DNA of 64,000 nucleotides, taken from NCBI RefSeq assembly GCF_026967795.1, contig NZ_JAPVBH010000002.1, forward strand, positions 496,001 to 560,000, read 5' to 3'. A program made the position numbers and the translations under genes. The stretch is from Modestobacter sp. VKM Ac-2986. Its GTDB lineage: Bacteria > Actinomycetota > Actinomycetes > Mycobacteriales > Geodermatophilaceae. Each line of letters starts with the position of its first letter. The stretch's first letter is position 1. The notes under the pieces are model-generated. The model was not told where the DNA came from, did no database searches, and saw nothing but the letters and a program-made list of their open reading frames with translations. Shown here piece by piece: positions 1 to 64,000 of the stretch.

Positions 1-550
1 ACGGGCAGACGGTCCCGCCGGCGGGGACGGAGAAGTGACGGTGCGGCCCGGCCTCACCGCAGCGGGCGCAGTCGCCCAGCGCGGGCTCCCAGCCGGCCAC
101 CGACATCGCGCGCAGCAGGAAGGCGTCCAGCACCAGCGAGGCCGGCTTCTGCCCCTCGGCCAGCGTGCGCAGTGCGCCGATGACCAGCAGGAACATCCGC
201 AGCGAGGGCTCCTTCTCCTCGACCGTCAGCCGGTCGGCGGTCTCCAGGACCGCGGTGCCGGCGGTGTAGGCCCGGTAGTCGGAGACGATCTCGGTGCCGT
301 AGGGGCGGATGGACTCGGCCTGGCTGACGATGTCGAGGTTGCGGCCGGTGTAGAGCTGCAGGTCGACGTGGCTGAACGGCTCGAGCCGGGCACCGAACTT
401 GCTCTTGGTGCGCCGTACGCCCTTGGCCACGGCACGGACCTTGCCGGTGCGCCGGGTGAGCACGGTGACGATCCGGTCGGCCTCACCGAGCTTCTGGGTG
501 CGCAGCACCACGCCCTCGTCCCGGTACAGCGCCTGCGGGGTGTTCGACAC
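1..550 (-). CDS. recO: DNA repair protein RecO (C-terminus outside window)
   Basis: Recombination mediator of the RecFOR pathway, which loads RecA onto SSB-coated single-stranded DNA. Translation from a GTG at 550 gives the typical N-terminal OB-fold ([20 protein letters not shown], then a basic [12 protein letters not shown] stretch). It continues to a CxxC pair (DCARCGEAG) near residue 170, the start of the zinc-binding part. The window edge removes the rest, roughly the last quarter of a 240-260 residue protein. It lies 38 bp downstream of era in the same orientation, the usual actinobacterial order, and is probably co-transcribed. No strong ribosome binding site precedes the GTG. The long frame on the opposite strand here is a GC-composition shadow. 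Confidence 0.93.
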
Positions 551-588
551 CTAACGCCCCGCCCCCCGGCGGCGGATCGCTCCGCTCC

Positions 589-1530
589 TCAATAGCCCAG
601 CCTGTTCAGCTTCTTCGGGTCGTCCTGCCACTCCCCCAGCACCGTGACGTGCAGGTCCAGGTGGACCCGGCCGCCCAGCAGCGTCTCCAGCCCGACCCGG
701 GCCTCGCTGCCGATCGCCTTGATGATGTTCCCGCCCTTGCCCAGCAGCATCGGCTTCTGGCTGGCGCGCTCGACGTGCAGCAGCGCGTGGACCTCGGTGA
801 ACACGGCGCTCGCGTCCCGGGGGTCGGGCTTGCGGATGATCTCCTCGACGCTGACGGCGAGGGAGTGCGGGACCTCCTGGCGGACCTTCTCCAGCGCCGC
901 CTCGCGGACCAGCTCGGCGATCTGCCGCTCGACGTCCTCGTCGGTGGTCTGCTCCTCCGGGTACAGCGGCGGGCCCTCGGGCAGCATCTTGATCAGGATG
1001 TCGGACAGCAGCTCGACCTGGTCGCCGGCCACGGCGCTGACCGGGACGACCTCCACGGCGTCGACGAGCTGGCTGGCCGCGAGCAGCTGCTCGGTGATCG
1101 CCTTCTTGCCCGCGGCGTCGGTCTTGGTGACCACCAGCACCACCGGGGTGGTGACGTTCTTCAGCTGCCGGGCGATGAAGGCGTCCCCGGTGCCCACCGG
1201 CTGGTCGGCCGGGATGCAGAACACGATGACGTCGACGTCGGCGAGGGTGTCGCGGACGACGTCGTTGAGCCGCTGGCCGAGCAGGCTCTTGGGCTTGTGC
1301 AGGCCCGGGGTGTCGACCAGCACGAGCTGGCCGGCCGGGCGGTGGACGACACCGCGGATGGCGTGCCGGGTGGTCTGCGGCCGGTTGCTGACGATGCCGA
1401 CCTTCTCGCCGACCAGGGCGTTGGTGAGCGTGGTCTTCCCGGCGTTGGGACGCCCGACCAGGGCGACGAACCCGCTGCGGTGGACGGGCTGCTCGGGAGG
1501 GGTCACGCCGTCCAGTCTCCCACTGCGCAC
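589..1530 (-). CDS. era: GTPase Era
   Basis: Ras-like GTPase with a KH domain that binds the 3' end of 16S rRNA and assists 30S maturation. Visible motifs: P-loop GRPNAGKT, switch region RPQTTRHAIRG, G3 DTPGLH, G4 TKTD, and C-terminal KH signature LGKGGNIIKAIGSEAR. Length (313 aa) is normal. Two GTG starts are possible, at 1530 and at 1506. The upstream one has a purine-rich GGGAGGGGAG element about 8 bases ahead, while the downstream one begins VTPPEQPVHRSGF, closer to the conserved domain. In related genomes era follows the CBS protein/deaminase genes directly. Here a membrane protein and a two-component system lie in between. Confidence 0.95.
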   Translation of the reverse strand: MRSGRLDGVTPPEQPVHRSGFVALVGRPNAGKTTLTNALVGEKVGIVSNRPQTTRHAIRGVVHRPAGQLVLVDTPGLHKPKSLLGQRLNDVVRDTLADVDVIVFCIPADQPVGTGDAFIARQLKNVTTPVVLVVTKTDAAGKKAITEQLLAASQLVDAVEVVPVSAVAGDQVELLSDILIKMLPEGPPLYPEEQTTDEDVERQIAELVREAALEKVRQEVPHSLAVSVEEIIRKPDPRDASAVFTEVHALLHVERASQKPMLLGKGGNIIKAIGSEARVGLETLLGGRVHLDLHVTVLGEWQDDPKKLNRLGY

Positions 1531-1592
1531 CGACCGTTCTCCCCTCCCGCTCGCCCCTGACCGCAGGAGGGCGCGCCGGCGGCCCTGCGATC

Positions 1593-2198
1593 ATGGTCGG
1601 CATGCCTCCCCGGTCGCGACGCAACGACGGTGAGCCCCTGGCGGTCCAGGCGGCGCGGGCCCGGGAGCAGCACCGCACGCAGACGGGCAGCTACGGCTAC
1701 CTCGCCCGCCGGGGGCCCAAGCGGAGCGCCACCGTGGTCCCGCGCCCGCTGCGCTACTGGCAGTACGACGTGGCCAGCCCGGTGGTGATCGGCCTGACCG
1801 TGCTGGCCGTCGCGGTGTGGCTGGGCTTCCTGGGCTGGCGGGACAGCGGCGCCGCGGTCGCCGCCGAGGCACCGGTGGCGGTCGGCCTGGGCCTGCTGGT
1901 CCTCGTCGTCTCGACCGGGCGGTTCACCATCGGCGACTGGGCGGTCTCCACCGACATCGCCGGGCTGCGCCAGACGTCGTCCTTCGGGGTGGTCCCGCTG
2001 GTGCTGGTCACCGAGGTCGTCCGCGGGTCGGCGCCGGCCGGGTGGCCGAGGCCCCGCCGCCGGGGCGGCTGGTGGCCCGGGCGGCAGCGGATCAGCGTGG
2101 CCCACCTGGACACCGACGGGGAGACGCCGCGGTCGTTCACCGTCTGGGTGCGCGACCCGGCCGCCGTCGCCGACGCCCTGGGCCGCCCGCTCCCGTAG
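1593..2198 (+). CDS. Small two-segment membrane protein, function unknown
   Basis: Predicted 201-residue protein I cannot assign. The N-terminus is basic and soluble (about 55 residues). Two hydrophobic segments follow (roughly 60-80, SPVVIGLTVLAVAVWLGFLGW, and 92-107, VAVGLGLLVLVVSTG). A cytoplasmic tail has a PH-like feel (FTIGDWAVSTDIAGLRQTSS ... PLVLVTEVV), resembling the small actinobacterial two-helix plus PH-like architecture, but this is only an impression. An alternative ATG lies at 1602. It ends in TAG, the only full-length gene I called in the window with that stop. This matters because the resident tRNA-Sec reads UAG. Convergent with the response regulator at 2237. Confidence 0.7.
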   Translation: MVGMPPRSRRNDGEPLAVQAARAREQHRTQTGSYGYLARRGPKRSATVVPRPLRYWQYDVASPVVIGLTVLAVAVWLGFLGWRDSGAAVAAEAPVAVGLGLLVLVVSTGRFTIGDWAVSTDIAGLRQTSSFGVVPLVLVTEVVRGSAPAGWPRPRRRGGWWPGRQRISVAHLDTDGETPRSFTVWVRDPAAVADALGRPLP

Positions 2199-2205
2199 AC
2201 CCCGG

Positions 2206-2233
2206 CCTCGTCCTGGACCTGAGGGGGACGAGG
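2206..2233. terminator. Hairpin between convergent genes
   Basis: CCTCGTCC (2206-2213) pairs perfectly with GGACGAGG (2226-2233) around a 12-base loop. An alternative 6-bp pairing (GGACCT with AGGTCC) overlaps it. It sits in the 38-bp gap between two converging genes and most simply serves as a bidirectional terminator without a U-tract. It also begins 8 bases after the TAG at 2196-2198. Confidence 0.5.
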
Positions 2234-2236
2234 TCC

Positions 2237-2896
2237 TCACTCGTCGTCGAGGGTGGGCGGCAGGAGCCGGGCCCGGGTGGCCCGGCGGACGGCGTCCAGC
2301 CGCGACGTCGAGCCGAGCTTGCTGTTGATGTTGCTCAGGTGCCGCTTGACGGTCCCCTCGCTGATCCGCAGCTCGGTGGCGATCACGGCGTTGGAGCAGG
2401 CGCGGGCGACCAGGGTCAGCACCTCCACCTCGCGGTCGGACAGCACCGGCGCGGCCGGCGAGGTCAGCCCGGCCAGCCCGCTGCGGGACACCGACAGGGT
2501 GACCAGGTCCTGCTCGTGCTCGGTGCTGGCCCGGATGGCCGCGACCAGCTCGTGGTGGCCGATGGTCTTGATCAGGTAGGCCGAGGCGCCGCGCAGCAGC
2601 AGCTGCCGGGCCAGCGGGGTGTTCTCGTGCATGGTGAGGACGACGACCTTCGTCGTCGGCGACGCCGCGCGGATCTCCACCAGCGAGGTGAGCACCGACT
2701 GACCGGGCATCTCCACGTCCAGCAGCACGACGTCGGGGCGGTGCTGGCGGGCCAGCCGCACGGCCTCCTCACCGTTGGAGCCCTCCGCGACGACCTCGAT
2801 GCCCTCGTGCACCGACAGCAGCGCGCCGAGGCTCTCGCGGAACAGCCGGTGGTCGTCGACGAGGACCACCCCCAGCTCCCGCAGCGCGCCGGTCAC
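2237..2896 (-). CDS. NarL/LuxR-family response regulator
   Basis: 219-residue two-component response regulator. N-terminal receiver domain: acidic pair VDDHRLFRES, phospho-acceptor Asp in DVVLLDVEMPG, conserved Thr/Ser at VVVLTMHE, Lys at YLIKTIGHHE. C-terminal LuxR helix-turn-helix: LSDREVEVLTLVARACSN then ISEGTVKRHLSNINSKL. Its ATG overlaps the stop of the upstream histidine kinase by four bases (ATGA, 2893-2896), so the two are translationally coupled and form a cognate pair. The target genes are not evident from the neighbourhood. Confidence 0.93.
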   Translation of the reverse strand: MTGALRELGVVLVDDHRLFRESLGALLSVHEGIEVVAEGSNGEEAVRLARQHRPDVVLLDVEMPGQSVLTSLVEIRAASPTTKVVVLTMHENTPLARQLLLRGASAYLIKTIGHHELVAAIRASTEHEQDLVTLSVSRSGLAGLTSPAAPVLSDREVEVLTLVARACSNAVIATELRISEGTVKRHLSNINSKLGSTSRLDAVRRATRARLLPPTLDDE

Positions 2897-4011
2897 GCCA
2901 GTGCCGCCGTGAGCGGGACGGTCAGCGTCATCGTGACCCCGCCCGGCCCGGCGTCCAGGACGGCGCGGCCGCCCAGCCCGTGGGCCCGCTCACGGAGCGA
3001 GGCCAGGCCGACGGTGCGGGTGGTGTCGACCGTGGCCGGGTCGAAGCCGGCACCGTCGTCCTCGACCACCGCGGTCAGCTGGGCCCCGGCGACGCGGAGG
3101 GTCACGTCCAGGCGGGTCGCCCCGCGGGCGTGCAGGAGCGAGTTGCGGATGGCCTCGCGCACGATCAGGTAGCTCTCCTCCTTGACGTGGGACGGCAGCT
3201 CGACCGCCTCCTCACCCTGCTCGGTCAGCGTCGCCGACAGCCCGACCGGGACGGTGAAGTCCAGGTACTCCTGCAGCGCCTGGGCCAGGGTCCGGTGGCC
3301 CACCATGTCGCGCAGCCGGGTGGCCAGGCTGCGGACGTCGTTGAGGGTGTCCAGCAGCAGCTGGCGGGTCGACCGCAGCCGGTCGGGGTCCAGCGGCCGG
3401 CCGGTGTCGACCAGGTGCAGGGCCAGGTCCAGCCCCTGCATGGCCGCGCCGATGCCGTGGCTGGTGTGGTCGTGCAGGTCTCGGGCCACGCGGCGGCGCT
3501 CGTCGCGGTTCGCGTCGCTGATCCGGGACAGCAGCACGTCGACGTAGGAGGTGGCGGCCGGCACGACGAGCGCGTCGATGACCTCGTGCAGGACGAGGGC
3601 GATCCGCTCGGCGGCCCGGGGACCGGTCACCAGGCCCGCGGCCTGGGAGAGCAGCGGCGGCAGCGCGTGCCGGAACAGCAGGCTCGCCGCCCGCAGCGAC
3701 TCGGCCGGGTGCACGTGGCTGCGCGCCCGGACGGCGCCGACGTCGGGTGCGCGCTCGGGCGCGGGCTGACCGCGCAGCCGCGCACGGGTGGTGTGCAGGA
3801 CGGCCAGCGCACGCCCGGCCAGCAGCGCGCGGAGGTCGGGGTCGGCGACCAGCCGGGGCGAGACGAGGGCGACGTCGGCGAGGAACGCAGCGACGACCTC
3901 GTCGTCGACCGCTGCGTCCTCTGCCGGACCTCCCGGGAGGTCCTCCTCGGCGGCACCCCCGTGCGCGTCGCCGAGGAGGACGTCGGGCGCCCCGTCGCCC
4001 GCCTGCGTCAC
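2893..4011 (-). CDS. Soluble NarL-type sensor histidine kinase
   Basis: HisKA_3-type sensor kinase. The dimerisation/phospho-acceptor box reads RRRVARDLHDHTSHGIGAAMQ. The HATPase part shows EAIRNSLLHARGA (N box), VEDDGAGFD (G1) and GLASLRERAHGLGG (G2). There is no transmembrane segment. The roughly 190-residue N-terminal region is helical and predicted cytoplasmic, so the signal is probably intracellular or relayed by a partner. The start is uncertain: the frame is open to a GTG at 4137, but residues upstream of the GTG at 4011 look like non-coding translation (Arg/Gly/Cys-rich), so 4011 is preferred. An inverted GTAG/CTAC element near 4185-4196 lies in the upstream region. Confidence 0.87.
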   Translation of the reverse strand: MTQAGDGAPDVLLGDAHGGAAEEDLPGGPAEDAAVDDEVVAAFLADVALVSPRLVADPDLRALLAGRALAVLHTTRARLRGQPAPERAPDVGAVRARSHVHPAESLRAASLLFRHALPPLLSQAAGLVTGPRAAERIALVLHEVIDALVVPAATSYVDVLLSRISDANRDERRRVARDLHDHTSHGIGAAMQGLDLALHLVDTGRPLDPDRLRSTRQLLLDTLNDVRSLATRLRDMVGHRTLAQALQEYLDFTVPVGLSATLTEQGEEAVELPSHVKEESYLIVREAIRNSLLHARGATRLDVTLRVAGAQLTAVVEDDGAGFDPATVDTTRTVGLASLRERAHGLGGRAVLDAGPGGVTMTLTVPLTAALA

Positions 4012-4238
4012 CGGAGGCCGGTGGCAGGCGGCAGGACAGCGGGACCCGGACCGGCGGACGCCGCCCCCCGGGCGCGCGTCCCTGCCGGGACGGGCCGGGG
4101 ACGCAGCACAGCCGCGCTCTCGTCCCCGGTCACCCACCCACCCTGTCTCATCGACGACGGAACCTCAGCCCCCGAACGGTGTAGTCGCCCTACAACTTTC
4201 GGCACATCGCCAGGACGCTGCCTGCGGCAGGCCGACCG

Positions 4239-4571
4239 TCACATCTGGGCGCGCAGCACGCCGTCGGGCCCGGCGAGCAGCACCGGCGCGGACGGCGTCA
4301 GGTCGTGGACCGCGGCCAGCCCGGCCGGCTCCACGGCGTCCCCGGCGGAGACCACCGCGGCCGCCTCCAGGCCCTCGACCCCGCTGGAGACCGCGGCCGC
4401 GACCGCCGCCTGCAGCGCGGACAGCTGCAGCGAGGGCAGCGTCACGGTCGCGGCGAGGTAGGTGCGGCCGTCGGTGTCGCGCACCGCGGCGCCCTCGGGC
4501 GCGCCGGTACGGCCTCGGGCGGAACGGGCCAGCGTGATCAGCTTGGCGTCCTCGGGGTCCAGATCGGCCAC
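4239..4571 (-). CDS. Cytidine deaminase-like protein lacking the catalytic motifs
   Basis: 110-residue protein in the position occupied by a cytidine deaminase-like gene between the CBS-domain gene and era in many actinobacteria (Rv2365c in Mycobacterium tuberculosis). The fold signature is recognisable (LITLARSARGRTGAPEGAAVRDTDGRTYLAATV, then LSALQAAVAAAVSSG). However, the HAE proton-shuttle motif and the PCxxC zinc ligands of active CDA are absent; there is no cysteine in the protein. It is therefore probably not a deaminase and may have a structural or nucleotide-sensing role. GTG start preceded by GGGAG. It follows the CBS-domain gene, with a repeat element in the gap. Confidence 0.8.
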   Translation of the reverse strand: MADLDPEDAKLITLARSARGRTGAPEGAAVRDTDGRTYLAATVTLPSLQLSALQAAVAAAVSSGVEGLEAAAVVSAGDAVEPAGLAAVHDLTPSAPVLLAGPDGVLRAQM

Positions 4572-4599
4572 CGGAGCACTCTCCCATCCGTCGGTCCGG

Positions 4600-4659
4600 C
4601 CCTCCCGCAGGGGCCCGCCGCGAGTTCGCGAGCGGGAGCGGTGGGGCGGGAGGGTCCTT
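4600..4659. repeat. Intergenic palindromic repeat, copy 1
   Basis: A 60-bp element with an outer 9-bp stem (CCCTCCCGC at 4600-4608 with GCGGGAGGG at 4646-4654) and an inner CGCGA/TCGCG hairpin, followed by TCCTT. A second copy with the same layout and compensating stem changes lies at 20619-20675 (shared core AGGGGCCCGCCGCGAG, GGTGGGG, AGGGTCCTT). Covarying stem bases point to selection on structure. Here it lies inside a co-directional operon between the CBS-domain gene and the deaminase-like gene. Confidence 0.7.
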
Positions 4660-4661
4660 CC

Positions 4662-5999
4662 TCAGCCTTCCACGGTGGCGTGCTCGGGCTCCCGGGCGGC
4701 CTGCTCGGCGTCGTCCTCACCGGACTCGGGCACCCGGGTGACCAGGATCGTGTCGATCTGGTTGCGCCGTCCGCCGGTGCTCTCGGCGACCAGCCGCAGC
4801 CCGCCGACCTCGGCCGCGGAGCCCTCGATGGGCACCACGCCGAGCTCGCGGGCCAGGAGCCCACCGACGGTCTCGACGCCGTCGTCCTCGGGGAGCTGCA
4901 CCTTGAACAGGTCGGCGAGGTCCTCGACCGGCAGCCGGGCGGTGATCCGCACCGAGCCGTCGGCGAGCTCCTCGATCGGGGGCCGCTGCACCGCGTCGTG
5001 CTCGTCGGCGATCTCACCGACGATCTCCTCGAGGATGTCCTCGATGGTGACCAGGCCGGCGAAACCGCCGTACTCGTCGACGACGACGGCCATGTGCGTG
5101 CGGCTGGCCTGCATCTCCCGCAGCAGCTCGTCGACCGGCTTGGACTCCGGGATGAAGCTCGCCCGGCGCATCAGCTCCTCGACCCGCGGCTCGCTGACCC
5201 GGGAGTCCGAGGAGCCCTGGGACCGGCGGACGAGGTCCTTGAGGAAGACGACGCCGATGATGTCGTCGACGTTCTCCCCGATGACCGGCAGCCGGCTGAA
5301 CCCGCTGCGCAGGCACAGCGCCAGCGCCTGGCGCAGGGTCTTGCCGCGCTCGATCCACACCACGTCGGGCCGGGGCACCATCACCTCGCGGGCGATGGTG
5401 TCGCCGAGCTCGAACACGCCGTGGATCATGTTGCGCTCGCCGGACTCGACGACGCCGCGCTCCTCGGCCATGTCGACCAGCTCGCGCAGCTCGACCTCGC
5501 TGCTGAACGGGCCGTCGCGGTAGCCCTTGCCCGGGGTGATCGCGTTGCCGATGAGGATCAGCAGCGTGGCGATGGGCCCGAGCATCCGGCCGAGCAGCCG
5601 CACCAGCGGGGCGGCGGCCAGCGCGATCGGGTAGGCGTGCTGCCGGCCGATCGTGCGCGGGCCGACGCCGACCAGCACGTAGCTGACCACCGTCATGACC
5701 GCCGCGGCCACGGCGACGCCGACCGGCACGGAGTCGAAGAGCCGGAAGAACACCCCGGCCACGAGCACCGCGGCGGTCATCTCGCACACGATCCGCAGCA
5801 GCAGGAGCAGCGCCACGTGCCGCGCGCGCTCCTCGACCACCGCCATCAGCGGGCCGGCACGCTTGGCGCCGTCCCGGCGCAGCTCCTCCACGCGCGCCAC
5901 CGACAGCCGCTGCAGCGCGGCGTCGAGCGCGCCGAAGACACCGGCGACCAGCACGAGGAGGACCGCGATCACCAGCAGGACGATCGCTGTCGGGCTCAT
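4662..5999 (-). CDS. CNNM/CorC-type membrane protein with CBS pair
   Basis: 445-residue member of the hemolysin C/CNNM transporter family, implicated in divalent cation (Mg/Co) homeostasis. Order: N-terminal DUF21 membrane domain with about four hydrophobic segments (first is [19 protein letters not shown], residues 6-24). A tandem CBS pair follows ([71 protein letters not shown]). The C-terminal transporter-associated domain carries [11 protein letters not shown] and [12 protein letters not shown]. The start at 5999 is fixed by the ATGA overlap with the ybeY stop and by the membrane segment right after it. The frame extends further upstream only as a shadow. Confidence 0.93.
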
Positions 6000-6493
6000 C
6001 GGTCGCCCGACTCCACGGGCTCGCCGGTCACCGGTTCCCGCGGGACGGAGCGCCAGCCCTCGAGCAGCTTGCCCTGCAGGCCGAACATCTCCTTCTCCTC
6101 GTCGGGCTCCATGTGGTCGTAGCCCAGCAGGTGGAGCACGCCGTGGGTGGCCAGCAGGAGGAGCTCGTCGGCCATCGAGTGGCCGGCCGCGCGGGCCTGC
6201 CGGACGGCGACGGCCGGGCACAGCACGACGTCACCGAGCAGCGCCGGACCCGGTTCGGGATCGTCGGGCCGCTTGGTGTCCAGGTCGTCCATCGGGAAGG
6301 CCAGCACGTCGGTGGGGCCCTTCTCGCCCATCCACCGCTCGTGCAGCGTGGCCATGTAGTCGACGTCGACGCACAGCACGGACAGCTCGGCGAGCGGGCT
6401 GACCTCCATGGCGTCGAGCACGTAGCGGCAGACGCCGGCCAGGGCGGTCTCGTCGACGGGGATCTCGGACTCGTTCGCGACCTCGACGGGCAC
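5996..6493 (-). CDS. ybeY: Endoribonuclease YbeY
   Basis: Single-strand-specific zinc endoribonuclease involved in 16S rRNA 3' end processing and 70S quality control. The metal motif [17 protein letters not shown] (H3xH5xH type) is intact near residue 120, and the [10 protein letters not shown] substrate-pocket segment precedes it. 165 aa is normal for actinobacteria. It lies 5 bp downstream of phoH and overlaps the CBS-domain gene, the conserved phoH-ybeY-CBS order. Confidence 0.95.
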
Positions 6494-6498
6494 GTCGA

Positions 6499-7632
6499 TC
6501 AGCTCCCCTGCTGCCGGGCCGGGCGGGCCGGCCGGGCGGGGTTGCGGGACTGGCCCGCGGGGGCGGGGAGCAGGGTGGCGTCATAGCGCTCGTAGGCGTC
6601 GACGATGTCGCCGACCAACCGGTGCCGGACCACGTCGGAGCTGGTGAGGGTGGCGAAGTGGACGTCGTCGATGCCCTCGAGGATGTCGCGGACCACCCGC
6701 AGACCGCTCTGCGCGCCACCGGGCAGGTCGACCTGCGTGACGTCGCCGGTGACGACCATCTTGGAGCCGAACCCGAGCCGGGTGAGGAACATCTTCATCT
6801 GCTCGGCGGTGGTGTTCTGCGCCTCGTCGAGGATCACGAACGCGTCGTTGAGCGTGCGTCCGCGCATGTAGGCCAGCGGGGCGACCTCGATGGTGCCGGC
6901 CGTCATCAGCCGCGGAATCGACTCGGGGTCGACCATGTCGTGCAGCGCGTCGTACAGCGGGCGCAGGTAGGGGTCGATCTTGTCCGACAGCGAGCCGGGG
7001 AGGTAGCCCAGCCGCTCGCCGGCCTCCACCGCGGGGCGGGTGAGGATGATCCGGTTGACCTGCTTGGTCTGCAGCGCCTGCACGGCCTTGGCCATCGCCA
7101 GGTAGGTCTTGCCGGTACCGGCCGGGCCGATCCCGAAGATCACGCTGTGGGTGTCGATGGCGTCGACGTAGTGCTTCTGGTTCAGCGTCTTGGGCCGGAT
7201 GGTGCGGCCGCGGCGGCTGATGATGTCGAGGCTGAGCACCTCGGCGGGCCGCTCGCCGCCACCGGCACGCAGCATGCCGACGACGCGGCGCACCGAGTCC
7301 GGGCGCAGCGTCTGACCGGTGGCCAGCAGCGCGATCAGCTCGTCGAAGACCCGGACGGCGAAGGCGTTGTCACCCGGCTGCCCGGTCACGGCGATCTCGT
7401 TGCCCCGGACGTGCACGTCGGCGGCGATCTCGCTCTCGACCAGGCGGAGCAGCTCGTCGCCGGAGCCGAGGAGCGCGACCATGGAGACGGTGGCGGGGAC
7501 GGTGATGGAGGTGCGGACGGCGGCCGGTACGGCCTGAGCGTCCGCGGCACCCTCGGTGATCGCCGCTGCGCGCGCGGAGAGCTCACGCGTCGAGGCGGTA
7601 CCGATCGGGGCGCCTGGTGAGGTGTCGGGCAA
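6499..7632 (-). CDS. phoH: PhoH-family ATPase
   Basis: PhoH-like P-loop ATPase, linked to RNA metabolism because of its universal pairing with ybeY. Walker A GPAGTGKT is near residue 158. Walker [12 protein letters not shown] and the sensor motif [13 protein letters not shown] are intact, and [24 protein letters not shown] is the family hallmark. 377 aa from a TTG at 7632. An N-terminal KH-like region (residues 50-110) precedes the ATPase. The start is uncertain because no good ribosome binding site is seen. A TAGACT hexamer at 7677-7682 would give a leader of about 40 bases. Confidence 0.92.
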
Positions 7633-7676
7633 GAACGCTCGACCCTGCCTTCCGTGACGGGGCTGTGACCTGGGCG

Positions 7677-7682
7677 AGTCTA
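7677..7682 (-). promoter_or_regulatory. Candidate -10 of the phoH operon
   Basis: On the minus strand the hexamer reads TAGACT, matching the actinobacterial TANNNT -10 consensus, about 45 bases before the phoH start. It is the best hexamer in the 110-bp gap. No convincing -35 was found. Confidence 0.4.
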
Positions 7683-7742
7683 CGCGCCGACGGCGGTTCC
7701 CTGCCCCGTCGCCGCGACCGGGTCACCCCGGCCCCGACCGGG

Positions 7743-8114
7743 TCAGCCGGGCGGCCAGCCCAGGCCGCGGCCGCCGAGCACGTGCAGGTGCACGTGGTGG
7801 ACCGTCTGGCCGGCGCCCGGGCCGCTGTTGGCGACCAGCCGCCAACCGGGCTCGGGGGCCTGGTCGCTGGCCAGCCCCTCCTGCACCGCGACCGCCTGCG
7901 CGGCGGCGAGCAGCTCGGCGGCGAGCACCGGGTCGGCCGCAGCGAGGGCGCCGATCGTCGCGTGGTGGGCCTTGGGCACGACCAGCACGTGCGTCGGCGC
8001 CTGCGGGGCGATGTCCCGGAACGCCAGCGTGGTGGCGGTCTCGGCGACGACGTCGGGGGTGATCTCCCCGGCGACCATCCGGCAGAACAGGCAGTCGGGC
8101 GCGGCCTCGGTCAT
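7743..8114 (-). CDS. HIT-family (HinT-like) nucleotide hydrolase
   Basis: 123-residue histidine-triad protein of the HinT branch, which hydrolyses adenosine phosphoramidates and acyl-adenylates. The catalytic triad HVHLHVLGG is at the C-terminus. The N-terminus DCLFCRMVAGEI carries the CxxC pair common in actinobacterial HinT, and PTHVLVVPKAHH is the second family signature. A TAGGGT hexamer (8121-8126) lies exactly six bases before the ATG, so the mRNA should be leaderless. It is not obviously part of an operon: phoH starts about 110 bp downstream and the chemoreceptor gene diverges. Confidence 0.93.
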   Translation of the reverse strand: MTEAAPDCLFCRMVAGEITPDVVAETATTLAFRDIAPQAPTHVLVVPKAHHATIGALAAADPVLAAELLAAAQAVAVQEGLASDQAPEPGWRLVANSGPGAGQTVHHVHLHVLGGRGLGWPPG

Positions 8115-8259
8115 GCCGTGACCCTAGTGGCGCGTGTGAATCCGGAACCTGGAAGTCCACGTCCGGGTCGTGCGCGACCGTTCGTCCCGGTGCAGGTGCT
8201 GCCGAGTACACGACCGGACGGTCGAGACCACGGCCATGTCGAGCCGGAGGACTGCCATC

Positions 8260-9816
8260 GTGCGCATCACCACCCGCCGCCCTGTCGCGGACACCGCCGC
8301 CGAGCTCGCCGAGGCGCGCTCGGACGTCACCGCCGTCACCCGGGTGCTCATGGCCCTGGACGGCGCCCGCACCGAGGAGGAGGTGGCCCGCGCCGCGCTG
8401 GACACCGTCCGGCAGTGCTTCGGCTGGGCCTACGGCTCCTGGTGGAAGATCGACCACGGTGACCGCGCGCTGCACTTCGCCGTCGAGTCCGGCGACGCCG
8501 GGCGGGAGTTCCGCGAGGTCACGCTGACGGCCTCCTTCGCCGAGGGCGTCGGGCTGTCCGGGCGGGCGTGGCGGTCCCGCGACCTGCTCTTCGTCGCGGA
8601 CCTGGGTGAGATGACCGACTGCGTGCGCGCACCGGCCGCCCAGCGGGTGGGCGTCAGGTCCGGGGTCTGCTTCCCGGTCGTGCGCGGCGGGGAGGTCCTG
8701 GGGACCATGGACTTCTTCACCACCGAGACGCTCACCCCGACCGCCGAGCGGCTGGACGCGCTGCGCGCGGTCGGCACGCTGGTGTCCCAGGCCTTCACCC
8801 GGGTCACCGCCGCCGCCGACCAGGAGCGCGCCGCCGGCGACGTCGCCGCGATCAACATCCTGCTCCGCGAGCTCAGCACGGCGACCACCGTCGAGGACGC
8901 CGTCCGGACCGCGCTGGACACCATCCGCCGCGAGTTCGACTGGCACTACGGGTCCTACTGGACCGTCGACGAGAGCCGCCACGCGCTGACCTTCGCGCTG
9001 GACTCCGGCGACCTCGGCCCGGCCTTCCGCCAGGTCAGCCGGACGGCGTCCTTCGCCGAGGGCGTCGGCGTGGCCGGCCGCACGTGGAAGGCCCGCGACC
9101 TGGTGTTCGTCGAGGACCTCGGCGAGGTCAGGGACTGCGTCCGGGCGCCGGCCGCGCAGCAGGCGGGCGTGCGGTCGGGCGTCTGCCTGCCGATCACGGT
9201 CGACGGCCGGGTCCTCGGGACCATGGACTTCTTCGCCACGCGCACGCTGGTCATGAGCGACAGCCGGCGCGACGCGCTGCGCAACACCGCCTTCCTCGTC
9301 TCCCAGACCATCCAGCGGATGCGCGCCTCGGAGCGGGTGGCCACCGCGGCGCGGGAGATGGTGGCCTCGATCCAGGAGGTCGAGCGCAACGTCGCCGAGG
9401 CCACCGCCGTCGCCGGCGAGGGCCAGCGGGTGGCCGGGCAGGCCGCCGAGTTCGTCGCCAGCCTGGGCACCTCCAGCGCCGAGATCGACAAGGTCGTCCG
9501 GGTGATCACCGGCATCGCCGAGCAGACCAACCTGCTCGCCCTCAACGCCACGATCGAGGCCGCGCGCGCCGGGGAGGCCGGCAAGGGCTTCGCGGTCGTC
9601 GCCGGGGAGGTCAAGGAGTTGGCCCGGGAGACCGCGCTGGCCACCGACGAGGTCAGCGACCGGGTCACCACCATCCAGGACGACGTCCAGCGGGTCGTCG
9701 GGGCGCTGGACTCCATCCGCGAGGTGGTCGACCGGGTCAACGAGACCCAGCACCTGATCGCCGGCGTCCTCACCGAGCAGTCCGCGGTCACCCGCAGCAT
9801 CGTCGAGATGTCCTGA
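8260..9816 (+). CDS. Soluble chemoreceptor with two tandem GAF domains
   Basis: 518-residue methyl-accepting chemotaxis-type protein with no membrane segment. Domains: GAF1 (about 20-190), GAF2 (about 200-360), then an MCP signalling hairpin. The hairpin tip is the canonical GIAEQTNLLALNATIEAARA, continuing GEAGKGFAVVAGEVKELARE. The two GAF domains are close copies: both contain FAEGVG..GR, a DCVRAPAAQ segment with a Cys, GVRSGVC with a second Cys, and VLGTMDFF. The GTG at 8260 is chosen because GGAGG lies 9 bases upstream; ATG 8236 is an alternative. The protein would feed an intracellular signal to CheA/CheW encoded elsewhere; no che genes are nearby. The ligand is unknown. Confidence 0.92.
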   Translation: MRITTRRPVADTAAELAEARSDVTAVTRVLMALDGARTEEEVARAALDTVRQCFGWAYGSWWKIDHGDRALHFAVESGDAGREFREVTLTASFAEGVGLSGRAWRSRDLLFVADLGEMTDCVRAPAAQRVGVRSGVCFPVVRGGEVLGTMDFFTTETLTPTAERLDALRAVGTLVSQAFTRVTAAADQERAAGDVAAINILLRELSTATTVEDAVRTALDTIRREFDWHYGSYWTVDESRHALTFALDSGDLGPAFRQVSRTASFAEGVGVAGRTWKARDLVFVEDLGEVRDCVRAPAAQQAGVRSGVCLPITVDGRVLGTMDFFATRTLVMSDSRRDALRNTAFLVSQTIQRMRASERVATAAREMVASIQEVERNVAEATAVAGEGQRVAGQAAEFVASLGTSSAEIDKVVRVITGIAEQTNLLALNATIEAARAGEAGKGFAVVAGEVKELARETALATDEVSDRVTTIQDDVQRVVGALDSIREVVDRVNETQHLIAGVLTEQSAVTRSIVEMS

Positions 9817-9822
9817 CGACCT

Positions 9823-9850
9823 CGGGTCGGCCGGTGCGGCGGCCGACCCG
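9823..9850. terminator. Bidirectional terminator hairpin
   Basis: CGGGTCGGCCG (9823-9833) pairs perfectly with CGGCCGACCCG (9840-9850) around a 6-base loop, an 11-bp stem filling the 43-bp gap between the converging chemoreceptor and SDR genes. Confidence 0.8.
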
Positions 9851-9859
9851 GGACCGGGG

Positions 9860-10639
9860 TCAGGACAGCTTCGTCCCGGTGATGCCGCCGTCGACGCGGA
9901 GCGTGATGCCGTGCACCATCGCCGCGTCGTCCGAGGCGAGGAACAGCACCCCGCGGGCGACGTCCTCGGGCCGGATCGGGGTGCCGGCCGGCGTGGTGGC
10001 CGTCATCGCGTCCAGGACCTCCCCGGCGGCCTCGTTGCCCGGGGTGCGCGTGACCCCCGGCGAGACGGTGTTGACCCGCACGCCGCGCGGCCCGAACTCG
10101 GCGGCCCAGGCCCGGGTGAGCTGCTCGGCGGCGGCCTTGGTCGCGGTGTACATCGCGCCGAAGGGGCTGCCGACCGAGGCCATCCAAGACCCGATGGTCA
10201 CCACGACCCCGCTGCCGCGCTCGGCCATCGCCGGGGCGAGCGCGCCGACGAGCACGTGCGGGGCGCGGACGTTGACCGCCAGCATCGCGTCGAGGTCGCC
10301 GTCGGGCAGGTCGGCGGTGGCCGTGACCGGGTAGATGCCGGCGTTGTTCACCAGGACGTCGACCCGCCCATCCAGGGCGTCGGTCGCGGCGGCGGCGAAG
10401 GCCCGCAGGTCGGCGTAGCTGCCGCCGAGGTCCGCGGGGACGAAGGTGGCGTGCCCGCCGTCGGCGGTGATCGCGGCGACGACGGCCTCGCCGCGGACGG
10501 CGTCCCGGCCGCTGACCGCGACGGTGGCGCCCTCGGCGGCGAGCACGACGGCGATGGCGGCGCCGATGCCGCTGGTGGAACCGGTGACGAGGGCGGTGCG
10601 GCCGGCCAGGCGGCCGGCGGTGGTGGTCGGTGAGGTCAT
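9860..10639 (-). CDS. SDR-family NAD(P)-dependent oxidoreductase
   Basis: 259-residue classical short-chain dehydrogenase. The cofactor motif is TGSTSGIG near residue 20, then NNAG (VLVNNAGIYP) and a catalytic Ser/Tyr/Lys arrangement (TIGSWMAS ... AMYTATKAAAEQ). The C-terminus VDGGITGTKLS is of the FabG/3-oxoacyl reductase-like type. Substrate unknown. It is divergent from the MmyB-type regulator at 10741 across a 101-bp gap containing a palindrome. SDR genes are commonly paired with MmyB/MltR-type regulators, which suggests direct control by that neighbour. Confidence 0.92.
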   Translation of the reverse strand: MTSPTTTAGRLAGRTALVTGSTSGIGAAIAVVLAAEGATVAVSGRDAVRGEAVVAAITADGGHATFVPADLGGSYADLRAFAAAATDALDGRVDVLVNNAGIYPVTATADLPDGDLDAMLAVNVRAPHVLVGALAPAMAERGSGVVVTIGSWMASVGSPFGAMYTATKAAAEQLTRAWAAEFGPRGVRVNTVSPGVTRTPGNEAAGEVLDAMTATTPAGTPIRPEDVARGVLFLASDDAAMVHGITLRVDGGITGTKLS

Positions 10640-10646
10640 GGCCCCA

Positions 10647-10661
10647 CTGCACCCGGTGCAG
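10647..10661. promoter_or_regulatory. Palindromic candidate operator upstream of the SDR gene
   Basis: CTGCACC, one base, GGTGCAG: a perfect 7-bp inverted repeat starting 8 bases before the SDR start codon in the SDR/regulator divergent gap. Position and symmetry suit a repressor site for the adjacent MmyB-type protein. No copy was seen in the second SDR/regulator gap, so specificity is unproven. Confidence 0.4.
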
Positions 10662-10740
10662 CCGGGGCGGGCCAGGTCCGGCTCAGCCTGGGCATGCCGT
10701 GACCAGCCGGGAACCGACGTCGCGGCCCTACCGTGGACGC

Positions 10741-11583
10741 ATGCCGACCGACCGCGCCGCGCTGGGCGCCTTCCTGCGCTCCCGCCGCGACCGGCTGACC
10801 CCGGCCCAGGCCGGGATGGACGCCTTCCCCGGGGCGCGGCGGGTGCCGGGGCTGCGCAAGGAGGAGCTGGCGGTGCTGGCCGGGCTGAGCCCGGACTACT
10901 ACTCGCGGCTGGAGCAGGGCCGGCAGGCCAACGTCTCCGACGAGGTGCTCGACGCGCTGGCCCGGGCGCTGCGCCTGGACGACGTCGAGCACGCCCACCT
11001 GCGCGACCTGGCCGCCCCCACCCGCCGCCGCCGGGCCACCTCCTCGGTGCCGCAGCGGGCCGACCCGGGGCTGCTGCGGCTGATGACCGGCCTGGACCAC
11101 CTGCCGGCGCTCGTGCTCGGCCAGCGCGGCGAGGTGCTGGCCCGCAACGCCCTGCTGACCGCGGTGCTCGGCCACCCCTTCGAGCCGGGGTCGTCGCTGC
11201 TGCGCTGGCTGTTCCTGGACCCGCTGGCCCGCGAGCGGATCGTCAACTGGGCGCAGTTCGCCATGGCGTCGGTGGGGGCGCTGCGCCGGGACGCCGCCCG
11301 GCACCCCGACGACGTCCGGCTGCGCGCCCTGATCGACGAGCTGCGGGCCGCCGACCCCGACGTCGCCCGCTGGTGGGACGACCAGGGCGTGCGCGACTAC
11401 GCCTCGGTGCCCAAGCGGATCGCCCACCCGGTGGCCGGGCCGCTGTCGTTCGACATCGAGCTGGTCTCCGCCCCGCACGACCTCGACCAGCGGCTGATCG
11501 TCTACACCGCCGAGCCCGGGTCCCCGACCGCCCGGCAGCTGCCGCTGCTGGCCAGCTGGGGAGCGGCGGCCCCGGCACGCTGA
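10741..11583 (+). CDS. MmyB-type XRE transcriptional regulator
   Basis: 280-residue regulator. N-terminal HTH_31/XRE domain (residues 8-75) with the hallmark LRKEELAVLAGLSPDYYSRL, EQGRQANVSDEVLDALARAL. The C-terminal MmyB/MltR ligand-binding domain (about 105-270) shows LLRWLFLDPLARERIVNW and LIVYTAEPGSPTARQLPLL. Family members bind fatty-acid-like ligands in a PAS-like pocket and often control a neighbouring SDR gene. ATG 10741 is chosen because TACCGT (10729-10734) lies exactly six bases ahead, implying a leaderless transcript. Its end meets the next, converging MmyB regulator with a 4-bp gap. Confidence 0.92.
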   Translation: MPTDRAALGAFLRSRRDRLTPAQAGMDAFPGARRVPGLRKEELAVLAGLSPDYYSRLEQGRQANVSDEVLDALARALRLDDVEHAHLRDLAAPTRRRRATSSVPQRADPGLLRLMTGLDHLPALVLGQRGEVLARNALLTAVLGHPFEPGSSLLRWLFLDPLARERIVNWAQFAMASVGALRRDAARHPDDVRLRALIDELRAADPDVARWWDDQGVRDYASVPKRIAHPVAGPLSFDIELVSAPHDLDQRLIVYTAEPGSPTARQLPLLASWGAAAPAR

Positions 11584-11587
11584 GCGT

Positions 11588-12409
11588 TCAGCCGGCTGCG
11601 GTCGCCGCCACCGACCCCAGCAGGGCGAGCCCCTCGGCGCTGGCCGAGCCCGACTCGGCCGAGTAGACGACGAGCTGCTGACCGGGGGCGGCCCGGACGT
11701 CGAAGGACTGCATCCCCAGCGTGAGCGGCCCGACCTCGGGGTGGCGGAACCGCTTGACCTCCAGCGTCTTGCCCCGGGCGTCGTTGCGCTGCCAGAGCCG
11801 GGCGAACTCCGGGCTGTCCTGCAGCAGCCGGTCGACCACCGCGCGGACGCGGGGCGCCTCGCCCCATGCACCCTGGGCCAGCCGGAGACCGGCGACGGTG
11901 TTGGCGGCGACCAGCGGCCAGTCGGCGTACAGCTGCCGGGCCGCGGGGTCGCAGAACAGCGCGACGACGAGGTTGCGGGAGGACAGGGAGGCACCGAACA
12001 GCGCCTCGCCCAGCCGGTTGGCGGCGAGCACGTCGTAGGCGCGGCCCAGCACGAGCGCTGGGGTGTCCGGCCAGCGGTCCAGCAGGGCGAGCAGGGCGGG
12101 GTCGACCCGTTCGGGCAGCGGGACCCAGTCCGGGCGGGGGCTCAGCCCGGCCAGCCGGTACAGGTGCGACCGGCTGTCCTCGGACAGCTGGAGCGCCTGC
12201 CCCAGGGCGTCGAGCACCTGCGGCGAGGGGTGGCGCTCACGGCCCTGCTCCAACCGCGTGTAGTAGTCGACGCTCATCTCCGCCTGCCGGGCCACCTCCT
12301 CGCGGCGCAGCCCGGCCACCCGGCGGGCGCCGTAGGAGGGCAGCCCCAGCTGGGCCGGGGTGACCTGCGCCCGCCGGGCCCGCAGGAAGTCACCCAGGTC
12401 AGACGCCAT
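11588..12409 (-). CDS. MmyB-type XRE transcriptional regulator (second)
   Basis: 273-residue paralogue of the preceding regulator, facing it tail to tail. The HTH includes LRREEVARQAEMSVDYYTRL, EQGRERHPSPQVLDALGQAL. The MmyB domain has LVVALFCDPAARQLYADW and LVVYSAESGSASAEGLALL. Start at ATG 12409, with TACGGT (minus strand, 12416-12421) six bases upstream, as in the other regulator. It diverges from the SDR gene at 12510, giving the order SDR, regulator, regulator, SDR. The two regulators share the fold but clearly not high identity, so they are not a recent duplication. Confidence 0.92.
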   Translation of the reverse strand: MASDLGDFLRARRAQVTPAQLGLPSYGARRVAGLRREEVARQAEMSVDYYTRLEQGRERHPSPQVLDALGQALQLSEDSRSHLYRLAGLSPRPDWVPLPERVDPALLALLDRWPDTPALVLGRAYDVLAANRLGEALFGASLSSRNLVVALFCDPAARQLYADWPLVAANTVAGLRLAQGAWGEAPRVRAVVDRLLQDSPEFARLWQRNDARGKTLEVKRFRHPEVGPLTLGMQSFDVRAAPGQQLVVYSAESGSASAEGLALLGSVAATAAG

Positions 12410-12509
12410 GCCCCGACCGTAGGGCCGGACCGGCGGCCGTGGGTGGGTGCGGTGCTCCCAGGCACGGCCCGGCCTGGTCCGGTCCGCTGCCGCGCCGGAC
12501 GGTGGCGGC

Positions 12510-13265
12510 ATGACCGAGAACCCGACACCCTCCTCCTCCCCGACCCACAAGGTGGTCGTGCTGACCGGCGCCAGCAGCGGCATCGGCGCCGCCACCGCAC
12601 TCCGCCTGGCCGCCGAGGGCCACCACGTCGTGCTGGCCGCCCGCCGCGAGGACCGGCTGGCCGAGCTGGTGGCGCAGATCGAGGCGGCCGGCGGTTCCGC
12701 CGAGGCGCACCGGGTGGACGTCACCGTCGCCGCCGACGTCCGGGCCCTGCTGGAGTCCGTCGTGGCCACCCGCGGCCGGGTCGACGTGGTGGTGAACAAC
12801 GCCGGCGTCATGCCGCTGTCCCGGCTGGACGCCCTGCGCGTGGACGAGTGGGACCTGATGATCGACGTGAACGTCCGCGGCCTGCTGCACGGCATCGCGG
12901 CGGCCCTGCCGCACTTCCAGCGCCAGGGCAGCGGCCACTTCGTCACCGTCGCCTCCGTCGGCGCACACGCCGTGAGCCCGACCGCCGCCGTCTACTGCGG
13001 CACCAAGTACGCGGCCTGGGCGATCACCGAGGGGCTGCGCCAGGAGCTGGACCCGGGCATCCGGGTCACCACTGTGTCCCCCGGCGTGGTGGAGAGCGAG
13101 CTGGCCGGGTCCATCACCGACCCGGCCGCGGCCGAGCTGATGCGCACCTACCGGCGGAACACGGTGCCGGCGGACACGATCGCCGCGGCGATCTCCTACG
13201 CGCTGGCCCAGCCCGACGGCGTCGACGTCACCGAGATCGTGGTGCAGCCGGCCGCCCAGCGCTGA
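12510..13265 (+). CDS. SDR-family oxidoreductase (second)
   Basis: 251-residue classical SDR. TGASSGIG cofactor motif (residues 18-25), VVVNNAGVMP, catalytic VASVGAHAVSPTAAVYCGTKYA (Ser, Tyr, Lys in place), and VSPGVVESELAG after the active site. Its closest family resemblance is to the YdfG/serine dehydrogenase-like SDRs frequently found beside MmyB regulators. ATG 12510 is internal to a longer open frame and is the first start with an SDR-like N-terminus. Divergent from the regulator at 12409 across 100 bp. Confidence 0.92.
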   Translation: MTENPTPSSSPTHKVVVLTGASSGIGAATALRLAAEGHHVVLAARREDRLAELVAQIEAAGGSAEAHRVDVTVAADVRALLESVVATRGRVDVVVNNAGVMPLSRLDALRVDEWDLMIDVNVRGLLHGIAAALPHFQRQGSGHFVTVASVGAHAVSPTAAVYCGTKYAAWAITEGLRQELDPGIRVTTVSPGVVESELAGSITDPAAAELMRTYRRNTVPADTIAAAISYALAQPDGVDVTEIVVQPAAQR

Positions 13266-13288
13266 CGGCCCCGGGCAGGACGGGGCCG
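13266..13288 (+). terminator. Hairpin after the second SDR gene
   Basis: CGGCCCC pairs with GGGGCCG (7 bp, 9-base loop), beginning at the base after the stop codon. A likely terminator separating the SDR gene from the phosphonate-type transporter operon. Confidence 0.55.
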
Positions 13289-13353
13289 CCGGCGTGGGCG
13301 ACGATGGGCGCCGTCCGCTCCCGCCGTTCCCGCCGTCCCCCGGAGGTCCCGTC

Positions 13354-13386
13354 ATGCCCGCACTGCAGCCCGTCGCGAGGACGTAG
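13354..13386 (+). CDS. Candidate 10-residue leader peptide before the transporter operon
   Basis: ATG with a strong GGAGG 7 bases upstream (13342-13346) opens a 10-codon frame, MPALQPVART, whose TAG stop overlaps the GTG of the binding-protein gene (TAGTG, 13384-13388). The strong ribosome binding site belongs to this mini-ORF. The main gene has only a weak GAGG and is probably translated by reinitiation. If UAG is read by the local tRNA-Sec under some condition, termination here could be modulated; that is speculation. It may simply be a coupling device. Confidence 0.45.
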   Translation: MPALQPVART

Positions 13387-14339
13387 TGGGCACCCGTCGC
13401 GCCGTCCGGTCGGGTGGTCGAGCACAGACAGGGTTGTCCCGCCGCGGGTTCCTCACCGCCGCCGCGGCCACCGCCACGGCCGCCGCGCTCGCCGCCTGCG
13501 GCCGCACCTCCCCCGTGTCCTCCCCGGGGGCGGCGCCCTCCTCCGGCCGGGGCGCCCTGCGTCTCGGTGCCATCCCCGACCAGGACCCCGAGGTCCTCCA
13601 GCGCCTGTACGGCACGGTCGCCGAGTCCATGTCCGCCGCGCTGGACCTCGACGTCAGCTACTCCCCCGTCACCGACTACGCCGCCGCGGTCTCCCTCTTC
13701 CGCACCGGCGACCTGGACCTGGTCTGGTTCGGCGGGCTCACCGGCGTGCAGGCGCGGCTGCAGACACCCGGCGCGCAGCCGCTCGCCCAGCGCGACATCG
13801 ACCAGGACTTCCACTCGGTCTTCGTGGTCAACGCCGCGACCGGGCTCGCCCCGGCCGACGACCTGACCCCGCTGGCGCCGCTGCGGTTCACCTACGGCAG
13901 CGAGACCTCGACATCGGGCCGGCTGATGCCGGCGTACTTCCTGCGCGAGCAGGGCGTGGACCCGCAGGGCTTCCCGGGCGGCCCGGGCTTCTCCGGCTCG
14001 CACGACGCGACGCTGGCACTGGTGGCCGCGGGCACCTACCAGGCCGGCGTGCTCAACGAGCAGGTGTGGGAGAGCCGGACGGCAGCCGGCACGGTCGACC
14101 CCGCGGTGGTGCAGTACGCCCGGACGCCGGCCTTCCACGACTACCACTGGCTGCTGGGCCCGCAGGCCCCCCAGCGGCTGGGCGCCGACTTCGCGACCCG
14201 GCTGACCGGGTGGTTCACCGGCCTGCCCACCGGCGACCCGGTGCTCGAGCTGTTCGGCGCCGGCGCCTTCGTCCCGGCCACCGCGAGCGACTACGACCAG
14301 ATCGAGCAGATCGGCCGCTCCCTGGGACTGGTCAGCTGA
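13386..14339 (+). CDS. Phosphonate/phosphite-type ABC transporter substrate-binding lipoprotein
   Basis: 317-residue PhnD-family periplasmic-type binding protein. The N-terminus has a Tat-like SRRGFLTAAAATATAAALAAC ending in lipobox LAAC, so it is exported folded and lipidated. The mature part shows LRLGAIPDQDPEVLQRLYG, SPVTDYAAAVSLFRTGDLDLVWFGGLTGVQA and a TYGSETSTSGRL loop, typical of oxyanion-binding PhnD/PtxB proteins. The ligand (phosphonate, phosphite or other) cannot be set from sequence; no C-P lyase or phosphite dehydrogenase is adjacent. First gene of a three-gene operon with overlapping stops and starts. Confidence 0.88.
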   Translation: MGTRRAVRSGGRAQTGLSRRGFLTAAAATATAAALAACGRTSPVSSPGAAPSSGRGALRLGAIPDQDPEVLQRLYGTVAESMSAALDLDVSYSPVTDYAAAVSLFRTGDLDLVWFGGLTGVQARLQTPGAQPLAQRDIDQDFHSVFVVNAATGLAPADDLTPLAPLRFTYGSETSTSGRLMPAYFLREQGVDPQGFPGGPGFSGSHDATLALVAAGTYQAGVLNEQVWESRTAAGTVDPAVVQYARTPAFHDYHWLLGPQAPQRLGADFATRLTGWFTGLPTGDPVLELFGAGAFVPATASDYDQIEQIGRSLGLVS

Positions 14340-15064
14340 CCGCCGTCCTCCGGCTGCACGGCGTCTCGGTCACCCACGGCTCCACTCCCGCGCTGGACGG
14401 CGTCGACCTGACCGTGGACGTCGGCGAGCGGGTGGCCGTGGTCGGGGCGTCGGGCGCCGGCAAGTCGACGCTGCTCGCGGTGGCCAACGGCTCGGTGCCG
14501 GCCACCGCGGGCACGGTCGAGGTGCTGGGCGCCGACCCGGGTGCGCTGTCCGGCCGCGCGCTGCGGCAGCTGCGCGCCCGGGTGGGCACCGTGCACCAGC
14601 ACCTGGAGCTGGTCGGGCAGCTGCGGGTGGTGCACAACGTCAACGCCGGGCGGCTGGCGACGTGGCCGGCATGGCGGGCCGCGGTGTCGCTGCTGCGCCC
14701 GCAGGGGTTGCCCGAGGTGCTGGCCGCGCTGACCGAGGTGGAACTGGCCGACCGGGTCTGGGAGCGCACCGACCGGCTGTCGGGCGGGCAGCGGCAGCGG
14801 GTGGCCGTGGCCCGGGTGCTGGTGCAGCGGCCGGAGCTGGTGCTCGCCGACGAGCCGGCGTCCGCGCTGGACCCGGTGCTCGCCGACCGCACGATGGCCC
14901 TGCTCGCCGGCACCGGCAGCACCCTGGTGGCCTCGCTGCACGACCCGGCACTGGCGCTGCGGCACTGCACCCGGGTGGTCGGGCTGGCCGCCGGGCGGGT
15001 GGTGCTGGACTCCCCCACCGCCGTCCTGTCCCTCGCCGACCTGACCGCCTTCTACCGCCGGTGA
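14336..15064 (+). CDS. Phosphonate-type ABC transporter ATP-binding protein
   Basis: 242-residue PhnC-like ATPase. Walker A GASGAGKST (about residues 40-48), Q-loop VHQHLELVG, signature LSGGQRQRVAVARVL, Walker B LVLADEPASALDP, H-loop ASLHDPALA. The conserved N-terminus (LRLHGVSVTHGSTPALDGV) needs a start upstream of codon 6, but the frame holds no ATG, GTG or TTG there. The only candidate is CTG at 14336, overlapping the previous stop as CTGA. A rare CUG start driven by translational coupling is inferred. A sequencing error or an unusual start are the alternatives. Confidence 0.85.
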   Translation: MTAVLRLHGVSVTHGSTPALDGVDLTVDVGERVAVVGASGAGKSTLLAVANGSVPATAGTVEVLGADPGALSGRALRQLRARVGTVHQHLELVGQLRVVHNVNAGRLATWPAWRAAVSLLRPQGLPEVLAALTEVELADRVWERTDRLSGGQRQRVAVARVLVQRPELVLADEPASALDPVLADRTMALLAGTGSTLVASLHDPALALRHCTRVVGLAAGRVVLDSPTAVLSLADLTAFYRR

Positions 15065-16674
15065 CCGCGGTGACCACCCGCGCTGCGGGCGTCCCGGCGC
15101 TGCGGCGGGACGGCGTGCGCTGGGCGTGGGGGCTGGGCACGCTCGTCGTCCTGGGCTGGTCGCTGGCCGGGGCCGGGCTGTTCTCCGGCGCGGTGGTCAA
15201 CACCGCCGGCACCCGCCAGTTCGGCCGGTTCGCCGCGGCCGCCCTCTCCCCCGCCACTGATGCCGCCTTCCTCGGCGTGCTCGCGTCGTCGGTGCTCATC
15301 ACCGTCGCCTACGCGGCCCTCGGCGCCGCGCTGGCGGTCGGGCTGGGCGCGGTGGGCGCGGTGGCGGTCGCCCGCACCACCTGGGGACGCCGCCGGCTGG
15401 GCTGGGCGCTGGCCCGCGGCGCGCTCGCCGTCCCGCGCGGGCTGCACGAGGCGGTGTGGGGGCTGCTGCTGGTCAACCTGCTGGGGCTGGACCCGTGGGT
15501 GGGCGTGCTGGCGATCGGCATCCCCTACGGCGCGGTCACCGCCAAGGTGTTCGCCGACCTGCTCGACGAGGTGCCCCGCGGCCCGTACGAGGCGCTGCGC
15601 GCCACCGGCGCCGGCCCCGTCCCCGCCGCGCTGTACGGGCTGCTGCCCGCGGCGTCGGGCGGGCTGCTGTCCTACTCCTTCTACCGGCTGGAGTGCGCCG
15701 TGCGCTCGGCGGTGGTGCTCGGCCTGATCGGCGCCGGCGGGCTGGGCTACCAGCTGTCGCTGTCGTTCAGCTCGCTGCGCTGGCCGGAGGTGTGGTCGTG
15801 CGTCTACGCGCTGTCGGCGCTGTGCGTGCTGGCCGTGGTGGCCGGGCGGGCGGTGCGCCGGCGGGTGGCCGACCCCCGTCCGGCCGGCGACCGGCTGCGC
15901 CGCGACCCGCTGCTGACCACCGCCGTCCTGACCACGCTGGCCGCCGTCGCGTGGTCGTGGTGGTACCTGGCGGTCTCCCCGGCGACGCTGGTCTCCGACC
16001 GCACCGGCGACCAGCTGCGCTACGTGCTCGCCGCCGCCTGGCCGCCGGACGTCGACGGCCCGCTGCTGTCGGCCGTGGCCTCGGCGGCCGTGGACACCGT
16101 GCAGATGTCGGTCATCGCGATCGCCGTGGCCACCGTCGGTGCGGTGCTGCTGGCCGGGGTCGCCGCGCACCCGGTCCGGCCCACGGTCGCGCGACGGCTG
16201 ACCGGGGCCGTCGTCCGGGCGGCGCTGCTGCTGCTGCGCGCCGTCCCACCGCCGGTGTGGGCACTGGTGCTGCTGTTCGTGCTGCTGCCCGGGGTCCTGC
16301 CGGGGGCGCTCGCACTGGGCGTCTACACCCTCGGCGTGCTCGGCCGGCTGGCCGCGGAGGCCACCGAGGAGCTCGACCCCCGACCCCGGGCGGCGCTCAC
16401 CGCGCTGGGTGCGAGCCCGGTGGCGGGGTGGCTGTACTCGGTGCTGCCGGCCGCGACCGGACCGGTGCTGGCCTACGCGCTCTACCGCTGGGAGGTGGCC
16501 GTCCGGGACACCGTGCTGGTCGGGCTGCTCGGCGCCGGCGGGCTCGGGGCGCTGCTGGCCTCCCGGTTGGCGGTGTTCGACTGGGGCGCGGTGACCACGG
16601 TGCTGGTCGCGCTGGTCGTGCTGACCGCGGCGGTCGACCTGGTCAGCGCCCGTGCCCGGGCCGCGCTGCGCTGA
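15061..16674 (+). CDS. Fused double PhnE-type ABC permease
   Basis: 537-residue permease consisting of two complete BPD-transport membrane domains in one chain. Domain 1 (about 20-270) carries the EAA-loop PYEALRATGAGPVPAALYGLLP and ends GLIGAGGLGYQL. Domain 2 (about 290-530) repeats this as RAALTALGASPVAGWLYSVLP and GLLGAGGLGALL. A single chain would supply both halves of the channel. GTG 15061 overlaps the ATPase stop (GTGA). It completes the binding protein-ATPase-permease operon and would import the oxyanion bound by the lipoprotein. Confidence 0.9.
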   Translation: MTAVTTRAAGVPALRRDGVRWAWGLGTLVVLGWSLAGAGLFSGAVVNTAGTRQFGRFAAAALSPATDAAFLGVLASSVLITVAYAALGAALAVGLGAVGAVAVARTTWGRRRLGWALARGALAVPRGLHEAVWGLLLVNLLGLDPWVGVLAIGIPYGAVTAKVFADLLDEVPRGPYEALRATGAGPVPAALYGLLPAASGGLLSYSFYRLECAVRSAVVLGLIGAGGLGYQLSLSFSSLRWPEVWSCVYALSALCVLAVVAGRAVRRRVADPRPAGDRLRRDPLLTTAVLTTLAAVAWSWWYLAVSPATLVSDRTGDQLRYVLAAAWPPDVDGPLLSAVASAAVDTVQMSVIAIAVATVGAVLLAGVAAHPVRPTVARRLTGAVVRAALLLLRAVPPPVWALVLLFVLLPGVLPGALALGVYTLGVLGRLAAEATEELDPRPRAALTALGASPVAGWLYSVLPAATGPVLAYALYRWEVAVRDTVLVGLLGAGGLGALLASRLAVFDWGAVTTVLVALVVLTAAVDLVSARARAALR

Positions 16675-16684
16675 TCCCCCGCTG

Positions 16685-16754
16685 CCGAGTGGGCAGTTGC
16701 TGCCGCCCCGACCGGCGTGCCGGTGCGTGTCGGCGACCGCAACTGCTCAGTCGG
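16685..16754. terminator. Long inverted repeat between convergent genes
   Basis: CCGAGTGGGCAGTTGC (16685-16700) is repeated in inverted form at 16739-16754 with 14 of 16 bases matching and a 38-base GC-rich spacer. The right arm covers the stop codon of the converging small gene. Probable bidirectional terminator. Confidence 0.55.
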
Positions 16755-17097
16755 TCGCCCCCAACGGCGGGACGTCCTGGCGGACCAGCCACAGGCGGTC
16801 CGCAGGGACGGTGCCTGACTGGAACAGGTACCCCTCCGGGGACTGCTCCAGGTCCACCCGGACGACGCCGTCGACCGCCCACACGTCCACCGGCCCACCG
16901 GTGTTGTTCATGCGCACGAACCAGTCGACGAGGAACTCGTCGTCGGCGAGGAACACCCCGTCCTGCTCGGGCACCGGACTGCCCGCGATGCCCGGGGCAG
17001 CGCCCATCCGGCGCACGTCGAGGCCGTGCCGGCGGATCGAGGCCCGATTGCGCACCGAGGTGACGTGGAACCACGTCTCCCCCGCCGGGGCGCTCAC
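16747..17097 (-). CDS. Small protein resembling the ADP-ribosyltransferase (DarT/KptA) fold
   Basis: 116-residue protein, GTG start at 17097 overlapping the rsmE stop (GTGA), so translated from the hrcA-dnaJ-rsmE message. The N-terminus WFHVTSVRNRASIRRHGLDV matches the pattern His-x-Thr, then Asn, then Ile and Gly-Leu that opens DarT, KptA and related ART-fold domains. GVFLADDEFLVDWFV resembles the second strand-helix unit. A clear catalytic Glu cannot be assigned, so activity is open. No antitoxin (macrodomain) gene is adjacent, which argues against a toxin and for a housekeeping role. I do not know a characterised orthologue. Confidence 0.75.
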   Translation of the reverse strand: MSAPAGETWFHVTSVRNRASIRRHGLDVRRMGAAPGIAGSPVPEQDGVFLADDEFLVDWFVRMNNTGGPVDVWAVDGVVRVDLEQSPEGYLFQSGTVPADRLWLVRQDVPPLGATD

Positions 17098-17849
17098 GCC
17101 CAGCGGGTGCGGGCGCTCAGTGCGGCCAGGGCAGCGGCGCCGGCGGTGGACGTGCGCAGCACCTCGGGGCCCAGCCGCACCGAGTGCGCGCCGGCCGCGC
17201 GGAAGGCGACCACCTCGCCGTCGGTGAGACCGCCCTCGGGACCCACGATCACCGCGACCGTGCCCTCGGCCGGGACGTCGACCTGCGCCAGCGGACGGCG
17301 GGCCTGCTCGTGCAGCACCAGGGTCAGGTCGACGTCGCCGAGCAGGCCGATGACCTGCCGGGTGCTCATCGGCGCGGTCACCTCCGGCACCCGCGGACGC
17401 CGGGCCTGCTTGCTCGCCGCCCGGGCCGCCGAGCGCCACTTGGCCAGGCCCTTGTCGATGCGGTCGTCGCGCCACTTCGTCACGCAGCGGGCCGCGGTCC
17501 ACGGCACGATCCGGTCGACGCCCAGCTCGGTGGCCAGGTCGACTGCCAGCGGCCCGTGGTCGCCCTTGGGCAGCGCCTGCACGAGCAGGAACTCGGGCTC
17601 CGGCGCGGCGATCTCGTGCCGGGCGAGCACGTGCACCTGCAGCGTCGAGCCCTCGGCGGCGAGCACGGAGCCCTCGACCAGCAGCCCGCGCCCGTCGGAG
17701 ACCCGCACCCGCTCCCCGGCGGCCAGCCGCAGGACGTCGACGGCGTGCCGGCCCTCGGCGCCGGCGACGGTCAGCACGTCGCCGGCGGGCACCTCGTCGA
17801 GCAGGAAGAGCGGGGCGCCGTCGGCCTCAGGGGCCCCGGCGGAGCTCAT
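17094..17849 (-). CDS. rsmE: 16S rRNA (uracil-1498-N3)-methyltransferase
   Basis: SPOUT-class methyltransferase that modifies U1498 of 16S rRNA. N-terminal PUA-like part: [33 protein letters not shown]-terminal trefoil-knot SAM-binding signatures: [14 protein letters not shown] and [20 protein letters not shown]. 251 aa, normal length. ATG overlaps the dnaJ stop (17846-17849). The order hrcA-dnaJ2-rsmE is conserved in actinobacteria. Confidence 0.95.
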
Positions 17850-18988
17850 CGGCCGTTGAACGCGTCGCGCACCCGGGAGAACAGCCCGCCGTGGTTGGCC
17901 TCGGTGCCCTTGGTGAGGTCCTCGTTGCGCAGCGCGGCGAGCTCGCGCAGCAGCTCGGACTGGCGGTCGTCGAGCCGGGTCGGGGTCTGCACGTCCAGGT
18001 GCACGAGCAGGTTGCCGCGCCCGGTCCCGCGCAGCCGCGGGGCGCCGTGGGCCCGCAGGGTGAGCACGCTGCCGGACTGGGTGCCCGGCCGGATGTCGAG
18101 GTCCTCGGCGCCCTCGAGCGTCTCCAGCTTCAGCGACGTGCCCAGCGCCGCCGCGGTCATCGGCAGGGTGACCCGGCAGTGCAGGTCCTCGCCGTCGCGG
18201 GTGAACACGTCGTGCGGCCGCTCGTGCACCTCGACGTAGAGGTCACCGGCCGGGCCACCGCCGGGGCCGACCTCGCCGTAGCCGGCCAGCCGGATGCGCA
18301 TGCCGTCCTCGACACCGGCGGGGATCTTCACGGGGATGTCGCGGCGGGCACGGACCCGGCCGTCGCCACCGCACTGCCCGCACGGGCTGGGGATGACCTG
18401 GCCGGTGGCCTGGCAGGTGGGGCAGGGGCGGCTGGCGATGACCTGGCCGAGGAAGGAGCGCTGCACGCTCTGCACCTCGCCGCGGCCGTTGCAGGTGCTG
18501 CAGGTCTCGGGGTGGGTGCCGGGGGCGGTGCCGGCACCGGTGCACACGTCGCAGAGGACGGCGGTGTCGACGGTGATCTCCGTCGTCGTCCCGAAGACCG
18601 TCTCGTCGAGGTCCAGGTCGACCCGGATCAGGGCGTCCTCGCCCTCGCGGGTGCGGCTGCGCGGCCCTCGGCCACCACCCTGACCGCCGAAGAAGGCGTC
18701 CATGATGTCGCCGAGGCCACCGAAGCCCGCGGCGTTGCCGAACGGGTTGCCCCCGCCACGACCACCGTTGGTGTCGAAGGGGTCACCGCCGAGGTCGACG
18801 ATGCGCCGCTTCTCCGGGTCGGTCAGCGCCTCGTAGGCCCGGCTGACCAGCTGGAACTGCTCCTTCGCGCCCTCGTCGGGGTTCACGTCGGGGTGCAGGT
18901 CGCGGGCCATCTTCCGGTACGCGCGCTTGATGTCGGAGTCGCTGGCGCCCTGCTTCAGACCCAGGACGCCGTAGTAGTCGGTTGCCAT
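17846..18988 (-). CDS. dnaJ: Chaperone DnaJ (dnaJ2)
   Basis: Type I Hsp40 co-chaperone stimulating DnaK. J domain at residues 3-68 with HPD (DLHPDVNPD). A glycine-rich linker follows ([19 protein letters not shown]). The four zinc-finger repeats are [24 protein letters not shown] and CGQCGGDG (about residues 145-215), then the substrate-binding and dimerisation parts. 380 aa. It is the hrcA-linked copy rather than the dnaK-linked one. It should be repressed by HrcA through the CIRCE element upstream of hrcA. Confidence 0.96.
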
Positions 18989-19003
18989 GCGTGTTCTCAG
19001 TCC

Positions 19004-20026
19004 TCAGCTCTCGGCCAGCAGGTGGCCGACGTAGCGGGCCACGGCTCGTACCGCGGCCATGTTCCCTGCGTAGTCCATCCGGGTGGGCCCCACGACGCCG
19101 AGGCCGCCGAGGGCCTCCTCGCCCGAGCCGTACCCGACGGACACGAACGACGCGCCGGTCAGCGCCTCGTGCTGGTTCTCCTCGCCGATGCTCACGATCA
19201 CCGCGCCGGGGTCCACCTCGGCCATCAACCGCAGGACCACCACCTGTTCTTCCAGCGCCTCCAGCAGCGGCCGGACGGTGCCGGGGAAGTCCAGGGTGCT
19301 GCCGTGGGCGAGGTTCGCCGTCCCGCCGATGACCAGCCGGTCCTCCGAGGGCTCGACGAGGGTCTCCAGCAGGGTGGCGCTGACCGCCGCGACGAGCGGG
19401 CGCAGGTGCGGCGGGGCGTTCTCGACCAGACCGGGGGCCTTGTCGCTGGCCTCGGCGAGCTTCGCCCCGGTGAAGGCGGCGTTGAGCAGGGTGCGCAGCT
19501 CGGCGACGGTCTCGGACTCGGTGTCGACCGGCACCTCCACCACGCGCTGCTCGACCCGGCCGGTGTCGGTGATGAGCACCATCAGCAGCCGGGACGTCGA
19601 CAGCGGCACCAGCTCCAGGTGCCGGACGGCGCTGCGCGACAGCGTCGGGTACTGGACGACGGCGACCTGGCGGGTCAGCTGGGCCAGCAGTCGCACGCTG
19701 CGGCCCAGGACGTCGTGCAGGTCGACCGCACCGTCGAGGAACTTCTCGATCGCGGTGCGCTCGGCGGCCGACAGCGGCTTGACCGTGTTGAGCCGGTCGA
19801 CGAAGAAGCGGTAGCCCTTGTCGGTGGGCACCCGGCCGGCACTGGTGTGCGGCTGGGTGATGTACCCCTCCTCCTCCAGCACCGCCATGTCGTTGCGGAT
19901 GGTGGCGGGTGAGACGCCCAGGTCGTACCGGGCGGCCAGGGCCTTGCTCCCCACCGGGTCGTTGGTGGAGACGTAGTCCTGGACGATCGCCCGGAGGACG
20001 CGCAGGCGGCGGTCGTCGTGCGCCAC
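19004..20026 (-). CDS. hrcA: Heat-inducible transcription repressor HrcA
   Basis: Repressor of chaperone genes binding CIRCE. N-terminal winged helix: [46 protein letters not shown], then [19 protein letters not shown]. The C-terminal GAF-like domain ends [25 protein letters not shown]. 340 aa from the GTG at 20026, chosen because GGGAGG lies 8 bases upstream. It is 15 bp ahead of dnaJ in the same operon and is autoregulated through the CIRCE at 20061-20087. Confidence 0.95.
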
Positions 20027-20060
20027 GGCTGACACCTCCCGTACCGGTCGACGGGCCGCT

Positions 20061-20087
20061 CTGGCACTCCAGCGGTCCGAGTGCCAG
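20061..20087 (-). promoter_or_regulatory. CIRCE operator of the hrcA-dnaJ operon
   Basis: CTGGCACTC (20061-20069), nine bases, GAGTGCCAG (20079-20087): a perfect 9-bp inverted repeat with the diagnostic N9 spacer and the GCACTC/GAGTGC core. It ends 35 bases before the hrcA start, the expected HrcA site. Confidence 0.93.
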
Positions 20088-20189
20088 CATACGGCGGCCC
20101 TGCTCCCCCGTCCCCCGCCCCGCGAGGACCCGTCGCCGCGGCGGGCGCGCATGGGATCGGTCCCGCGGGAGGGGCCCGGCAGTGGTCGG

Positions 20190-20213
20190 GCGAATCACAC
20201 TAGTGTGATTCGC
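20190..20213. promoter_or_regulatory. Perfect 24-bp palindrome, candidate operator
   Basis: GCGAATCACACT (20190-20201) followed immediately by its exact complement, centred on CTAG. The core TCACACTAGTGTGA is AT-rich against a background above 70% GC. It lies between hrcA and the 20263 gene, 49 bases upstream of the latter's start, well placed for a repressor controlling that gene. It does not match CIRCE, LexA, Rex or CRP/GlxR (whose half-sites face the other way). Confidence 0.65.
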
Positions 20214-20262
20214 AGTCGACGGGCTCCCAGCCGCTGGGGTCCGGGGAGCGGGAGGCTCGGCC

Positions 20263-20598
20263 CTGATCTTCAAGGCAGTTCGGGACGGACGCCCCTATCC
20301 CGACCACGGCTTCTCCACCCGCGACTGGGCGATGATCCCGCCCCGGCAGATCCGGCTGGACACCCTGGTCACCACAAAGCGCGAGCTGGCCCTCGACGCG
20401 CTGCTGGCCGACGACTCGACCTTCTACGGCGACCTGTTCCCGCACGCGGTGCAGTGGCACGGCGAGACCTACCTCGAGGACGGCGTCCACCGCGCGCTGC
20501 GCGCCGCCCTGCAGCAGCGCAACGTCATCCACGTCCGGGTCCTCGACCTCGACGCGCTCATGCCCGCCGACCCGGACACCACCGCCGACGCTCGCTGA
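20263..20598 (+). CDS. Conserved small actinobacterial protein with a ParB-like segment
   Basis: 111-residue protein of a family I recognise as conserved in actinobacteria but cannot name. It begins IFKAVRDGRPYPDHGFSTRDW. PPRQIRLDTLVTTKRELALDALL and YLEDGVHRALRAALQQRN resemble the strand and DG-HR motif of ParB/sulfiredoxin-fold domains, which is only a resemblance. The conserved N-terminus lies upstream of the first ATG (20332). The only usable start is CTG at 20263, with GGGAGG 7 bases upstream. It is a single gene bounded by the 24-bp palindrome and a repeat-type terminator, converging with the response regulator at 20676. Confidence 0.8.
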   Translation: MIFKAVRDGRPYPDHGFSTRDWAMIPPRQIRLDTLVTTKRELALDALLADDSTFYGDLFPHAVQWHGETYLEDGVHRALRAALQQRNVIHVRVLDLDALMPADPDTTADAR

Positions 20599-20618
20599 CG
20601 CCCCTCCCGGCCCGCCGG

Positions 20619-20675
20619 CCCTCTCGTAGGGGCCCGCCGCGAGCGCAGCGAGTGGTGGGGGGCGAGAGGGTCCTT
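20619..20675. repeat. Intergenic palindromic repeat, copy 2 (terminator position)
   Basis: Outer stem CCCTCTCG (20619-20626) with CGAGAGGG (20663-20670), then TCCTTT. The interior is the same as the copy at 4600 (AGGGGCCCGCCGCGAG, GGTGGGG). It lies between two converging genes and most likely works as a bidirectional terminator. The stem differs from copy 1 but stays base-paired. Confidence 0.7.
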
Positions 20676-21284
20676 TCAGAGCCAGCCCTTGTCCGCGGCG
20701 ACCCGGGCGGCCTCCACCCGGGTGCGGGCGCCGGTCTTGCCGATCGCGGCGGACAGGTAGTTGCGCACCGTCCCCTCGCTCAGGAACAGCCGCGCGGCGA
20801 TGTCGGCGACCGTCGCGCCGTCGGCGGCGGCCCGCAGGACGTCGGCCTCCCGGCCCGACAGCGGCGTCGCGCCCAGCGCAAGTGCTGCGGCGGCCAGGTC
20901 GCGGTCGATCACCCGCTCCCCCGCCACCACTGCCCGGATCGCCCGCGCCAGCTCGGCCACGGGTGCGTCCTTGACCAGGAAGCCGGCCGCGCCGACCTCC
21001 ATCGCCCGGCGCAGGAAGCCCGGCCGGCCGAAGGTGGTGAGGACGACGGCGCGCACGTCCGGCAGCTGCGCGGCCAGCTCGCGGGCGGCCTCGATCCCGT
21101 CCTGCCCGGGCATCTCGATGTCCAGCAGCGCGACGTCGGGCCGGTGCTCGTGCGCCGCGGCCAGCACCAGGTCGCCGCGGCCGACCTCGGCCACCACCTC
21201 GATGTCGGGCTCGAGGTCCAGGAGCGCCCGCAGCGCCCCGCGCACCATGCCCTGGTCCTCGGCCAAGAGCACCCGGATGGTCAC
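20676..21284 (-). CDS. LuxR-family response regulator (DesR-like)
   Basis: 202-residue regulator. Receiver: LLAEDQGMVRGALRALL, phospho-Asp in DVALLDIEMPGQDG, VVLTTFG, FLVKDAPV. HTH: LSGREADVLRAAADGATVADIAARLFLSEGTVRNYLSAAIGKTGARTR. It is the last gene of an ABC ATPase-permease-kinase-regulator operon, so it probably controls that exporter in response to membrane stress or a drug. GTG start at 21284. A 41-bp tandem duplication separates it from the kinase gene. Confidence 0.93.
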   Translation of the reverse strand: MTIRVLLAEDQGMVRGALRALLDLEPDIEVVAEVGRGDLVLAAAHEHRPDVALLDIEMPGQDGIEAARELAAQLPDVRAVVLTTFGRPGFLRRAMEVGAAGFLVKDAPVAELARAIRAVVAGERVIDRDLAAAALALGATPLSGREADVLRAAADGATVADIAARLFLSEGTVRNYLSAAIGKTGARTRVEAARVAADKGWL

Positions 21285-21351
21285 GCGCCCACGGTCGCAG
21301 ACGTCAGCGACACCCGGGTGGTCACGCGTCCACCGTGGCAGACGTCAGCGG
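21270..21351. repeat. 41-bp tandem duplication at the kinase/regulator junction
   Basis: 21270-21310 and 21311-21351 are direct repeats of 41 bp with 36 identical positions. Each contains the GTGA that is a combined stop/start: the 21311 copy carries the kinase stop, the 21270 copy carries the regulator GTG. Before the duplication the two genes would have overlapped by four bases. 41 is not a multiple of three, so the spare copy lies outside both reading frames. Confidence 0.85.
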
Positions 21352-22452
21352 CACGGACGCGCGGAGCCGGTAGCCACCGCCGTCGTCCGGGCCGGCGGCC
21401 AGCTCACCGCCCAGCGCGCCCACCCGCTCGCGCAGCCCGGCTAGCCCCGAGCCGGGCGACGTCCCCCGCACGGTTCCGCCGGGCACTCCCCCGCCGCCGT
21501 CGTCGGTCACCGTGAGCACCGCGCGGTCGCCGTCCTCGGTCAGCGCGATGGTGACCTGCCCGGCGCCGCTGTGCCGCAGCACGTTGGTGGTGGCCTCGCG
21601 CACCACCCAGCCCAACGCGGCGTCGGCGCCGACCGGCAGCACCGGGACCCGGTCGGGCAGGGCCACGGCGATGCCCGCGCCGGTCAGCGCCGCGCGCGCC
21701 TCGGCCAGCGCCTGCCCGCAGGTCACCTGCCGGTAGCCGCTGACCGCCTCGCGCACCTCGGCCAGCGCCTGCCGGGCGGCGTCCTCGACGTCGGCCATCT
21801 CTGCACCCGCTCGGACAGCGTCGACCGGGGCCAGCCGGCGGGCCAGCTCGCTCTTGAGCGCGATCAGCGACAGCGAGTGCCCGAGCAGGTCGTGCAGGTC
21901 GCGGGCGAAACGCAGCCGCTCCTCGGCGACGGCGTGCCGGGCCAGCTCCTCGCGGGCCTCCTGCAGCTCCCGGTTGACGGTGATCAGGTAGCCGGTGCCC
22001 TGGATGGCGAAGGCGGTGAGCAGGCAGATCGCCGGCAGGAACAGCAGCCCGGGCGCACCGCCGACCAGGATGACCGCCAGGCACAGCGCGGCCGCGGCCA
22101 CCACCGCCGGCCACACCCAGCGCCACGGCAGGACGGCGGCGGCCGCCGCGGACACGTAGATCATCAGCCCCGACCAGCTCGGGCCGAAGCCAATCGCCAG
22201 TGCCGCGGCCAGCGCGGTCATGACCAGGAAGTCCGGACGGAGGCCGCGCGGGCGGCCGAGCTGGGCGATGACGGCCAGGTAGACCAGGGTGAAGGCGACC
22301 AGCCCGATGCCGGCGACCCAGCGGGCCGCTACCGGGCGCTCGGTGGTCACCAGGTCGACGACCGGGAAGAACTGGAACAGCAGCCACGGCACCGCCCACA
22401 GCGCCTGCTGCCACCGGCTCGACCTGTCCACCGACGAGATGCTGCCACCCAC
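21322..22452 (-). CDS. DesK-type membrane sensor histidine kinase
   Basis: 376-residue sensor kinase. About five N-terminal membrane segments (residues 12-160: ALWAVPWLLFQFFPVVDLV, WVAGIGLVAFTLVYLAVI, FLVMTALAAALAIGFG, WVWPAVVAAAALCLAVILV, LLFLPAICLLTAFAIQ) and a short coiled linker. The HisKA_3 H-box is EERLRFARDLHDLLGHSLSLIALKSELA. HATPase boxes: REATTNVLRHSG, VTDDGGGGVPGG, GSGLAGLRERVGALGG. Cognate to the regulator downstream. It lies 16 bp after the exporter permease gene, so it probably senses membrane state and controls the exporter. Confidence 0.93.
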   Translation of the reverse strand: MGGSISSVDRSSRWQQALWAVPWLLFQFFPVVDLVTTERPVAARWVAGIGLVAFTLVYLAVIAQLGRPRGLRPDFLVMTALAAALAIGFGPSWSGLMIYVSAAAAAVLPWRWVWPAVVAAAALCLAVILVGGAPGLLFLPAICLLTAFAIQGTGYLITVNRELQEAREELARHAVAEERLRFARDLHDLLGHSLSLIALKSELARRLAPVDAVRAGAEMADVEDAARQALAEVREAVSGYRQVTCGQALAEARAALTGAGIAVALPDRVPVLPVGADAALGWVVREATTNVLRHSGAGQVTIALTEDGDRAVLTVTDDGGGGVPGGTVRGTSPGSGLAGLRERVGALGGELAAGPDDGGGYRLRASVPLTSATVDA

Positions 22453-22467
22453 CGTCGTCCCCCCGGC

Positions 22468-23214
22468 TCAGCCGGCGACCGCGTGCAGCGGACGACGCCG
22501 CGCGACGGCCACGGCGGCCGCGGAGAACACCGCGCCGAAGGCGAACAGCACCAGCACCGCCTGCGCCGAGGGGGCGCTGCCGGAGACGACGTCCCGGCCC
22601 AGCTGGGCGTACCAGTAGGAGGGCATGGCGCGGGCCAGCGTGACCAGCCCGTCGGGCAGGATCTCGACCGGCCACCACAGCCCGCCCAGCGCCGCCAGCG
22701 CCGTCCCGGCGATGCCCATGGCCGCCCCGGCCGCCTGGGAGTCCAGGGCGATGCCCAGGCCGATGCCGAGCGCCACGAACACGACCGCGCCGGCCCACAT
22801 GACGCCGACCAGCGCCAGCCAGCTGCCCAGGCCGAGCTCCACGCCGTTGACGAACCGGCCGACCAGCGCCACGACGACCAGGCTCGGCAGCACCAGCAGG
22901 GCGCCCACGGCCACGTCGACGGCGAGCGCGGTGCCCGGCGGGACGGGGACGACGCGCAGCTGCCGCAGCCAGCCCGTGGAGCGGTCGAAGGCCAGCCGGA
23001 TGGTCGCGCCCAGGGCCGCGCCGATGGCGCCGTAGCCCATCATCGAGACCAGGTAGAGCTCGCCGTAGTCGGCCTGACCGCCGTTCGCCGCGGCCTGGGC
23101 GCCGAAGACCTGGGTGAACAGGACGGTGAACAGCGCCGGCAGGACGATGGTGAAGAAGACGTACTGCCGGTTGCGGCCCACCCGGCGGAGCTGGAACAGC
23201 AGCAGGTCGGTCAT
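22468..23214 (-). CDS. ABC-2 type exporter permease
   Basis: 248-residue ABC-2 membrane protein with about six hydrophobic segments, beginning MTDLLLFQLRRVGRNRQYVFFTIVLPALFTVLF. FDRSTGWLRQLRVVPVPPGTALAVDV is the typical cytoplasmic loop after the second helix, and LGGLWWPVEILPDGLVTLARAMPSYWYAQLGRD is the hallmark near the end. ATG overlaps the ATPase stop (ATGA, 23211-23214). It forms the exporter with the preceding ATPase. Substrate unknown. Confidence 0.92.
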   Translation of the reverse strand: MTDLLLFQLRRVGRNRQYVFFTIVLPALFTVLFTQVFGAQAAANGGQADYGELYLVSMMGYGAIGAALGATIRLAFDRSTGWLRQLRVVPVPPGTALAVDVAVGALLVLPSLVVVALVGRFVNGVELGLGSWLALVGVMWAGAVVFVALGIGLGIALDSQAAGAAMGIAGTALAALGGLWWPVEILPDGLVTLARAMPSYWYAQLGRDVVSGSAPSAQAVLVLFAFGAVFSAAAVAVARRRPLHAVAG

Positions 23215-24128
23215 CGGGAGACCCCGTCCGAGGCAGTGGTGAGCGGCGCGGTCGTGAGCTGGAGGAAGGCCTGCTCGAGGGTGGCGCCGCGGACCTCGAG
23301 CCCGGGCAGGGCGTCGCGCTGGGCGAGCAGGGCGCGCAGCGTGGCCTCGGCGTCGGAGGTGGCCAGCTCGACCAGCTCGCCCACCCCGCCCACGGCCGTC
23401 ACGCCGGGCAGGGCGCCGAGCCCGTCCCGCGGGCCCGGGCAGCGGAAGCGCACGGTGCGCCCGGCGATGCGCGACTTGACCGCCGCGGCCGACCCGTCGG
23501 CGAGCACTCGCCCGCCGCCGACCACGACCACCCGGTCGGCGACCGCGTCGGCCTCGTCGAGGTGGTGGGTGGCGAAGACGACGGTGTGCCCGCGGTCGGC
23601 CAGCCCGCGCATCGTCGTCCAGAACGCCTGGCGGCCCTCGACGTCCATGGCCGAGGTGGGCTCGTCGAGGACCAGCAGCGGAGGTGCCCCGGCCAGCGCG
23701 AGCGCGAGCAGCACCCGCTGCCGCTGCCCGCCGGACAGGGCGTCGACCTCGCGCCCGAGCAGCTCCTCGATCCCGGCGGTGGCCAGCAGGTCCGCCAGCG
23801 GCCACGGGTCGGCGTAGCGGCGGCGGACCAGGGTCAGCACCTCGCCGACGCGGGTCTCGCTGGGCAGGCCGCCGTGCTGGAGCATCGCCCCGACCCCGCC
23901 GGCGGCCACGGCCTCGGCCGGCGCCCGGCCCAGCAGCCGCACCCGGCCGGCGGCGGGGCGGAAGAGCCCGAGCGCGGCGTTGACGATCGAGGACTTCCCG
24001 GCCCCGTTGGCGCCGAGCAGGGCGACGGTCTCCCCGCGCGGGATGCGCAGGTCGACGCCGTCGACGGCGAGGGTGCCGCCGTAGCGGACGGTGAGTCCCT
24101 CGATGTCGAGGGCGGGGGTGTCGGGCAT
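23211..24128 (-). CDS. ABC exporter ATP-binding protein (DrrA/NatA-like)
   Basis: 305-residue ATPase. Walker A GANGAGKSS (about 38-46), Q-loop AMLQHGGLPSETRVGEVL, signature LSGGQRQRVLLALAL, Walker B LLVLDEPTSAMD, H-loop FATHHLDEAD. A C-terminal regulatory extension of about 90 residues follows. First gene of the exporter/DesKR-type operon. ATG 24128 gives a family-like N-terminus (MPDTPALDIEGLTVRYGG). Confidence 0.93.
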   Translation of the reverse strand: MPDTPALDIEGLTVRYGGTLAVDGVDLRIPRGETVALLGANGAGKSSIVNAALGLFRPAAGRVRLLGRAPAEAVAAGGVGAMLQHGGLPSETRVGEVLTLVRRRYADPWPLADLLATAGIEELLGREVDALSGGQRQRVLLALALAGAPPLLVLDEPTSAMDVEGRQAFWTTMRGLADRGHTVVFATHHLDEADAVADRVVVVGGGRVLADGSAAAVKSRIAGRTVRFRCPGPRDGLGALPGVTAVGGVGELVELATSDAEATLRALLAQRDALPGLEVRGATLEQAFLQLTTAPLTTASDGVSR

Positions 24129-24233
24129 GCGGCCAGCCTGCCGAGGAGGGCCGGCTCCGCGGTAGTGCGGAACGTCGTCCACAGCACCTGACGGATGTCA
24201 GACAGGGGCTCCCGACCCGCCTACGCTCGCGGT

Positions 24234-26072
<1,839 letters not shown>

Positions 26073-26084
26073 CACCGGCGGCCC

Positions 26085-26837
26085 TCACCCGCCGGGCAGG
26101 ACGCTCCGCACCGCGTCGACGACGGCGTCCGGGGCCTCGGTCGGGACCTGGTGACCCGCGTCGACCACGGTCACCTGCGTGCCCTCGACCAGCGCGGCCA
26201 GCCGGTCCTGGGCCGCGGTCCACTCCGCCGACAGGCCCTGCCCCCGGCTGAGCACGGCCAGCGGGAGGTCGGCGGACAGCTCGGTCACCGCGGCCGCCGC
26301 CGCCTCGACGTCGGCCAGGTCCAGCGCCTCCTCGCCCATCTCGACGGACCGGAGGTCGGCCGCGCCGGTGCCGCGCACGACGCCGACCGAGGGGTCCAGC
26401 GCGTCGACCAGCACCAGGCCGGCGACCCGGTCGGGGTGTCGGCCGGCGTGGACCCGGGCCGGGTAGCCGCCGAAGGAGTGCGCCACCAGCACGACCGGGC
26501 CGGCGCCCGCAGCGTGCTCGACGACCGTGTCGAGCTCGGCGTCCAGCGCGTCAGCGCCCCGGCCACCCGTCCCGGGCGCGTCGCTCGCACCGGTGCCCGG
26601 CCGGTCGTAGCGGCAGACGCGGGCGTCCCCGGCGAGCGCGCGCTCGACGTCCAGCCACTGGGCGGAGGAGGCGTCCTCGCCGATGCCGTGCACCAGGACC
26701 ACCGCAGGGCCTTCCCCGGCGCACCACACCCGCTGGCCGGCGACCGTGGCCGTCTCCTCGCCGGGCACCGGCTCGGGACCGCCGGAGCAGCCGGTCACGA
26801 CCAGGAGCCCCAGCACCACCGCGGCGCGCATCCGCAC
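26085..26837 (-). CDS. Lipoprotein alpha/beta hydrolase
   Basis: About 250 residues. Signal peptide RAAVVLGLLVVTGC ends in a lipobox (VTGC), so it is predicted to be a surface-anchored lipoprotein. The hydrolase part shows the oxyanion HGIGED, a YDRPGTGASD segment, nucleophile elbow AHSFGGYPA and a C-terminal DAGHQVP histidine, so the Ser/His pair is intact. Substrate unknown. GTG 26837 is chosen because TAGCGT (minus strand, 26845-26850) lies 7 bases upstream; ATG 26831 and GTG 26846 are alternatives. It converges with recQ across 12 bp. Confidence 0.88.
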   Translation of the reverse strand: MRMRAAVVLGLLVVTGCSGGPEPVPGEETATVAGQRVWCAGEGPAVVLVHGIGEDASSAQWLDVERALAGDARVCRYDRPGTGASDAPGTGGRGADALDAELDTVVEHAAGAGPVVLVAHSFGGYPARVHAGRHPDRVAGLVLVDALDPSVGVVRGTGAADLRSVEMGEEALDLADVEAAAAAVTELSADLPLAVLSRGQGLSAEWTAAQDRLAALVEGTQVTVVDAGHQVPTEAPDAVVDAVRSVLPGG

Positions 26838-26862
26838 GCGCCGCACGCTAGCGGTCTTCGGG

Positions 26863-28095
26863 TCAGTCGGTCAGGTCGCGGACGACGGCGTCGGCGAGCA
26901 GCCGGCCGCGGTCGGTGAGGACGGCGAGCCCGGCCTCGTGCGGCCCCGCCTCCAGCAGCCCGCGGACGACGCTCTCCGCCGCCCGGGCCCGCCCGACCCC
27001 GCTCAGCGCCGACAGGGGGAGCCCGTCGCGCAGCCGGAGGCCGAGCATGACCCGCTCCAGCGCCTGGTCCTCGGCGCTGAGCAGTTCGGTGTCCGCGGCC
27101 GGGTGCAGGCCGGCGGTGATGCGGTCGGCGTAGGCGGCCGGGTGCTTGACGTTCCACCAGCGCAGCCCACCGACGTGGGAGTGGGCACCGGGGCCGATGC
27201 CCCACCAGTTGGCGTTGGCCCAGTAGAGCTCGTTGTGCCGGCAGCGGGCGGCGTCGTCGCGGGCCCAGTTGGACACCTCGTACCAGCCCAGCCCCGCGCT
27301 CCCGAAGGCCCGGTCGGCCATCTCGTAGCGGTCGGCCAGCACGTCGTCGTCGGGCATGGGCAGCTCGCCCTTGGCGACCCGGCGGGCCAGCCGGGTCCCC
27401 TGCTCGACGATCAGCGCGTACGCGCTGACGTGGTCGACGGGTGCGGCCAGCACGGCGTCGATCGAGGCCAGCCAGTCGGCGTCGGTCTCCCCCGGTGCGC
27501 CGTAGATGAGGTCGAGGTTGACGTGCTCGAACCCGGCGGCGCGGGCCTCGTGCGCGGCCTGCACCGCGCGGCCGGGGGTGTGCCGGCGGTCGAGGACGGC
27601 GAGGACGTGTTCGGCGGCCGACTGCATGCCCAGGCTGATCCGGGTGAAGCCGCCCGCCCGCAGCGTGGCCAGCGACTCCGGCGTCACCGACTCGGGGTTG
27701 GCCTCGGTGGTCACCTCGACGTCGGGGGCGACCGGGAACAGCTCACGGACGGCGTCCATCACCGCGACCAGGTCGTGGGCGGGCAGCAACGTGGGCGTGC
27801 CGCCGCCGACGAAGACGGTCTGCACCGCGGGGAGGTCCGGGCCCAGCACCTGCGCGGCCAGCCGCAGCTCCGCGATCGCCGTCCCGGCGTACTCGCTGCG
27901 GTTGGCGCCGGGACCCAGCTCGTCGGAGGTGTAGGTGTTGAAGTCGCAGTAGCCGCAGCGGGTCGCGCAGAACGGCACGTGCACGTAGAGCCCGAAGGGC
28001 GTCGTCGCCAGGCCCGCGCGTGCCGATGCCGGGAGCATCGAGGGGTCGGCCGGCAGGGCGGGGGTCGCGCCGAGGAGCGGCAGGGTCGTGGTCAT
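26863..28095 (-). CDS. hemW: Radical SAM heme chaperone HemW
   Basis: Coproporphyrinogen dehydrogenase-like radical SAM protein now known as the heme chaperone HemW. The cluster motif is C43-x3-C47-x2-C50 (PFCATRCGYCDF), then the GGGTP motif (FVGGGTPTLLP), ISLGMQSA, and LDLIYGAPGET. The C-terminal HemW domain includes WWGIGPGAHSHVGG. It lacks the fourth cysteine typical of true HemN, supporting HemW. 410 aa. In actinobacteria this gene normally lies near lepA and hrcA; here it is between recQ and selB. Confidence 0.92.
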   Translation of the reverse strand: MTTTLPLLGATPALPADPSMLPASARAGLATTPFGLYVHVPFCATRCGYCDFNTYTSDELGPGANRSEYAGTAIAELRLAAQVLGPDLPAVQTVFVGGGTPTLLPAHDLVAVMDAVRELFPVAPDVEVTTEANPESVTPESLATLRAGGFTRISLGMQSAAEHVLAVLDRRHTPGRAVQAAHEARAAGFEHVNLDLIYGAPGETDADWLASIDAVLAAPVDHVSAYALIVEQGTRLARRVAKGELPMPDDDVLADRYEMADRAFGSAGLGWYEVSNWARDDAARCRHNELYWANANWWGIGPGAHSHVGGLRWWNVKHPAAYADRITAGLHPAADTELLSAEDQALERVMLGLRLRDGLPLSALSGVGRARAAESVVRGLLEAGPHEAGLAVLTDRGRLLADAVVRDLTD

Positions 28096-28175
28096 CGCTG
28101 GTCCCAGTGTGACCGCTCCCGGCGACCTCCCGGCGTGCCGGGCAGGTGACCTCGGCGACGGTGTGCTGCCGACAG

Positions 28176-28209
28176 TCGAGCCCTGCCCCCAGATGGGGGC
28201 AGGGCTCGA
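28176..28209. other. Perfect 15-bp hairpin between divergent genes
   Basis: TCGAGCCCTGCCCCC (28176-28190), loop AGAT, then the exact complement (28195-28209). It lies between hemW (leftward) and the 28260 small gene (rightward), so neither gene terminates here. It may be an operator, an mRNA leader hairpin or a mobile palindrome. Confidence 0.7.
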
Positions 28210-28259
28210 CCGTCCGCGGATGCCTTGCCTGCCGCCGGTCCGGCCCCCACGCTGGGCCC

Positions 28260-28418
28260 ATGACCGACCCGGAGGACCCGCGGGCGCAGTACCGGCAGCT
28301 CCCCGAGCGCGTGCAGCCCGAGGACGTCGTGGAGACCTCGGACGCCGACCCGCGGGTGGTCGTGGACCCCCCGGTGCCAGAGGCGTGGCGGTCGGCGCTG
28401 TTCGGCCCCGCCACCTGA
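28260..28418 (+). CDS. Small acidic protein, function unknown
   Basis: 52-residue frame from ATG 28260: MTDPEDPRAQYRQLPERV, then QPEDVVETSDADP and PEAWRSALFGPAT. Strongly acidic and probably disordered. CACGCT (28248-28253) lies exactly six bases upstream, the same leaderless geometry seen at well-supported genes, which raises the likelihood that it is real. It ends four bases before the converging selB stop. Confidence 0.55.
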   Translation: MTDPEDPRAQYRQLPERVQPEDVVETSDADPRVVVDPPVPEAWRSALFGPAT

Positions 28419-28422
28419 GGCG

Positions 28423-30168
28423 TCAGCGCAGGCGGCGGGTGTTGTCCGGCTGGCGCACGGTGACGCCGCGGGCGTCGAGCCACTCGGCCAGCGGGACGGC
28501 GACCCGGCGGCTGGTCCCCCACGCCTGCCGGGCCTGGCTCAGCGTGAACGGCTGCGCCAGCGTGGCCAGCCGGGCGCGGGCCACCTCCGCGACGCCGGGC
28601 GCCAGGTAGATGCCCTCGCCGATCCGCACCAGCTGCTCGTCGCGCACCGCGGCCGCGAGCTCCTTGGCACCCAGCCCGGCGGCCACCAGGTCACCGGCCT
28701 CGGGTGCGGCGAACGGCTCCTGGGCCAGCCGGGCGCGGATGCCGTCGACGGCGCGCTGCACCTGCGGTGGCAGCCCTGCCGACTCGGCCACCACCCGGCC
28801 GTCGCGCAGCGACAGCGGCGGGCGCACGAAGGCCGGGACCAGCTCGACGTCGGGCAGCTCCAGCGCCGAGCGCAGCACGGCCAGCGGCGGGCCGGGCTCC
28901 AGCGGGCGCAGCTGCCGGTAGCGGGCGACCACCTGGGGCACCCGGGCGGCCAGCTCGTCTGCCAGCGCGGGCGCGACCAACCACGGGCCCACGGCCGGGA
29001 CGCCGGCGGGCACCGGCCAGCCCATCGCCACGAAGTCGGCCCGGCGCACGAACCGCCGCCGGGCCAGGTCGGCCAGGGCCCCGGCCTCACCGGTCGGCTG
29101 CTCGGCCAGCTCGGCCGCGCGGCTGGCGGCGGCACCGCGGCGGCGCAGCTCGGGCGGGTCGACGTCCCGCACGTCGGCGCCGAACACGCGGCGGGCGCCG
29201 GGGTCGCGCAACAGCAGCCGGTCCCCGACCCGCAGCGGCAACGGCTCGGTCAGCCGCAGCCGCAGCGCGCTGCCGTCCAGCGGACGCACCCGGGCCGCCA
29301 CCGTCGCCGAGCCGATGTGCACGACCAGCTCGGCCGGCAGCCTGTCCTCCACCGGGGACACCAGGGAGACGTCGAGGTCGGTGGTGCGCCGGAAGGCGTC
29401 CGGGGTGAGCAGCGCGGCCCCCCGGGACAGCTGCTCGACGGCGATGCCCCGCAGGTTCAGCGCCACCCGGGCGGTCGCGCCGGCCGACTCGACCGGCTCA
29501 CCGAGGGACTGCAGGCCGCGCACGGTGACCACCTCACCGCCCAGGTCCAGCCGGTCACCGGCCGCCACGGTGCCGGCAGCCAGCGTCCCGGTGACCACCG
29601 TGCCGGCGCCCTTGATGGTGAAGGCGCGGTCGACCCACAGCCGCACGGGCGCCACCGGGTCGGGCGCGGGCAGGCCATCGAGCACCTGCTCCAGCATCGC
29701 CGACAACTCGGGCAGGCCGGCGCCGGTGCGGGCGCTGACGGCGACCGCGGGCAGCCGGCCGAGCGAGGTGCCGGCCAGCCGCTCCTGCGCGTCGGCGAGC
29801 ACGGGTGCGGCGTCGGCGAGGTCGGACTTGGTGACCGCGAGCAGCCCGTGCCGCACCCCGAGGGCGTCGAGCACCGCGACGTGCTCGGCGGTCTGCGCCG
29901 ACCAGCCGTCGTCGGCGGCGACCACGACCAGGGCAGCCGGCACCGAGCCGACGCCGGCGAGCATGTTGCCCACGAACCGCTCGTGCCCGGGGACGTCGAC
30001 CACCGCGAGCCGGCGGCCCGAGGGCAGCGTCGTCCAGGCGAACCCGAGGTCGATGGTGAGGCCGCGGCGGCGCTCCTCCTCCCACCGGTCGGGCTCCATG
30101 CCGGTGAGCGCGCGCACCAGCGTCGACTTGCCGTGGTCGACGTGGCCGGCGGTGGCGATCACGTCCAC
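28423..30168 (-). CDS. selB: Selenocysteine-specific elongation factor SelB
   Basis: 581-residue GTPase that delivers Sec-tRNA to recoded stop codons. EF-Tu-like domains 1-3: [19 protein letters not shown] (P-loop), [13 protein letters not shown] (switch), [16 protein letters not shown], and domain 2 [18 protein letters not shown]. The C-terminal third contains winged-helix repeats for SECIS binding ([23 protein letters not shown] at the end). GTG 30168 overlaps the selA stop by 10 bp and gives the standard N-terminus. GTG 30162 is possible but would shorten it. With the local tRNA-Sec(CUA), this factor should act at UAG codons and compete with RF1 rather than RF2. Confidence 0.96.
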
Positions 30169-31469
30169 CTGCGCGCCACCTCCAGCACCACGCGGGTGAG
30201 CTCGGCGTCCTGGGCGGGCTGCAGGCTGCGCACGTCCAGCAGCGTGCGGCCGCCCTCGACGTACCCGACCACCGGCGGGGTGGCCGCGCGCAGCGGCTCG
30301 GCGAAGCGGACGTCGAGGGCGACGGCGGCGCTGGGCAGCGGGAACTCCGGTGCCCCTCCCCCGCCGACCCGCGCGGTCGCCTCGACCGCGTCCGCCTCGA
30401 CCCCGCCGGCCCGCAGCGCGGCGGCGACCGCGGTGGCCCGGGCGTGCAGCTGCGCGGGGTCGGCGTCCAGCATCTGCCGCACCGGCGGCACCGGGCCGCG
30501 CAGCGTGGCCTCCAGGGCGGCGAGGGTGGTCTTGTCCACCCGCAGCGCCCGGTAGAGCGGGTGCCGGCGCAGCCGCTGCACCAGGTCCGCCCGGCCCAGC
30601 ACGATGCCGGCCTGCGGCCCGCCGAGCAGTTTGTCGCCGCTGCACATCACCAGGTCCGCGCCGGCGGCCAGCGTCGTCTGCAGGTCGGGCTCGTCGGGCA
30701 GCAGCGGGTGCGGGCGCAGCAGCCCGCTGCCGACGTCGGCGACCAACGGGACGCCGGTGCCGGCCAGCGCCGGGGCGAGCTCGGCGACCTCGACCGACCG
30801 GGTGAAGCCGCGGACGACGAAGTTCGACGGGTGCACCTTGAGCACCGCGCCGGTGTCCGGGCCCAGGGCTGCGGTGTAGTCGGCGACCGAGGCGCGGTTG
30901 GTGGTGCCCACCTCGCGCAGCCGGGCGCCGGTGGACACCAGCAGGTCCGGGATCCGGAAACCGTCGCCGATCTCGACCAGCTCGCCGCGGGCGATGACCA
31001 GCTCCCCGCCCAGCGCGGTGGCGACCAAGGCGAGGGCGGCGGCGCAGTTGTTGACCACCAGCGCGGCCTCGGCGGCCGGGACCGCCTCCAGCAGCGCGCC
31101 GAGCGCACCCTCCCCGCGGGGCCCCCGGCGGCCGGTGCCCAGGTCCAGCTCGACGTCGGTGGTGCCGCTGGCCGCGACCACCGCCTCGACGGCGGCGGTC
31201 GACCACGGGGCGCGACCGAGGTTGGTGTGCACCAGCACCCCGGTGGCGTTGAGCACCGGCGACAGGCTCGACGCGGTGCCGGGCAGCGCGGCGAGCACGG
31301 CCGGGACGACGTCGTCGGGGGCCAGCTCACCGGCGCGCACCCGCTGCTGGGCGACCTGGACCGCCGACCGCACCAGCTCGCGGCCGAGCCTGGAGGCACG
31401 GGCCGCGACCTGCGGGTCGGCCAGGACGGCGTCGGTGCGCGGCACCTGCCGGCGGGGATCGGGAGTCAT
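30159..31469 (-). CDS. selA: L-seryl-tRNA(Sec) selenium transferase SelA
   Basis: PLP enzyme converting Ser-tRNA(Sec) to Sec-tRNA(Sec) with selenophosphate. 436 aa with the N-terminal tRNA-binding region, [47 protein letters not shown] and the PLP lysine in [13 protein letters not shown] (about residue 277). ATG 31469 is preceded by TACGCT (minus strand, 31478-31483) eight bases upstream. It heads the selAB operon. Confidence 0.96.
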
Positions 31470-31477
31470 CGCCGCCG

Positions 31478-31483
31478 AGCGTA
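31478..31483 (-). promoter_or_regulatory. Candidate -10 of selAB
   Basis: Minus-strand TACGCT, eight bases before the selA ATG, implying a nearly leaderless selAB transcript independent of selC and selD. Confidence 0.5.
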
Positions 31484-31608
31484 GGTGCCCACCGCGACCG
31501 GCCGCCGGGCCCGCTCCGGCAGGTGCGGTGGAACAGGTGCGCCCCGGCGGCCGGCCACGTCCCGACAGCGGGCGGGGGCGACTGGACCGCCGGGGTGCAC
31601 CTGGCTCG

Positions 31609-33120
31609 TCAGCCGAGCGACAGCGCCGTCCAGGAGACGGGCGGCAGCTCGACGGTCAGCGTGCCGTCCTCCACGACGGCGCTCTTGTTGTCGACCGGCG
31701 CGACGCGGGTCGGCTCGGTGAGGGTGTTGGCGGCGTAGGGGTCCTCGTCGTTGAGGGTGTGCGCCTCCTGCAGGCCGACCACGCCGAGCGACCCGAGGTC
31801 CACCGTCACCGTCACCGTCTCGTCCACGGACCGGTTGACCAGGAACACCGCGGTCGCGCCGGTGTCCGGGTCGTGGGTGGCCACCGCGTCGACCAGCGGG
31901 ACCTCGCCGTGGGCCTCGGTGCGGTAGGTGCCACAGGTCAGCTCCGGGCGCAGCACCTGCCCCCGGGCCAGCCGGGAGGTGAGGGCGAAGGGGAAGAAGG
32001 ACGTCTGCTTCCACGCCGGCCCGCCGGGCTCGGTCATGATCGGGGCGATCACGTTGACCAGCTGGGCCAGGCTCGCCGAGGTGACCCGGTCGGCGTGCTT
32101 GAGCAGCGAGATCAGCAGGCTGCCCACCACGACGGCGTCGGCCACGGAGTACTGGTCCTCGAGCAGCCGGGGCGCGTAGGGCCACTGCTCGATGTCGGTG
32201 ATCTGGTCCTCGGTGTGGAAGCGCTCCTGGTACCAGACGTTCCACTCGTCGAAGGAGACGTTGATCGTCTTGTCGCTGCGCAGCACTGCCTTCACGTGGT
32301 CGGCGGTGGCCACGACGGACTCGATGAACCGGTCCATGTCCACGGCCGAGGCCAGGAAGCCGGCCAGGTCGCCGTCCTTCTCCGCGTAGTAGGCGTGGCA
32401 GGAGATGAAGTCGACGTCCTCGTAGGTGTGCTCGAGGACCGTGCGCTCCCAGGCGCCGAACGTGGGCATCTGGGAGTTCGAGCTGCCGCACACGACCAGC
32501 TCGACCGAGGGGTCCAGCTGCCGCATCGCCTTCGCGGTCTGGCTGGCGATCTTGCCGTAGTCCTCGGCGCTGCGGTGGCCCAGCTGCCAGGGGCCGTCCA
32601 TCTCGTTGCCCAGGCACCACATCGACACCCGGAAGGGCTCGAGCGTGCCGTCGGCGACCCGCTGGTCCGACAGCGCCGTGCCGGAGCGGATGTTGGTGTA
32701 CTCCAGGAGGTCGATTGCCTCCTGCACCCCGCGGGTGCCGAGGTTGACCGCGAGCATGAGCTCACTGCCGGCCTTGTCGTTCCAGCGAGCGAACTCGTGC
32801 AGGCCCACCTCGTTGGTCTCGGTGGAGTGCCAGGCCAGGTCGAGCCGGCGGGGGCGGTCCTCCCGCGGGCCGACGCCGTCCTCCCAGCGGTAGCCGGAGA
32901 CGAAGTTGCCGCCGGGGTAGCGGATGGTCGACACGCCCAGCTCGCGGACGAGGTCCAGGACGTCGGTGCGGAACCCCTCCTCGTCGGCGGCGGGGTGGCC
33001 GGGCTCGTAGATGCCGTCGTAGACGCACCGGCCCAGGTGCTCGACGAAGGAGCCGAAGACCCGTCGGTGGACGTCACCCACGACGAAGTGCGGGTTGAGG
33101 GTCAGGTGTGCTGCGGACAT
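31609..33120 (-). CDS. GH51 alpha-L-arabinofuranosidase
   Basis: 503-residue intracellular glycoside hydrolase releasing arabinose from arabinoxylan or arabinan oligosaccharides. The N-terminus FGSFVEHLGRCVYDGIYEPGHP and YPGGNFVSGYRWEDGVGP are GH51 signatures. Acid/base Glu is in WCLGNEMDGPWQLGH (about residue 173), nucleophile Glu in VSFDEWNVWY (about 290). A C-terminal beta-sandwich follows. No signal peptide, so it acts on imported oligosaccharides. ATG preceded by GAGGAG 6 bases upstream. Last gene of the sugar transporter operon, after two intercistronic hairpins. Confidence 0.95.
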   Translation of the reverse strand: MSAAHLTLNPHFVVGDVHRRVFGSFVEHLGRCVYDGIYEPGHPAADEEGFRTDVLDLVRELGVSTIRYPGGNFVSGYRWEDGVGPREDRPRRLDLAWHSTETNEVGLHEFARWNDKAGSELMLAVNLGTRGVQEAIDLLEYTNIRSGTALSDQRVADGTLEPFRVSMWCLGNEMDGPWQLGHRSAEDYGKIASQTAKAMRQLDPSVELVVCGSSNSQMPTFGAWERTVLEHTYEDVDFISCHAYYAEKDGDLAGFLASAVDMDRFIESVVATADHVKAVLRSDKTINVSFDEWNVWYQERFHTEDQITDIEQWPYAPRLLEDQYSVADAVVVGSLLISLLKHADRVTSASLAQLVNVIAPIMTEPGGPAWKQTSFFPFALTSRLARGQVLRPELTCGTYRTEAHGEVPLVDAVATHDPDTGATAVFLVNRSVDETVTVTVDLGSLGVVGLQEAHTLNDEDPYAANTLTEPTRVAPVDNKSAVVEDGTLTVELPPVSWTALSLG

Positions 33121-33183
33121 GGGGAACTCCTCGGTGAGGACACAGGGGGCCGGCCGTGGGGGCGGCGAGGGTCAGGTGGAGCG

Positions 33184-33217
33184 GGTGCCGACCCGGTGGG
33201 GGCACCGGGTCGGCACC
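33184..33217 (-). other. 15-bp hairpin upstream of the arabinofuranosidase gene
   Basis: GGTGCCGACCCGGTG (33184-33198), loop GGGG, perfect complement (33203-33217). Lies in the permease-arabinofuranosidase gap; could be a partial terminator or a mRNA-stability element. Confidence 0.65.
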
Positions 33218-33289
33218 GCGGCACGGCGTCGGTCACGACGTCGCGGCGGAGCACGGAGACGGGCGGCTCAGCGCGGGCTGGGCCGGGCA

Positions 33290-33308
33290 GGCCCCGCGGT
33301 GCGGGGCC
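33290..33308 (-). terminator. Hairpin just after the second permease
   Basis: GGCCCCGC / GCGGGGCC with a 3-base loop, six bases past the permease stop; the flanking CCGG/GGGC extends it imperfectly. Probably a partial terminator before the arabinofuranosidase gene. Confidence 0.55.
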
Positions 33309-33314
33309 CGGCGG

Positions 33315-34235
33315 TCACTTCAGGCTGCCGAGGGACAGGCCGCCCTGCCAGTAGCGCTGGAGGCCGAGGAAGGCCGCGATCAGGGGCACGATCGACACCA
33401 GCGAGCCGACGATGATCAGGGTGTACAGCGAGACCCCGCCGCCGTTGTTGGCCCCGGCCAGTCCCTGCCAGAGGTTGATGCCGACGGTCACCGGGAAGAG
33501 CCGGGAGTCCGAGAGCACCGCCAGCGGCAGGAAGTAGTTGTTCCAGGTGCCCACCACCGACAGCAGCAGCACGGTGACCACGGCCGGTCGCATGAGCGGC
33601 AGCGCGACCTGGAAGAACAACCGGAACTCACCGGCGCCATCCATCCGGGCCGCGTCCAGGAGCTCGTCGGGCACGGCGTCGGCGGCGTAGACCCGCATCA
33701 GGTAGACCCCGAACGGGCTGAGCATCGAGGGCAGGATGACCGCCCAGATCGTGTTGGTCATGCCGACCCCGGACAGCATGATGAAGGTGGGGATGACCAG
33801 CGCGGTCATCGGCACCATCACCGCCCCGAGCAGCAGGGAGAACGCCAGCCGCCGACCCGGGAAGTCGAACTTGGCGAAGGCGTAGCCGGCCAGCACCGCG
33901 AGCACGGTGGCCCCGATGCCGCCGCCGAGCGCGTAGAGCAGCGAGTTGCGCAGCCACCGCAGGTAGATGCCGTCGTTGTAGGTGAACAGCGTCGACAGGT
34001 TGTCGAACAGGTGGAACCCGTCGCCGAACCAGAGCGCGCCGTTGGGCGAGCTGAACAGGCCGCTGCCGTTCTTGGTGCTGGACACGATGAGGAACCACAG
34101 CGGCATGACGAAGTACAGGACCAGGAACGCGAGGAACACGTGCGAGCCGAGCTTGCGCTTGGGGCGCTTGCCCCGCTTGCTGCTGGCGGCGGCCCCGGCG
34201 GGCGGGGTGTCGAGGGGCTTGGTCAGGACGCTCAC
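33315..34235 (-). CDS. Sugar ABC transporter permease (MalG/AraQ-like)
   Basis: 306-residue CUT1-family permease with six membrane segments, first VFLAFLVLYFVMPLWFLIV. EAA loop: DELLDAARMDGAGEFRLFFQVALPLMRP. It ends FLGLQRYWQGGLSLGSLK, typical of MalG/AraQ proteins. GTG 34235 overlaps the stop of the preceding permease (GTGA). Together with it forms the channel for an arabinooligosaccharide importer. No ATPase is encoded nearby, so a shared MsiK-type ATPase is expected. Confidence 0.93.
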   Translation of the reverse strand: MSVLTKPLDTPPAGAAASSKRGKRPKRKLGSHVFLAFLVLYFVMPLWFLIVSSTKNGSGLFSSPNGALWFGDGFHLFDNLSTLFTYNDGIYLRWLRNSLLYALGGGIGATVLAVLAGYAFAKFDFPGRRLAFSLLLGAVMVPMTALVIPTFIMLSGVGMTNTIWAVILPSMLSPFGVYLMRVYAADAVPDELLDAARMDGAGEFRLFFQVALPLMRPAVVTVLLLSVVGTWNNYFLPLAVLSDSRLFPVTVGINLWQGLAGANNGGGVSLYTLIIVGSLVSIVPLIAAFLGLQRYWQGGLSLGSLK

Positions 34236-35182
34236 TGGAGGAACCCCCCACGCTTGCGGGTCGCGAACAGGAAGATGTAGACGCCGATGAAGACGACGAT
34301 CCCCAGGGCGAAGGAGATCGCCGAGGCGTAGTTGAACTGGGCGAACCGGAAGGCCAGGTTGAACGCGTAGACGTTCGGCGTGATGTCGGTGCCGATCGCC
34401 CCGTTCGAGATCGGGGTCAGCACCTGGGGTTCGGCGAAGAACTGCAGGGTCCCGATCAGGGAGAACACCAGGACCAGGATCAGCGCCGAGCTGATCATCG
34501 GGATCTTGATCCGGGTGGCGATCTGCCAGGACCCGGCTCCGTCGATCTTCGCTGCCTCGTAGACCGACGGGTCGATGCCCTGCAGCGCCGCGTACAGGAT
34601 GATCATGAAGTAGCCGGCCCACTGCCAGGTCACGACGTTGGTGAACCCGTAGAACAGGTTGTCCGGGCTGAGCAGGAAGGGCGCGTCGTCCCCGAAGAGC
34701 TGCTCCAGCGGCCCGAAGCTCGGGCTGTAGAGGAAGCCCCAGATCACCGCGCCGATCACGGCCGGGATGGCGTACGGGATGAAGATCATGAGCCGGGCGA
34801 AACGCGAGAACCGGCTGGTGACCGAGTCCAGCACCAGGGCCGCGGCCAGCGCCACGATCATCTGCGCCGGGATGACGATGAAGGAGAAGCGGACGACGAA
34901 CCAGACACCGTTGAGGAACGACGGGTCGGAGAACGCGCGGCTGTAGTTCTCCAGTCCGGCGAAACGCTCACCGGTGGCCAGCCCCTTGGTGTAGAGGCTC
35001 AGGTAGAAGGCGTAGAGCAGCGGCGCGATCAGGAAGACGAGGAAGACCACGGCGAAGGGCGCCAGGAACGCCCAGCCGATCAGGCCCTGGGAACGACCCC
35101 GGCCCTGCTTCCGTCGTCGCTGGCCGGCCGGCGGGCCCGCGGTGGGTGCATCCGGCCGCGGTGCCGTGTGCAGCGTTGCCAT
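34232..35182 (-). CDS. Sugar ABC transporter permease (MalF/AraP-like)
   Basis: 316-residue CUT1 permease with a basic N-terminal tail (RRRKQGRGRSQ) and six membrane segments (LIGWAFLAPFAVVFLVFLIAPLLYAFYLSLY first). EAA loop: DPSVYEAAKIDGAGSWQIATRIKIPMI. It pairs with the next permease. A 15-bp hairpin separates it from the binding-protein gene upstream, which would favour higher expression of the binding protein. Confidence 0.93.
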   Translation of the reverse strand: MATLHTAPRPDAPTAGPPAGQRRRKQGRGRSQGLIGWAFLAPFAVVFLVFLIAPLLYAFYLSLYTKGLATGERFAGLENYSRAFSDPSFLNGVWFVVRFSFIVIPAQMIVALAAALVLDSVTSRFSRFARLMIFIPYAIPAVIGAVIWGFLYSPSFGPLEQLFGDDAPFLLSPDNLFYGFTNVVTWQWAGYFMIILYAALQGIDPSVYEAAKIDGAGSWQIATRIKIPMISSALILVLVFSLIGTLQFFAEPQVLTPISNGAIGTDITPNVYAFNLAFRFAQFNYASAISFALGIVVFIGVYIFLFATRKRGGFLQ

Positions 35183-35213
35183 TCCGACTCGCTCTCGTGC
35201 GGTGGAGGGGGTG

Positions 35214-35248
35214 CGGGTCCCGGGAGAGGGCGGCTCTCCCGGGACCCG
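35214..35248 (-). terminator. Intercistronic hairpin after the sugar-binding protein gene
   Basis: CGGGTCCCGGGAGAG (35214-35228), loop GGCGG, perfect complement (35234-35248): a 15-bp stem 22 bases past the binding-protein stop. Such elements commonly attenuate read-through into the permeases and protect the upstream mRNA. Confidence 0.75.
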
Positions 35249-35270
35249 ACGTCACGGTGGGTGGATCAGG

Positions 35271-36623
35271 TCACTTCAGCGTGAAGCCCTGCTGGGTCGC
35301 GTAGGTCTCCATCTCGGCCTGCAGGTCGTCCAGCGCCTGGGAGCCGCTCTTCTCGCCGTTGTTGATCGCGGCGATCTCCTCGGTGAACTGGGCGTAGAAG
35401 GTCGTGCCGAAGGGGCTGTACGTGGAGCCCTCGTACGCCTCGGCCGCGGGGATGTAGACGTCCTTGTTCGCGGTCTGCCCGGAGAAGAACTCGGTCTCGT
35501 TGTCGATGAACTCCTGGGAGGTCAGGATCGACTGGTTCAGCGGGAAGATCGTCTGGCTCTCCCAGCCGTCGGTCAGCGAGGCCTCGTCCGCGTAGAGCTC
35601 CTTGGCCACCAGGGCCGCGTTCTCCTTCTGCTGGGACTGGCTGGTCACCGACCAGACCGACCCGCCCCAGTTGACCGACACCGGGTTCGCGGTGTCCCAC
35701 TGGGGCAGCGGCGCGACGGCCCAGTTGCCGGCGTCGGCACCCTCGCCGGCGCCGGCGCCGGTCAGGTAGCCGGGAGCCCAGGCGGCGGAGATGTAGGTGG
35801 CGTAGTCACCGGCGATCGCACCGGCGATGTAGTCGGTCGTGAACTGGTCCTGGGTGCCCACGATGCCGTCCTCCACGAGGCCCGCCCAGTAGTCGAGCAC
35901 CTCCTTGCTCTCCGGCCCGTTGAGGTCGATCGACAGCTCGGTGGGGTTGGCCGAGTCGTAGACCCACGGCTCGGCACCGTTCTGCTGCATGAGCGCGACC
36001 GTCGGGGCCGGCACGTTGGCCGGGAGGTCGCCCATGAGCGGGCCGCCCTCGGCCTTGAGCTTCTCGCCGGCCGCCCGGTACTCGTCCCACGTGGTGGGCG
36101 GGGTGATGCCGTACTGCTCGAAGACGTCGGTGCGGTACATCATCGCCATCGGCCCGCCGTCGACCGGGATGCCGTAGACGGCGTCGCCGCTGGAGACGTC
36201 CTTCCAGGCACCCTCACCGAAGTTCCCCTGGACGTCGGCGGCGCCGTACTCGGTCAGGTCGACCAGTGCCTCCTGCAGGGCGAACACCGGCACGGTGTCG
36301 GTCTCGAGCATGATCACGTCGGGGGCACCGGTGCCCGCGGAGACCGCGGTCTGGAAGCGGGCGTACTCGTCGGCGCCCTGACCGGCGTTGGTCAGGCAGA
36401 CCTGGACGTCGTCGTGACCCTCGTTGAAGTTCTCCACGACCGTCGCGGCGTTGGGGTACCAGGCCCACACGGAGACGATGGCGGCCTCGGTCTTGGTGAT
36501 GGGGACGCTGCAGCTGCCGGGGTCGACAGCGGCGCCCGCTTCCTCCTCACCGCCACCGCAGGCGGAGAGCGAGGCCACGACGGTGCCGGCGCCGATGACG
36601 GCGGCGAGGACTCTGTTCTTCAC
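35271..36623 (-). CDS. Sugar-binding lipoprotein of the arabinoside ABC importer
   Basis: 450-residue CUT1 solute-binding protein. Signal peptide NRVLAAVIGAGTVVASLSAC with lipobox LSAC. The mature domain has AAIVSVWAWYPNAATVVENFNE, DVIMLETDTVPVF, GIPVDGGPMAMMYRTDVFEQYGI and NWAVAPLPQWDTANPVSVNWGGS, all typical of MalE/AraN-like binding proteins. GTG 36623 with GAGGGAG upstream. First structural gene downstream of the LacI regulator and its operator. Likely ligand, from context, is an arabinofuranosyl oligosaccharide. Confidence 0.92.
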   Translation of the reverse strand: MKNRVLAAVIGAGTVVASLSACGGGEEEAGAAVDPGSCSVPITKTEAAIVSVWAWYPNAATVVENFNEGHDDVQVCLTNAGQGADEYARFQTAVSAGTGAPDVIMLETDTVPVFALQEALVDLTEYGAADVQGNFGEGAWKDVSSGDAVYGIPVDGGPMAMMYRTDVFEQYGITPPTTWDEYRAAGEKLKAEGGPLMGDLPANVPAPTVALMQQNGAEPWVYDSANPTELSIDLNGPESKEVLDYWAGLVEDGIVGTQDQFTTDYIAGAIAGDYATYISAAWAPGYLTGAGAGEGADAGNWAVAPLPQWDTANPVSVNWGGSVWSVTSQSQQKENAALVAKELYADEASLTDGWESQTIFPLNQSILTSQEFIDNETEFFSGQTANKDVYIPAAEAYEGSTYSPFGTTFYAQFTEEIAAINNGEKSGSQALDDLQAEMETYATQQGFTLK

Positions 36624-36759
36624 GGTGCTCCCTCTCGGAGTCGCACCCCACGACGTCGTCGTCTGGGGGTGGAGCAGGTCCTGCGACCGGCTGGAGCCGG
36701 TGCCTGGGCGGAGCCGACCAACCTCGCGGGAGAGCCGGACCCTGTGGTGCAGGACACGA

Positions 36760-36775
36760 TTTACAACGTTGTGAA
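36760..36775 (-). promoter_or_regulatory. LacI-family operator for the arabinoside operon
   Basis: TTTACAACGTTGTGAA: 8-bp half-sites around a central CG, one mismatch, strongly AT-rich against the background. It lies between the LacI regulator gene and the binding-protein gene, 137 bases upstream of the latter. Shape and centre match LacI/GalR-family operators. The adjacent regulator is the obvious ligand-responsive repressor. Confidence 0.75.
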
Positions 36776-36890
36776 CGGCATCGTGCTGAACGCCCGGGGT
36801 CATGTCAAGGAGGGGTGACCGTGTCGTTACCGAGTCCTCGGCCGACGTCGCGGTGGCTGCCCGCGACTCCCCCGGACGGCAGCTCCCGGC

Positions 36891-37889
36891 TCAGCTGGAG
36901 GCGCGCTCCACCAGCGACCAGCCCACCGGCACGTGTTGTACCGGGAGGTCCCGGTCGGCGATCCGGCGGACCAGCGCGGCCACCGCGGACTCGGCGATCT
37001 CCCGGCGTCCGGGGTCGATGGTGGTCAACGCCGGCTGGGAGTACTGGCCGTCGTCGGTGTTGTCGAAGCCGACGACCGCGACGTCCTCGGGCACCTTGCG
37101 CCCTGCGGTGATCAGCGCGTGCATCGCCCCCAGGGCGAGCGTGTCGTTCAGCGCGAACACCGCGTCGAACTCGACGCCGGACTGCATCAGCTGCTGGGCG
37201 GCCTCCGCGCCCTGGTGGCGGTACCAGAGCTCGGCCGGCCCGAACAACCGCTCGTCGACGGCGATGCCCGCCTCCTCCAGCGCCTCCCGGTACCCCCGCA
37301 GACGCAGCCCGGCCGACCCGATGACCTCCCCCGGGTGCACGCCCACCACCGCGATCCGGCGGCGCCCGCGCTCCAGGAGGTACCGGGTCGCCGCCCGCGC
37401 CGTCTCGACGTTCTGGATCATCACGTGGTCGACGGTGGGGTGGAACAGCCGCTCCCCGAGCAGCACCATGGGCAGGTCGATCTCCAGCAGCCCGACGTCC
37501 TCGGCCGTCATGCCCAGCGGGCTGAAGAGCAGGCCGTCGACCATCCGCAGCCGAGCGCTGGTGAGCAGGTCGACCTCCCGCTGGCGGTCCCGGTTGGTCT
37601 GCTCGATCAGCACCACCAGGCCCCGGCGCTCGGCGGCCCGGATCACCTCGTCGGCGAGTTCGGCGAAGTACGGCAGCCGCAGCTCGGGCACGGCGAGGCT
37701 GATCGCCCCGTTGCGGCCCGACCGCAGGCTGCGCGCGGAGAGGTTGGGTTGGTAGCCCAGCTGCGCGATGGCGTCCAGCACGCGCTGGCGGGTGCTGGGT
37801 CGGACGTGCGGGTAGTCGTTGACGACGTTGGAGACGGTCTTGAAGGACACGCCCGCGAGCCGGGCCACGTCGTGCAGGGTGGCGGCCAC
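36891..37889 (-). CDS. LacI-family transcriptional regulator
   Basis: 332-residue repressor. HTH: TLHDVARLAGVSFKTVSNVVNDYPHVRPSTRQRV, hinge LGYQPNLSARSLRSGR. Sugar-binding periplasmic-fold domain follows, with DGLLFSPLGM, VVGVHPGEVIGSAGLRLRGYREAL, DAVFALNDTLALG and VVGFDNTDDGQYSQPALTTID. GTG 37889 is preferred over the TTG at 37895 because GGGAGG lies 9 bases ahead. It probably represses the arabinofuranoside operon through the operator at 36760. An 8-bp inverted repeat (CCGACCGG/CCGGTCGG, 37930-37951) lies in its upstream region. Confidence 0.93.
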   Translation of the reverse strand: MAATLHDVARLAGVSFKTVSNVVNDYPHVRPSTRQRVLDAIAQLGYQPNLSARSLRSGRNGAISLAVPELRLPYFAELADEVIRAAERRGLVVLIEQTNRDRQREVDLLTSARLRMVDGLLFSPLGMTAEDVGLLEIDLPMVLLGERLFHPTVDHVMIQNVETARAATRYLLERGRRRIAVVGVHPGEVIGSAGLRLRGYREALEEAGIAVDERLFGPAELWYRHQGAEAAQQLMQSGVEFDAVFALNDTLALGAMHALITAGRKVPEDVAVVGFDNTDDGQYSQPALTTIDPGRREIAESAVAALVRRIADRDLPVQHVPVGWSLVERASS

Positions 37890-38010
37890 CAGCAAGGTCC
37901 TCCCGGTCCGTCGGCGCTGCGACGCGGCACCGACCGGGAAGTACCGGTCGGCGCCCGTGCGCCGCTCCGGGGGAGCCTGCCACAGCGGACGGCCGCGACC
38001 GGCGCGGCAG

Positions 38011-38038
38011 CGCGGGACCGGTGGGGACCGGTCCCGCG
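38011..38038 (-). terminator. Terminator of the tRNA-Sec gene
   Basis: CGCGGGACCGGT, loop GGGG, perfect complement: a 12-bp GC-rich stem whose near edge is 13 bases past the CCA end of selC on the minus strand. Confidence 0.75.
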
Positions 38039-38050
38039 TGCGGACGCAGC

Positions 38051-38146
38051 TGGCGGAGGCGGACGGGAATCGAACCCGCCTGACCGAGATGCTCGATCAC
38101 GTCGGCTTTAGAGGCCGCGGGGGCCACCAGACACCCTGACGCCTCC
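38051..38146 (-). tRNA. selC: tRNA-Sec with CUA anticodon (reads UAG)
   Basis: 96-base gene including encoded CCA. The acceptor GGAGGCG pairs with CGCCTCC. Acceptor plus T stem total 13 bp, the bacterial tRNA-Sec hallmark needed for SelB. D arm is long with a 4-base TGGT loop. The anticodon stem CGGC/GCCG encloses CTCTAAA, so positions 34-36 read CUA. E. coli tRNA-Sec has CTTCAAA here (anticodon UCA). The variable arm is an 8-bp stem (TGATCGAG with CTCGGTCA) and CAT loop. T loop TTCGATT. UAG-decoding tRNA-Sec is established for Geodermatophilus and Blastococcus. A TAGGCT -10 lies 7 bases upstream, so transcription should begin at or next to base 1. Confidence 0.96.
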
Positions 38147-38153
38147 ACCGCCG

Positions 38154-38200
38154 AGCCTACTGGGGCGCGCGGACCGGGGCGTGCACGCCGGTCGTAGATT
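38154..38200. promoter_or_regulatory. Divergent selC/selD promoter region
   Basis: Minus-strand TAGGCT (38154-38159) serves selC. Plus-strand TAGATT (38195-38200) lies exactly six bases before the selD ATG. Between them is a 12-bp perfect palindrome GGCGTGCACGCC (38178-38189) flanked by GACC and GGTC, a candidate shared operator. Confidence 0.55.
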
Positions 38201-38206
38201 CGGGGC

Positions 38207-39208
<1,002 letters not shown>

Positions 39209-39265
39209 CCCCCGGGGGCGAAAGTGGCCACTTCCACCCTCCCGGGGCGGGGGTAGGTTCCCGGC

Positions 39266-40231
39266 ATGCTGGCCGCCTTCGTCTCCGCGCCCTCACCCGA
39301 CGACCCGCTCTCGGTGCTGGAGGTGGGTGAGCGGCCCGAGCCGGAGGCGCCCGAGGGCTGGACGACGGTCACGGTGAAGGCGGCTGCGCTCAACCACCAC
39401 GACCTGTTCAGCCTGCGCGGCGTCGGGCTGCCCGCCGAGCGGATGCCGATGACCCTGGGCTGCGACGCCGCGGGCACCGACGCCGACGGGAACGAGGTCG
39501 TCGTCCATGCGGTGGTGTCCAGCCCCGGGTGGACCGGTGACGAGACACTGGACCCCAAGCGGTCGCTGCTGTCCGAGCGGTACCAGGGCACGCTTGCCGA
39601 ACGGGTCGCCGTCCCGGCGCGCAACGTCGTCCCGAAGCCGACGGCGCTGTCGTTCGCCGAGGCCGCCTGCCTGCCCACGGCCTGGCTGACCGCGTACCGG
39701 ATGCTGTTCGTCCGCTCGGGGCTGCGGCCGGGTCAGACGGTGCTGGTGCAGGGCGCCAGCGGTGGCGTGGCCACCGCACTGGTCCAGCTGGGCACGGCCG
39801 CGGGCTACCGGATGTGGGTGACCGGGCGCAGCGAGGAGAAGCGGACGGCGGCGCTCGCCCTGGGTGCTGAGCAGGCGTTCGAGCCCGGCGCTCGGCTGCC
39901 CGAGCGCGTGGACGGCGTGATGGAGAGCGTCGGGAAGGCCACCTGGGCGCACAGCATCCGGTCACTCAAGCCCGGCGGCGTCGTCGTCACCTGCGGGGCG
40001 ACCACCGGGTTCGACCCGAGCGCGGAGCTGAACCGGGTGTTCTTCACCCAGCTGTCGGTGGTGGGGTCCACGATGGGCACCCGGGAGGAACTGGCCCAGC
40101 TGATGCGGATGCTCGAGGTCACCGGGGTGCGCCCGCAGATCGACGTCGAGCTGCCGCTGCGTGAGGCCCGCGAGGGGTTTGCGCGGATGCTCGAGGGGCG
40201 CACCAACGGGAAGATCGTGTTCGTCGGCTGA
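39266..40231 (+). CDS. MDR-family zinc-binding-type dehydrogenase/quinone oxidoreductase
   Basis: 321-residue medium-chain reductase. N-terminal GroES-like domain: VTVKAAALNHHDLFSLRGVGL, LGCDAAGTD. Rossmann part: TVLVQGASGGVATALVQLGTAAGYRMWVTGRSEEKR. The structural zinc cysteines are absent, as in quinone oxidoreductase-like members. Substrate unknown. TAGGTT (39254-39259) lies exactly six bases before the ATG. Followed closely by a small gene, possibly co-transcribed. Confidence 0.9.
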   Translation: MLAAFVSAPSPDDPLSVLEVGERPEPEAPEGWTTVTVKAAALNHHDLFSLRGVGLPAERMPMTLGCDAAGTDADGNEVVVHAVVSSPGWTGDETLDPKRSLLSERYQGTLAERVAVPARNVVPKPTALSFAEAACLPTAWLTAYRMLFVRSGLRPGQTVLVQGASGGVATALVQLGTAAGYRMWVTGRSEEKRTAALALGAEQAFEPGARLPERVDGVMESVGKATWAHSIRSLKPGGVVVTCGATTGFDPSAELNRVFFTQLSVVGSTMGTREELAQLMRMLEVTGVRPQIDVELPLREAREGFARMLEGRTNGKIVFVG

Positions 40232-40245
40232 AGAGGGTGGTCCCG

Positions 40246-40545
40246 GTGATCGCACGCACCTGGCGGGGGTGGGTCCGCAGCGAGGACCGGGCGGCCTACG
40301 CCGCCTACGTCGAGGAGACGGGGATGGCGCAGTACCGGCGGACGCCGGGCAACATGGCGGCACACCTGCTCACCCGCGACCTGGGCGACGGCCGGGCCGA
40401 GGTGGTCACGGTGAGCCTGTGGGCGTCACTGGACGACGTCCGGGCCTTCGCCGGGGACGACGTGGACGCAGCCGTCTTCTACCCCGAGGACGACCGGTAC
40501 CTCGTCGACCGCGAGCGCACCGTCACCCACTACGAGGTGCACTGA
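40246..40545 (+). CDS. Antibiotic biosynthesis monooxygenase-like small protein
   Basis: 99-residue dimeric alpha/beta-barrel-like protein: VIARTWRGWVRSEDRAAYAAYVEETG at the start and a C-terminal RYLVDRERTVTHYEVH. The fold resembles ABM and related ferredoxin-like domains. Catalysis cannot be judged. GTG 40246 is chosen over GTG 40237 because it gives the usual (M)IARTWRG start with GAGGG about nine bases ahead. It is 14 bp downstream of the MDR gene and converges with the MOSC gene. Confidence 0.78.
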   Translation: MIARTWRGWVRSEDRAAYAAYVEETGMAQYRRTPGNMAAHLLTRDLGDGRAEVVTVSLWASLDDVRAFAGDDVDAAVFYPEDDRYLVDRERTVTHYEVH

Positions 40546-40551
40546 GACCTG

Positions 40552-41205
40552 TCAGGCCCGGGCGCGCTGCCGCTCGATCTTGGCGGCGAGCACCGGCTGG
40601 TCCTTGAGCGGCATGAACGGCAGCGCCGGCTCCAGCTCGGGCAGCCGCGCCCGCTGGGTCATCACGATCCGGAAGCCGGTGGCCACGGTGATGCCGTGGT
40701 CGGGGCGGGAGACCACCTCGACGGCGTCGCCGGCACCGAGCTCACCGGTCTCCAGCACCCGGAGGTAGACGCCGGTCGCCCCGTGGGCGGCGAACCGCTT
40801 GACCAGGTCCGGCACGTCCCAGAAGCGGGCGAAGTTGGCGCACGGGGTGCGCCAGGCGGTGACCTCGAGCAGCGCCGTCCCGACCTGCCAGCGCTCGCCG
40901 AACACGGCCGCGTCCAGGTCGACCCCGGACGTGCGCAGGTTCTCCCCGAACCGGCCGGGCGGCAGCTCGCGCCCGAGCTCGGCGGACCAGAAGTCGGCGT
41001 CGGCCTGGGCGTAGGCGTAGACCGCCTGACCCTCGCCACCGTGGTGCTTCTTGTTGACCTGCACGTCGCCGTCCAGGCCCAGCGGGTGGACGGCGACCCG
41101 GCCGGCGACCGGCTTCTTGTCGATGCCGGAGCGGTTCGGGCGCTTGTCCGGCAGCGGCAGGAGGTCGCTCCCCGAGACGCAGACCGCCTCCAGCCGCCCG
41201 GTCAC
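40552..41205 (-). CDS. MOSC domain-containing protein (YiiM-like)
   Basis: 217-residue protein of the molybdenum-cofactor sulfurase C-terminal (MOSC) family. Motifs: GRVAVHPLGLDGDVQVNKKHHGGEGQAVYAYA, the FGENLRTSGVDL loop, and TAWRTPCANFARF with the conserved Cys. The C-terminal three-helix 3-alpha segment is present. YiiM relatives bind Moco and reduce N-hydroxylated compounds. GTG 41205 removes an unlikely Arg-rich extension. Confidence 0.88.
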   Translation of the reverse strand: MTGRLEAVCVSGSDLLPLPDKRPNRSGIDKKPVAGRVAVHPLGLDGDVQVNKKHHGGEGQAVYAYAQADADFWSAELGRELPPGRFGENLRTSGVDLDAAVFGERWQVGTALLEVTAWRTPCANFARFWDVPDLVKRFAAHGATGVYLRVLETGELGAGDAVEVVSRPDHGITVATGFRIVMTQRARLPELEPALPFMPLKDQPVLAAKIERQRARA

Positions 41206-41228
41206 GCGCCCAGCTCGCTGGCGCTCGC

Positions 41229-41283
41229 CGGGCACGTGCCCGAGGGTGCTCCGCTCCTGAGTGAGCTCGCGAGCTCGCTCACT
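41229..41283. other. Palindromes between MOSC and lepA genes
   Basis: A perfect 14-bp palindrome CGGGCACGTGCCCG (41229-41242) upstream of the MOSC start, and an AGTGAGC / GCTCACT inverted repeat (41260-41283) whose right arm overlaps the lepA stop. The second is probably the lepA terminator. The first could be an operator. Confidence 0.45.
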
Positions 41284-43108
41284 TCTTGCTGGCCGTGGAC
41301 TCGTTGGTGGAGAGCGCGGCCACGAAGGCCTCCTGGGGGACCTCGACGCGGCCGACCATCTTCATCCGCTTCTTGCCCTCCTTCTGCTTCTCCAGCAGCT
41401 TGCGCTTGCGGGTGATGTCACCGCCGTAGCACTTGGCCAGCACGTCCTTGCGGATCGCGCGGACGGTCTCGCGGGCGATGACCCGGGCGCCGACGGCGGC
41501 CTGGATCGGCACCTCGAACTGCTGGCGCGGGATCAGCTCGCGGAGCTTGCCGGCCATGAGCACGCCGTAGCTGTAGGCCTTGTCCTTGTGCACGATCGCG
41601 GAGAACGCGTCGACGGCCTCGCCCTGCAGCAGGATGTCCACCTTCACCAGGTCGGACACCTGCTCGCCGGCCTCCTGGTAGTCCAGGCTCGCGTAGCCGC
41701 GGGTGCGGGACTTCAGCGCGTCGAAGAAGTCGAAGATGATCTCGCCGAGGGGCAGCGTGTAGCGCAGCTCGACGCGGGTCTCGGACAGGTAGTCCATGCC
41801 GGTCAGCGCGCCGCGGCGGCCCTGGCAGAGCTCCATGATCGCGCCGGTGTAGTCGCTGGGGGCGATGATCGTGGCGTTGACGACCGGCTCGTAGACGGCC
41901 TCCATCTTCCCGTGCGGCCAGTCGCTGGGGTTGGTGACGACGACCTCGCTCTTGTCCTCCATCACCACCCGGTAGACGACGTTGGGCGCGGTCGAGATCA
42001 GGCTCAGCCCGGCCTCGCGCTCCAGCCGCTCGCGGACGATCTCCAGGTGCAGCAGGCCGAGGAAGCCCACCCGGAAGCCGAAGCCCAGTGCGGCGGAGGT
42101 CTCGGGCTCGTAGACCAGCGCGGCGTCGTTGAGCAGCAGCTTGTCCAGCGCCTCGCGCAGCAGCTGGTACTCGCTGCCGTCGATCGGGTACAGGCCGGAG
42201 TAGACCATCGGCTTGGGGTCGCTGTAGCCGCCGATCGGCTCAGCGGCCGGCTTGTGCTGCAGCGTGACGGTGTCACCGACGCGGGACTGGCGGACGTCCT
42301 TCACCCCGGTGATGAAGTAGCCGACCTCGCCGACCCCGAGCCCCTCGACCGGCTTGGGCTCCGGGGAGATGACGCCGATCTCCAGCAGCTCGTGGTTGGC
42401 GCCGGTGGACATCATCTTGATCCGGTCGCGGCCGGAGATCCGGCCGTCCATGACCCGGACGTAGGTGATGACGCCGCGGTAGATGTCGTAGACCGAGTCG
42501 AAGATCATCGCCCGCGCCGGCCCGTCGGCGTCGCCGACCGGAGCCGGGATCTTGGCCACGATCTCGTCCAGCAGCTCGGGCACGCCGACACCGGTCTTGC
42601 CGCTGACCCGCAGGACGTCGCCGGGCTCGCAGCCGATGATGTTGGCGATCTCCGCGGCGAACTTCTCCGGCTGGGCCGCCGGCAGGTCGATCTTGTTGAG
42701 CACCGGGATGATCGTCAGGTTGTTCTCGAGCGCCAGGTAGAGGTTCGCCAGCGTCTGCGCCTCGATGCCCTGCGCGGCGTCGACCAGGAGGACTGCGCCC
42801 TCGCAGGCGGCCAGCGACCGGGACACCTCGTAGGTGAAGTCGACGTGCCCGGGGGTGTCGATCATGTCCAGGACGAACTCCTGGTCCCCGACCGTCCAGG
42901 GCAGCCGCACGTTCTGCGACTTGATGGTGATGCCGCGTTCGCGCTCGATGTCCATCCGGTCGAGGTACTGGGCGCGCATCTGGCGCCCCTCGACGATGCC
43001 GGTCACCTCGAGCATCCGGTCGGCCAACGTCGACTTGCCGTGGTCGATGTGGGCGATGATGCAGAAGTTCCGGATCCGGGCGGGATCGGTGCTGGCAGGA
43101 GTCGTCAC
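41279..43108 (-). CDS. lepA: Elongation factor 4 (LepA)
   Basis: Ribosome back-translocating GTPase, 609 aa. P-loop AHIDHGKST (residues 19-27), [38 protein letters not shown]. The LepA-specific C-terminal domain ends [29 protein letters not shown] 43108 replaces a longer frame whose first 31 residues are shadow sequence. Divergent from rpsT across 222 bp, the usual actinobacterial arrangement. Confidence 0.96.
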
Positions 43109-43206
43109 AGTGCGCCCATCGTCCCATGGACTCGGCTGCCGTCCAGCGATCGCCCGCCACGTCGCCGTCGTCCGCGGTGGGCCGGCGGCCTCTCGGCCCA
43201 CGGCTG

Positions 43207-43235
43207 TTGGGCCGCAGGCCGAGGGCTGGTATCTT
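43207..43235 (+). promoter_or_regulatory. Housekeeping promoter of rpsT
   Basis: TTGGGC (43207-43212), 17-base spacer, TATCTT (43230-43235), 96 bases upstream of the rpsT start codon. Good SigA-type spacing. Confidence 0.65.
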
Positions 43236-43330
43236 GTGAGGCCGGTCCGCAGTGCGCTCTCGTTGCGCCGCGGACGTGCGACTCAGCACGAGCACTGACC
43301 CAGACTCCCAGAGACATTCGAGGCTCACGC

Positions 43331-43591
43331 GTGGCGAACATCAAGTCCCAGATCAAGCGGATCAAGACCAACGAGATCGCGCGCAAGCGCAACGTCGCGG
43401 TCAAGTCCTCGCTGAAGACCCAGGTGCGTCGTTTCCGCACCGCCGCCGACGCCGGCGACAAGGACGCTGCCCTCACCGCGCTCCAGATCGCCAGCAAGGC
43501 GCTGGACAAGGCCGCCAGCAAGGGCATCATCCACAAGAACCAGGCTGCGAACCGCAAGTCGGCGCTGGCCAAGAAGGTCGCCAGCCTCTGA
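43331..43591 (+). CDS. rpsT: 30S ribosomal protein S20
   Basis: 86-residue basic helical bundle protein: [25 protein letters not shown] at the N-terminus and [16 protein letters not shown] at the C-terminus are the S20 signatures. GTG start 43331 with GAGG 8 bases upstream. Monocistronic, with its own promoter and a strong terminator. Divergent from lepA. Confidence 0.97.
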
Positions 43592-43625
43592 CCTCCCGAG
43601 CGCGACCGCACGCCGGTCGCCTCGC

Positions 43626-43663
43626 CGACGAGCCCCTCTCCCCACCGGGAGAGGGGCTCGTCG
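43626..43663 (+). terminator. Terminator of rpsT
   Basis: 17-bp perfect stem (arm 43626-43642, complement 43647-43663) with CACC loop, 34 bases past the rpsT stop, converging with holA. Confidence 0.88.
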
Positions 43664-43711
43664 CCGTTCCGGGGTGCGACGCCGGACCGTCGGCCGGACC
43701 TGACCGGTCGC

Positions 43712-44722
43712 TCAGCGGAAGGAGCGGGCCCGCTCACCGCGGCCGGCGGCGCCGGCCGACCGGATCTCCACCAGCTGCCGGATCGCCTTCTCCAGGGCGT
43801 AGTCGGCGCTGGCCGCGGCGCCCTTGACGTCGGCGTTGAGCGTGGCGGCCACGCCGATGGCCTGCTGCAGCGCGTCGATGGTCCAGCCGCGGGCCTGGGA
43901 CTGGGCCTTCTTCACCTTCCACGGCGGGAGCTTGAGCTGGCGGGCCAGCTCGCCGATGTTCGTGGTGTTCAGCGAGGCGACCCGGGCCGCGGTGCGGACA
44001 CCGTCGGCCAGCGCGTCGGCGATCAGCACGTGGGCGACCCCGCGGTCGAGCGCCCAGCGCAGCATCTCGACCGAGCCGGCTGTGTCGCCCACCAGCACCC
44101 GCTCGGCGACGGTGAACCCGGTGACCTCGGCCTGCCCGCGGTGGAAGCGGGCGACCGCGTCGGCGTCGATGGAGCCGCCGAAGTCCGACACCAGCTGGCT
44201 CGCGGCGGCCGACAGCCCCCGGAGGTCGTTGCCCACGGCGTCCAGCAGGGCGGTGACGGCGTCCGGGGTGATCCGGCCGCCGGCGTGCCGCACCTCGTTG
44301 CGCACGAAGGCGATCCGCTCCCCCGCCGAGCTGATCTTCGGGCACTCGTCGATGGCGGCACCGGCGGCCTTGAACGCCTTGACCAGCGCCTCGTTCCGCT
44401 TGCCGCCGTGGTGGACCAGGACCAGGGTCAGCTCCGGGTCGGGGTCCTTCGTGTAGCTGATCAGGTTCTCCGCCAGCGCCGCCGCGGCCTCGTGCACGCC
44501 GGTGACGACGACGAGCCGGTGCCCACCGAACAGCGAGGGCGCCAGGGCGTCGGTCAGCTGCCCGATCGCCAGCCCGGCGGCGGCGAGCTCGTGCTCCTCG
44601 CTGTCGGGGTGGGCCTCGCGCACCGCGACGCGCACGGCGCTGACCGCGCGGGCGCGCAGGAGCTCCTCCTCGCCGGCCACGACGCGCAGGCGGGACGTCG
44701 GTGCCGGGGGTGCTGCTGCCAC
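43712..44722 (-). CDS. holA: DNA polymerase III subunit delta
   Basis: Clamp-loader delta subunit, 336 aa. Recognisable by LRVVAGEEELLRARAVSAVR at the start, GGHRLVVVTGVHE, VLVHHGGKRNEALVKAFKAAGA, and the helical domain ending KLPPWKVKKAQSQARGWTIDALQQAI. It follows comEC in the classic comEA-comEC-holA order. The comEC frame does not stop before this gene but continues through it in another frame. Confidence 0.92.
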   Translation of the reverse strand: MAAAPPAPTSRLRVVAGEEELLRARAVSAVRVAVREAHPDSEEHELAAAGLAIGQLTDALAPSLFGGHRLVVVTGVHEAAAALAENLISYTKDPDPELTLVLVHHGGKRNEALVKAFKAAGAAIDECPKISSAGERIAFVRNEVRHAGGRITPDAVTALLDAVGNDLRGLSAAASQLVSDFGGSIDADAVARFHRGQAEVTGFTVAERVLVGDTAGSVEMLRWALDRGVAHVLIADALADGVRTAARVASLNTTNIGELARQLKLPPWKVKKAQSQARGWTIDALQQAIGVAATLNADVKGAAASADYALEKAIRQLVEIRSAGAAGRGERARSFR

Positions 44723-47171
44723 GACCCCATGCTGCCACGCGGTACCGACCGGACCGGGACCTCGCTGCTGCCCCGACCACGGCGGTCGGCGCCGACGCCG
44801 TGGCGCGCAGGACGGCGTCCGGGCCGCGCACCGCCACGCCCCAACTGCCCGCCCGGCCCACGACGGCCACGGCCCCGTCCCGGTCGGTGCGGTAGGTGCG
44901 CATGCCCGCCTCGGCCAGCCAGTCGAGCAACCGGTCGGCGGGGTGGCCGTAGGTGTTGTCCGCCCCCACCGAGATCAGGGCCACGGCGGCACCGCTGGCG
45001 GACAGGAACGCCGGGTCGGCGTCCGCGCTGCCGTGGTGCGGCACCTTGAGCACGTCCGCCGAGAGGTCGGCACCACCGGCCAGCACCCGCGCCTCGGCCT
45101 CGGCGCTGAGGTCGCCGGTGAACAGCACCCGCAGCCCGCGCTGGGTGACCCGGACGACCAGGCTCAGGTCGTTGGCGTCCCCGCCGGGGACGGCGCGCGC
45201 CGGGTCGGGGGCCAGCGCCTCCAGCTCCGCGGTGCCGACCGTCCGTCGGTCCCCCGGCACCAGGACCGCCTGCCGTCCGCCGGCCGCCGCGATCAGCTCC
45301 GCCACCACCGGCGCCCGTTCGTCGGTCGGGGCGAGCGTGCCGGTGACCACCTCGCCCACCGCGCGGTCGGACAGCGCGCCGGCCAGCCCGCCCACGTGGT
45401 CGGCGTCCAGGTGCGAGAGCACGACCAGCGGCAGCCGGTGCACCCCCAGCCGGTCCAGGCAGCCGTCGACCAGAACGACGTCGGGTCCGGCGTCGACCAG
45501 CACCGCCTCGCCCGGTGCGGTCGGCAGCACGAACGCGTCCCCCTGGCCGACGTCGCAGGCGACCACCACGGTGTCCGGGAGTGGCCAGCCGCGGGTGACG
45601 TGGCGCAGCGGCCAGCCGACCAGCAGCAGGCCGACCAACGCCGCCAGGACCAGCGGCCGCAGTCGCGACCACCGCCACAGCCCCCAGGCCGCCACGGCGA
45701 GCAGGACAGCCAGCAGCGCTGCCCCGCCCGCACCGGCCGGCCAGCCGGTCGCCCCGTCGGGCACGGCCGCGGCCCGCTCGGCCACCAGCACCAGCCACCG
45801 CACCGGCCAGCCGGCCAGCCAGGTGAGCGCATCGGCCGCGCCGGGCGAGAGGGGTGAGACCAGCGCGGCCAGCAGCCCGAGCACCGTCGCCGGGGCGACC
45901 GCGGGCGCGGCCAGGAGGTTGGCCGGCAGGGAGACCAGGCTGACCGTGCCGGACAGCGCCGCCACGAGCGGAGCGGTGACCACCCCGGCGGCCGCACTGA
46001 CCGCCACCGCGTCGGCGACCGGCCGCAGGACACCCCGGCGGCGCAGCGACCGGGACCAGCCCGGTGCCAGCAGCACGATGCCCGCCGTCGCGGCCACCGA
46101 GAGCGCGAAGCCCGCGTCGGTGGCCAGCGCCGGCTGGACCAGCAGCAGCACCAGCACCGTCGCGGCCAGGGCGGGCACCGCGGCCCGCGACCGGCCCGAG
46201 GCCAGCGCGAGCACCCCCACCGCGCCCATCGTCGCGGCCCGCAGCACGCTGGCGCCCGGCCGGGCCAGCACCACGAAGCCCACGATCGCCAGCGCGGCCA
46301 CCGCCGCCTGCACCCTGCGGTCGGCACCGCGGGCACGCAGCGGCCACAGCACCAGCGCCACGACGATCGCCACGTTCGCGCCGGAGACCGCGGTGAGGTG
46401 GGCCAGCCCGGCCCGCCGGAACTCGGCGGTGAGCACCGGGTCCATCGCGGTCGTGTCACCGACGACCAGCCCGGGCAGCAACCCGGCCGGGCGTGGCGGC
46501 AACGTCCGCGCCGCAGAGTCGGCCAGCCCGCCGCGCAGGGCACCGGCGACGTCCTGCGCACTGCCCGGCCCACCGGCGGGCTCCGGCGGCGACCGGGCCG
46601 ACAGCACCGCCCACACGTCGTCCCCCGGCTCCGCGGGGCGGACTGCGGCTCGCAGCCGGACCGTCTGTCCGGGCAGCAGCCCGGCCCACTCCTCCGCCGG
46701 CCCGAACAGCAGCACCGGGTCGCCACCCAGCCGCTGCCCGTCGACCTCACCGAGGGTGCCGCGCACCAGCACCCGGGGCAGACCGCCGCCCGTCAGCAGC
46801 CGCGGGTCGTCGTCGAGCTCCAGCACCACCGGGACCACGGCCCCCCGGTCGGCGAGCCCGGCCAGCGGCGACACCTCCCGTTCGTGTCCCCGGACCGCCG
46901 CGGCGGCACCGGCGAGGGTGACCGCCGCGAGGCACACCACCAGCACCAACGCCCCCGCACCGCCCGCCGTCCTGCCCCGGGTACGGACCAGCGCGACCCC
47001 GCCGCCGAGTGCGGCGGCGACCGCCGTCGCCAGCAGCAGCTCCACCGGGAGGCGCGGCGCGGCGAGGGTCAGCAGCCACACCGTGCCGGCGGCCGGCACC
47101 AGCCGCAGGTCCACCCACGTCCAGCGCTGCTCGGTGCGCACCCGCCGCAGCGGCACCCGGGCCGGGAGCAC
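43734..47171 (-). CDS. comEC: ComEC/Rec2-family DNA uptake protein, with abnormally long overlapping frame
   Basis: Channel for single-stranded DNA import. GTG 47171 begins four bases past the comEA stop. N-terminal DUF4131 region with membrane segments, then the Competence domain (HLTAVSGANVAIVVALVLWPL and about seven further segments). The C-terminal metallo-beta-lactamase domain has VACDVGQGDAFVLPT, LSHLDADHVGGLAGAL, LFTGDLSAEAE and KVPHHGSAD. Recognisable protein ends near 44,800 (about 790 residues). The frame has no stop until 43734, overlapping nearly all of holA. A real long tail, a frameshift or a compositional accident are all possible. Confidence 0.82.
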   Translation of the reverse strand: MLPARVPLRRVRTEQRWTWVDLRLVPAAGTVWLLTLAAPRLPVELLLATAVAAALGGGVALVRTRGRTAGGAGALVLVVCLAAVTLAGAAAAVRGHEREVSPLAGLADRGAVVPVVLELDDDPRLLTGGGLPRVLVRGTLGEVDGQRLGGDPVLLFGPAEEWAGLLPGQTVRLRAAVRPAEPGDDVWAVLSARSPPEPAGGPGSAQDVAGALRGGLADSAARTLPPRPAGLLPGLVVGDTTAMDPVLTAEFRRAGLAHLTAVSGANVAIVVALVLWPLRARGADRRVQAAVAALAIVGFVVLARPGASVLRAATMGAVGVLALASGRSRAAVPALAATVLVLLLVQPALATDAGFALSVAATAGIVLLAPGWSRSLRRRGVLRPVADAVAVSAAAGVVTAPLVAALSGTVSLVSLPANLLAAPAVAPATVLGLLAALVSPLSPGAADALTWLAGWPVRWLVLVAERAAAVPDGATGWPAGAGGAALLAVLLAVAAWGLWRWSRLRPLVLAALVGLLLVGWPLRHVTRGWPLPDTVVVACDVGQGDAFVLPTAPGEAVLVDAGPDVVLVDGCLDRLGVHRLPLVVLSHLDADHVGGLAGALSDRAVGEVVTGTLAPTDERAPVVAELIAAAGGRQAVLVPGDRRTVGTAELEALAPDPARAVPGGDANDLSLVVRVTQRGLRVLFTGDLSAEAEARVLAGGADLSADVLKVPHHGSADADPAFLSASGAAVALISVGADNTYGHPADRLLDWLAEAGMRTYRTDRDGAVAVVGRAGSWGVAVRGPDAVLRATASAPTAVVGAAARSRSGRYRVAAWGRGSSTPGTDVPPARRGRRGGAPARPRGQRRARRGARGPPRQRGARARRRRAGDRAADRRPGALAVRWAPARRRHRRARGRGGAGGEPDQLHEGPRPGADPGPGPPRRQAERGAGQGVQGRRCRHRRVPEDQLGGGADRLRAQRGAARRRPDHPGRRHRPAGRRGQRPPGAVGRREPAGVGLRRLHRRRRGRPLPPRAGRGHRVHRRRAGAGGRHSRLGRDAALGARPRGRPRADRRRAGRRCPHRGPGRLAEHHEHRRAGPPAQAPAVEGEEGPVPGPRLDHRRAAAGHRRGRHAQRRRQGRRGQRRLRPGEGDPAAGGDPVGRRRRPR

Positions 47172-47172
47172 G

Positions 47173-48024
47173 TCAGACCCGCACCCGCTCGGCCAGCTCG
47201 GCGAAGACGGCCGGGCCGATGCCGCTGACGTCGTCCAGCTGCTCGATCGAGGCGAAGGGACCGTGCTCGGCGCGGTGGTCGACGATCCGCTGCGCCAGGA
47301 CCGGTCCGATGCCCGGCAGCGCGTCGAGGTCGGCGGTGGTGGCGGTGTTGAGGTCCAGCAGCCCGCCGTCACCGGTGCCGGCGGCACCGGCCGGCGGTGC
47401 ACCGGCGAGCGGCGCACCGGCCGCGCCGGGCACGCCGACGGCGACCTGCTGGCCGTCGGCGAGCAGGGCGGCGGCGTTGACCGACGCCGGGTCGGCCTCC
47501 GGCAGCAGGCCGCCGGCGGCGGCCAGCGCGTCGGCGACGCGGGCACCGGCCGGCAGCGTCACCAGTCCCGGGGAGACGACGAGCCCCACCACCGACACCA
47601 CCACCGTGCCGTCCGGGGGCGGGGCCGGGAGCGCCGCCGTGGACGACGGGGCGCTCGACGGGGCCGCCGCGGTCACCGCGACCGGCACCGGTTCGACCGC
47701 CGGGCGCCCCAGCCAGGTCCAGCCGACCAGCGCCGCCGCGGCGACCACGGCCACCGCCCACAGCGCCCACGAGCCCGGCCGTCCCGGGTCCAGGCGGGCC
47801 GTGGCCCCCGGGGCGCGGTGCCGCCCGAGCCCGGCGGGCAGCGGTGGCTCCGCGGGCTCGACCGGCCGGCGCACCGGCGGTGCCGGCTCGTCGTCCTCCC
47901 ACTCGTCGGGCTCGGGCTCCTCCTCCGGTGTCCAGCCACCGCGTGCCTGCCCCTCGGCGAGCAGCGCCCGCAGCCGGGCGCGGATGACGTCGGAGTCGTC
48001 GCTGCGACGGGCGGAGGGGCGCAC
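47173..48024 (-). CDS. comEA: ComEA-family competence DNA-binding protein
   Basis: 283-residue DNA receptor for uptake. A cytoplasmic acidic/proline-rich N-terminus (about 90 residues), one membrane anchor (WALWAVAVVAAAALVGWTWLG), an SLBB domain (VSVVGLVVSPGLVTLPAGARVADALAAAGG) and C-terminal helix-hairpin-helix (LLDLNTATTADLDALPGIGPVLAQRIVDHR). TACCGT (minus strand, 48032-48037) lies seven bases before GTG 48024. Operon with comEC and holA. Confidence 0.93.
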   Translation of the reverse strand: MRPSARRSDDSDVIRARLRALLAEGQARGGWTPEEEPEPDEWEDDEPAPPVRRPVEPAEPPLPAGLGRHRAPGATARLDPGRPGSWALWAVAVVAAAALVGWTWLGRPAVEPVPVAVTAAAPSSAPSSTAALPAPPPDGTVVVSVVGLVVSPGLVTLPAGARVADALAAAGGLLPEADPASVNAAALLADGQQVAVGVPGAAGAPLAGAPPAGAAGTGDGGLLDLNTATTADLDALPGIGPVLAQRIVDHRAEHGPFASIEQLDDVSGIGPAVFAELAERVRV

Positions 48025-48158
48025 CGGAGGGACGGTAGGAGCCAGCAGGCGGCCCGGACGGCGGCCGGCCGAGGTTGTGGACGGGCACCTGCGCTGTGGA
48101 CGGCGGCGCCCGCAGGGGCGGTGACACCGGCACGGTGGGCGGCGCGCCCACCGACCGC

Positions 48159-49022
48159 TCAGCCCTGCGCCGCGCCCGGGACCGGCGCGATGACGACGCC
48201 CACCGCACCCGGGCCCACGTGCGCACCGACCGCGGCACCCAGCTCGCTGACGAACAGCTCGGTCACCGCCGGCAGCTGGGCCGTGAGCTGGTCGGTCAGC
48301 CGCTGTGCGCGCTCCGGCGCAGCCAGGTGGTGCACCGCGACCGCGACCGGGCGGTCACCGGCCACCTCGGCGGCCCGCTGGACCAGCCGGTTGAGCGCCC
48401 GGGCCGAGGTGCGCACCTTCTCCAGGGCCACCACCTGCCCGTCGGTCACGTGCAGCACCGGCTTCATCGCCAGCGCACTGCCGAGCAGGGCCGCCGCCGA
48501 CCCGATCCGGCCACCGCGGCGCAGGTGCTCGAGGGTGTCGACGACGAAGAAGGTCCGGGTCGCGGCGGCGGTGTCCCGGGCGGCGGCGGCGACCTCCTCG
48601 GCCGGGGCACCCGCCTCGGCGGCGCGGGCGGCGGCGAGCACCGCGAACCCGCTGCCCATCGCCGCCGAGCGGGAGTCCAGCACGGTCACCAGGTGCTCTC
48701 CCACCTGCGAGGCGGCGACCCGCGCCGCGTCCCAGGTGCCGGAGAGCTCCCCGGACAGGTGCACCGACACGAGCCGGTCCGCGCCACCGTCCAGCAGCCG
48801 CCGGTACACCGCCACGAAGTCACCGGGGGTGGGCCGGGAGGTCGTGACGTGGCCTCCGCGGGCGGCCAGGGAACGGGCCACCTCGGCCGAGCTGACGTCG
48901 CTGCCCTCACGTCCCGACCGCCCGGCCAGCACGACGTACAACGGCACGACCTCGATCCCGTAGCGGACGGCGAGGTCGGCGGGGAGGTAGGCCGTCGAGT
49001 CGGTGACCACGGCGACGGACAT
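48159..49022 (-). CDS. DegV family fatty-acid-binding protein
   Basis: 287-residue DegV/FakB-like protein; family members bind fatty acids for FakA kinase. Motifs: VVTDSTAYLPADLAVRYGIEVVPLYV, TSRPTPGDFVAVYRRL, HLSGELSGTWDAA, VDTLEHLRRGGRIG and the C-terminal GPGAVGVVIAP. TAGCCT (minus strand, 49029-49034) is exactly six bases before the ATG, so a leaderless message is expected. A FakA partner is not in the window. Confidence 0.93.
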   Translation of the reverse strand: MSVAVVTDSTAYLPADLAVRYGIEVVPLYVVLAGRSGREGSDVSSAEVARSLAARGGHVTTSRPTPGDFVAVYRRLLDGGADRLVSVHLSGELSGTWDAARVAASQVGEHLVTVLDSRSAAMGSGFAVLAAARAAEAGAPAEEVAAAARDTAAATRTFFVVDTLEHLRRGGRIGSAAALLGSALAMKPVLHVTDGQVVALEKVRTSARALNRLVQRAAEVAGDRPVAVAVHHLAAPERAQRLTDQLTAQLPAVTELFVSELGAAVGAHVGPGAVGVVIAPVPGAAQG

Positions 49023-49068
49023 GGCGCGAGGCTAGCCGCGAGGCGACGCAGGGGTGTCGGGATCCTGC

Positions 49069-49839
49069 TCAGCCGGCGGCGTCGGCGTCGGTCGCCGCGG
49101 TGTCGGCCGGGGGCTCCGCCGCGTCGGGCACGGCTGCGTCCGGCACGTCGGAGGCCGACGGCCCCGGGAAGGGCCCCCGGTCGCCGCTGGCACGGGCGCG
49201 GTGGTCGGCGCCGCTGGGCGCAGCCAGGTTGTGCCGCATCAGCCGCCAGCCCGAGGGCTGGAAGGACAGCTCGCTCCAGTGGCAGTTGCCCAGCGGACCG
49301 AAGACCCGCCGGTGCACCGGGCCCAGGCCCAGCAGCGCCTCGATCAGCCGGCCGGCCGTGCCGCCGTGGGTCACCAGCACCGCCACGTCCGCCGGCGGCA
49401 GGTCGGCGACGGCGGCCAGGGCCCGCGCGGCCACGTCGGCCTGCGCCTCTCCCCCGCGTCCGGGCACCGGGCGCCCGGCGATCCAGTCGGCGTACTGCCC
49501 GGGGTGGCGCTCGGCCACCTCGTCCCGGGTCAGCCCCTCCCAGGTGCCCAGGCCGTGCTCGCGCAGCCGCCCGTCGACCCGCACCTCGACACCCAGCAGC
49601 GGCGCCAGGGCCCCGGCGGTGTCCCGGGCCCGGTGCAGGTCACTGGAGACGACCACGGCGTCCTCACCGCGCAGCAGCGCGGCCAGGTGCGGTGCGGTGC
49701 GCGCGGCCTGCGCCCGCCCCTCGTCGTCCAGGGGCGGGTCGAGCTGGCCCTGGAACCGCCCGCCGGCGTTCCAGGCGGTGCGCCCGTGCCGCCACACGAG
49801 CAGGCGGGGCGCCGGCGGGGCGGCCGGACCTGCGGTCAC
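49069..49839 (-). CDS. Histidine phosphatase family protein (GpgP-like position)
   Basis: 256 residues. Catalytic RHGRTAWN near the N-terminus, SSDLHRARDTA, acid/base REHGLGTWEG and second His VLVTHGGTAG complete the active site. Its position directly after rsfS and nadD matches Rv2419c (glucosyl-3-phosphoglycerate phosphatase GpgP), so that activity is plausible but not proven. The last 45 residues are acidic/alanine-rich. GTG 49839 overlaps the rsfS stop (GTGA). Confidence 0.88.
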   Translation of the reverse strand: MTAGPAAPPAPRLLVWRHGRTAWNAGGRFQGQLDPPLDDEGRAQAARTAPHLAALLRGEDAVVVSSDLHRARDTAGALAPLLGVEVRVDGRLREHGLGTWEGLTRDEVAERHPGQYADWIAGRPVPGRGGEAQADVAARALAAVADLPPADVAVLVTHGGTAGRLIEALLGLGPVHRRVFGPLGNCHWSELSFQPSGWRLMRHNLAAPSGADHRARASGDRGPFPGPSASDVPDAAVPDAAEPPADTAATDADAAG

Positions 49840-50312
49840 CGGTCGGTCTCGTCCAGTCCCGCGTCGGTGAGCTCGTCGTCGTCCACCGGGTCCTCGTCGG
49901 CCGCCGGGGCGGAGGCCGGCGCAGCGGGGGTGGCCGCGTCGCCGGCCCGGAGGGCGCTGTCGGTGAAGGGGATCACCGGACAGTCCTTCCACAGCCGCTC
50001 GAGGGAGTAGTAGGCGCGCTCCTCGGCGTGCTGGACGTGCACCACGACGTCGACGAAGTCGAGCAGCACCCAGCGTCCCTCGGCCATGCCCTCACGGCGC
50101 ACCGGCTTGATGTCGTGCTCGCGCAGCCGTTCCTCGACCGCGTCGACGATCGCCTGCACCTGCCGCTCGTTGGGCGCCGACGTCAGGACGAACGCGTCGG
50201 TGATGGCCAGCCGGTCGCTGACGTCGACGATGGACACGTCGGTGGCGAGCTTGTCGGCGGCGGCCTGCGCTGCGATGAGCGCGGTCTCACGTGCCTCGGC
50301 TGAGGCGGTCAT
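49836..50312 (-). CDS. rsfS: Ribosome silencing factor RsfS
   Basis: Binds L14 and blocks subunit joining under starvation. 158 aa. Family core: [37 protein letters not shown], then [30 protein letters not shown]. An acidic C-terminal tail of about 45 residues is longer than in most homologues. ATG overlaps the nadD stop (50309-50312). Confidence 0.94.
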
Positions 50313-51055
50313 CGGGGGTTCTCCTGCGGGTCGGGGGACGTGTCGTCCCCGGGGGCTGGGTCGTCGGGCAGGGTGGGCCGGGCCGGCTCGCCGGCCCTCC
50401 CACCCGTGGGGGGCGGACCCGCGAGCCGGAGCTCGGTCCCGGGGAGCACCGCGCCGGTGGACGTCGTGTCCGCGCGGTAGAGCCCGCGCTTCTCGATGTA
50501 CTGCACCACACCGTCGGGCACCAGGTACCAGACGGGCATCCCGCGCTGGACGCGGTCACGGCAGTCGGTGGAGCTGATCGCCAGCGCCGGCACCTCCACC
50601 AGGCTGACCGCGCCCTGGGGCAGGTCGGCGTCGGCGAGCTGGTAGCCGGGCCGGGTCACCCCGACGAAGTGCGCCAGGCCGAACAGCTTGTCGGTCTCGT
50701 GCCAGCCCACGATCTGGGCCAGCGCGTCGGCACCGGTGATGAAGAACAGCTCCGTGTCCGGGTGCAGCCGGCGCAGGTCGGCGAGGGTGTCGATGGTGTA
50801 GGTCGGGCCCTCGCGGTCCAGGTCCACCCGGCTCACGGAGAACCGCGGGTTGGACGCGGTCGCGATGACCGTCATCAGGTAGCGGTCCTCGGCCGGGCTG
50901 ACCCCGCGCTCGGTCTTCTGCCACGGCTGGCCGGTCGGGACGAACACGACCTCGTCGAGCCCGAACAGCCCGGCGACCTCACTGGCGGCCACCAGGTGGC
51001 CGTGGTGGACGGGGTCGAACGTCCCGCCCATCACCCCGAGTCGACGTGCTGCCAC
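50309..51055 (-). CDS. nadD: Nicotinate-nucleotide adenylyltransferase
   Basis: NAD biosynthesis enzyme making deamido-NAD, 248 aa. Nucleotidyltransferase motif [39 protein letters not shown] and the second signature [28 protein letters not shown]. The last 45 residues are a low-complexity Pro/Gly-rich tail. GTG 51055 is preceded at exactly six bases by TAGTCT (minus strand, 51062-51067), so leaderless. In the 281 bp between it and proA I saw nothing convincing except an AACGGTACGGAACCGT-like patch near 51258. Confidence 0.95.
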
Positions 51056-51336
51056 CGATCGAGACTAGCCCGGTCCCGCCGGGGCCGGTCGTCCGACCAC
51101 CGGCTCCGGACGCCACCGGCGTGCCGGGGAGGGCGGACGGTGGTCGTCGCCGACCCCGTCCGCCGACCGGCCCCCCCGTGCAGCCGGTCGCCGGCGGCCT
51201 CCCACGGCAGCGCCCGGAGAGCGCTCCGCAGGACGGCGGCCGCCGTCCCGTACTGGTCAACGGTACGGAACCGTCTCGGTTACGGCTGTGCGGGCGACCA
51301 ACTGCCGCAGACGGCGTCCCGGGCAGCCCGGACCGG

Positions 51337-52587
51337 TCAGCGGACGTGGCCGCTGCCGGTGACGACGTAGGTGGTGGAGGTCAGCTCGGGCAGGCCCAGC
51401 GGCCCGCGGGCGTGCAGCTTCTGCGTGGAGATGCCGATCTCCGCCCCGAAGCCGAACTCACCGCCGTCGGTGAACCGGGTCGAGGCGTTGACCAGCACGG
51501 CGGCGGCGTCGACACCGGCGGTGAAGTCGGCGATCGCCCGGGCCGAGTCGGCCACGATCGCCTCCGAGTGGCCGCTCCCCCACCGGGCGATGTGGTTCAG
51601 CGCCTGCGGCAGGTCGTCGACGACCCGGACCGCCATGTCCAGCGACAGGTACTCGGTGGCCCAGTCCTCGTCGGTGGCCGGGACGACGGCGCCGTGCGCG
51701 GCCCGGGCCGCCTCGTCGCCGTGCAGGGTGACCCCGGCGTCGGCGAGCGCGGACAGCAGCCGCGGCAGGAACGGCGCGTCGCGGTGCACCAGCAGCGTCT
51801 CCGCGGAGTTGCACACGCTCACCCGCGAGGTCTTGGCGTTGAGCACGATCGCCTCGGCCATCGCGGCGTCGGCGGAGGCGTCGACGTAGACGTGGCAGTT
51901 GCCCACCCCGGTCTCGATCACCGGGACGGTGGCCTCGGCGACCACCCGGGCGATCAGCGACGCGCCACCGCGCGGGATCACCACGTCGACCAGCCCGCGG
52001 GCGTGCAGCAGCTCACCCACCGAGGCCCGGTCGGCGGGCAGCAGCGCGATGCACCCGGCCGGCAGCCCGGCCTTCTCGGCCGCCTCGCTGAGGACGGCGA
52101 CCAGCGCGGTGTTGGTGCGGTGCGCAGACGCCGACCCGCGCAGCAGCGCCGCGTTGCCGCTCTTCAGGCACAGGCCCGCGGCGTCGACGGTGACGTTGGG
52201 CCGGGCCTCGTAGACGATGCCGACGACCCCGAGCGGGACCCGGACCTGCCGCAGCTGCAGCCCGTTGGCCAGCGTCGAACCGCGGACGACGTCCCCGACC
52301 GGGTCGGGCAGCGAGACCAGGTGGCGCAGCGCGTCGGCGACGCCGGCCAACCGCGCCGGGTCCAGCCGGAGCCGGTCGAGCACGGACTCCGCGGTGCCCT
52401 CGGCGGCGGCCGCCTCGACGTCGGCGGCGTTGGCGGCCAGCACCTCCTCGGCCCGCTCGCCCAGCGCCTGGGCCATCGCGGTGAGGGCGGCGTCCTTGGT
52501 CTCGGTGGGCAGCGTGCGCAGCACCCGGGCGGCCTCGCGGGCGCGGGCCGCAGCGGCCCCGATCAACGGCAGGTCGGCAGCAGACAC
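51337..52587 (-). CDS. proA: Gamma-glutamyl phosphate reductase
   Basis: Second step of proline synthesis, 416 aa. NADPH/aldehyde dehydrogenase fold with [36 protein letters not shown] and catalytic Cys in [15 protein letters not shown] (about residue 256). C-terminal [33 protein letters not shown] start, with TAACCT (minus strand, 52594-52599) exactly six bases upstream, so it has its own leaderless promoter although proB lies upstream; def is inserted between proB and proA. Confidence 0.96.
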
Positions 52588-52628
52588 GACACCAGGTTAC
52601 GTGCGGCCCCCCGCGCCGGGGACCTCCC

Positions 52629-53108
52629 TCAGGAGCGCAGCGCGCGGAGGACCCGCTTGCGGGCCTCGCCGGTCAGCCGGTCGACGAAGAGCTTCCCGTC
52701 GAGGTGGTCGACCTCGTGCTGCAGGCACCGGGCCAGCAGACCGCTGCCGGCGATCCGCAGCGGTTCGCCACGGGAGTCGAACCCCTCGGCGACGCAGTGC
52801 ATCGCCCGCACGGTCGGGGCGTAGAGGCCGGGGATCGACAGGCAGCCCTCGTCGTCGTCCTGGGTCTCCTCGGAACGCTCGGTGATCTGCGGGTTCACCA
52901 TGTGCCCGATGACGCCGTCGACGTTGTAGGAGAACACCCGCAGGCCGACGCCGATCTGGGTGGCGGCCACCCCGGCCCGGCCGGGGTTGTCCACGGTGTC
53001 CTCGAGGTCGCGGACCAGCGCGACCAGGTCCTTGTCGAACGTGCGGACCGGGTCGGCCGGGGTCCGCAGCACCGGGTCACCGATCTCGCGGATGGGGCGC
53101 ACGGTCAC
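52629..53108 (-). CDS. def: Peptide deformylase
   Basis: Removes the N-formyl group from nascent proteins; 159 aa. Metal motifs all present: GVAATQIGVGLRV (G-x-G-x-A-A-x-Q type), EGCLSIPG, and QHEVDHLDGKLFVDRL. GTG 53108 chosen because GAGG lies 7 bases upstream; the longer frame is shadow. Its place between proB and proA is not a usual deformylase neighbourhood (commonly next to fmt), and it may be an additional copy. Confidence 0.94.
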   Translation of the reverse strand: MTVRPIREIGDPVLRTPADPVRTFDKDLVALVRDLEDTVDNPGRAGVAATQIGVGLRVFSYNVDGVIGHMVNPQITERSEETQDDDEGCLSIPGLYAPTVRAMHCVAEGFDSRGEPLRIAGSGLLARCLQHEVDHLDGKLFVDRLTGEARKRVLRALRS

Positions 53109-53202
53109 GCGGCCACCTCGCCGGCGCCCGTCGACCGCACTGTGCGCACGCGTGATCCCGCAAGCTCGCTCACGGGTGCATCCTCTCAGCCACCGGCCGG
53201 GA

Positions 53203-54309
53203 TCAGCCGACCAGGACCATCTCGTCGCGGTGGACGACCTCGCGGCGGTGCTCGGGGTCCAGGTCACCGGTCTTGCGGCCCAGCAGCGCGGGCAGCTCCC
53301 GCGCGTCGTAGGCGACCAGGCCGTGGGCGACGACCACGCCGTCGGGACCGACCAGCTCGACCGGGTCGTCGGCGAGGAACTCCCCGGTCACCCCGGTGAC
53401 CCCGGCGGCCAGCAGCGAGGCGTGCCGCTCGCGGACCGCGCGCACCGCGCCGTCGTCGAGCAACAGCCGGCCGCGGGGGCGGCTGGCGTAGCGCAGCCAG
53501 AACTGCCGCGCCGAGGGACGCCGGCCGCTCGCGGCGAACAGCGTGCCCACCTGCTCCCCCGCCAGCGCCGCGGCCGCCTGCGGGGTGGAGGTGACCACGA
53601 CGGGCACCCCGGCCTGGGCGGCGATGAGCGCCGCCTCGACCTTGGTGGCCATCCCGCCGGTGCCGACCCCGTTGCGGCTGGCCGAGCCCAGGGCCACCGC
53701 GGCGAGGTCCTCGGGGCCGTGCACGGTGTCGACCAGCTGGGCCGGGCCGGTGCGGGGGTCGCCGTCGTAGACGCCGTCGACGTCGGACAGCAGCACCAGC
53801 GCGTCGGCGACCGCCACGTGGGCGACCAGCGCGGCGAGCCGGTCGTTGTCGCCGAAGCGGATCTCCTCGGTGGCGACCGTGTCGTTCTCGTTGACGATCG
53901 GCAGCACACCCAGGGCCAGCAGGCGCTCGATGGTCTGCTGGGCGTTGCGGTAGTGGCTGCGCCGGGTCAGGTCGTTGGCGGTGAGCAGCACCTGCCCGAC
54001 GGTGACGCCGTGGCCGGCGAAGGCGTCGGCGTAGGTCTGCACCAGCCGCAGCTGCCCGACGCTGGCCGCGGCCTGGGCGGTGGCCAGGTCACGCGGCCGG
54101 CCGGTCAGTGACAGCGGGGCGAGCCCGGCCGCGATGGCCCCCGAGGAGACCAGCACGACCTGGCGGCCGGCGGCCCGCAGCGCCCCCAGGACGTCGACGA
54201 GCGCCCGCAGCCGGTCGACGTCCAGCCCTCCGGGCAGGGTGGTCAGGGACGAGGAACCGACCTTGACCACCACCCGGGAGGCTGCGGCGACGTCTGCGCG
54301 CGTGCTCAC
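53203..54309 (-). CDS. proB: Glutamate 5-kinase
   Basis: First step of proline synthesis, 368 aa. Amino acid kinase domain: [80 protein letters not shown]-terminal PUA domain from about residue 280. GTG 54309 overlaps the obgE stop (GTGA). The obgE-proB coupling is conserved in actinobacteria. Confidence 0.96.
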
Positions 54310-55796
54310 TTGCCGGCGTCGCCCTGGATCAGGTCGGCGTCGATCCAGCCGTCGGCGTCGGCGACCTCGTAGGGCAGCCGGCGGGCCTTCTTGGCCGCCA
54401 GCCGCTCGTCGGCGCCGGGTCGGTTGTTGTTCTCCAGGCGCACGTCGGTGCCACGGCCGCCCAGGCCCGCGGTCTCCTCGATGGTGAGGGTGCCGGCCGG
54501 CAGGGTCGGCTCCCAGTCGAAGGTGACGTCGCCGACGGTGATCGCGTCGCCGGGGACGGCGCCGGCCTTGGCCAGCGCCTCCTCGACGCCGAGCCGGTTG
54601 AGCCGGTCGGCTAGGTAGCCGACGGCCTCGTCGTTGTTGAAGTCCGTCTGCTTGATCCAGCGCTCGGGCCGGGTGCCCAGCACCAGCCAGCCGTCGGTGC
54701 GCGGGTCGGGCTCGACGGTGAAGCCGCCGTCGTCGACGGCCTTGGGGGTGAGCGTGATGTGCGCGGGCTCGACCTCGGGCTGTGCGGCGCGGTGCTCGGC
54801 GACGGCGCGTGCCAGCGCGAAGCCCAGCTCGGCGAGGCCCTCGTGGGTGGCCACGCTGACCGGGAACACCTGCAGCCCGCGCTCCTCCAGCGTGGTGCGC
54901 ACCAGGTCGACCAGCTCGCGACCGTCGGGCACGTCGATCTTGTTCAGGACGGCGATCCGCAGCCGGCCCACCAGGTCCAGCTCCTCGCCGCCATACTCGC
55001 GCAGCTCGTGCTCGAGGGCGTCGATGTCGCTCTCCGGGTCGCGCCCGGGCTCCATGGTGGCCATGTCGACGACGTGGACCAGCACCGCGCACCGCTCGAC
55101 GTGCCGGAGGAACTGCAGACCCAGGCCCTTGCCGGTGGAGGCCCCGGGGATCAGCCCCGGGACGTCGGCCATCGTGTAGGTGACGTCACCGGAGCGGACG
55201 ACGCCCAGCTGCGGCACCAGGGTGGTGAACGGGTAGTCGGCGATCTTCGGCCGGGCCGCGGACATGGCGGCCACCAGCGAGGACTTGCCCGCCGAGGGGT
55301 AGCCGACCAGGCCGACGTCGGCGATGCTCTTGAGCTCCAGCACGGCGTCGACGGACTCACCGGGCTCGCCCAGCAGCGCGAAGCCGGGGGCCTTGCGGCG
55401 GGCGTTGGCCAGCGCGGCGTTGCCGAGCCCGCCCTTGCCGCCGCGGGCCAGGACCAGCCGGGTGCCGGCGCCCATCAGGTCGGCGACGGGCTCGCCGCCG
55501 ATGTGCACCACGGTGCCCGGCGGCACCTTCAGCACGCGCTCCTCGCCGCGACCACCGTTCTTGTAGTCACCCGCGGCCTGGCGGCCGTTGCCGGCCTTCT
55601 GGTGCGGGGAGTGGTGGAAGTCCAGCAGGGTGTGCACGTTGGGGTCGACCTCGAGGACGACGTCCCCGCCGTCGCCGCCGTTGCCCCCGTCGGGCCCACC
55701 GAGGGGCTTGAACTTCTCGCGGTGCACGGAGCTGACCCCGTGCGCGCCGTTGCCTGCGGTCACGTGGACGGTCACACGGTCGACGAAAGCGGCCAT
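54306..55796 (-). CDS. obgE: GTPase Obg
   Basis: Ribosome-associated GTPase, 496 aa. Glycine-rich Obg fold: [36 protein letters not shown]-type repeats. G domain: [48 protein letters not shown]-terminal OCT domain typical of Gram-positive Obg ([37 protein letters not shown]) and an extra basic tail follow. ATG preceded by GAGAGGCGGCGACC. Part of the rplU-rpmA-obgE-proB cluster. Confidence 0.96.
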
Positions 55797-55832
55797 GGTC
55801 GCCGCCTCTCTACTTCACTGGCGAATGGGAAA

Positions 55833-55900
55833 CGGGTGGCGGCGCCGATGTCGGCACCGCCACCCGCTCAGTACTGGATGGCCTCCCTCGCGGGGAGGCC
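55833..55900 (-). terminator. Two hairpins between rpmA and obgE
   Basis: Directly after rpmA: GGCCTCCC / GGGAGGCC (55880-55900). Then a longer stem, CGGGTGGCGG-GCCGA with TCGGC-CCGCCACCCG (55833-55866, one mismatch, TG loop). These probably attenuate transcription so that the ribosomal genes are expressed above obgE and proB. Confidence 0.75.
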
Positions 55901-55905
55901 CGAGC

Positions 55906-56196
55906 TCACGCGGAGACGGTCTCCCGGACGGCGGCCACGGGGGCCCCGACAGCGGTGATCGCGATCTCACGACGGCCACGACGGAACCCGAAGGTCACCG
56001 CGCCGGGGACGAGGGCGAACAGCGTGTCGTCCTTGCCGCGACCGACACCCAGACCCGGGTGGAAGTGGGTGCCGCGCTGGCGGACGATGATCTCGCCGGC
56101 CTTGACGACCTGGCCACCGAAGCGCTTGACGCCCAGACGCTGGGCGTTGGAGTCGCGGCCGTTGCGGGACGACGATGCGCCCTTCTTGTGTGCCAT
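55906..56196 (-). CDS. rpmA: 50S ribosomal protein L27
   Basis: 96 aa. [42 protein letters not shown] is the invariant N-terminal half. The N-terminus begins directly with AHKKG, so there is no Firmicutes-type cleavable extension. A short C-terminal extension ([21 protein letters not shown]) is present. Four bases downstream of rplU. Confidence 0.97.
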
Positions 56197-56200
56197 GTCG

Positions 56201-56512
56201 TCAGCCCTTCGTGATGTCGCGGACCACGACGCTGGTCAGGGGCTGACGGTGCCCCTGGCGCTTGTGGTAGCCCGTCTTGTTCTTGAACTTGTGGATGTGG
56301 ATCTTCGGGCCCTTGCCGTGCTCGACGATCTCGCCGGTCACGGTGACCCCGGCGAGGGTCTGGGCGTCGGCGGTGACGGTGTCGCCGTCCACCAGGAGGA
56401 TGGCCGGGAGGGTGACGGTGTCACCGGCCACCCCACTCAGGCGGTTGATGGTGAACGTGTCACCGACACCCACCTTGTGCTGCGTTCCACCGGCCTTGAC
56501 GACTGCGTACAC
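56201..56512 (-). CDS. rplU: 50S ribosomal protein L21
   Basis: 103 aa: [27 protein letters not shown] at the N-terminus and [28 protein letters not shown] at the C-terminus. GTG 56512 selected over GTG 56515 because GAGGAG lies six bases ahead and the protein then starts at the conserved VYAVVK. A 213-bp region upstream holds a small CCCCGG/CCGGGG stem (56692-56706), probably the rne terminator, and no clear promoter. Confidence 0.97.
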
Positions 56513-56725
56513 CACTGACTCCTCGATCGGTTCCTGTATCCAGCACTGTGTCCTGCGCACACCCCGGCGCGCGGCCGAGTGCTGGACGGTCGTCCACCGA
56601 CGCGACACACCCAGAGGTGGCCTGTCGTGGCGGAGCAACCCGTCCAGCGTACCCGAGCGGCAGCATCCGGGTCGAACCCCTCCCGCCCCGGCCCCGGTGT
56701 CCGGGGTCGGAGCAGGAGGGTCGTG

Positions 56726-59700
56726 TCACTGGGCCGGCGGGCCGGCCGGCCGCGTGGCCGCCCGGCGGCGCCGCGGACGGGCCACCGGGGGCGCGTCGGC
56801 GGGCACCGGCTCGGCGACCGCCAGCGGCGAGACGACCACGGCCGGAGCCGGCCGCGGGTCGGCCGCCGGGGCCTCGGTCGACACCTCGGTCACGGCCTCC
56901 GTCGGGGCTCCTGCCAGCGGCCCGGCCATCGCGGGGGCGCCGGTCGGCACCTCCACGTCGGGCGCCTGCTGAACCGGGGTCTCCTCGAGCAGCGTCTCGC
57001 CGGTCAGGGACTCCACCGACGGCGACGGGGCACCCAGCTCGGTGCTCGCCTCCGACGCGGCCTCGGTCTCGGCGACCACGGCCGCCAGCACGGTGTCCGG
57101 CGTCGCGTGCTCGACCGGCTCCCCCGTCGGCTGTGGCTCGGCGACCTGCTCCGTCGGCTGCTCGACCGGGGACCCGGTCACACCGGTCTCCTCGGCCGTG
57201 CGGGCCTCCGCCGACTGGCCGCGGCCGCGGCGTCCGCGGCTGCGCCGTCCGCTGCGCCCCTCGGCGGCCGGCTCGGCCACCGGCTCGTCGACGGCGGGCT
57301 CGACCGGCTCGGTGGCCGGCTCGGCGGTCGCCGTGCCACCGCCGAGGGCGAGCGCGTCGGCCAGCTCCCAGCCGGCGGCGGGGTCCTCGCGGCGCGAGGG
57401 CTCACGACGCGGGGTCCCGCGGCGACGGCCGCCGTCCCGGCGCGTGTCGTCCCCGGCGGGCTCGGCCGGGACGTCGGCCTCGACAGCCGGGGCCTCGACG
57501 ACGGCATCCGCGACGACCGGGGTCTCGACGGCCGGGGCCTCGACGACCGGGGTGACCGCGACCGACGGCGGCTCGGAGACCGGGCCGACGTCCAGCGTGT
57601 CGACGCCGGCGGTCTCGGCGGCGTCCTGCTGGCCGCCGTTGCGCCGGCCGCCGTCGGCCTTGCCGCCGCCGCGGTTGCGCCCGCCGTTGCCGGCGTCACC
57701 GCCCCCGTTGCCGTTGCCGCCCCCGTTGCCCTTCTTGCCCTCGGGCTGGTCGAGGTGCACGAGCACACCCCGGCCGCGGCAGTGCTCGCACGGCTCGGAG
57801 AAGACCTCGAGCAGGCCCTGCCCGACCCGCTTGCGGGTCATCTGCACCAGGCCCAGCGAGGTGACCTCGGCGACCTGGTGCTTGGTGCGGTCCCGGCCCA
57901 GGCACTCGGTGAGCCGCCGCAGCACGAGGTCGCGGTTGCTCTCCAGGACCATGTCGATGAAGTCGATGACGATGATCCCGCCGATGTCGCGCAGCCGGAG
58001 CTGGCGGACGATCTCCTCGGCGGCCTCGATGTTGTTCCGGGTCACCGTCTGCTCGAGGTTGCCCCCCGAGCCGACGAACTTGCCGGTGTTGACGTCGACG
58101 ACCGTCATCGCCTCGGTGCGGTCGATGACCAGCGAGCCACCGGAGGGCAGCCAGACCTTGCGGTCGAGGGCCTTCATCAGCTGCTCGTCGATCCGCAGGT
58201 CCCGGAAGACGTCGCCGGTGCCGGTGTAGCGCTCCAGCCGCTGCGACAGCTCCGGGGAGACGTGGGCGACGTAGGCCTCCACGGTGTCCCAGGCGTCGCT
58301 GCCCTGCACGACCAGCCGCTTGAAGTCCTCGTTGAAGACGTCGCGGATGACCCGGATGGCCAGGTCGGGCTCGCCGTAGAGCAGCGTCGGGGCGTTCGAC
58401 GTCGAGGCGGCCTTGGTCTGGATGACCTCCCACTGCGCCTGCAGCCGGGACACGTCGCGGGTGAGCTCCTCCTCCGAGGCGCCCTCCGCGGCGGTCCGGA
58501 TGATCACGCCGGCGTCGTCCGGGACGATCTTCTTGAGGATGTCCTTGAGCCGGGTGCGCTCCTTGTCCGGCAGCTTGCGGCTGATGCCGGTCATCGAGCC
58601 ACCGGGCACGTAGACCAGGAAGCGGCCGGGCAGGTTCACCTGCTGGGTGAGCCGGGCGCCCTTGTGACCGATCGGGTCCTTGGTGACCTGCACCAGGACC
58701 TTGTCCCCGGACTTCAGCGCGGTCTCGATCGACCGCGACTTGCCGGACAGGCCGGCGGCGTCCCAGTTGACCTCACCGGCGTACAGGACGGCGTTGCGGC
58801 CCTTGCCGATGTCGACGAAGGCGGCCTCCATGCTGGGCAGCACGTTCTGCACCCGGCCGAGGTAGACGTTGCCGGCGAAGGACGTCGCCTGCGCCTGGGT
58901 CACGTAGTGCTCGACCAGGACGTCGTCCTCGAGGACGGCGATCTGGGTGCGCTCGCCCTGCTGGCGGATGACCATGGCGCGGTCGACGGCCTCGCGGCGG
59001 GCGAGGAACTCGGACTCGGACAGGATCGGCGCGCGCTTGCGGCCCCCGTCGCGGCCCTCGCGGCGGCGCTGGCGCTTGGCCTCCAGGCGGGTGGACCCGG
59101 CCACGCCCCGGACGTCGTCGTCGCTGGAGGTGCGGCCGTTGCGGCCGGCCCGCTCCGGGCGGTCGTCGGCGTCCTCGGTGGTGTCCTCGGCGCCGGCCTC
59201 GCCACTGCTCCCCCGGCGACGGCGGCGGCGACGACGGCGGGTGCTCGAACCGGACTCCGGGGAGTCCTCGTCCTCGGCCTCGTCGGCGTCGGCGGCGTCC
59301 TCGGGCTCGTCGGCGGACTCGGCCACGGGCTCGGCGGGCTGCTCGGCGTCGTCGTCGGACTCGGTGTCGGCTGAGTCGTCGCCGGTGCGGCCACGCCCGC
59401 GGCCACGGCGGCCCCGACGGCGGCGGCGGCTGCCGGAGGCGCCACCGTCCTCGCCGTCACGGTCCTCGTCGTCGGCGTCGGTGTCGGCGTCGTCGACGTC
59501 GGTCACGCCGAGGTCGACGGGCTCGACGTCCTCGATCTCGGCGACCTCGGCCGGGACCTCCTCGACGACCTCACGGCGGCGGCTGCGCGAGCGCCGCGGC
59601 GGGGCCGGCTCGTCGTCCCGGTCGTCGGCCACCACGGGCTGCTCGACCGGGGCCTCGACCGGGGACTCGGCGGCGGCACGGCGGCTGCGCCGGCGGGGGG

Positions 59701-60253
59701 CGGCGACCTCGGGCTCGGGGGCCACGAAGGTCACGAAGGCCGGCGCGGTGGGCGTGACCGGCTTCGGCGGCTCGACGGAGTCGGGGTCGGCGGCCAGCGC
59801 AGGGCGGGTGGCCCGGCGGCGCGGACGGGCGGTGACGGTGGTCGGCTCGGGTGAGCTGAACTGCGCGCCGAAGCGGGGCAGCTCCGGCTCGTGCTCGGGC
59901 TCGGGCCGGCGCACGGGCGGGGCCCAGGCGTCGGGGACGGGCACGGGGTCGGCGTCCTCGACGGCGCCCAGTCCCTCGTCGGCGGCCAGGCTCTCCACGG
60001 AGGCCATGTCCTCCACGGAGGCCGGGTCCGCGACGCTGGCCGGGCCGGCGACGTCGGCCGTGTGCTGCGCGGGCGCGTCCGCCGGGTCCTCGCCGGGCTC
60101 CTTCGGCAGCGCGGCCTCGTCGACCGGCTGTGCCTGGTCGGCAGGGAGCTCGGCGGTGCCGGCCCCGGGGGTGGGTGACCCGTCCGGGACGCCGGCCGAG
60201 GCCGCCGCCTGTCCGGTCACTTCGTTGGTCTCGTCGTCGACGTGGTCGGCCAC
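56726..60253 (-). CDS. rne: Ribonuclease E/G family protein with very long disordered arms
   Basis: 1175-residue RNase E. Residues 1-420 are disordered, alternating acidic stretches with Arg runs ([29 protein letters not shown]). The catalytic core spans about 425-840: S1 domain near 460 (NVYLGRVQNVLPSMEAAFVDIG), metal-binding Asp in TVVDVNTGKFVGS (about 716) and IIVIDFIDM (about 763), zinc-link CEHCRGRG (about 822). The last 340 residues are again disordered, Gly/Asn-rich then Arg/Pro/Glu-rich, the likely degradosome scaffold and RNA-binding arm. Actinobacterial RNase E carries arms on both sides like this. GTG 60253 with GGAGG 10 bases upstream. Confidence 0.95.
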   Translation of the reverse strand: MADHVDDETNEVTGQAAASAGVPDGSPTPGAGTAELPADQAQPVDEAALPKEPGEDPADAPAQHTADVAGPASVADPASVEDMASVESLAADEGLGAVEDADPVPVPDAWAPPVRRPEPEHEPELPRFGAQFSSPEPTTVTARPRRRATRPALAADPDSVEPPKPVTPTAPAFVTFVAPEPEVAAPRRRSRRAAAESPVEAPVEQPVVADDRDDEPAPPRRSRSRRREVVEEVPAEVAEIEDVEPVDLGVTDVDDADTDADDEDRDGEDGGASGSRRRRRGRRGRGRGRTGDDSADTESDDDAEQPAEPVAESADEPEDAADADEAEDEDSPESGSSTRRRRRRRRRGSSGEAGAEDTTEDADDRPERAGRNGRTSSDDDVRGVAGSTRLEAKRQRRREGRDGGRKRAPILSESEFLARREAVDRAMVIRQQGERTQIAVLEDDVLVEHYVTQAQATSFAGNVYLGRVQNVLPSMEAAFVDIGKGRNAVLYAGEVNWDAAGLSGKSRSIETALKSGDKVLVQVTKDPIGHKGARLTQQVNLPGRFLVYVPGGSMTGISRKLPDKERTRLKDILKKIVPDDAGVIIRTAAEGASEEELTRDVSRLQAQWEVIQTKAASTSNAPTLLYGEPDLAIRVIRDVFNEDFKRLVVQGSDAWDTVEAYVAHVSPELSQRLERYTGTGDVFRDLRIDEQLMKALDRKVWLPSGGSLVIDRTEAMTVVDVNTGKFVGSGGNLEQTVTRNNIEAAEEIVRQLRLRDIGGIIVIDFIDMVLESNRDLVLRRLTECLGRDRTKHQVAEVTSLGLVQMTRKRVGQGLLEVFSEPCEHCRGRGVLVHLDQPEGKKGNGGGNGNGGGDAGNGGRNRGGGKADGGRRNGGQQDAAETAGVDTLDVGPVSEPPSVAVTPVVEAPAVETPVVADAVVEAPAVEADVPAEPAGDDTRRDGGRRRGTPRREPSRREDPAAGWELADALALGGGTATAEPATEPVEPAVDEPVAEPAAEGRSGRRSRGRRGRGQSAEARTAEETGVTGSPVEQPTEQVAEPQPTGEPVEHATPDTVLAAVVAETEAASEASTELGAPSPSVESLTGETLLEETPVQQAPDVEVPTGAPAMAGPLAGAPTEAVTEVSTEAPAADPRPAPAVVVSPLAVAEPVPADAPPVARPRRRRAATRPAGPPAQ

Positions 60254-60407
60254 TGAGGGCTCGCCTCCTGTACGTCCCCGGGCGCCGATCGTCTCCGACT
60301 GGCGGCCGCGCAGGGACGCGGGTTGGGCGGTTCGGGCGGCCGCGGTGTGCGGCGCAGCCCTCCCCGCGAAGTCTTGGTCGCGCCCCGGCCGGTGCGGCTG
60401 GGGCCCG

Positions 60408-60490
60408 GTGGTGCAGCGTGCGAGGAGCAGGTGGTGCGGTGGTGCAGGTCCTGTGGTGCAAGTCCGGGTGGTGCGGAGCTGGGGTGGTGC
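60408..60490 (-). repeat. Six-fold GTGGTGC repeat in the rne upstream region
   Basis: GTGGTGC begins at 60408, 60431, 60439, 60453, 60468 and 60484. On the rne-sense strand this is GCACCAC six times in 83 bp, with spacings of 23, 8, 14, 15 and 16. The 294-bp gap 60254-60547 contains this cluster and no gene that I can support. Confidence 0.7.
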
Positions 60491-60547
60491 AGCGTCACGG
60501 CTGGCAGACGTGTCGCGAGCACGACGTCCGGCGTCCGGCTCCGCCGG

Positions 60548-61315
60548 TCAGACCGGCGTGCTCTCCTCCTGGGGGGAGGAACGCACCGCGCGGTCGGGCC
60601 CGAGCGGATCGGCGACGTCACCGCTGTCGTCTAGCCGGCCCTGCGCCTCACGCACGGCCCGGGGGGGCAACGGCGGGCGCAGGTCGGCGACGACAGCCAG
60701 AGCGGCCATCACGTCGTCCGGTCGGACGGTCGGCGTGAGCTGCCGTACGACCACCGTGAGTATGGCACAACCTGCCTCTTCGGTGACCTCTGCACCGACC
60801 ACGGCCGCGCGGGCGTCGATGTCCCTGAGGCCGTTCTTGGTGCGCTTGGCGACCGTCACGACGTCCCGGGAGAGCAGCTCCTGCACCGCCGCGTCGAGGT
60901 CGCCGGTGTCGACACCGGGCAGGTCGATCCGCCAGCGGGTGGCGTCCAGCCGGTCGGCCAGCGAGCCGCTGCCCTCGACGGCCTCCACACACTCCAGGAC
61001 GTCGATGCCCGGGGGCAGCGAGGCGTCCAGGGCCCGGCGCACCTGCTCGGGGTCGCAGCGCGCCGACAGCCCGATCTCGAAGTACTCGGCCTCGGAGGCC
61101 GCGCCGGTGGGCGCGGCCCCCATGTAGGAGATCTTCGGGTGCGGGCTGAAGCCGGCCGAGAACGCCATCGGCACCTGCGCCCGGCGCAGCGCACGCTCCA
61201 GCGCGCGGGCCAGGTCGCGGTGCGAGGCGAACCGCAGCGGGCCGCGCTTGGTGTAGCGCAGCCGGAGCTTCTGGACGGTCGGCGGCGGCGGAGGGCCGTC
61301 GGGGGTGCGGGCCAT
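60548..61315 (-). CDS. DUF2344 / TIGR03936 family protein
   Basis: 255-residue radical-SAM-linked protein: LRLRYTKRGPLRFASHRDLARALERALRRAQVPMAFSAGFSPHPKISY is the family signature, then YFEIGLSARCDPEQVRRAL. Function not established. It is nearly always encoded beside, or fused to, the TIGR03960 radical SAM protein, and the ATG here overlaps that gene's stop by one base (TGATG). Both precede rne, as elsewhere in actinobacteria. The N-terminal Pro-rich TPDGPPPPPT is extra. Confidence 0.93.
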   Translation of the reverse strand: MARTPDGPPPPPTVQKLRLRYTKRGPLRFASHRDLARALERALRRAQVPMAFSAGFSPHPKISYMGAAPTGAASEAEYFEIGLSARCDPEQVRRALDASLPPGIDVLECVEAVEGSGSLADRLDATRWRIDLPGVDTGDLDAAVQELLSRDVVTVAKRTKNGLRDIDARAAVVGAEVTEEAGCAILTVVVRQLTPTVRPDDVMAALAVVADLRPPLPPRAVREAQGRLDDSGDVADPLGPDRAVRSSPQEESTPV

Positions 61316-63300
61316 CAGTGCGTGTGGACCGGGTCGGCCACCGCCGCGTCGGCGTGCACGTCGACCTGCGGGCGCGCACCCACCACGGCCAGCGGGATCA
61401 GGCTGCGGCCGGTGGGGCCGATCTGGATCTCGGTGCCCATGGTCGGGCAGACACCGCAGTCGTAGCAGCCGGTCCAGCGACAGTCGCCCACCTCGTCCTC
61501 GGTGATCGCGTCCTGCCAGTCGTCCCAGAGCCACTCCTTGTCCAGGCCGGAGTCCAGGTGGTCCCAGGGCAGCACCTCGTGCTCGGTGCGCTCGCGGGTC
61601 GTGTACCAGTCCAGGTCGACGCCGAACGGGGCGAGCTCCTCGGTCGCGGCGGTCATCCACCGGTCGTAGGAGAAGTGCTCGCTCCAGCCGTCGAAGTGCC
61701 CGCCGTCGCGCCACACCCGCTCGATGACCCGGCCCACCCGGCGGTCGCCGCGGGAGAGCAGTCCCTCGATCACGCCGGGCTTGCCGTCGTGGTAGCGCAG
61801 CCCGATGGAGCGGCCGATCCGGCGGTCGGCGTTGATCGCGTCGCGCAGCACCCGCAGCCGGTGGTCGATGGTCTCGGCACTGGCCTGCGCGGCCCACTGG
61901 AACGGGGTGTGCGGCTTGGGCACGAAGCCACCGATGGAGACGGTGCAGCGGATGTCCTTGGAGCCGCTGGCCTCGCGGCCGGCGCGGATGACCTCGACCG
62001 CGAGCTCGGCGATCTCCAGCACGTCCTCGTCGGTCTCGGTGGGCAGACCGCACATGAAGTACAGCTTCACCTGGCGCCAGCCGTTGGCGTAGGCCGTGGT
62101 GACCGTGCGGACCAGGTCCTCCTTGGACACGGTCTTGTTGATCACCCGGCGGATGCGCTCGCTGCCGCCCTCGGGGGCGAAGGTCAAGCCGCTGCGGCGG
62201 CCGTTGCGGGACAGCTCGTTGGCGAGCGTCACGTTGAAGGCGTCGACGCGGGTGCTCGGGAGCGAGAGCCCGGTGTTGGTGCCCTCGTACCGGTCGGCCA
62301 GCTCCTTGGCCAGCTGCCCGATCTCGGAGTGGTCGGCGCTGCTCAGCGAGAGCAGGCCCACCTCCTCGTAGCCGGTGGCCTTGAGACCGGCGTCGACCAT
62401 CGAGCCGATGCCGGTGATGGTGCGCTCACGCACCGGGCGGGTGATCATCCCGGCCTGGCAGAAGCGGCAGCCGCGGGTGCAGCCGCGGAAGATCTCCACG
62501 CTCATCCGCTCGTGCACGCTCTCGGCCAGCGGCACCAGCGGCTGCTTCGGGTAGGGCCACTCATCGAGGTCCATGACCGTGCGCTTGCTGATCCGCGGGG
62601 GGACGTCGTCCCGGGTGCGCAGGACCTCGGCGATCGTGCCGTCGGCGCCGTAGGTGACGGCGTAGAAGCGCGGCACGTAGACGCCCTCGACGCGGGAGAG
62701 CCGGGCCAGCAGCTCGACGCGCCCGCCGGGGCGGCCCTGTTCCTTCCAGGCGGCGACGACGTCGGTGATGTCGCCGACGACCTGCTCGCCGTCACCGAGG
62801 ACGGCGCAGTCGACGAAGTCGCTGACCGGCTCGGGGTTGAAGGCGGCGTGCCCGCCGGCGACGACGACCGGGTGGCTCTCGTCGCGGTCGACCGCGTGCA
62901 GCGGGACCCCGGCGAGGTCGAGGGCCTCGAGCAGGTTCGTGTAGCCCAGCTCGGTGGCGAAGCTGACGCCGAGCAGGTCGAAGTCGCGGACGGGGCGGTG
63001 GGCGTCGACGGTGAACTGGCCGACACCGGCCTCCCGCATCAGCCCGGCGAGGTCGGGCCAGACGGCGTAGGTGCGCTCGGCCAGGGCGTCCGGGCGCTCG
63101 TTGAGCACCTCGTACAGGATCATGAGGCCCTGGTTGGGCACCCCGACCTCGTAGGCGTCCGGGTACATGAGCGCCCAGTGGACGGCGACGGACTCCCAGG
63201 GCTTGACCTGGGCGTTCAGCTCACCGCCGACGTACTGGATCGGCTTCTGCACCTGGGCGAGGAGGGGCTCGAGGCGGGGGTAGAGAGACTCGACAGTCAT
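61315..63300 (-). CDS. TIGR03960 family B12-binding radical SAM protein
   Basis: 661 residues. N-terminal cobalamin-binding-like domain (SVAVHWALMYPDAYEVGVPNQGLMILYEVLN). Radical SAM cluster motif CTRGCRFCQAG (about residue 275). TFAPEGGSERIRRVINK and KLYFMCGLPTETDED follow. A C-terminal cysteine cluster (DCRWTGCYDCGVCPTMG) could bind a second cluster. The natural substrate is not established; conserved linkage to rne and ribosomal genes suggests an RNA or ribosome role (inference). TACCCT lies nine bases upstream of the ATG. Confidence 0.94.
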   Translation of the reverse strand: MTVESLYPRLEPLLAQVQKPIQYVGGELNAQVKPWESVAVHWALMYPDAYEVGVPNQGLMILYEVLNERPDALAERTYAVWPDLAGLMREAGVGQFTVDAHRPVRDFDLLGVSFATELGYTNLLEALDLAGVPLHAVDRDESHPVVVAGGHAAFNPEPVSDFVDCAVLGDGEQVVGDITDVVAAWKEQGRPGGRVELLARLSRVEGVYVPRFYAVTYGADGTIAEVLRTRDDVPPRISKRTVMDLDEWPYPKQPLVPLAESVHERMSVEIFRGCTRGCRFCQAGMITRPVRERTITGIGSMVDAGLKATGYEEVGLLSLSSADHSEIGQLAKELADRYEGTNTGLSLPSTRVDAFNVTLANELSRNGRRSGLTFAPEGGSERIRRVINKTVSKEDLVRTVTTAYANGWRQVKLYFMCGLPTETDEDVLEIAELAVEVIRAGREASGSKDIRCTVSIGGFVPKPHTPFQWAAQASAETIDHRLRVLRDAINADRRIGRSIGLRYHDGKPGVIEGLLSRGDRRVGRVIERVWRDGGHFDGWSEHFSYDRWMTAATEELAPFGVDLDWYTTRERTEHEVLPWDHLDSGLDKEWLWDDWQDAITEDEVGDCRWTGCYDCGVCPTMGTEIQIGPTGRSLIPLAVVGARPQVDVHADAAVADPVHTH

Positions 63301-63385
63301 GGCCCGTCCAGGGTAGACGGCGGCGTTCCCGACACGCCGTCCGGCGACGCCCCTCCCCGACGACCTGGTCGGTTCGCAGGGGCGG

Positions 63386-64000
63386 TCAGCAGTCGGGGGT
63401 GAGGGTCCTCGTCACCGGCGAGGACCGCCACGCGTTCCGGGCGGCGGTGAGCGTGAAGGTGTAGGCGGTGCCGTCGGCCAGCGGACCCTGCGAGACGCTC
63501 GAGGTCCCGGCCGCCAGCGTCGAGGACGTCGTGGCGCCACCGCCCGCGCGTTCCAGCCGGTAGCCGTCCGCCCACGTGCTCGGGGTCGGCGTCCACGACA
63601 GGTTGGCCGTGGCCGTGTCCGCCACGCGCTGCAGGACGACGACCTGGGCCACCCAGCGCGAGCTCTCCAGGGCCGTGGCACTGCGCGGCGTGGTGGACCC
63701 CGGGCCGCCGAAGGTCTCCCCGGCGCCCCTGATGCCCACGTGGACGCCGTCACCGGTGCCCGTCGACGTCCCGTAGAAGTCCGCGCCGCCGGAGGCCGGG
63801 TCCAGGGGTCCCTGTGTCTTGGTGAACAGGTGCACCACCTGCACGTTCTTGTCCTGGGTGGTCACGGACGGCGTGGTCGCCGTGTCGGAGCTGCCGGGGA
63901 CGCCGGCGAACAGGGGGGCGACGAGGCGTGCGTTGCGGAAGGCCGTCACGCCGCCGGCGAAGTACAGGGTGGAGCCGCTGGTGGGGTGGCGGAAGGTGGC
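63386..64000 (-). CDS. Secreted/surface protein with fibronectin-III-like C-terminus (N-terminus outside window)
   Basis: The open frame runs off the window's right edge. About 200 C-terminal residues are visible: TFRHPTSGSTLYFAGGVTAFRNARLVAP, VVHLFTKTQGPLDPASGGADFYG, then a likely fibronectin-III-type domain (ATANLSWTPTPSTWADGYRLERAGG ... GTAYTFTLTAARNAWRSSPVTRTLTPDC). Thr/Ser/Gly-rich composition and a terminal Cys suit an extracellular protein. It may be pilin-related, but that cannot be tested from the fragment. Confidence 0.75.
   Translation of the reverse strand, partial: ATFRHPTSGSTLYFAGGVTAFRNARLVAPLFAGVPGSSDTATTPSVTTQDKNVQVVHLFTKTQGPLDPASGGADFYGTSTGTGDGVHVGIRGAGETFGGPGSTTPRSATALESSRWVAQVVVLQRVADTATANLSWTPTPSTWADGYRLERAGGGATTSSTLAAGTSSVSQGPLADGTAYTFTLTAARNAWRSSPVTRTLTPDC

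Follow-up and report, generated by a model that had tools for sequence, protein, structure and literature searches.

Apparent reading of UAG as selenocysteine in a Modestobacter relative: one probable tRNA switch against several switches of the codon

Selenocysteine (Sec) insertion competes with release factor RF2 where the codon is UGA and with RF1 where it is UAG. The window analysed here, the whole 64,000-nucleotide stretch from Modestobacter sp. VKM Ac-2986, carries a tRNA gene that raises the question of which of these two stop codons the bacterium reads as Sec. Judged from its DNA, this soil bacterium appears to read UAG and not UGA. The UAG-Sec system of Geodermatophilaceae is reportedly the subject of a paper by Mukai et al. 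2016 (Angew Chem), on which the demonstration in Geodermatophilus and Blastococcus stated in the first-pass annotation would rest. In the available part of a further account, which cites that paper, a CUA tRNA-Sec is already published for the family together with TAG in formate dehydrogenase (FDH) and UGSC genes (PMC5330540). The core is thus known, and a Modestobacter relative joins its bearers here; what is new is the discrepancy between what appears to be one tRNA switch and, very probably, several codon switches.

The tRNA gene and the neighbouring sel genes

A tRNA with anticodon CTA was found by ARAGORN at 38051-38146 on the minus strand, and the Rfam model of tRNA-Sec, RF01852, matched 38055-38146 on the same strand over its full length (1-91 of 91), its 64.6 bits (E 7.5e-11) lying above the gathering threshold of 47. 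The first-pass annotation, which had placed a tRNA-Sec with a CUA anticodon here and had proposed a search with ARAGORN and a Sec model, was right in coordinates and strand, both programs recovering the same gene. Its reading of the anticodon loop as CTCTAAA instead of CTTCAAA also agrees with our direct reading and with the alignment to UCA-bearing relatives. A long variable arm, G73-CCA and an 8+5 acceptor/T stack of 13 pairs are the traits of a tRNA-Sec. By direct reading, G73-CCA is present with the CCA encoded in the gene, and 8 pairs are possible in the variable arm (TGATCGAG/CTCGGTCA). These two hallmarks had been named correctly; the 13-bp stack claimed with them was slightly generous, the stack consisting of 12 standard pairs (one of them G-U) and one U-C mismatch. 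Several non-standard pairs, some of them in the D arm, were flagged in the Rfam alignment.

The label printed by ARAGORN was tRNA-Pyl (cta), and taken literally it would make the gene a tRNA-Pyl or a general amber suppressor. A tRNA-Pyl has a short variable loop. Against such an identity stand the 8-bp variable arm, the RF01852 score above the cut-off, the 90% mean column identity with UCA tRNA-Sec genes (alignment of six), the nearby selA, selB and selD, and the TAG found, as described below, at the Sec site in two families of selenoproteins. The label itself tracks the anticodon, as relatives with TCA were printed as SeC. The tRNA-Pyl reading was rejected on structure and linkage, and we consider it next to impossible. 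Pyrrolysine decoding shares with the present system the codon UAG and a CUA anticodon; according to the available part of one source, it uses a different tRNA and its own synthetase (PMC10778597).

A second selC with a UCA anticodon, which the first-pass annotation had named as an observation that would speak against it, was not found by the RF01852 search of the whole genome, since the remaining matches were three tRNA-Ser, one of them barely above the Rfam cut-off (48.1 bits), and one tRNA-Tyr.

The genes selA, selB and selD had been described as close by and intact. All three are intact as judged by the NCBIfam cut-offs. Closeness holds for selD (38207-39208, plus strand; TIGR00476, 381.3 bits, cut-off 125), which encodes a selenide water dikinase of the Cys form (codon TGC) and starts 60 nt from selC on the opposite strand. 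The other two lie 6.6-9.6 kb from selC with open reading frames, in the order selB-selA on the minus strand: selA, the L-seryl-tRNA(Sec) selenium transferase gene, at 30159-31469 (TIGR00474, 414.6 bits, cut-off 267.9; placed also by the SelA tree), and selB, for the Sec-specific elongation factor, at 28423-30168 (TIGR00475, 290.3 bits, cut-off 242.25, for 28423-30162). The start of selB, as deduced from the sequence, is a GTG at 30168 that overlaps the end of selA. Between selA and selC (31609-37895), ORFs resembling an arabinofuranosidase, a sugar ABC transporter and a LacI-type regulator were recognized by eye. In genome G059, apparently Geodermatophilus sp. LHW52908, selB, selA, selC and selD are contiguous.

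The selenocysteine codon of the source genome

The genome of 4,190,401 bases (99.8% complete) was searched for FDH with model TIGR01591, which matched nine stretches in four loci. Only one of the nine has an in-frame stop, a TAG, at C14:35355-36101 on the minus strand. The gene encodes an alpha subunit of the FdnG type (NCBIfam NF041513, 1888 bits) and has the TAG at its Sec site (IENQARI-U-HSATVPGLG); 11 nt after this codon comes a 7-bp stem with the loop GGUCU, as in a bacterial SECIS hairpin. The fdhA with in-frame TAG and SECIS-like hairpin that the first-pass annotation had proposed to seek genome-wide was therefore found, as one FDH gene, and the in-frame TGA that it had named, together with a second selC, as evidence against itself was not encountered at the FDH Sec site, here or in the family rows read.

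The folding energy of the hairpin alone is not convincing, because its z value is -1.5 and 17 of 200 shuffles were as good. Covariation is more telling. A Val codon and a Gly codon have third positions that pair with each other in 59/59 unique FDH sequences, in five types of pair (CG, TA, TG, GC and GT); shuffled sequences gave a mean of 30, and none of 5000 reached 59. The innermost pair changes from CG to GC in one sequence, and the outermost is formed in only 43/59. The 11-nt spacer and the GGUCU-type loop are alike in TAG and TGA genes for FDH, which would fit recognition of the hairpin, not of the codon, by SelB. A motif search of the genome (TAG, 17 nt, then RGTST between strong bases) gave 9 matches against 18 for the reversed control, so the count by itself is meaningless; among the 9, only FDH has a 7/7 stem and coding sequence on both sides.

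The FDH codon is the only one of its kind found. No match to UGSC was obtained in this genome with a model that matches 54/112 family genomes (control genomes were also without a match), and none of its four AhpC/TSA genes has an in-frame stop, so the whole Sec apparatus may serve a single codon. In this the bacterium differs from some other UAG-Sec members of the family; a UGSC or AhpC selenoprotein with TAG is reported for some of them but does not define the system, as far as the available text goes (PMC5330540). With the known members it shares the CUA tRNA-Sec and the TAG at the Sec site of FDH. With canonical bacterial UGA-Sec systems it shares SelA, SelB, SelD, the 11-nt spacer, the GGUCU-type loop and the FDH-N operon, and it differs from them in the anticodon CUA and the codon UAG.

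In the explanation that we favour, the selC anticodon would have changed from UCA to CUA, Ser-tRNA would be converted to Sec-tRNA by SelA with selenophosphate from SelD, and SelB would deliver the Sec-tRNA to a UAG with a downstream SECIS hairpin, against competition by RF1. The steps of SelA, SelD and SelB are those of the established bacterial Sec pathway. RF1 is present in the genome (467 bits), and the competition with termination that the first-pass annotation had predicted is for this reason to be expected. In practice, tools that open only TGA will cut such selenoproteins in two, and ARAGORN calls the tRNA a tRNA-Pyl.

Anticodons and Sec codons across Geodermatophilaceae

A tRNA-Sec was present in 108/112 Geodermatophilaceae genomes; the four without a match are 72-82% complete. 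The anticodon, read in 92 of the 108, was CUA in 85 genomes and UCA in 7. The latter make up three genera (g6-g8) and are fragmented assemblies, probably MAGs. Their tRNA-Sec differs little from the CUA type: the loop is CTTCAAA where the latter has CTCTAAA, and the closing pair is T-A where the latter has C-G. A scan of a collection of 84,980 species for CUA tRNA-Sec with C before the loop gave 90 stretches, and 77 of the 80 matches listed belong to Geodermatophilaceae by name, if some of the genera are, as we presume, members of the family. The remaining three are MAGs of Jatrophihabitans and of Frankiales and an 'unverified' Bacillus, the contig of which is equal in length to one of family genome G030. 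With another base than C before the loop there were 0 matches among the 84,980 species, by an exact pattern that would overlook genes with an altered D or T arm. Among 397 genomes of the order, the CUA matches were 75 family members and G230 of another family. In G230, apparently a Jatrophihabitans MAG (L136/L270), selA-selC(CUA)-selD lies on a contig of 4,845 bases, which is probably misbinned.

The SelA tree, built with 34 of the 80 named loci and without chromosomal SelA of other families, joins SelA of CUA genomes in one clade of 36 rows (support 100/99). Beside it stand four UCA rows of genera g7 and g8, and two plasmid rows fall outside. The tree marks the source genome as a Modestobacter relative, the nearest SelA to that of the window being from Modestobacter muralis (94%). 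Since the SelA of CUA genomes form one clade, the anticodon, as far as SelA tracks the tRNA, appears to have switched a single time, in the ancestor of those family members that have CUA. In the UCA genera (9 genomes) no FDH match was found at E 1e-20, UGSC rows were present in 2 of the 9 and had no stop, and the AhpC/TSA rows had no in-frame stop. Four loci of genera g7 and g8 (L126, L127, L128 and L135) retain the UCA tRNA-Sec and sel genes without an FDH-N match.

Where family rows with an identity of 66% or more cover the FDH Sec site, the codon is TAG in 118/118 and TGA in none (a hand count from a table that ends among rows of about 33% identity, the 118 coming from 98/112 family genomes); further family rows of high identity either stop short of the site or come from G080, in which the segment is missing. 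Outside the family, where about 193 genomes matched FDH, the codon was TGA in 66/66 rows among the matches listed, from ten families. Two rows were set aside. A family row of 32% identity with TGA (G082) is a paralogue in which Cys occupies the site and the stop lies upstream of it; an outside genome that is 88% complete (G209) has TGA plus a TAG where its relatives have Glu, which was taken as an error. The UGSC genes divide likewise, with 72 TAG, 23 without stop and 0 TGA in 95 family rows and with 11 TGA, 11 without stop and 0 TAG in 22 rows from outside. The eight family UGSC loci without a stop that were read have Cys at the site, and 58/112 family genomes gave no UGSC match. None of 55 AhpC/TSA rows (11 genomes) had an in-frame TAG or TGA.

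If the FDH TAG were a plain premature stop, these genes would be dead, and the two FDH copies of G080, apparently Modestobacter sp. Leaf380 (L129, C12 near 814900; L130, C4 near 2350), do look broken. In both, the part that would contain the Sec codon and the SECIS hairpin is missing and the frame is lost; the two gaps share the same end. This may be a true loss or a sequencing artefact at the hairpin. Yet in all 118 family rows the TAG is the sole stop in the stretch searched, the hairpin covaries at third codon positions, and the Sec codon tracks the anticodon between families. We therefore regard dead genes as scarcely credible and UAG as the probable Sec codon.

Repeated codon changes in formate dehydrogenase

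The FDH tree comprised 42 full proteins, 21 of them TAG genes chosen to cover divergent copies and 21 TGA genes (2 from plasmids); nearly all divergent TAG copies among the matches listed for the 112 genomes are in it, the fragments of G099 being left out. The genes were not grouped by codon. TAG genes occupy four positions: a main clade with 13 genes, that of the source genome among them; clade 2 (L197, L200 and L203); clade 3 (L193-L196); and clade 4, the single gene L198 of G001 amid TGA genes of families f13 and f16. The starred branches force at least four TGA/TAG changes, which the tree counts without direction. A single TAG clade was rejected by the AU test (dlnL 456, p 7.5e-5). Clades were also tested in pairs, in groupings named after the tree was seen. 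Rejection was strong for the main clade joined to clade 3 (p 1e-41) or to clade 4 (p 9e-18) and for clades 3 and 4 joined to each other (p 4e-7), and weak for the main clade joined to clade 2 (p 0.012). In the UGSC tree, which has long branches and mixed paralogues and was made without L174 and L192 (no motif read), TAG occurs in at least two places (AU p 0.010). From genomes and trees, we hold with high confidence the explanation as a whole: a change from UCA to CUA in selC, UAG-Sec in FDH, and one switch of the tRNA but at least four separate switches from TGA to TAG in FDH.

The re-spelled FDH would comprise the main lineage and three lineages distributed patchily among TGA genes of other families. 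This patchy distribution most likely reflects import of FDH operons of the UGA type by horizontal transfer, the one Sec codon of each being re-spelled afterwards to suit the host, a step for which the hairpin would have required no change. Local gene conversion from the resident FDH would be a candidate route of the re-spelling. By eye, the hairpin of L198 resembles that of its TGA relative. In seven copies of the minor TAG operons, no tRNA-Sec, selA or selD was found within 20-kb stretches, and one weak selB-like match (37%) lies in L239. Genes named by eye as iron-sulfur and NrfD-like subunits follow the FDH gene in all five copies whose neighbouring genes were listed, and in G001 the minor copy is on the contig that carries its CUA selC. 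Complete UGA cassettes, selB-selA-selC(UCA)-selD-nrfD-fdhB-fdhA(TGA), are found on two actinobacterial plasmids (L145, NZ_CP110115.1; L146, NZ_LR134459.1); the plasmid of Arthrobacter was typed conjugative and that of Tsukamurella non-mobilizable. The cassette on the plasmid typed conjugative lies near a Tn3 transposase.

The four TAG lineages might instead be old duplicates, the ancestor of the family having had four diverged FDH that were all re-spelled when the tRNA changed and were mostly lost later. That all four lie within one family, and that clades 2 and 3 each cover three genera, would agree with this. However, clades 2, 3 and 4 come from only 3, 4 and 1 genomes, and since nearly all divergent TAG copies among the matches listed are already in the tree, many parallel losses would be needed; clade 4, moreover, stands alone among the f13/f16 TGA genes. 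Old duplication is therefore rather unlikely. Even less probable, to the point of being a poor candidate, is movement of FDH genes from UAG bacteria into UGA bacteria with reversion of TAG to TGA. It draws on the undirected count of changes in the tree, but TGA is uniform in the outside rows among the matches listed and occurs on the two plasmids, the UCA tRNA is retained in related genera, and repeated codon changes would be needed all the same. Import followed by re-spelling remains the preferred reading.

The codon before Sec also differs between the two sets of genes. Ile before the FDH TAG was ATA in 62/62 readings (18 unique 27-mers; for example L045:7682-7687), and before TGA it was ATT in 26 and ATA in 11 of 37 (14 and 7 unique), the raw numbers counting overlapping loci twice; ten genes of the window have ATC 111 times and ATA and ATT 0 times. 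Asp before Sec in UGSC was GAT in 11/18 TAG and 7/7 TGA genes, against GAC in 11/11 Cys genes and 169 GAC versus 7 GAT in window genes. From ATA, ATT and GAT in this place, a base other than C directly before the recoded stop seems to be favoured, and A in the TAG genes for FDH; the reason may be a release-factor or P-site effect. On independent branches the link of TAG with ATA was represented by 4 pairs only, 3.4 the same way and 0 opposite, a number from which p cannot reach 0.05.

Genome G059 carries two tRNA-Sec genes. One is its selC, with CUA and in the customary position; the other has UCA (L046:1169-1263, G059:C17, minus strand; 81.8 bits). The latter is situated at one end of its contig, where 15 kb have a GC content of 68%, against 75-77% in the remainder, and where several ORFs resemble transposases by eye. 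A tblastn search of that contig for sel, FDH and UGSC genes gave no hit, and no convincing TGA gene was seen in the 6.3 kb beside the tRNA; the FDH-N and UGSC genes found in G059 have TAG. The UCA gene may be left over from an imported UGA cassette, or it may serve a second dialect that is still alive. We put at about even chances a course of events in which genes of the UGA dialect kept arriving and had their Sec codon rewritten as UAG one by one (in FDH on at least three further occasions), with ATA fixed before it, two-tRNA genomes of the G059 type being the possible intermediates. If so, a changed code does not isolate its bearer, and imports are put into the local dialect codon by codon.

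In Aeromonas salmonicida the natural Sec codon is a Cys codon, according to the available parts of two sources (PMC10778597, PMC8124441). There too the Sec codon was changed naturally through the tRNA anticodon, to a sense codon and not, as here, to a stop codon. The accessible text of PMC5330540, PMC8124441, PMC13188914 and PMC10778597, Mukai et al. 2016 apart, yielded no statement of a repeated change from TGA to TAG; likewise, the accessible text of the published account, with the same exception, gave no mention of parallel codon changes, the UCA genera, the ATA context or a two-tRNA genome. Geodermatophilaceae offer a natural case of an amino acid moved between stop codons, with the UCA state alive in related genera. 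Two questions become testable with it: how the codon change was repeated through a dead intermediate (TGA to TAA or TGG, then to TAG), and whether the rarer stop, TAG, is the better Sec site. By a crude gene call over 13 family loci (n = 197), the stops were TGA in 180 (91%), TAA in 1 and TAG in 16 (about 8%), among which Sec TAGs may be included.
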